Origin: a virus
Strand: one strand, 5' to 3'
DNA length: 23,412 nucleotides
IMG/VR virus record: IMGVR_UViG_3300025655_000301
Coordinates: 1 to 23,412 of that record
This document shows positions 1 to 23,412 of the stretch, in pieces. The notes beneath the pieces were generated by a model, which was given only the letters and a program-made list of their open reading frames with translations, did no database searches and was not told the DNA's origin. A program made the translations under genes and the position numbers. Position 1 is the stretch's first letter. Each line of letters opens with the position of its first letter.

Positions 1-1257
1 TTTCTTGGTGATAGTAAGAAAGCAGGCCTGTACGGGCAGCATTTGTGGAGACACGGCGGCAAGATGCTTGTTGTTACTGAGGGTGAGATAGACGCCATGA
101 GTCTTTCTCAAGCCTTGGACAATAAGTATCCGGTAGTTTCAATTCGAACTGGTGCAGCCGGTGCAAAGCGAGACATCGCTAAAAGCATTGACTGGGTTGA
201 AAAGTTCGAGTCTGTCATCTTCATGTTCGACCAAGATGAGCCGGGACGCAAAGCCGCTGAAGAGTGCGCTCTGTTGTTGTCGCCCGGTAAAGCAAAAATT
301 GCCCAGCTTCCGTTAAAAGATGCCAATGAAATGCTGGTGGCTGGCCGCGTTAAAGAACTTCTTGATGCTCAGTGGGCCGCGAAGCCTTTCCGTCCTGACG
401 GGATTGTGGCTGGCAATGAACTTTGGGACGTTGTGAGTTCCGTTGAACAGAACGAAAGTGTTCCTTATCCGTACCAAGGACTGAATGACAAAACGTTTGG
501 CATCCGCCGTGGTGAGATTGTCACTGTAACCGCAGGGAGCGGCATCGGTAAAAGCCAGCTTACTCGGGAGTTTGCGTATAGCTTGATTCGAAGTGGGCAT
601 AGCTTAGGTTATATCGCTTTAGAAGAAAGTGTTAAGCGTACTGCACTCGGTTTGATGGCATTAGAACTCAACAAACCAATCCACTTGAATAGAGATGGAA
701 TTACAAATGATGAGTTGCGTCGAGCCTATGATGAGACTGTCGGAAATGGTCGTGTATTTTTGTATGACCATTGGGGTTCTACAGATTCCGATAATCTTAT
801 CCAGAAAATCAGGTATCTGGTTCGTGGCTGCGGGTGTAACTACATTATTCTTGACCACCTCTCTATTGTGGTTAGCGGCCTCGATGGGGGTGATGAACGT
901 CGCATTATTGACAATACGATGACCAAACTTCGTACACTTGTGGAGGAGGTACAGTGTTCACTGATACTGATTTCGCACCTTCGTAGACCACAAGGCGATA
1001 AGGGCCACGAAAACGGTCAAGAAACAACACTCTCACAACTAAGAGGTTCAGCAGCAATCGGGCAGTTGTCTGACATGGTGCTAGGTCTCGAACGTAATCA
1101 ACAAGACAAAGAAAACCAGAATCTAACCACGGTGCGAGTTCTCAAGAATCGCTGGAGTGGGGATACGGGTGTTGCTTGTCATTTGCTTTACGACAGAGAC
1201 ACAGGACGCATGCAGGAAACCCTGCTGCTTGATGATGAAGAGGAGATGGAGTTTTGA
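1..1257 (+). CDS. Primase-helicase (T7 gp4-like), 5' end cut by window
   Basis: This is a bifunctional replisome protein: it makes RNA primers and unwinds DNA as a ring helicase. The reading frame is open from base 1, so the N-terminal zinc-binding domain and part of the primase core lie outside; 418 residues are visible against 566 in T7 gp4. The TOPRIM half shows the EGE motif (nt 79-87) and a DQDEPG metal-binding motif (nt 229-246). The RecA-like helicase half shows Walker A GSGIGKS (nt 535-555), a Walker B-type IILDHLS, then LILISHLRRPQG and LRGSAAIGQLSDMVLGLERN. The protein ends EEEMEF, an acidic tail with a terminal Phe like the T7 gp4 tail that docks on the DNA polymerase. The stop overlaps the TTG of the next small gene (TTGA). 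Family assignment is firm; the true start is not visible. Confidence 0.96.
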   Translation, partial: FLGDSKKAGLYGQHLWRHGGKMLVVTEGEIDAMSLSQALDNKYPVVSIRTGAAGAKRDIAKSIDWVEKFESVIFMFDQDEPGRKAAEECALLLSPGKAKIAQLPLKDANEMLVAGRVKELLDAQWAAKPFRPDGIVAGNELWDVVSSVEQNESVPYPYQGLNDKTFGIRRGEIVTVTAGSGIGKSQLTREFAYSLIRSGHSLGYIALEESVKRTALGLMALELNKPIHLNRDGITNDELRRAYDETVGNGRVFLYDHWGSTDSDNLIQKIRYLVRGCGCNYIILDHLSIVVSGLDGGDERRIIDNTMTKLRTLVEEVQCSLILISHLRRPQGDKGHENGQETTLSQLRGSAAIGQLSDMVLGLERNQQDKENQNLTTVRVLKNRWSGDTGVACHLLYDRDTGRMQETLLLDDEEEMEF

Positions 1258-1424
1258 ACAATGACGAGTGTTACACAGAAGCGGAGTTTCAACAGGCTTA
1301 TGTGAAGTTCCTTTTGGAACTACACGATGTTGAGAGTGATGGCATTGACTTGGGCAGATACCCAACGATTGATGAGTTTAGAGTCATATTCGAAGAAGAG
1401 TATGAATGTAGCAAATTAGGCTAG
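1254..1424 (+). CDS. Small acidic protein, TTG start, unknown function
   Basis: A 56-codon frame fills the gap between helicase and polymerase. It starts at TTG 1254, overlapping the helicase stop by 4 nt, with AGGAG at 1241-1245 eight bases upstream, an arrangement suited to translational coupling. The product is acidic, starts NNDECYTEAEF, contains a predicted helix around QAYVKFLLELHDV, and ends EEEYECSKLG. It has no ATG in frame near the 5' end, so TTG is the only plausible start. The position matches the small 4.x genes of T7, but I do not recognise a family. Real translation is inferred from the ribosome site, the exact fit to the gap, and the absence of another gene there. Confidence 0.6.
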   Translation: MNNDECYTEAEFQQAYVKFLLELHDVESDGIDLGRYPTIDEFRVIFEEEYECSKLG

Positions 1425-1439
1425 TGCGGAGACACAGCG

Positions 1440-3152
1440 ATGAGTAGATACATCCTAGATATTGAAACCGACAACTTGTTAGACAAAGTGACCACAATTC
1501 ACTGCGTAGTTTTGCGTGAAGTGGGACACCTGACCAGCGCACTGACGTACTACCGGGACAATCTGAAAAATTGCATAGAGCGTATCGAGTTGGCTGACGA
1601 AATCATCGGCCATAACGTATTAGCTTATGACCTTCCAGTTTTAGAAAAACTGTGGGGATTCAAGTACGAAGGTAAAGTAACTGACACTTTAGTTTGTTCT
1701 CGGACAATCTGGCCGAATCTAGGCGAGATTGACCAGAGCCAAAAGAAACTGAATCAGAAACTCTGGGGTAGCCACTCTTTGAAGGCTTGGGGGTATCGTC
1801 TAAATGAGCATAAGGGCGAATTTAATGACGGTAATCCTGATAGTTTCAAAACGTTCTCGATGGACATGTTGCATTACTGCGTGCAAGACACGTTAGTAAC
1901 CGACAAGTTATTCGCGTTGATTGAGAGCAAGGCGTTTTCCGAAGACGCTTTGAATTTGGAACACGAACTCGCATACCAGTTGTTCAAACAAGAACAGCGT
2001 GGGTTTGAGTTTAATGTCGAATCAGCAAGGGAACTCTACTCAAAGCTGGCGCAGAGAAAGAATGAAATAGAACTGGATTTGGTCGAGACGTTTGAGCCAA
2101 CAATCGTCGAACTAAAGACGAAGACCAAAATAATCCCATTCAATCCTGCGTCCCGCCTGCAAATTGCAGACCGCTTGATGAAGCGAGGCTGGAAGCCGAA
2201 AGAGTTCACCCCGTCGGGTGAAGCCAAGGTGGATGAAGCCGTCCTGCAAACAATCGAGATGCCAGAAGCAAAGCTGCTTCTTGAGTATTTGATGCTCAAC
2301 AAACGCATAGGACAACTCGCCACAGGAAATCAAGCGTGGCTGAAGCTGGAGAAAAACGGAAAACTACATGGAAGAGTTAACCACATGGGTGCGGTTACGA
2401 GCCGCTGTACGCACAGTAATCCGAACATGGCCCAAGTACCTTCGGTCGGCGCTCCTTTCGGTGCTGAGTGTCGTGGGCTTTTTACTGTTCCTCATGGCTA
2501 TTCACTTCTTGGTGCTGATGCTTCTGGTCTGGAGCTTCGTTGCCTTGCTCATTACATGGCTCGTTACGACGGTGGGGCTTACGGTAGAGAAATTCTTGAA
2601 GGTGACATCCACACTGCGAATCAAGAAGCTGCTGGATTACCTACCCGCAACGATGCGAAGAGGTTCATTTATGGCTTCCTCTATGGGGCGGGCGATGAAA
2701 AAGTAGGCGAAATCATTGGCAAGGGTTCCAAGGAAGGAAAAGCAATCAAGACTAAATTTCTTAGTAAAACCCCTGCGCTAAAAAAACTGCGAGATGCAGT
2801 CAGTCGTTCTGCGGAACGCGGCTGGATTAAAGGTCTGGATGGCCGTCGCATCCCAATTCGGCACGCGCACGCTGCCCTTAATACTCTTCTCCAATCCGCT
2901 GGAGCAATTATTTGTAAACGCTGGTATGTGACCGTAGAAAAGAAGTTGCGTGCCAATTCGTACACCGAAGAGGATGTTGCGATTGTGGCGTTTATCCACG
3001 ATGAATTGCAGATTCAGGTGCGGAAAGGTTTAGAAGATGAGGTAGGGCTGCTTGTGCAGGAGGCCATGAAGGACACGGAGCATTACTATGACTTCAAATG
3101 CCCCCTCGACTCCGAATACAAGTACGGAGACAACTGGGCTGACACCCACTAA
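1440..3152 (+). CDS. DNA polymerase, family A, with 3'-5' exonuclease (T7 gp5-like)
   Basis: This is the replicative phage polymerase, 570 residues against 704 in T7 gp5. The proofreading domain shows ILDIETDN (acidic D7 and E9), HNVLAYDLP (D64) and YCVQD (D150). The polymerase domain shows motif A GADASGLELR (D360), the O-helix RNDAKRFIYGFLYGAG (R403, K407, Y411) and motif C FIHDELQ (D521). The closing segment LDSEYKYGDNWADTH resembles the T7 C-terminus. The shortfall against T7 is mainly at residues 218-235, where only a short linker joins the thumb strands and the thioredoxin-binding insertion is missing. A second gap precedes GWIKGLDGRR (461-470). ATG 1440 has GGAG at 1428-1431. The last 65 nt overlap the next gene in another frame. 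Function is certain; cofactor use is inferred. Confidence 0.97.
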   Translation: MSRYILDIETDNLLDKVTTIHCVVLREVGHLTSALTYYRDNLKNCIERIELADEIIGHNVLAYDLPVLEKLWGFKYEGKVTDTLVCSRTIWPNLGEIDQSQKKLNQKLWGSHSLKAWGYRLNEHKGEFNDGNPDSFKTFSMDMLHYCVQDTLVTDKLFALIESKAFSEDALNLEHELAYQLFKQEQRGFEFNVESARELYSKLAQRKNEIELDLVETFEPTIVELKTKTKIIPFNPASRLQIADRLMKRGWKPKEFTPSGEAKVDEAVLQTIEMPEAKLLLEYLMLNKRIGQLATGNQAWLKLEKNGKLHGRVNHMGAVTSRCTHSNPNMAQVPSVGAPFGAECRGLFTVPHGYSLLGADASGLELRCLAHYMARYDGGAYGREILEGDIHTANQEAAGLPTRNDAKRFIYGFLYGAGDEKVGEIIGKGSKEGKAIKTKFLSKTPALKKLRDAVSRSAERGWIKGLDGRRIPIRHAHAALNTLLQSAGAIICKRWYVTVEKKLRANSYTEEDVAIVAFIHDELQIQVRKGLEDEVGLLVQEAMKDTEHYYDFKCPLDSEYKYGDNWADTH

Positions 3153-3543
3153 AACTGAACGTAAGAAGTTTGATATTGACCTTGCTTACGGAAAGGTTCG
3201 GGAAAAGCATGTTGCTGACATGCTTCAAGATAAAAAGATTGAAGTAAAGTCAGAACGCGACCGTTGGCAGTCAACAGGAAACATAGCAATCGAATATCAA
3301 TCCTACGGGAAACCGTCAGGCATTGATGCGACTGAGGCTGATTACTGGTTTCACAACCTGTGCATTGGTGACGAAATCTTCGCGACATTGGTATTCGATA
3401 CCAACGTTTTGAAAAAAATTATCGGGAAGCTGGACTGCATAAAAACGGTGTCCGGTGGAGATAACAATGCGTCGCGCATGTACCTGCTAAACCTGAAAAA
3501 GTTGTTTTCCACTGACGTAATCAAGGCTATCGCAGCCGCTTAA
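3088..3543 (+). CDS. Probable PD-(D/E)XK-type phage nuclease
   Basis: A 151-residue protein. From residue 33 it carries AYGKVREKHVADML, then KIEVKSERDRW and a TGNIAIEY...GKPSGI...TEADYW block (about 50-87). The D/E...ExK arrangement (E52, K54, with E69 beyond) fits a restriction-endonuclease-like fold common in small phage nucleases. No T7 gp3 signature was recognised. The N-terminus (1-23) is rich in Thr, Ser and Pro and is encoded in a 65 nt overlap with the polymerase 3' end. I keep ATG 3088 because it has GGAG at 3077-3080 and because no other ATG, GTG or TTG lies in frame before the conserved core. A role in host DNA breakdown or junction processing is inferred from position among replication genes. 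The fold is my reading of motifs, not a database match. Confidence 0.7.
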   Translation: MTSNAPSTPNTSTETTGLTPTKTERKKFDIDLAYGKVREKHVADMLQDKKIEVKSERDRWQSTGNIAIEYQSYGKPSGIDATEADYWFHNLCIGDEIFATLVFDTNVLKKIIGKLDCIKTVSGGDNNASRMYLLNLKKLFSTDVIKAIAAA

Positions 3544-3558
3544 TCGTTTGGTGAATAA

Positions 3559-3768
3559 ATGCAACTAGAAACATTCTTTTTACTTATCTGCACTTTTGCG
3601 TTCTTTGTCGTGAGCATCGCGCTCGCGGGAAAGTTCGTTATGGATGCTTACCTTGACTACCTTCAAGTAAAAGAAGGAATTGAGGTTATGCGCCAGTCTG
3701 AGTTGCAAGAAATGATGAAGAGCGACAATGAGGAAGATGAAGATGGCCCGAACCGTTTTGGCTATTGA
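3559..3768 (+). CDS. Small single-pass membrane protein, unknown function
   Basis: A 69-residue protein with one strong hydrophobic segment at residues 5-27 (rich in Phe, Leu, Val and Ala). A helical charged region follows (about 30-55), then an acidic tail with EEDEDG. Only four residues precede the membrane segment, so no cleavable signal peptide is evident. The start has a weak GGTGA at 3550-3554. Its 3' end overlaps the exonuclease start by 26 nt, which argues for coupled translation. It sits between the nuclease and the exonuclease, away from where T7 keeps its holin (17.5), so a lysis role is not assumed even though size and topology are holin-like. No family recognised. Confidence 0.65.
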   Translation: MQLETFFLLICTFAFFVVSIALAGKFVMDAYLDYLQVKEGIEVMRQSELQEMMKSDNEEDEDGPNRFGY

Positions 3769-4525
3769 TGGGGACATCGTGGCTTATCAAGCAGCCGCTG
3801 CCGCTGAACAGCCAATTTACTGGGGCGATGGTCTGTGGACGATGCACGCTTGGGAACAAGATGTAGAAAAACACATAGACAGTTTTGTAACAGGCCTCAA
3901 AGAAGACGCTGATACTGAGGAAGTGATAACTGCTTTAAGCGACACCGCTAATTTCAGAAAAGTTGTTGCTGACTACTACAAAGCACATCGCGCAAACAAT
4001 CGAAAGCCAATGCTTCTCAATTTCGCGAAGGAATACCTACGCACTCACCATAACGGTGTTGTTTGGGAAAACCTAGAAGCAGATGACGTTCTCGGAATTC
4101 TTGGTAGTTCAAGCGATGAATATTTAATTTGGTCAATAGACAAAGACTTAAAAACAGTCAGAGGTAGACACCTTATTGACGGCGAGGAGGTAACGATAAA
4201 TGAAAGTGAAGCCGACTATTGGTTCTTTTATCAAACGTTGGTGGGGGACGCTACTGACAACTACCCCGGTTGCCCGAGTATTGGCCCTAAAACCGCTGAG
4301 AAACTTCTTGCTAAAGACCCATCTTGGGACACGGTTGTGGCTGCTTTCGCTAAACAAGGCCTCAGTGAAGAAGTAGCTATTGAGCAGGCGCGCCTTGCGC
4401 GAATCCTGCGCAATGGTGAGTACGACAACGCAACAGGAAAGGTAAAACTATGGGAACCAAACGGCTCAATGACGCCACCCCAAGTGAATGGGACGAAGCA
4501 GCGAAAGGCCTCTACGAAAGCCTAG
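3743..4525 (+). CDS. 5'-3' exonuclease / flap nuclease (T7 gp6-like)
   Basis: A nuclease of the T7 gp6 / T5 D15 / FEN family, which removes RNA primers and degrades host DNA to recycle nucleotides. Visible acidic metal-binding positions, numbered from ATG 3743, are IDGD (D9, D11), LEADD (D114, D115), SIDKDLKT (D133, D135) and GDATDNYPG (D169, D172). A helix-hairpin-helix follows (IGPKTAEKLL). The C-terminal LARILRNGEYDN...KLWEP closely resembles the end of T7 gp6. In-frame ATGs also occur at 3728 and 3737. I chose 3743 because AGGAAG at 3731-3736 is well spaced from it and the family normally starts just before the first Asp motif. That gives 260 residues. The 3' end overlaps the DUF3310 gene by 76 nt. 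Confidence 0.93.
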   Translation: MARTVLAIDGDIVAYQAAAAAEQPIYWGDGLWTMHAWEQDVEKHIDSFVTGLKEDADTEEVITALSDTANFRKVVADYYKAHRANNRKPMLLNFAKEYLRTHHNGVVWENLEADDVLGILGSSSDEYLIWSIDKDLKTVRGRHLIDGEEVTINESEADYWFFYQTLVGDATDNYPGCPSIGPKTAEKLLAKDPSWDTVVAAFAKQGLSEEVAIEQARLARILRNGEYDNATGKVKLWEPNGSMTPPQVNGTKQRKASTKA

Positions 4526-4761
4526 GGTGGGACGCTGTTGATAAACCATTCCACTATAACCAAGGCGGTATTGAAACAATCGACTGCATTATTTCCGCAC
4601 TGGGTAAGTTCGACACAATCGCTTATTGCCAAGGCAATGCACTCAAGTACCTGCATCGAATGTGGCTGAAGAAAGACACCTTGCAGGATGTCAAAAAAGC
4701 TATCTGGTATTGCAACAAGATGGTTGAACTACTCGAAGAAACAAAAGGAGACCACTGGTGA
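4450..4761 (+). CDS. DUF3310 protein (T7 gp1.7 nucleotide-kinase-like)
   Basis: A 103-residue protein with the typical DUF3310 pattern: KPFHYNQGGIETID (32-45), a short link containing LGKF, CQGNALKYLHR (60-70), then DVKKAIWYCNKM (80-91). T7 gp1.7, which shares this domain, is reported to phosphorylate dGMP and dTMP, so a nucleotide-kinase role is plausible; it is family knowledge and not seen here. ATG 4450 lies 76 nt inside the exonuclease gene and has AGGAAAGG at 4436-4443. Its first 25 residues have no match that I recognise. The stop overlaps the GTG of mazG (GTGA). It opens a run of four nucleotide-metabolism genes. Confidence 0.87.
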   Translation: MGTKRLNDATPSEWDEAAKGLYESLGWDAVDKPFHYNQGGIETIDCIISALGKFDTIAYCQGNALKYLHRMWLKKDTLQDVKKAIWYCNKMVELLEETKGDHW

Positions 4762-5069
4762 CTCTAAATGAATTGGAAGGGAATGTTATTGCTTGGGGGC
4801 GGAATAAGGGGATTCTTGATTGGACTATGCACTTCAAACGCAAGGCCCAGTTCACGAAGACTAAAGAAGAAGTTCAAGAACTAGAAGACGCCATAGGCGC
4901 CTGTAACCGCGATGAAGTAATTGATGCTATCGGAGACGTGATGGTAACTCTGATTATGCAGGCGGTGTTGTGGGATACCAACCTAAACGAGTGTCTACAC
5001 AAGGCGTATGAGCAAATTAAAGAAAGGCAGGGCCGTATGGTAGACGGAGTATTTGTCAAAGATGCGTGA
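4758..5069 (+). CDS. MazG-like nucleotide pyrophosphohydrolase
   Basis: A 103-residue all-helical enzyme of the MazG/dUTPase-2 superfamily, which hydrolyses (d)NTPs to monophosphate and pyrophosphate. It shows the two acidic helices that hold magnesium: KEEVQELEDAI (E37, E38, E41) and DEVIDAIGDVMVTL (E53, D56, D60). GTG 4758 overlaps the upstream TGA by 4 nt and has AAAGGAG at 4744-4750, a good ribosome site. The 3' end overlaps nrdA by 8 nt. MazG genes are common auxiliary genes in marine phages. Whether this one cleans the nucleotide pool, recycles host nucleotides or acts on (p)ppGpp cannot be told from sequence. Confidence 0.88.
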   Translation: MTLNELEGNVIAWGRNKGILDWTMHFKRKAQFTKTKEEVQELEDAIGACNRDEVIDAIGDVMVTLIMQAVLWDTNLNECLHKAYEQIKERQGRMVDGVFVKDA

Positions 5070-6807
5070 TTATCTCGGTATTCAAATTGACGATAGCCGC
5101 GATAAAGACTTTTCAGACCAAGCACTAGCACTACTTAAAGATTATTACTGTAGAGAGGGCGAGTCCCCACAGGAAACACTCGCGCGTGCTTCCGTGGCTT
5201 ACTGTCACGGTGATAAGGCGTTTGCACAGCGAATATACGATTATGCTTCAAAGCGTTGGTTTATGTTCGCTAGTCCTGTTCTGAGCAATGCCGTTATTGA
5301 AGGGGAATCTCCGCGAGGTCTCCCTATAAGTTGTTTCCTAACTTATGTTGGGGACAGCCTCGAATCTCTTATCGGACACAACGCTGAGGTAGCTTGGCTT
5401 TCCGTAAAGGGCGGTGGCGTTGGTGGGCATTGGTCTGACGTTCGTGCTATCTCTGATAAAAGTCCCGGCCCAATCCCATTCATGGGTGTAGTCGATAGAC
5501 AGATGCTGGCCTATCGTCAAGGCCGAACACGAAAAGGAAGCTACGCAGCCTATCTTGATGTTTCCCACCCAGACATTGTTGAGTTCATTAACTTCAAGGT
5601 GCCTACCGGCGGCGACTCTAATCGCAAATGTTTTAATCTATTTAACGCCGTAAATGTATCAAATACATTCATGGACGCGGTGGAGAATGATGATAGTTGG
5701 GATTTAATCGACCCGCATAGCGAGGAGGTTAAAGAAACCGTTAAGGCTAGGCAGTTGTGGCAGCGAATCTTAGAAGCGCGGTTTCGCACTGGCAGTCCTT
5801 ATATCAATTTCATTGATACGGCGAACGCTGCTTTACCAGAAGAGCAAAAGAAACTAGGCCTAAAAATTCACGGTTCAAATCTTTGTAATGAAATCCACTT
5901 AGCCACAGATGAAAACCGGACTGCTGTTTGTTGTTTGAGTTCTGTGAACTTGGAAAAGTATGACGAGTGGGAAGAAACACCGATGATTAAAGACTTGGTG
6001 CGTCTTTTGGACAATGTAATTCAATTTTTCATTGACCACGCTCCAAGTGAACTCGACAAGGCACGCTACTCAGCGGCAAGAGAGAGGTCAATCGGCCTAG
6101 GCGCAATGGGCTTCCACGGCTACCTGCAAATGCACAACGTTCCTTGGGAAAGCCTACACGCGAAATTGCTCAACACAGCAATCTTTAGAAAGATTAAGGA
6201 GGACGCAGTTGAAGCTACTACTGCATTGGCTTCGGAACATGGCGAAGCGCCTGACATGGTTGGGTCTGGACGTAGAAACGCTCACCTTCTTGCTATTGCT
6301 CCAAATGCTAATAGCAGCATCATTTGTGGGTGTACACCAAGTATTGAACCACTGAAATCTAATGCCTTCACACACCGTACCCGTGCAGGTGCGCATTTAG
6401 TGAAGAACAAACACCTTGAATCATTATTGGCTACGAAAGGCCTTAATACGGATGAGGTGTGGAAAAAGATTATTGCAGCCGATGGCTCTGTCGCTGACAT
6501 GGAAGAACTTACCGACGAAGAAAAAGATGTTTACAAGACAGCTTTTGAAATTGACCAAGGGTGGGTTATTGACCATGCAGCAGACCGTCAGAAATTTATC
6601 TGTCAGGGGCAGTCTGTAAATCTTTTCTTTCCGGCGGGTTCACCTCGCAGTTATGTAAACAGCGTACACCTTCGAGCATACAAAAAAGGCTTGAAGGGTG
6701 TGTATTACTTACGCACTAACGCTGGCGTGCAAGCTGACAAAGTTGGACTCAAGGTTGAACGCATTGCTCTTCAAGATGCTGAAGAGTGTATGTCTTGTCA
6801 TGGATAG
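5062..6807 (+). CDS. nrdA: Ribonucleotide reductase, class I large (alpha) subunit
   Basis: Reduces ribonucleotides to deoxyribonucleotides with NrdB (7420-8370). Numbered from ATG 5062, the visible active-site residues are C91 in GLPISCFL, the finger loop SNLCNE (N273, C275, E277), and C290 in AVCCLSSVNL, the partner of C91. GVYYLRTNAG is the radical-transfer tyrosine pair, and the C-terminal C576/C579 (CMSCHG) is a redox relay pair. The glycine loop KGGGVGGHWSDVR is also present. Length is 581 residues against 761 in E. coli: the N-terminal ATP-cone is absent, so overall activity control by dATP is probably lost. ATG 5062 overlaps mazG by 8 nt. A TTG at 5053 is possible but sits only 3 bases from the GGAG at 5046-5049, while ATG is 12 bases from it; neither spacing is ideal. 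Confidence 0.95.
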   Translation: MRDYLGIQIDDSRDKDFSDQALALLKDYYCREGESPQETLARASVAYCHGDKAFAQRIYDYASKRWFMFASPVLSNAVIEGESPRGLPISCFLTYVGDSLESLIGHNAEVAWLSVKGGGVGGHWSDVRAISDKSPGPIPFMGVVDRQMLAYRQGRTRKGSYAAYLDVSHPDIVEFINFKVPTGGDSNRKCFNLFNAVNVSNTFMDAVENDDSWDLIDPHSEEVKETVKARQLWQRILEARFRTGSPYINFIDTANAALPEEQKKLGLKIHGSNLCNEIHLATDENRTAVCCLSSVNLEKYDEWEETPMIKDLVRLLDNVIQFFIDHAPSELDKARYSAARERSIGLGAMGFHGYLQMHNVPWESLHAKLLNTAIFRKIKEDAVEATTALASEHGEAPDMVGSGRRNAHLLAIAPNANSSIICGCTPSIEPLKSNAFTHRTRAGAHLVKNKHLESLLATKGLNTDEVWKKIIAADGSVADMEELTDEEKDVYKTAFEIDQGWVIDHAADRQKFICQGQSVNLFFPAGSPRSYVNSVHLRAYKKGLKGVYYLRTNAGVQADKVGLKVERIALQDAEECMSCHG

Positions 6808-6809
6808 TT

Positions 6810-6956
6810 ATGGCAAAACCAAAAAAGACGGACTTGGCGTGGCACCCCGATAAGGAACCTAAAGGAACCTCTATCGGGAGAGGCCACTTCAAAATTAAAA
6901 CCATGAATAAAAATAAGAAAGCCTCTTACAAACCGTACAGGGGGCAAGGCAAATGA
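6810..6956 (+). CDS. Small basic phage protein, unknown function
   Basis: A 48-residue, strongly basic frame that starts 2 nt after nrdA and whose stop overlaps the next gene as ATGA. It begins MAKPKKTDLAWHPDKEP, has a central TSIGRGHFKIKTMNKNKK and ends SYKPYRGQGK. The TSIGRG...MNKNKK...YRGQG pattern recalls short conserved proteins seen in other environmental phages, as I remember them; no function is known to me. The charge suggests nucleic-acid or RNP binding, which is inference. The ribosome site is weak (GGAT at 6802-6805), so translation may depend on coupling to nrdA. Confidence 0.7.
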   Translation: MAKPKKTDLAWHPDKEPKGTSIGRGHFKIKTMNKNKKASYKPYRGQGK

Positions 6957-7246
6957 AGAACAGATTCGATTTAGAAGATGAAATCGTGGCCTGCTGGAGT
7001 GTATGTGGTGATTTAGAGAGGGCAACTGAATACCTCTACCAACGCCAAACCCCATTATCTATAGATGAAGTGTGGAACTTATTCTACGGAATTAAGTGTT
7101 TGTACGAGGCTAAATTCGACAAATTGTTCGACACGTTTACTCAAGTATTCCATTTAGACCAGTACGCCTACCACGAAGACGATGATGAACGCATGGACAT
7201 TATCGGAAGAAATGGGAATGACGGTCTTCACTACGACGAAATTTAA
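6953..7246 (+). CDS. Conserved-looking acidic phage protein, unknown function
   Basis: A 97-residue acidic, helical protein. It opens MKNRFDLEDEIVACWSVCGDLE, has a middle segment NLFYGIKCLYEAKFDKLFDTF, and closes with an acid-rich HEDDDER stretch. The RF-LE-I--CW opening followed by a helix ending YE-KFD is, from memory, shared with small unknown proteins of T4-like and T7-like environmental phages. Start ATG 6953 overlaps the previous stop and has a purine-rich GGGGGCAAGG at 6940-6949. Its position beside the reductase genes suggests a link to nucleotide metabolism, but no catalytic motif is visible. Confidence 0.75.
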   Translation: MKNRFDLEDEIVACWSVCGDLERATEYLYQRQTPLSIDEVWNLFYGIKCLYEAKFDKLFDTFTQVFHLDQYAYHEDDDERMDIIGRNGNDGLHYDEI

Positions 7247-7256
7247 GGAATGAAAA

Positions 7257-7433
7257 ATGACAGAGACAAAAAAGGCGCCCAAAAAGGGTACTAATAGCCC
7301 CACTCTGGGTACGAACACGTCTGCCGACGCAGCACTGCTGGCTGTGGCGTTGTTAATCAACAAAGGGTACCCGCTCGAATCAGCGATTGAAACAACAAAG
7401 ATGCTGATGGGGCGTGTACATGAGTTTGCTTGA
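7257..7433 (+). CDS. Small protein, unknown function
   Basis: A 58-residue frame with AAGGA at 7245-7249, seven bases before ATG 7257. The N-terminal 20 residues are Lys/Thr-rich and look flexible (KKAPKKGTN). The rest is mostly helical and mildly hydrophobic (DAALLAVALLINKGYP, then IETTKMLMGRV), with no clear membrane span because a Gly-Tyr-Pro break interrupts it. It overlaps the start of nrdB by 14 nt, so the two are likely co-translated. It might be a small helix-turn-helix or a reductase accessory protein; I cannot assign either. Confidence 0.6.
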   Translation: MTETKKAPKKGTNSPTLGTNTSADAALLAVALLINKGYPLESAIETTKMLMGRVHEFA

Positions 7434-8370
7434 GCCGTCTCTTGTCTATAAGCCTTTTAAGTATCCGTGGGCCGTAGAGTTCGCATCGCAGCACGAGAAG
7501 ATTCACTGGGGGGAGTGGGAAGCCAAGTTACAAGACGATGTAACGCAGTGGCAGGCTGGAAAACTGAGTCCAGCAGAAAAGAACCATATCACTCAAATCT
7601 TGAGATTGTTCACACAATCTGACGTTGCTGTAGGCACTAATTACCTCGAATACTACATCCCAAAATTCAAAAATAACGAGATTCGTGCAATGCTTTCGTC
7701 ATTCGTGAATCGTGAGTTTGTTCATCAACGTGCTTATGCGCTTCTGAATGACACGCTCGGCCTCCCTGAAGAAGAGTACAGCGCCTTTCTTGATTACAAA
7801 TATATGAAAGACAAGGTGGACTTCATGGGAGACATTGACATCCACAGCCACCAAGGAACGGCCACTGCCATTGCCCGCTCCGTACTCAATGAGGGGATGT
7901 CTCTCTTTTCCGCTTTCGCGATGCTCTTGAATTATCAGCGTTTCGGAAAGATGAAAGGGATGTGCGAAATAGTCGAGTGGTCTGTCAGAGATGAGACCAT
8001 GCACTGTGATGGAATGGTGAAGCTGTTCCGAACTTTTTGTGATGAACACCCAAAGATTATCAACGATGAATTTAAGAAATCTATTTACGAAATGTTCCGA
8101 CAAGCTGTTTCGCTTGAGGATAGGGTTATTGACGCAGCTTTCGAATTGGGCGGAGTCGAAGGCATTACGCCTACAGATGTCAAAAATTACATCAGATACA
8201 TCGCAGACCGCAGGCTCATACAACTTGGCCTTAAAGGAAATTGGAAGGCTAAGGAAAACCCGCTCCCGTGGCTAGATTGGGTCTTAAATGGCGACAGCTT
8301 CAAAAACTTCTTTGAGGGGACTGTAACGGACTACAACGCCGCAGGTATGGAGGGCGAATGGGGCTGGTGA
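7420..8370 (+). CDS. nrdB: Ribonucleotide reductase, class I small (beta) subunit
   Basis: A ferritin-like protein that holds the metal/tyrosyl radical needed by NrdA. Numbered from ATG 7420, every expected ligand is visible: D68 (FTQSDVAVG), E99 and H102 (REFVHQRAY), E158 (LNEGM), E192 and H195 (RDETMH). Y106 occupies the radical-tyrosine position, so this is a tyrosyl-radical enzyme and not a Tyr-less variant. Length is 316 residues, short against 376 in E. coli. The C-terminal tail that should dock on NrdA is short, carries a Tyr (about 305) and ends EGEWGW. ATG 7420 has GGGG at 7409-7412; GTG 7414 is the alternative. It is separated from nrdA by three small genes, where many genomes have the pair adjacent. 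Confidence 0.95.
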   Translation: MSLLEPSLVYKPFKYPWAVEFASQHEKIHWGEWEAKLQDDVTQWQAGKLSPAEKNHITQILRLFTQSDVAVGTNYLEYYIPKFKNNEIRAMLSSFVNREFVHQRAYALLNDTLGLPEEEYSAFLDYKYMKDKVDFMGDIDIHSHQGTATAIARSVLNEGMSLFSAFAMLLNYQRFGKMKGMCEIVEWSVRDETMHCDGMVKLFRTFCDEHPKIINDEFKKSIYEMFRQAVSLEDRVIDAAFELGGVEGITPTDVKNYIRYIADRRLIQLGLKGNWKAKENPLPWLDWVLNGDSFKNFFEGTVTDYNAAGMEGEWGW

Positions 8371-8375
8371 ATCAA

Positions 8376-8400
8376 TCACTTAAATATCCACTATCGAACA
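8376..8400 (+). promoter_or_regulatory. Candidate phage RNA polymerase promoter
   Basis: The 43 nt gap between nrdB and the next gene is one of only three sizeable gaps in the window. It contains an AT-rich stretch followed by CCACTATCGA, which resembles the CACTATAG core of T7 and SP6 promoters. T7 also has promoters just upstream of its gp7.3/gp8 region. A single site without a proven consensus is weak support, so this is a candidate only. Confidence 0.25.
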
Positions 8401-8413
8401 CCGAGGAGTATTT

Positions 8414-8596
8414 ATGAAGGTTTTAAGCCAAAACCTAAGCCTTTCTAAAGCCTTGCTTGAACGCCTCCGCGAGTTGTTCCCAGACACCCTGCCGCGTAAC
8501 TCAGTAATCACTATCGAAGAAATACGCTTTTTGCAGGGGCAACAGAGTGTCATCGACAAGCTAGATGAACTCTATGACGAGATTTATGAGGACTAA
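8414..8596 (+). CDS. Small helical protein, unknown function
   Basis: A 60-residue protein, first gene after the nrdB gap, with a strong GAGGAG at 8403-8408. It is mainly helical: SKALLERLRELFPDTLPRN, then TIEEIRFLQGQQSVIDKLDELYDE to the end. The EEIR-LQGQQ-VID pattern looks conserved and is reminiscent of short unknown proteins located just before the head genes in other T7-like phages, as I recall. It has no membrane segment and no catalytic motif. It could be an early structural or assembly factor because it heads the transcription unit leading to portal and capsid. Confidence 0.75.
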   Translation: MKVLSQNLSLSKALLERLRELFPDTLPRNSVITIEEIRFLQGQQSVIDKLDELYDEIYED

Positions 8597-8598
8597 TT

Positions 8599-8829
8599 AT
8601 GTGTCTTGCTCCCAAGATGCCAGAGGTAAAAGTCCCGGTTCCTGCGGCTGCTGCTGCGCCTCCTGCGCCACCTCCTGATATTTCTACGAATTACGACGAT
8701 AAGCGTAAACCGTCGAGTGAAAAGGACAAGGCCCGCACAGGCAAGAAAGCTCTGCGCTACAACCCAGAAAATACTGCACAAATTTCAGGCAGTTCTGGAA
8801 ACCCCGGACTACAGATTAAAAAAGGCTAA
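8599..8829 (+). CDS. T7 gp7.3-like small virion/tail assembly protein
   Basis: A 76-residue protein starting MCLAPKMP, followed by an Ala/Pro-rich stretch (residues 12-26) and a basic, Gly/Ser-rich end: KARTGKKALRY...GSSGNPGLQIKKG. The end resembles the end of T7 gp7.3 (ARAGGKKSL...GGINI), a small virion protein needed for tail assembly or adsorption. It also resembles the end of the following gene product. The start has GAGGA at 8588-8592. The order, directly upstream of the portal gene with one gene between, supports the assignment, but similarity is confined to the C-terminal motif. Cys2 is unlikely to be a lipobox, as no signal peptide precedes it. Confidence 0.55.
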   Translation: MCLAPKMPEVKVPVPAAAAAPPAPPPDISTNYDDKRKPSSEKDKARTGKKALRYNPENTAQISGSSGNPGLQIKKG

Positions 8830-8832
8830 CCG

Positions 8833-9402
8833 ATGGCTGAGAACAAATACCGAAAAGCACGCACAGAGATGGCGAGTAAAGGACGCGGTGGCGACACTGT
8901 GTTGGGCCACCTGTCTCGTGGCGAAATGGTTATTCCCAACCAGATTCTTGACCTTGACGATGGCGCGTTCCGCAAAATTGTTGAAGGTGTGATGAAGGAA
9001 TACGGAATCAACCCTAAAGAATTTACTGTTGGTGATTCAGCCAACAAGACGAATCCTGAGACTGGACTCCCTGAGTTCGGCTTCTTTAAGAAGATTTTCA
9101 AGGCTGCTAAAAAAGTCGTGAAAAGTGTCATTAGCACTGTTAAATCTGTTGTAGGCGCAGTCACTGGCGCTAAACCTACTACTTCTACTGCTGCTGAGGC
9201 ACCAAGCACTGCTGCTGCCCCAACACAGCTTGAAGAAGAAGACGCAGCCAAAAAGAAATCAGAATTGTTACGTCGCAAGCGCCGCGGTCGCCGTGGTCTC
9301 CGCATTGACGGCAACAATTCTCTCGGTGGCGCTGCTGATGGCACTGGTATTGGTACTGGTGGCTCCTCTGGCGGCAGTTCCGTCAACGTTCCTAAAGGTT
9401 AA
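8833..9402 (+). CDS. Probable virion-associated protein with gp7.3-like C-terminus
   Basis: A 189-residue protein. The N-terminal half carries RGGDTVLGHLSRGEMVIP (19-36), a motif I recognise from varied phage tail and virion proteins where GDT-L-HL-PGE-V-P is common. A basic amphipathic helix follows (KKIFKAAKKVVKSVISTVKS, about 86-105), then an Ala/Thr/Pro-rich linker and an Arg-rich segment (KRRGRRGLRIDG, about 148-159). A Gly/Ser tail ends SSVNVPKG. The last part mirrors the preceding small protein and T7 gp7.3. The start has AAAGG at 8821-8824 (8 bases upstream). It is likely packaged in the virion or used at the head-tail junction, but no function is proven. Confidence 0.65.
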   Translation: MAENKYRKARTEMASKGRGGDTVLGHLSRGEMVIPNQILDLDDGAFRKIVEGVMKEYGINPKEFTVGDSANKTNPETGLPEFGFFKKIFKAAKKVVKSVISTVKSVVGAVTGAKPTTSTAAEAPSTAAAPTQLEEEDAAKKKSELLRRKRRGRRGLRIDGNNSLGGAADGTGIGTGGSSGGSSVNVPKG

Positions 9403-9407
9403 AAACA

Positions 9408-10988
9408 ATGCAGACTCTTGAAGGCGCTGGCTATGCTGCCAAGCGTTACGGGCAGCTTTTGTCCGAACGCGACCCGTTCCTTCATCGAGCGCGTGATGCT
9501 GCTGAATTGACCATCCCACACCTAATGCCCCCAGAAGGACACAACGGTTCATCGTTGTATCTAACTCCTTTTCAGGGGGTGGGTGCTAGGGGTGTAAACA
9601 ACTTGGCATCGAAGTTACTTCTTTCCTTGCTCCCTCCAAACAGCCCGTTCTTCCGGCTAATGATTGACGATTTTGACCTTGCACAGCTTGCAGGGGCAGA
9701 AGCACGCGGTCAGGTCGAAGAGGCTTTGGGCCGCATTGAGAGAGCCGCCCTTCAAGAGATTGAGGCATCGGCTATCCGTGTGCCTGTGTTTGAGGCTTTG
9801 AAGCAGTTAGTCGTAACTGGTAACGCTCTTGTGTACCTGCCGAAGAAAGGCGGTATGAAGGTGTTTCGCTTAGACCGTTATGTGGTCAAGCGCGACGCAA
9901 TGGGTAACTTACTCGAACTCATTACGAAAGAGTCAGTTTCTCCAAAAATGCTCCCAGAAGAAATGCAAATGCTTCTCAAGAGCGAGAACTCTGACGAACC
10001 AGTAAATAAGAATTTAGACCTTTACACCTATGTTTGTCTTAAAGACAAGAAGTGGGAAATCCACCAAGAGGTGTCTGGTGTTGAGGTACCAGAAAGTAGA
10101 GGTTCTTACCCTGAAGACAAGAATCCTTTCATCCCCCTAAGATTCTCGCGTATTGATGGCGAGGATTATGGACGTGGGTATGTAGAGGATTACTTAGGAG
10201 ACCTGAAGAGCCTTGAAGGTTTGACTCAAGCCATTGTAGAAGGCTCGGCGGCAAGCGCTAAGGTTCTCTTCCTTGTTCGTCCTAATGGGACAACAAAAGC
10301 CCGGACTCTAGCTGAATCACCCAATGGGGCTATCGTAAATGGCGATGCCAATGACGTTACTACGTTACAGGTTCAGAAGGCTTCGGACTTCCAAGTTGCG
10401 CTGTCCACAGCCAACACAATCACAGAGCGTCTATCTTTTGCATTCCTTCTAAACAGTTCCGTACAACGGAATGCTGAACGGGTTACTGCTGAAGAAGTGC
10501 GTTATATGGCGCAGGAACTAGAAACTGCTTTAGGCGGAGTCTACTCAATCCTAAGCCAAGAATTCCAGCAACCTTTAATTAACCTGCTGCTACAGCGGTT
10601 AGAAAAGACTGGAAAAATGCCGAAGATGCCAAAAGACACTGTTAAACCAACAGTAGTCACGGGCATGGAGGCGTTGGGTCGCGGGCAAGACCTGAACAAA
10701 CTAGCCACCTTCCTTCAATACCTGCAACCACTTGGCCCTGAAATTATCAGTCAAGAATTGAACATTAGTGACTACATCGACCGCCTAGGGGCGTCTTTGG
10801 GAATTGACACTAATGGTCTGATTCGTTCTGACGAGCAGAAAGCTGAAGAAGCTGCTGCTGCAACACAGGATAACCAAGCGGCAATGATGCAGGGGGCAAT
10901 GGCGGATATGGCTATTAAAGGCACGCCTGAAATGGTCAAAGCCATGAAGGAACAAGCTATGGCCCAACAACCAAACCCACAAGGTTAA
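9408..10988 (+). CDS. Portal / head-tail connector protein (T7 gp8-like)
   Basis: The dodecameric portal through which DNA is packaged and ejected. It has 526 residues against 536 in T7 gp8. Typical features are the N-terminal RYGQLLSERDPFLHRARDAA, LYLTPFQGVGARGVNNLASK and the LLSLLPPNSPFFRL block, then the VTGNALVYLPK segment. Further on, the RVTAEEVRYMAQELETALGGVYS helix (about residues 363-386) and the Gln/Met/Ala-rich C-terminus are also typical of the family. It is first in the head gene block, followed 6 nt later by the scaffold gene. An AAAGG at 9394-9398 serves the start. No anomaly noticed. Confidence 0.96.
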   Translation: MQTLEGAGYAAKRYGQLLSERDPFLHRARDAAELTIPHLMPPEGHNGSSLYLTPFQGVGARGVNNLASKLLLSLLPPNSPFFRLMIDDFDLAQLAGAEARGQVEEALGRIERAALQEIEASAIRVPVFEALKQLVVTGNALVYLPKKGGMKVFRLDRYVVKRDAMGNLLELITKESVSPKMLPEEMQMLLKSENSDEPVNKNLDLYTYVCLKDKKWEIHQEVSGVEVPESRGSYPEDKNPFIPLRFSRIDGEDYGRGYVEDYLGDLKSLEGLTQAIVEGSAASAKVLFLVRPNGTTKARTLAESPNGAIVNGDANDVTTLQVQKASDFQVALSTANTITERLSFAFLLNSSVQRNAERVTAEEVRYMAQELETALGGVYSILSQEFQQPLINLLLQRLEKTGKMPKMPKDTVKPTVVTGMEALGRGQDLNKLATFLQYLQPLGPEIISQELNISDYIDRLGASLGIDTNGLIRSDEQKAEEAAAATQDNQAAMMQGAMADMAIKGTPEMVKAMKEQAMAQQPNPQG

Positions 10989-10994
10989 AAATAT

Positions 10995-11786
10995 ATGACA
11001 GAGACATTGAACACATTCGAAGAAGCCACTCCAGACACGGCGCATGAAGAAGCTATGCTTGCTAAGGGCGAAGCCCTAGAGAAAGCCGCTCAAGCTGACC
11101 GCCCGGAATGGCTACCAGAAAAGTTCGATTCTCCCGAAAAGATGGCTCAGGCTTACGCTGAATTGGAGCGTAGGCTTGGGTCTAATTCGGCAGAAGAGGA
11201 CACTGAAGAAGTAGACGAAACAGAGACCACTCAAGAATTAGCAGACAAATTGGATGTAAAAGCCAAAGAAGTCTCAGAAGTTCTCGATAATGCTGGACTC
11301 GATTTCGCTACATTCCAAGATGAGTACCTAGAAAACGGCAAGCTGTCAGATGATGCTTATAAGGCACTTGATGAAGCTGGGTTTGATAGGTCTTTAGTTG
11401 ATAGTTGGATTAAGGGCCAAGAGGCTCTTGCCAGTCGCACTACGCAAGACGTATTCGATTTAGTGGGCGGCTCAAACAATTATCAAGCAATGGTGCAATG
11501 GGCTAGTGATGCCCTAGAAGCATCGGAGATAGAAGCATACAACGCTAACGTAGATTCAGGAGACCCTTCCTTAATCCGTTTCGCTGTGCAGGGCTTGGCT
11601 GCGAGGTATCGTTCTGAAGTAGGTACTGAACCTAAGCTGGTTCAGGGTGCAAACACCACCTCTTCAAGCGGGGCGTTCCAGAGTGCCGCTGAATTGACTG
11701 CGGCTATGCGTGACCCTAGATACCACAACGACCCCGCATATCGAAAGGCCGTGTCCGATAAATTGGCTCGGTCTAGCGTGTTCTAA
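10995..11786 (+). CDS. Capsid assembly scaffolding protein (T7 gp9-like)
   Basis: Internal scaffold that guides capsid assembly and leaves the mature head. The 263-residue protein is highly acidic and helical, as expected. The N-terminus has PEWLPEKFDSPEKMAQAYAELERRLG, the signature of podovirus scaffolds. A Glu-rich stretch (about 70-80) and a coiled middle follow. The C-terminal third contains SSGAFQSAAELTAAMRDPRY, then a helical DPAYRKAVSDKLARS likely to contact the coat protein. It is somewhat shorter than T7 gp9 (307). It sits directly between portal and capsid, with an intrinsic terminator 16 nt after its stop. Confidence 0.93.
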   Translation: MTETLNTFEEATPDTAHEEAMLAKGEALEKAAQADRPEWLPEKFDSPEKMAQAYAELERRLGSNSAEEDTEEVDETETTQELADKLDVKAKEVSEVLDNAGLDFATFQDEYLENGKLSDDAYKALDEAGFDRSLVDSWIKGQEALASRTTQDVFDLVGGSNNYQAMVQWASDALEASEIEAYNANVDSGDPSLIRFAVQGLAARYRSEVGTEPKLVQGANTTSSSGAFQSAAELTAAMRDPRYHNDPAYRKAVSDKLARSSVF

Positions 11787-11802
11787 ATCTGTCTCGATTT
11801 TG

Positions 11803-11824
11803 GCCCTCTTCGGAGGGCTTTTTT
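11803..11824 (+). terminator. Intrinsic terminator between scaffold and capsid genes
   Basis: A perfect six-pair stem, GCCCTC and GAGGGC, closes a TTCG tetraloop (11803-11818) and is followed at once by six T residues (11819-11824). This is a compact, stable rho-independent terminator 16 nt after the scaffold stop. It would attenuate transcription into the capsid gene, so capsid expression should rely on read-through or on a promoter in 11825-11952. Confidence 0.88.
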
Positions 11825-11952
11825 ACGAAAGCAATCCAAACAAACAAGTACCTTTGGCCCGCTGCGGCGGAGAACCTTAGAGGAAAGGATGTAAGGGATG
11901 TGCTGAGTAGAACTTATTAACTCAACCATTCGTTACTAAAAGGTACATAAAA
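11825..11952 (+). promoter_or_regulatory. Capsid gene 5' leader, possible promoter region
   Basis: This 128 nt non-coding stretch lies between the terminator and the capsid start. It holds a small GC hairpin (CCGC TGCG GCGG, 11859-11870), a purine-rich tract AGGAAAGGATGTAAGGGATG (11881-11900), an AT-rich element ACTTATTAACTC (11912-11923), and the capsid ribosome site AAAAGG (11938-11943). T7 places its strongest late promoter (phi10) in the same position. No exact T7, SP6 or sigma-70 consensus is visible, so a promoter is inferred from context. Confidence 0.4.
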
Positions 11953-12966
11953 ATGGCATTTCCTACTGACCAGACGGTTTCCCGTCTCGGCCAGCAGAAC
12001 GCTACTGGCGACGCACGCGCGTTGTTCCTGAAGCTGTATGCTGGTGAAGTTCTGACTGCGTTCGAAGAGCGCAACGTTTTCATGCCGCTGCATCGCACTC
12101 GTTCGATTCAGAATGGCAAGAGCGCACAGTTCCCGCTGACTGGTGCTGCAAGCGCTAAGTACCACACTCCGGGCCAGTTGATTCAAGCTGACGCAGTGAA
12201 GCACGGTGAGCGTGTTGTAACTGTAGATGACCTGCTGATTTCCAGCCAGTTCATCAGCAACATCGACGAAGCTATGAACCACTATGATGTTCGTAGCATC
12301 TACTCCCGTGAAGCTGGTTACGCTCTGGCTAACACCGCAGACAAGAATATTGCTCGCGTTGTTGCCAAGGCTGCTGCTATTACCAACAGCACTCTGGCTG
12401 CTGCACAGTTCGGTACTGCGTTTGTTGATGAAATCTACACCAACAACATTAACATCGGTACTGTAACTGCTGACGCTCTGGATGGCGCTAAGATTGTTGC
12501 TGCAATCTATGACGCTCTTGAAGAGTTCGACAAGAAGGACGTAACTGGTGACAAGGTGTGTGTATTGCCGCCTGCACAGTATTACGCTCTGTTGAACACC
12601 TCTGACGTTACCGCAGCCACTTGGTTGAACAAGGACGTCGGTGGTTCTGGTTCTGTGTCTACTGGTGTAGTTCCGCAGGTTGGCGGCGTTCGCATTATGA
12701 TGTCGAACCACATCCCGCAGACTGATGAATCTACTACTGGTCTGACTCCTGACCCGGCTTCACGCTCAGGCGCTTACAAGGCTAACTACGCTAAGGTTCG
12801 TGGTCTCATCTTCACTCAAGATGCTGCTGCAACTGTTAAGCTGCTCGACCTTGGTGTTGAGTCCGAATACCAAATCGACCGTCAGGGTACCTTGATGGTT
12901 GCTAAGTATGCAATGGGCCACAACATCCTGCGTCCGGCTTGCGCTATCAGTCTGAACGCTGTCTAA
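11953..12966 (+). CDS. Major capsid protein (T7 gp10A-like)
   Basis: The HK97-fold coat protein, 337 residues against 345 in T7 gp10A. Family patterns include ALFLKLYAGEVLTAFEERNV, RSIQNGKSAQFPLTG, a VVTVDDLLISSQFISNIDEA segment, AMNHYDVRS, and the closing AKYAMGHNILRPACAI. Codon use is visibly more biased than in neighbours (frequent CTG, CGT, GTT, AAC, and few rare codons), as expected for the most abundant virion protein. It is bracketed by terminators at 11803-11824 and 12985-13022. No slippery run followed by an extended frame is seen near the stop, and further stops follow it closely, so no T7-style 10B frameshift product is predicted. Confidence 0.97.
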   Translation: MAFPTDQTVSRLGQQNATGDARALFLKLYAGEVLTAFEERNVFMPLHRTRSIQNGKSAQFPLTGAASAKYHTPGQLIQADAVKHGERVVTVDDLLISSQFISNIDEAMNHYDVRSIYSREAGYALANTADKNIARVVAKAAAITNSTLAAAQFGTAFVDEIYTNNINIGTVTADALDGAKIVAAIYDALEEFDKKDVTGDKVCVLPPAQYYALLNTSDVTAATWLNKDVGGSGSVSTGVVPQVGGVRIMMSNHIPQTDESTTGLTPDPASRSGAYKANYAKVRGLIFTQDAAATVKLLDLGVESEYQIDRQGTLMVAKYAMGHNILRPACAISLNAV

Positions 12967-12984
12967 GTAATTAGGCACTTCATT

Positions 12985-13022
12985 AAAGGGGAACTCTCGT
13001 AACTGGGGGTTCCCCTTTTTTT
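12985..13022 (+). terminator. Strong intrinsic terminator after capsid gene (T-phi position)
   Basis: The stem AAAGGGGAAC (12985-12994) pairs with GTTCCCCTTT (13009-13018) over ten bases. Three inner pairs (CTC with GGG, 12996-12998 with 13005-13007) can extend it, around a GTAACT loop. The T run covers 13016-13022. It begins 19 nt after the capsid stop, the same location as the T7 late terminator T-phi, and would lower expression of the tail genes relative to capsid. Confidence 0.92.
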
Positions 13023-13039
13023 CATTTTGAGGGTTTCAA

Positions 13040-13630
13040 ATGACTCCGAATACCAAGCTAGAAGCAGTAAACATCATGCTCTCTGCTATTGGTGAGGCTC
13101 CCGTGAACAGGCTTTCTTCGGGCTTGGTTGAGGCCGAAACCGCAGAGACTATTCTGACCCAAATTAGCCGTTCAGTTCAGGCTGAGGGCTGGCACTTCAA
13201 TCGTGAGAAAGATGTGCAGATTGCACCTGATTTGGCCGGTCAAATTGTTCTTGCTGCGAACACCATTCGCGCAGACGCAATGCCGGAACATAACCTAGAT
13301 TTTGATTTAACCCAACGCGGGTTAAAGATGTATGACCTTAAAAGCCACAGCTACAGTATTGGCAAGGCAGTCAAGCTGGATGTGACTTATGAACTAAATT
13401 TTGAAGACCTGCCAGCAGTCGCACGCAGGTATATCACTGTTAAAGCTGCACGCATTCTCCAAGACCAAATTGTGGGTTCTGGAGACCTTCATTCATTCGG
13501 AACTAACGATGAAATGGAAGCGTTAATCCAGCTTAAAGATTTCGAAAACGAAACTGCCGATTTCAACATCGCGAATAACTACGACGTGTATCGCGTGTTC
13601 GATAGGGTGGGAAGTAAGAGGGTCTACTAA
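13040..13630 (+). CDS. Tail tubular protein A (T7 gp11-like)
   Basis: The gatekeeper ring joining the portal to the tail nozzle. It is 196 residues, the same length as T7 gp11. The N-terminal LEAVNIMLSAIGEAPVNRL and the EGWHFNREKDV block match the family, as does the closing part with AVARRYITVKAARILQDQIVGS. It starts 17 nt after the T run of the terminator, with GAGGG at 13028-13032. Its stop overlaps the first base of the gp12 start (TAATG), a common re-initiation arrangement. Confidence 0.93.
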   Translation: MTPNTKLEAVNIMLSAIGEAPVNRLSSGLVEAETAETILTQISRSVQAEGWHFNREKDVQIAPDLAGQIVLAANTIRADAMPEHNLDFDLTQRGLKMYDLKSHSYSIGKAVKLDVTYELNFEDLPAVARRYITVKAARILQDQIVGSGDLHSFGTNDEMEALIQLKDFENETADFNIANNYDVYRVFDRVGSKRVY

Positions 13631-15993
13631 TGCCTTTAATCAGTGGGTCTATCCCGAACATGATTAACGGGGTTTCACAACAACCCCCGTCGCTGCGTCT
13701 AAAGACTCAGGCGGAACTACAAGAGAATGCACTCTCAAGTGTTGTGGCAGGCCTTGTCAAACGCCCATGCACCCGTCATGTAGCCCACTTATCAGGCCTT
13801 ACCGCCGCTAGTCCAGACACAGCGTTTATTCACACTGTACGCCGTGATAATGAAACCTTAAACACGCTGATTATCTCTAACACTGGCGGCACTCCAACAT
13901 TAGATTTGATTGACCGTGACGGAAATACGCTAACCGTTACAGGTAGCCTTGGGTACCTGAACACAGCAACGAACCCTACAGAGGATTTGGCGGCTGTTAC
14001 GGTAGCGGACTACACCTATATTGTTAATAAAAAGCAGGCGGTCGCAATCGACTCTGCTACAACTCCTCTACCTGCGGCGAACCGCGCGCATGAGGCTCTG
14101 GTTTACGTCAAACAAGGCGATTACCAAACGACCTACACCCTGAAGGTTCGTACTATTGGAGGTTCTTGGACTTCTCAATCTTACACTACAGGCAAATCCA
14201 CAAACACTGCTGTGGCGGATACTAACGCTGCTGAGGCAAGTATCAAAACAGATAACATTGCAACTCAGTTATTTGGTATTGGCCTTCCGTCTGGGGTGAA
14301 TAAGACGCGTTACAACAACGTAATTCATCTTTATTCTTCGTCTGATTTTGAAATTGCAGTAGAAGATTCTCGTGGTAACACCCAGCTACTGGCGTTCAAA
14401 GAAGAGACGTTAGATTTTAAGAAGTTGCCTCCAGATGGCCCTAATAACTTCACTATTAAAATAACTGGTGATAACGAGAAAGACCAAGACGATTACTATG
14501 TAGAACTTACTACTGGCACTGTTGGTCAGGGTGTTTGGAAAGAAGTTGTCGCCCCCGGTGTTAAATACAGGTTTAACGCTGCCACGATGCCGCACCAAAT
14601 TCGGCGTACAGGCGCTACAACGTATGTGTTCGAAGAGATGCCTTGGGCAGAGCGTGAGGCTGGTGATGATGACACCAATCCGTTCCCGTTATTTGCAGAA
14701 GATTCACTCACGCTGAATGATATTTTCTTCCACAGAAACCGGCTAGGTCTCCTATACGACGAGAACATTATTCTGTCTGAAGCTGGTGAGTTTGCTAACT
14801 ACAATTTCTTCAGAAAGACTGTACTAACAACGGTTGATTCTGACCCGATTGATGTCTCAGTATCAAACAATCAGGTCTCTATTCTCAAGCACGCGGTTCC
14901 GTTCCACGAGTCGCTGTTGTTGTTCTCAGAACAAACACAGTTCCGTCTTAACGCTGCTGACTACCTTTCCCCAGAAACAGTCACGATTGACGTGTCTACT
15001 CAGTTTGAAGCGTCTTTACGGGCAAAGCCTGTAGGCGCTGGGCGCTATGTATTCTTCCCGGTAAAGCGTGGAAAGTGGTCTGGTCTCCGTGAGTATTTCG
15101 TAGATGTTGATACAGAGACGAACGACGCGGCTGACGTAACAGCGCATGTACCAAAGTACATTGAAGGCGAAGTAGTTAAGCTAGAAGCGTCTTCTAACGA
15201 AGATACCATTTTAGCGGTTACTAGCGAACAACCGAAAACGCTGTTTGTCTACCGTTACTACTGGCAGGGCAAGGAAAAGTTACAGGCTAGTTGGAGTAAG
15301 TGGACGTTTGAAGGAAAGATTCTTAATGTTTCTTTCGACAAGTCTGATATTTTCTTGTTGCTGAAGTATGACGATGGAAAAGTCTGTTTAGAAACGATGA
15401 CGCTTTCTACAGATGAAACAACAGAAATTACTACAGGTAACTGGCCTATTCTGTTAGACCGCCGAGAGGAGATAACACTTTCTGGTGGTGTTCCTACTAC
15501 TCCTATCTTCAATGGGGATACCAATGAAACGTATGTCACAGACAAAGGTTTGTTGGTTTCCAAGGCTAATATTCTTGCTCGTCTTAACGCGGGGGATAGG
15601 GTTTTCGGGGGTATACCGTACAAAATGCGGTATGTTTTCTCGGAACAAGTGGTGAGAAATAATGACGAGCCTATCAATATTGGCAGGCTCCAAATTAGAA
15701 ACTTCAACGTTGTTTACAACGACACTGGTTTCTTCAATGCAGAAGTTAGGCCAGAGGGTGCTAACAATGCTGCGAACAGAAATAGTTACTCTACTAAGTT
15801 TACTGGGCGTGTTGTTGGTGGAGGCACAAACCTTCTGAACCAACCTGCTATTGATGACGGTACATTCCGTATTGTTTGTATGGCTAACAGCCAGAATTTA
15901 GAAGTAGAACTATTCAGCGAGTCTCATTTGCCCTGCGCATTCCAATCTGCGGAATGGGAGGGCTACTACAACATTAGGTCTCAAAGGCAATGA
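13630..15993 (+). CDS. Tail tubular protein B / nozzle (T7 gp12-like)
   Basis: A hexameric beta-propeller nozzle at the tail tip, to which the fibres attach. Length is 787 residues against 794 in T7. The N-terminus NMINGVSQQPPSLR...GLVKRP is the family hallmark. The centre contains LNDIFFHRNRLGLLYDENIILSEAGEF in the expected position, followed by VSNNQVSILKHAVPFHESLLLFSEQTQF. The end includes the usual SAEWEGYY...SQRQ. The start shares a base with the gp11 stop; the stop overlaps the next start as ATGA. No defect was seen. Confidence 0.96.
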   Translation: MPLISGSIPNMINGVSQQPPSLRLKTQAELQENALSSVVAGLVKRPCTRHVAHLSGLTAASPDTAFIHTVRRDNETLNTLIISNTGGTPTLDLIDRDGNTLTVTGSLGYLNTATNPTEDLAAVTVADYTYIVNKKQAVAIDSATTPLPAANRAHEALVYVKQGDYQTTYTLKVRTIGGSWTSQSYTTGKSTNTAVADTNAAEASIKTDNIATQLFGIGLPSGVNKTRYNNVIHLYSSSDFEIAVEDSRGNTQLLAFKEETLDFKKLPPDGPNNFTIKITGDNEKDQDDYYVELTTGTVGQGVWKEVVAPGVKYRFNAATMPHQIRRTGATTYVFEEMPWAEREAGDDDTNPFPLFAEDSLTLNDIFFHRNRLGLLYDENIILSEAGEFANYNFFRKTVLTTVDSDPIDVSVSNNQVSILKHAVPFHESLLLFSEQTQFRLNAADYLSPETVTIDVSTQFEASLRAKPVGAGRYVFFPVKRGKWSGLREYFVDVDTETNDAADVTAHVPKYIEGEVVKLEASSNEDTILAVTSEQPKTLFVYRYYWQGKEKLQASWSKWTFEGKILNVSFDKSDIFLLLKYDDGKVCLETMTLSTDETTEITTGNWPILLDRREEITLSGGVPTTPIFNGDTNETYVTDKGLLVSKANILARLNAGDRVFGGIPYKMRYVFSEQVVRNNDEPINIGRLQIRNFNVVYNDTGFFNAEVRPEGANNAANRNSYSTKFTGRVVGGGTNLLNQPAIDDGTFRIVCMANSQNLEVELFSESHLPCAFQSAEWEGYYNIRSQRQ

Positions 15994-16454
15994 CAGCACA
16001 CTACAGGACTACACTAAAGTCCGACGTAGCGTATTTAGCTGACAACCTAAGAAAAGCTGATGAAGAAGAGTTATATGCCTCTATGGGGAGAAATCCCCTA
16101 GAGGCTCTTCTTTGGTCGTGGGAAGTATCTGATGAGTGCAACACAATCATCATGCCTGATGGCGAGATAGGTGGAATCTTCGGCATTTCACACCCATATC
16201 GAAACGTCGGCTGTCCTTGGATGATGGCGACAAACAGGTTGCCTGAAATTACAACCAAGTTTCTTAGAGTGTCTAAGCAGTGGGTAGAGCGGCAAAACAG
16301 CATATACCCACTATTGATGAATTATGTAGATGAACGGAATGAAGTAGCAATTAAGTGGCTACGTTTTTTAGGTTTTACGTTCATTAACCGCGTCGAAGAC
16401 TTTGGCTATGCCAAGGTTCCATTTTACGAATTTGTGAGGATACCCAATGTGTAA
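15990..16454 (+). CDS. Internal virion protein A (T7 gp13-like, GNAT/DUF2833-type)
   Basis: A 154-residue protein. Its position and C-terminal half match T7 gp13: CPWMMATNRLPEITTKFLRVSK (75-96), then NEVAIKWLRFLGFTF (117-131). The region IIMPDGEIGGIFGIS (53-67) followed by the RFLGF helix-strand gives the profile of a GNAT-like fold, as in phage DUF2833 proteins. No acetyl-CoA loop (R/QxxGxG/A) could be identified with confidence, so catalysis is doubtful. T7 gp13 is needed for correct virion assembly but is not abundant. The stop overlaps the gp14 start by 8 nt. Confidence 0.85.
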   Translation: MTAHYRTTLKSDVAYLADNLRKADEEELYASMGRNPLEALLWSWEVSDECNTIIMPDGEIGGIFGISHPYRNVGCPWMMATNRLPEITTKFLRVSKQWVERQNSIYPLLMNYVDERNEVAIKWLRFLGFTFINRVEDFGYAKVPFYEFVRIPNV

Positions 16455-17016
16455 TCCGATTATTGCTGCTGCGCTAGCGATTGGTCAGGGTGTCTCTGAG
16501 TACCAGACAAATAGCGCTATTGCGAAGCACAGCAACCGTGTTGCAGATTTGCAGATTGAGTCGGCTTATAAGGCTCGTGATGACGAGGCCCGGATGACGA
16601 ATGCGGCTCAAGAAGAAAAGCAGATGCAAGTTGCTGATGAGCGAATGAATGCGCTACTTGAGTTCATTCGGAATAAAGAACAAGCAAAAGTCGCTTCTCT
16701 TGAGTCTGGCGCTGAGGGGCGTTCTATCGACCTATCCCTTATTGAGCGTGAAAACCGCTTCCTACAGTACGACACAGGCGTGAACAGAACGATTGACTCT
16801 ATTCAAACAGCCTTCGCTTACAAGCGTGAAGGTCTCGATAGCAAGTTGACCCAGCGGATTATGCAAGCTGACGCCAGCCGTAAACCTAAACCAAGTCTTG
16901 CTGCTGCTGTCCTTAAAACGGCTGCAAGCGCAACTATGGCCTACGGTTCCGCAAACGGAGGCTTCGGTAAAGATACTGCCTCATTCGGTGAAAACTGGTC
17001 TGCATTGTGGAGTTAG
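16447..17016 (+). CDS. Internal virion protein B (T7 gp14-like)
   Basis: An inner-core protein ejected into the cell, where T7 gp14 forms a pore in the outer membrane. Length is 189 residues against 196 in T7. It starts with MC (MCNPIIAAALAIGQGVSEY), as T7 gp14 does, and has a hydrophobic first helix (4-14). A long helical middle follows, with a VASLESGAEGRSIDLSLIERE segment (79-99) that is well conserved in the family. The Ala/Gly/Ser-rich end contains LAAAVLKTAASATMAYGSANGG (151-172), a second possible membrane-active stretch. It overlaps gp13 by 8 nt. Confidence 0.9.
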   Translation: MCNPIIAAALAIGQGVSEYQTNSAIAKHSNRVADLQIESAYKARDDEARMTNAAQEEKQMQVADERMNALLEFIRNKEQAKVASLESGAEGRSIDLSLIERENRFLQYDTGVNRTIDSIQTAFAYKREGLDSKLTQRIMQADASRKPKPSLAAAVLKTAASATMAYGSANGGFGKDTASFGENWSALWS

Positions 17017-17025
17017 GGGTAAAAC

Positions 17026-18792
17026 ATGGCTCAAACAGTAACCATCCCATCTAAGGGAGAGCGCAAGCAGATTGCGCAGCTTAATTACGGCACAGGCTTC
17101 ACTCCGAACATTGCTCCGGTTGATACCTTTGCTGCGCCTTTAGCGCCGGATTACAACGAAATTCGTCGTAACTCACTAAGCAGTTTCTTACAGCAGATTG
17201 TTCCAGAGTTTACTAACTATGCCGAACGAGAAAATCGTGTAAAGGCTAAGATAGACGCACAAAAAGCTGCTGAGTTCGATTTCAAAACAAACGGCTTGAT
17301 TAGCTACGCGGAGGCCCGTGAGAAGGGTCTCTTAGACGTTCGTTCTGACCCCACTGTAGCTATTGCGTATAACGAAGCACTGGGTGCTGAAAAGGGACGC
17401 GAAATCGCGCAGAACCTTAATCAAGCAATCTTTGACAATCGTTACGAAATTCAAAGCATGAAGCCTGCGAATTTCAGTGTTTGGTACAAACAAAAGATTG
17501 CTGAAGAGATTCAAGCCCTCGGCTCTGATTTTATGGAACAAACCGGCGTAAATGCTGGAATCCAAAGTGTGTTGAAGGCCCATGAATGGAACACTTATCA
17601 AGAACACGATAGACAGTCTAGGGCATACACACAAGAACTCCGTAACTTCACTTTTGACAATCACTACAACACGGCATTAGAAGGTTTTAACTGGGACAAC
17701 GCTGATGAATTAGCGTCTCGCGTTAACGCCAAAAATGATGACTTGTTATTGAATGATTCGTCTGTAGCTAGCGGGCGTGAGTTGAATGAACAGACTGCAC
17801 GTTTTTTCAAAGCGAGACTGAGTGTTGCTCAGGACGCGGATACCGTCGCTACAATTCGCGAGGGGATGTCAAAAATTAAAGCAGGGTCTGGCAGTCTTGC
17901 TGACACTCAGCACTGGCGGAGTATGCAGCTAGAGTTAGTAGAAGAAGCGTCAACCCGCATCCAGTCTCTAAACTCCCGCGCTGCGGCTGCTCAATCTGCG
18001 GCAGAAAAGAAAGATTCTGAAGCGCTGCGTACTGCCGCTTACGAATATCTTCAAGTAAATCCTTCGGCAGACTTTGACGAGTATTACGAAGAAAATAAAG
18101 ATAAATACCCAAGCCTACAGGTTGACGACATGCGCGCAATCTGGAATCAGGCTAGGAATCTTCAAGATGGCCCTGTATCGCTCCAGCGTTACCAGCAGAT
18201 GGCGAACTGGGTAGCTAGTCTCGACCCAACGATTGCTCCTGAAGTTATTCAGGATGTTATTCGCGGACAGAGCAATGCGTTTCAAATAAACAATATGAGT
18301 GAGGTAGGCCACTTAGAGAATCTTCTAAGAAACCGAGTGACTTTCCGTGGTACGGATTTTTACAACAATCCTATCTTTGCCAGCGCTTCTGAATACCTGA
18401 AGATGCAAATGGCGCCACAGCAAGGCATACCTCCACATTTACATCCAATCATCAAACAACAAGAAGCTAATTTTCTCAGCCGTCTTCGCCAAGAATGGTT
18501 GCGTTTGGTTAGCGATAACACGGCTATCGAAAAGTATTGGCCTGATTGGTTGGATGAAGACATTAAAGCTGACCTTAGAGGAAAACCTATATCGCTCTAC
18601 AACCGCCACCCAGAAGTATCCAGAGCAGTGGTCAACAATTTAGTTGAATCACTATTCAAGGACGGATACCCCGAAAACACTGTGGGGCGTTTTGGGCAAG
18701 ATGTTGGGTTGTCACAAAGTGGTGCGGCGTCAGAAGCACCTAACTCTATCGTGACTCCGAGCGGCGTAGTTGTCTCAGTAACTCCAGATTAA
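17026..18792 (+). CDS. Internal virion protein C (T7 gp15-like)
   Basis: A core protein that, after ejection in T7, forms a periplasmic tube with gp16. It has 588 residues, clearly shorter than the 747 of T7 gp15. It is mostly helical and free of membrane segments. The identity rests on its place between gp14 and gp16, size, helical composition, and N-terminal features such as LAPDYNEIRRNSLSSFLQQ and ISYAEAREKGLLDVRSDP. The SNAFQINNMSEVGHLENLL region near 420 is typical of such cores. Start ATG 17026 has AGGGGT at 17014-17019. Sequence alone gives moderate support; the gene order makes it strong. Confidence 0.87.
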   Translation: MAQTVTIPSKGERKQIAQLNYGTGFTPNIAPVDTFAAPLAPDYNEIRRNSLSSFLQQIVPEFTNYAERENRVKAKIDAQKAAEFDFKTNGLISYAEAREKGLLDVRSDPTVAIAYNEALGAEKGREIAQNLNQAIFDNRYEIQSMKPANFSVWYKQKIAEEIQALGSDFMEQTGVNAGIQSVLKAHEWNTYQEHDRQSRAYTQELRNFTFDNHYNTALEGFNWDNADELASRVNAKNDDLLLNDSSVASGRELNEQTARFFKARLSVAQDADTVATIREGMSKIKAGSGSLADTQHWRSMQLELVEEASTRIQSLNSRAAAAQSAAEKKDSEALRTAAYEYLQVNPSADFDEYYEENKDKYPSLQVDDMRAIWNQARNLQDGPVSLQRYQQMANWVASLDPTIAPEVIQDVIRGQSNAFQINNMSEVGHLENLLRNRVTFRGTDFYNNPIFASASEYLKMQMAPQQGIPPHLHPIIKQQEANFLSRLRQEWLRLVSDNTAIEKYWPDWLDEDIKADLRGKPISLYNRHPEVSRAVVNNLVESLFKDGYPENTVGRFGQDVGLSQSGAASEAPNSIVTPSGVVVSVTPD

Positions 18793-18806
18793 ACAGGAAC
18801 ATTGCG

Positions 18807-21800
18807 ATGGGCCAAACATATACATTCCACGATGAACAGGGTAACGCTGCGGCGTCATACCGCTCTGAGCATCAGTTAAGTCGGAATGAAATTAACGATA
18901 TTGCTGAAAGCTATAAGAACGCTGGTTTCTTAAACTCTGAGAACAAACAGAATGAACTAATGTCAAGACAGGACTTAGAATCAAACTCAGGTCTCATTGA
19001 CGCTTACAAAACTTACTACAAGCGTAGAAACGGTAAAGATTTCCAAGGCGACAACAAAGAACTTGTCGCTGACTACATGGAACAAATGCGTTACTACGAC
19101 GCCAATCTCGGTTCAATTCTGAACCTCACCTCAGAACTTGCTTCAGATTATTACAATGAATCTGAGCGCCAATCATTAGCCGTAATGTTCGGTGCGTGGG
19201 AACGCACTCAGCCTTGGTACAACGAAGACAATGGCAAGTGGGAGGCATTTCTCGACCATGTAGAAGCCAATGTGACTGACCCTGCTAACTTGGCAGCGTT
19301 ATTCACTGGTGGTGCGGCTGCTGGTGGGACGATGACCGCAAAGCAAATTGCGAAAGCTGGCTTGCGAAAAGTTCTGGCTCAGTACATTAAAGCAGGTATT
19401 AAAGCTGGTGCTGTCACAGGCGCTTCGTTTGCAATCCCATATTCTGTAGGGCGCCAATATAACCTTGGCGAAATCGGCTTAGGTGAAGGTGTTACGTTTG
19501 AACAAACAGCAAAAGACACCGCGCTAGGTGCAGTCTTTGGTGGCGGTTTTGGCGGTATTGGTGGGGGCGCCACTGGATTCTTGAATAAGACCTCTACCGG
19601 ACGGTTTCAGAAACTAGCTGCTAAAGAAGCGGCTGCTTTAACAAGTAAAGTTGATAACCTTACTGGAGATGAAGTAGCTAAATCTGGGAGAGCAATGCTC
19701 TCTTGGGCAGATACTTTGGCAAATCCTGAGATTACTGGAGAAGCCAGACAAGCGGCCCAGCAAGAATTTCTCGGCAATATCGGTGACGGTATGGCTAAGT
19801 TCTTCAATGCCAAGAATCGCAATAACGCTGGGGAGTCTGTCTCAACAGAGCAGATGACGCAGAAAGCGATAGGCATGCTCCACAAGCTGGGTGTCAATGA
19901 ATCCAACATGACCCCAGACGAAGTGTTGAACAGAGTTGTCAACGCTTACGAAAAACAAAAACTGGATGCAGCAAATTTTGATAACTGGAATGCGCTTGTC
20001 ATCCACATGGAAAGTTGGGCAGTAGACCGCTTCAGGAAAGCCGCGCTGACCAATGACCCTAAGATGTACGCTTATTTTGACTCAGCATCGCGTGCCATGA
20101 CTACGGCACAGAACATGGCTGGTCAGTCAGGCCGAGCGTTGTCTATTCAGAAAATGCGCAATCGTTTAGGCCCAACGGCATACCATGAAGCGTTAGAGTT
20201 TGCTGCTAAGAATGGCGCTGACGCAAACGACATGGCGTTAATTCTTGCCAAGGCTTCTGATTCAGGCCCGACATGGCGCAAACAGTTTATTGACGGTCTT
20301 AATGAGTTCTGGATTAACAATATCCTAGGAGCGTTCAACACCTTGTTTATTAACACAGGTGGCTCCTACGTTCACATGCTTGAGCGTAATCTTATTGAAT
20401 TAGGCGCAGGCTCTAAGTTAGTTCTGACTGGGAAAGGTGGTCAACAGTTGCGAATGGCAATCGCGCAGCTTGCTGTTGAACACACCCAAGTCGTTAGTTC
20501 TCTAAGATACGCACTGAAGGCTTTTGCCCGTTCTGATGGCTACATTGACCCACGCCGTCATGTAAACGACGTAGGTGAATCTGCTATTGCTATTGGAGAC
20601 CGCAACTTCAACTTCATGCAGCCAAGCACGCTTCTTCGTCAAGAAGATGAAAGCATCGGCATGTACCTAGCAAACTGGCTGGGGAATACAAACAGATTGA
20701 TTGGTGGTCGTGGCATGGCTGCGACTGATGAACTAATCAAGCAGATGGCATTCAGAGGAAAGTTGTTCTCACTCGTTCTTGACGATAAGTTAAAGAACGT
20801 ATCTGGGGCGAGCAACATCGCTGCTGCAATTAAAGAAGCAAGGGAAGAGACTCAGAAATTACTCAATAAACACATTGATAACATCGGCCAAGGCTTACAA
20901 CCTTCTGAGCCAAGAATCAAGCAGGCGCTAGAGCATGCACGTTTAGTCACTTTCCAAAATGATTTGAAAGACGACCCTGCTGGCGCTGTTGGTCGTTTCA
21001 CTGAGAAGCACATCTTGCGCCCGCTGCCTGTAATGCGTCAGGTTATGCCGTTTGTGCGCACTCCTATGAACTTGTTGTCTCATTGGATTGAGCGTACCCC
21101 GGCACTCCAAAATACCAGCAAGGAACTACAGCGCATGCTGAACGGTTCTCCTGCTGAACGCGCTAAGGCGCAAGCAATTATGGGCGTTGGTATCGCGATA
21201 TGGACTAATGTTCTCTACTTCGCAGCACAAGACCGCTTAGAAGGAAGCGGCGGCACTGACCCGAAGCGTAAAGACCAGCGCATGGCTGGTGACATGCTCC
21301 CAGATTCAATAGAACTGGAAGATGGCTCTAAGGTAGGTTTCCGTAAGTTCGACCCATACGCTAAGTCTTATCGACTGATGGCTAAAATCATGGAAGTTCT
21401 GAAAGATGGGCGTCCAGAAGAAGCTGTTGATAACTTTATGAACGTGACTGGTGCTATTGCTATGGCATTGGTCGAGACGCCTACGACTCAAGGCCTCAGC
21501 GACCTGTTAGCAATTCCTGCTGGAATCCAAGACACAGGTGACGCTTCTGCTAAGAAGTTCCAAGCAATGCTTCCCTATGCGCGTTTCTTTAATGAACTTT
21601 CTCGTTTATCCGGCGATGAACAGTTGTTCTGGGAAATCGCTGGTGTTGGTGATGATTTTGTAGAAAAGACTACCGACTCTATGGGCAAGTCTGTTGTTAA
21701 AGCGTATCCGTTCTTACACGACCCAGAAGACCCTATTGATGTTCGTCGAGACCCGCTCTCAGGTAAACCGCTTACTGGTTTCCAAAACTTAGGTTTTTCT

Positions 21801-22337
21801 ATCTCAGGTATTCCTACTAGGGAAGGCAGAGAAGATGCAGTCCGTGAGGAAATCGAACGCTTGGGAATGACTGTGAGCAAGGTTCCTCATATCCAATATG
21901 GCTCCGTAAATCTCAAGAAGTTTACTGTTAAGCCTAACGGCAACCGTACTGTCTACGATTATTACCAAGACCTCGTAGGCACAATGAAGGTTCCGGGAAT
22001 TCCGGGTGGTTCAGAAAAAGAAGGGGCAACTCTTTACGAATACCTTGAGTTCATCATTCAGAATGACTCAACGTATCGTGAGACTTTAAGTGATGGGTCT
22101 CGTCAATATCAGACGAAAGAGCGTATTGTCGGTTCAAGAGAAAAACGCATCCGTGATGCTATCAACATGTACAGAACTTTAGCGCTAGCTGAACTTCGTA
22201 AGCCGCAACACCTAGGCAACCAACACCCAGCAATCTTAGCCTTAGATAAGGCAAAACAGACTGAGGCGTTGTCTCAATCTCAGATTGGTGAGCGTGTTGC
22301 ACCTAACCTCTTATCTCCACTAATGGGTAATCAATAA
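18807..22337 (+). CDS. Internal virion protein D (T7 gp16-like), no transglycosylase domain
   Basis: The largest ejected core protein, 1176 residues against 1318 in T7 gp16. In T7 it opens the cell wall and draws in the genome's leading end. Here the N-terminus lacks any lytic transglycosylase signature (no catalytic ESxF/Y block). It instead begins with a charged helical region and WYNEDNGKWEAFLDHVEAN. Three hydrophobic, Gly/Ala-rich stretches follow (about 161-176, 190-212, 237-259), suited to membrane insertion. Further on are GPTAYHEALEFAAKNGAD and the FITEKHIL-like RFTEKHILRPLPVMRQVMPF block with RTPMNLLSHWIERTP, usual in the gp16 C-terminal half. AGGA at 18795-18798 serves the start. 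The stop shares a base with the tail-fibre start. Confidence 0.9.
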   Translation: MGQTYTFHDEQGNAAASYRSEHQLSRNEINDIAESYKNAGFLNSENKQNELMSRQDLESNSGLIDAYKTYYKRRNGKDFQGDNKELVADYMEQMRYYDANLGSILNLTSELASDYYNESERQSLAVMFGAWERTQPWYNEDNGKWEAFLDHVEANVTDPANLAALFTGGAAAGGTMTAKQIAKAGLRKVLAQYIKAGIKAGAVTGASFAIPYSVGRQYNLGEIGLGEGVTFEQTAKDTALGAVFGGGFGGIGGGATGFLNKTSTGRFQKLAAKEAAALTSKVDNLTGDEVAKSGRAMLSWADTLANPEITGEARQAAQQEFLGNIGDGMAKFFNAKNRNNAGESVSTEQMTQKAIGMLHKLGVNESNMTPDEVLNRVVNAYEKQKLDAANFDNWNALVIHMESWAVDRFRKAALTNDPKMYAYFDSASRAMTTAQNMAGQSGRALSIQKMRNRLGPTAYHEALEFAAKNGADANDMALILAKASDSGPTWRKQFIDGLNEFWINNILGAFNTLFINTGGSYVHMLERNLIELGAGSKLVLTGKGGQQLRMAIAQLAVEHTQVVSSLRYALKAFARSDGYIDPRRHVNDVGESAIAIGDRNFNFMQPSTLLRQEDESIGMYLANWLGNTNRLIGGRGMAATDELIKQMAFRGKLFSLVLDDKLKNVSGASNIAAAIKEAREETQKLLNKHIDNIGQGLQPSEPRIKQALEHARLVTFQNDLKDDPAGAVGRFTEKHILRPLPVMRQVMPFVRTPMNLLSHWIERTPALQNTSKELQRMLNGSPAERAKAQAIMGVGIAIWTNVLYFAAQDRLEGSGGTDPKRKDQRMAGDMLPDSIELEDGSKVGFRKFDPYAKSYRLMAKIMEVLKDGRPEEAVDNFMNVTGAIAMALVETPTTQGLSDLLAIPAGIQDTGDASAKKFQAMLPYARFFNELSRLSGDEQLFWEIAGVGDDFVEKTTDSMGKSVVKAYPFLHDPEDPIDVRRDPLSGKPLTGFQNLGFSISGIPTREGREDAVREEIERLGMTVSKVPHIQYGSVNLKKFTVKPNGNRTVYDYYQDLVGTMKVPGIPGGSEKEGATLYEYLEFIIQNDSTYRETLSDGSRQYQTKERIVGSREKRIRDAINMYRTLALAELRKPQHLGNQHPAILALDKAKQTEALSQSQIGERVAPNLLSPLMGNQ

Positions 22338-23412
22338 TGGCATATAGTTATATTGAGTACACTGCCGCTGGCAGCAGTACCTTCAACATCCCATTCGGTT
22401 ACATCGACCAAAGTGAAATCAGTGTTTATGTAGACGGTGTTAGTGCTACTTTTACGTTCACTACCGCAAGCACTGTAAATGTAACGCCTACGCCAGCTTC
22501 TGGCGCCCTTGTCCGTGTCGAGCGTAATACCGACCTGACAAGCCGTGTTGTTGATTTTGCTTCTGGGTCTGTATTGACTGAAGAAGACATGGACAACTCG
22601 AACATTCAGGTGTTCAACGCTGCGCAAGAAGCAATCGACAAAGCAAACGCGTCCATTGCGCTTGATGTAGATGGCAAATATGACGCGTCTTCTGCTGGGA
22701 CTAATCGTGTAATTAAGAACGTAGCAGACCCAGTAGACGCTAATGATGCTGTGAACAAGTCTTGGGCAGAGTCTGGGATGACTTCTCAGCTTAGTATCGC
22801 GACAACGCAGGCATCCACAGCTACTTCTGCTGCAACCGCAGCTTCTACTTCTGCCACTAACGCAGCAGGTTCAGCATCTAGTGCGTCCACAAGTGCGTCT
22901 GGTGCTTCTACCTCTGCGACTAATGCAGCAAACTCTGCCACAGCAGCAGCAAGTTCTGCATCCTCAGCGGCCTCTAGTGCTACGGCGGCGGCATCTTCAC
23001 AGAGCGCAGCAGCTACTTCTGCGTCTAACGCCTCCACAAGTGCAACCACTGCATCCACGGCAGCAACAAACGCCACGGCTCAAGCGAGCGCAGCAGCTAA
23101 CAGCGCAACAAATGCTGCGGCTTCTGAATCTAGCGCGTTGACCAGTAAGAATGCAGCAGCAACTTCTGCAACTAACGCTGCTTCTTCTGCTACCAATGCA
23201 GCAACTTCTGCGACTTCTGCGGGTAACTCGGCAACTAATGCACAGACTTCAGCAACTAATGCTGCATCTAGTGCTACTAGCGCTTCTACTTCAGCAGCCT
23301 CTGCCTTGTCTAGCAAGAATGCGGCAGCATCCAGCGAAACGAATGCAGCAACCTCTGCAACCAACGCAGCATCCAGCGCAACTGCGGCAGCGGCAAGTGC
23401 AGCCAGCGTTGC
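22337..23412 (+). CDS. Tail fibre protein (T7 gp17-like), 3' end cut by window
   Basis: Receptor-binding fibre of the short tail; 358 codons are visible and the frame stays open to the window edge. The first 145 residues match the tail-attachment domain of T7 gp17: STFNIPFGYIDQSEISVYVDG, RVERNTDLTSRVVDFASGSVL, and a DGKYDASS...IKNVADPVDANDAVNK block. From about residue 157 the protein becomes an Ala/Ser/Thr/Asn repeat shaft, probably a trimeric coiled coil. The receptor-binding tip lies outside the window, so host range cannot be read. The start overlaps the gp16 stop (TAATG) without a clear ribosome site, suggesting coupled translation. Confidence 0.93.
   Translation, partial: MAYSYIEYTAAGSSTFNIPFGYIDQSEISVYVDGVSATFTFTTASTVNVTPTPASGALVRVERNTDLTSRVVDFASGSVLTEEDMDNSNIQVFNAAQEAIDKANASIALDVDGKYDASSAGTNRVIKNVADPVDANDAVNKSWAESGMTSQLSIATTQASTATSAATAASTSATNAAGSASSASTSASGASTSATNAANSATAAASSASSAASSATAAASSQSAAATSASNASTSATTASTAATNATAQASAAANSATNAAASESSALTSKNAAATSATNAASSATNAATSATSAGNSATNAQTSATNAASSATSASTSAASALSSKNAAASSETNAATSATNAASSATAAAASAASV
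22805..23412 (+). repeat. Ala/Ser heptad-like repeat in tail-fibre shaft
   Basis: About 200 codons of degenerate repeats, with units such as SATNAAS and SATSAGN recurring at seven-residue spacing. SSKNAAA-type units interrupt the series at least twice (near nt 23144 and 23308). The DNA is correspondingly repetitive in GCAGC, TCTGC and GCAAC words. Heptad Ala positions fit a triple-stranded coiled-coil fibre. Repeats like this are prone to slippage or recombination and also to assembly error. Confidence 0.85.

Follow-up and report, generated by a model that had tools for sequence, protein, structure and literature searches.

The DNA analysed here, a 23,412-base IMG/VR virus record from a marine phage (hereafter the window), encodes a T7-like DNA polymerase without the fork-facing hairpin and the thioredoxin-binding domain (TBD) of T7 gp5, together with a helicase that keeps an acidic, Phe-ended tail. 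The T7 replisome is the textbook minimal one, and the W579 hairpin of its polymerase is held to be essential for fork splitting and helicase coupling. We favor the reading, with a probability of about 0.55, that the window represents a ground-state T7-type replisome, to which pins were added later in other lineages, and in which an older, constrained Phe tail serves as a tether on the basic polymerase core. The age and constraint of the tail and the repeated gain of pins are drawn from the data, while the docking surface is one that we infer. The data show that related pin elements were gained several times independently and that the helicase tail predates them. The general interest lies in the repeated addition of pins to a tail-tethered, pin-less replisome, and natural pin-less enzymes make it testable how helicase and polymerase couple without a pin and what the original partner of the Phe-ended tail was. 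The searchable literature, mostly excluding subscription papers, contained no mention of the distribution or repeated gain of pins, which is weak evidence for novelty.

The gp4-like helicase gene lies upstream of the polymerase gene, as in T7:

1..1257, + strand: C-terminal part of a T7 gp4-like primase-helicase (Toprim and DnaB_C), 5' truncated by the window start (phmmer, Pfam)
1213..1254, + strand: helicase tail after TGRM, QETLLLDDEEEMEF, 14 residues with a terminal Phe (sequence, clade comparison)
1440..3152, + strand: family A DNA polymerase, T7 gp5-like, 570 aa, without TBD and without front hairpin (alignment, Pfam, model)

The helicase matched 5ikn_D and 6n7i_A in phmmer (E about 1e-100), and Pfam found Toprim_2 and DnaB_C. 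Its Toprim and RecA-type helicase domains and its acidic, aromatic-ended tail are those of a T7 gp4-type primase-helicase, whose zinc-binding N-terminus falls outside the window. It ends DDEEEMEF, with E-E-E-M-E-F at nt 1237-1254, as the first-pass annotation had read it, and the stop codon at 1255-1257. The polymerase matched DNA_pol_A in Pfam (E 1.5e-45) and T7 gp5 (6n7w_H) with an E of 4e-123, and shares with T7 gp5 the family A fold, the gene neighborhood, and the GLDGR and palm motifs. Its N-terminus aligns with T7 gp5 residues 3-262, the probable 3'-5' exonuclease domain, and the DxE motif (D7, E9) is invariant across a 44-sequence alignment, as would suit the predicted exonuclease.

Two parts of T7 gp5 are missing from this enzyme:

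2800..2852, + strand: pin site, polymerase residues 454-471, with helix 445-458, turn ERG and strand 462-464; the 15-residue T7 hairpin (W579, K587-R591) is absent (alignment, model)
2100..2132, + strand: TBD stump, residues 221-231, a predicted mini beta-hairpin with K226, K228 and K230 (model, column counts)

In the alignment to 6n7w_H, 15 residues lying between ...LRESIQQT and KRRWIKGLDGRK in T7 gp5 have no counterpart in the window polymerase, which runs from ...LRDAVSRSA into ERGWIKGLDGRR. The shortfall of about 15 residues annotated between TPALKKLRDAV and GWIKGLDGRR is thus exactly 15 relative to T7 gp5, with the coordinates and strings correct. With the numbering verified on the T7 sequence, W579, K587, K589, R590 and R591 all lie inside the missing stretch or at its edge, and K587-R591 presumably form the front basic patch of T7 gp5. 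The TBD region comprises 16 residues in the window vs 73 in T7. An AlphaFold2 model built from 44 sequences (pLDDT 93.2, pTM 0.90) contains no front hairpin; a three-residue turn joins helix 445-458 to strand 462-464, and the stump forms strands at 221-224 and 229-232. The best VIA-align match to this model was T7 polymerase 5ikn_C (Z 44.2, rmsd 1.7 over 553 residues, 45% identity), and the best solved Foldseek match was 6p7e, which its title identifies as T7 polymerase bound to a mimic peptide of the gp4 tail. By its DNA_pol_A domain and T7-polymerase fold, the window polymerase belongs to the broad T7 gp5-type family A, but it fails two features of the T7-subfamily (Studiervirinae-type) gp5, namely the front beta-hairpin with W579, K587, K589, R590 and R591, and the thioredoxin-binding domain.

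In T7, according to the accessible text of PMC12593628, W579 of the fork-facing beta-hairpin stacks on the first parental base pair, and the front basic patch lies near the pin. The available part of PMC8835902 describes a K545/K549/K553 cleft and a loop-deletion mutant, LDgp5, which resembles the window polymerase in having a short linker in place of the hairpin. In LDgp5 strand displacement is reduced and synergistic gp4 binding abolished, so the T7 core alone is insufficient; the natural pin-less form would have to manage in its own replisome. That same part of the paper reports no direct contact between loop and gp4. Where the first-pass annotation assumed two docking sites on T7 polymerase, the accessible portion of a review (PMC8472574) counts three positive patches, with one or two helicase tails engaged simultaneously, and gives a threefold lower processivity, with speed hardly affected, after removal of the tail. 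The segment absent from the window is the fork-separation pin (W579) plus the front basic patch, more than a docking loop; describing it as a docking loop was sound as far as the front patch goes, and incomplete in that the segment is mainly a pin in the portions of PMC8835902 and PMC8472574 available to us.

To place this absence in a wider context, eight viral-contig scans and 22 annotated phage regions were surveyed, yielding 620 alignable polymerases. Front-segment length was bimodal, with 20-25 aa in 516 of them, 36-54 aa in 99, and a cut segment in 5. Most of the T7-like polymerases sampled have no pin. The 99 insert-bearing polymerases comprised 83 of T7 type and 16 in four further families with Trp-bearing basic inserts, none of which has a full TBD:

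RHEph21 type (RHEph21 is locus L088): 9 polymerases
L493-495: 3 polymerases
L501/L502/L511: 3 polymerases
L570: 1 polymerase

The complete set of non-T7 insert rows is L088, L481-L488, L493-L495, L501, L502, L511 and L570. E. coli Pol I has no insert at the pin site, and Pol nu aligns across the site without one. Phylogenetic trees placed the hairpin of T7's subfamily deep within pin-less lineages (support 100). A 130-cluster tree with E. coli Pol I as its root requires five changes of the insert, and in it every insert family adjoins pin-less relatives; a 44-row tree likewise gave five changes and rejected all insert rows as one clade (p-AU 7.08e-05, a value weakened by the choice of the constrained group after an earlier tree had been viewed). 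A single origin of the hairpin was considered and rejected; it derived from an initial tree, in which the RHEph21 insert was scored as unrelated and the sample held none of the other insert families.

The inserts were checked for Trp and net charge, and their turns were judged by eye. All five insert families contain Trp and are net basic, vs Trp in 0 of the 516 pin-less segments over the same stretch; under independence, Trp would occur in all five with a probability of 5.3e-3, which is suggestive only. The L501 insert, independently gained, is predicted to be a beta-hairpin, with strands at 497-502 (including W501) and 505-510 in a block with pLDDT of 67-76. It is conceivable that the hairpin alone was transferred between phages, although the insert families differ in both length and sequence.

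Alignment and trees indicate that the pin-less form is the older, common design, with hairpins added later several times; judged by sequence, the T7 hairpin is a late insert of T7's subfamily. The first-pass annotation had the loop lost in the window lineage, whereas E. coli Pol I and 516 of 620 phage polymerases are without it, which reverses the direction. Retention of the tail despite the absent loop is what would be expected if T7-type docking were ancestral, the loop deleted in the window lineage and the tail rewired to a new surface. We regard this history as extremely doubtful, since E. coli Pol I has no insert and the trees rooted on it show a pin-less background, with insert changes occurring once (RHEph21 scored as lacking it) or five times. 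Loss of the loop is contradicted by both lines of evidence, with some room left on insert polarity by the long E. coli Pol I outgroup branch.

Retention of the tail itself was evaluated in every one of the 80 IMG/VR relatives whose polymerase matched that of the window at 63-100% identity; a helicase was matched in 75 of these, in addition to the window. The terminal Phe is present in all 76 helicases of this clade, so the window tail is neither chance nor an assembly error. A last-codon test revealed Phe in 73 of 74 rows, with at least 4 TTT/TTC changes and no amino-acid changes among the 73; the helicase in the remaining row (L052) is split, with F as the last residue of its C-terminal piece. 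The same test in the Syn5 group gave Phe in 64 of 64 with at least 9 synonymous changes. As measured by these codon counts, the acidic Phe tail of the window clade is kept by purifying selection. The annotated pairing of a missing T7 front-patch segment and TBD with a tail kept under constraint is therefore borne out by the alignment, the clade-wide Phe and the codon test. Beyond the clade, helicase ends were readable and counted in 558 of 615 loci, and were aromatic in 95 of 96 insert-bearing systems and 346 of 462 pin-less systems; for one helicase ending in V (L230) the sequence has ambiguous bases, and the reading is probably broken. Because aromatic tails span both the insert-bearing and the pin-less groups, the tail is older than the pins.

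The T7 gp4 tail, like that of the window, is acidic, ends in Phe and follows the last strand (TGxL), but its 24 residues differ in sequence from the 14 after TGRM in the window, and it does not share the Ile, Val or Met often found at position -2 in the window clade. Tail length after TGxL was 20-28 (median 24) in the T7 query group, with medians of 14, 7 and 9 in the window's, HTVC011P and HTVC119P groups, respectively. The last two groups (L085 and L104-L183; L100 and L344 onward) have helicase ends of 6-9 residues without a terminal Phe, although they retain the SSB tail, as SDF or as EDFI with Phe second to last. The expectation that relatives lacking the loop would keep the tail thus held throughout the window clade and failed in these practically tailless groups, which led us to reject any rule that pin-less systems always have a tail.

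Such shrunken, Phe-less ends, and the greater length of tails accompanying T7-type pins (20-28, against the clade median of 14), are what would be seen if the tail were a leftover of little function in pin-less systems. This seems highly improbable to us given that in the window and Syn5 groups the Phe is invariant while its codon changes synonymously, and that 346 of the 462 pin-less systems keep an aromatic end. Two relatives (L021 and L025) have polymerases about 69% but helicases only 42% identical to those of the window, with the acidic, Phe-ended tail still present. Their helicase gene was probably exchanged, as identity levels suggest, and such an exchange would suit a tether requiring only acid and Phe.

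The surface on which the tail might dock is less certain. The principal candidate adjoins the pin site:

2715..2792, + strand: fork-facing basic helices, residues 426-451, IGKGSKEGKAIKTKFLSKTPALKKLR, net +8 (charge count vs T7)

The T7 counterpart, residues 541-566, has a net charge of +4, and median charges for this region were +5 in pin-less polymerases and +3 in the T7 group. Window residues 426-451 overlap the T7 K545/K549/K553 cleft; at cleft columns 545 and 553, K/R frequencies were 0.35 and 0.26 in pin-less polymerases vs 0.54 and 0.62 in the T7 group. The stump columns showed the opposite trend: the K228 column is K/R in 96% of 80 pin-less clusters with aromatic helicase ends vs 0% of 14 T7-type clusters, and at the columns of T7 P328 and E330 the K/R frequency is 0.86 and 0.73 across 110 pin-less clusters vs 0.00 and 0.08 across 13 T7-type clusters. 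R460 as the equivalent of T7 R590 is alignment-dependent, being matched in two alignments and a gap in another. In the T7 polymerase complex with a gp4-tail peptide, the Phe is said to occupy a hydrophobic pocket ringed by positive charge. With a fork-facing helix of +8 vs +4 and lysines on the stump, the annotated statement that both known docking sites are missing was too strong, and its consequence, that the tail must bind a different surface, does not follow, because a basic receptor may still be present on the polymerase. Our best guess from this analysis is that the basic polymerase core is the likeliest docking site. The basic core lysines may instead serve DNA binding, and those of the stump could contact primer-template DNA rather than the tail.

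None of 124 K/R columns of the polymerase covaried with loss of the helicase terminal aromatic in a comparison of low power (8 independent pairs); the best column scored 4.3 of 8, R460 2.1 and K228 0.8. Such an outcome is compatible with a main receptor other than the polymerase, the tail resembling an SSB C-terminal peptide whose partner would be the phage SSB, the ring of the helicase itself or a host protein that binds SSB, with docking on gp5 a later use in T7. We consider this alternative unlikely, though it deserves attention. Helicase tails in a sister sub-clade end EEDYDDIPF, FDDIPF or NFDDVPF, similar to the DDDIPF of E. coli SSB, and the Lo5R7 helicase ends DDDDLPF. The pattern [DE]2, any, [ILVM][PED][FW] occurred in 46 of 329 pin-less rows and 0 of 82 hairpin rows (the latter including RHEph21), but it was devised after the tails had been viewed, and hydrophobic-Pro-Phe readily arises by chance in short acidic tails. 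For this count, 51 of 462 rows were dropped (41 with no helicase, 5 with cut or weak helicases, 5 with cut front segments); 462 of 479 polymerases had been used in the stage of T7 numbering and TBD length. SSB tails persist where helicase tails are gone: phage SSB tails are aromatic-ended in nearly all systems, and 54 loci have an aromatic-ended SSB only. Against a receptor outside the polymerase, the T7 tail binds gp5 patches, as described in the accessible portions of PMC12593628 and PMC8472574. The window helicase itself, ending EMEF rather than xPF, has no acidic-hydrophobic-Pro-Phe end of the bacterial SSB type. IPF, VPF or LPF helicase ends were found in L062, L065, L070, L073, L074, L077-L079 and L095, and the SSBs of the same phages, where found, end xDF.

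Under the ground-state reading that we favor, the window polymerase lineage would never have possessed the separation pin with its front basic patch or the TBD. As alignment and tree show, T7's subfamily acquired both the hairpin and the TBD, and a Trp-bearing basic insert arose at the same position in no fewer than four further lineages; the acidic Phe-ended helicase tail predates these inserts. In the window, the tail would still be a flexible tether holding the polymerase near the helicase, expected to dock electrostatically on basic core surfaces, namely helix 426-451, which faces the fork next to the pin site, and perhaps the TBD-stump lysines. These surfaces are probably shared with the SSB tail, which is also Phe-ended. 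With the later hairpin, T7 would then have gained fork splitting and a further docking patch on top of the older tether. For a broader proposition the odds appear even: that a Trp-bearing basic beta-hairpin serving as a fork pin has arisen no fewer than five times in phage family A polymerases, each time at the same helix-strand junction and mostly in enzymes without a TBD, that the older Phe tail is the coupling device, and that window-type polymerases are natural "loop-deleted" enzymes coupled through the tail and basic core alone. If so, polymerase-led fork splitting in T7 would be a repeated add-on and not a general phage mechanism.

The architecture of the window is shared by known phages. 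The polymerases of HTVC019P and CRP-114 (about 44-50% identical to that of the window) and of Syn5 (39%), which represent pelagiphage/roseophage and cyanophage systems, are likewise pin-less with an absent or short TBD, mostly accompanied by an aromatic-ended helicase tail; the window's clade has the shortest TBD stump among them. Compared with T7 gp5, which carries the W579 hairpin, front patch and 73-residue TBD, the window enzyme has neither element, a more basic fork-facing helix, and lysines on its stump. For the first-pass annotation as a whole, the observation is confirmed; its interpretation is supported in part, and the change ran in the opposite direction.

Several other features of these genomes were observed. 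A possible 56-aa acidic protein is encoded at 1254-1424 (+), from a TTG start overlapping the helicase stop codon, and several relatives also have small genes between helicase and polymerase. The gene directly after the polymerase, at 3088-3543 (+), had no Pfam match; a KxEVKSE stretch in its product resembles a PD-(D/E)xK nuclease, by eye only. A probable tail-fibre gene at 22337-23412 (+) has a long, repetitive, Ala/Ser/Thr-rich C-terminal part and continues past the window end. In lau218 (L097), the annotated DNA polymerase at 6797-7738 is only 313 aa long and apparently lacks the exonuclease part.
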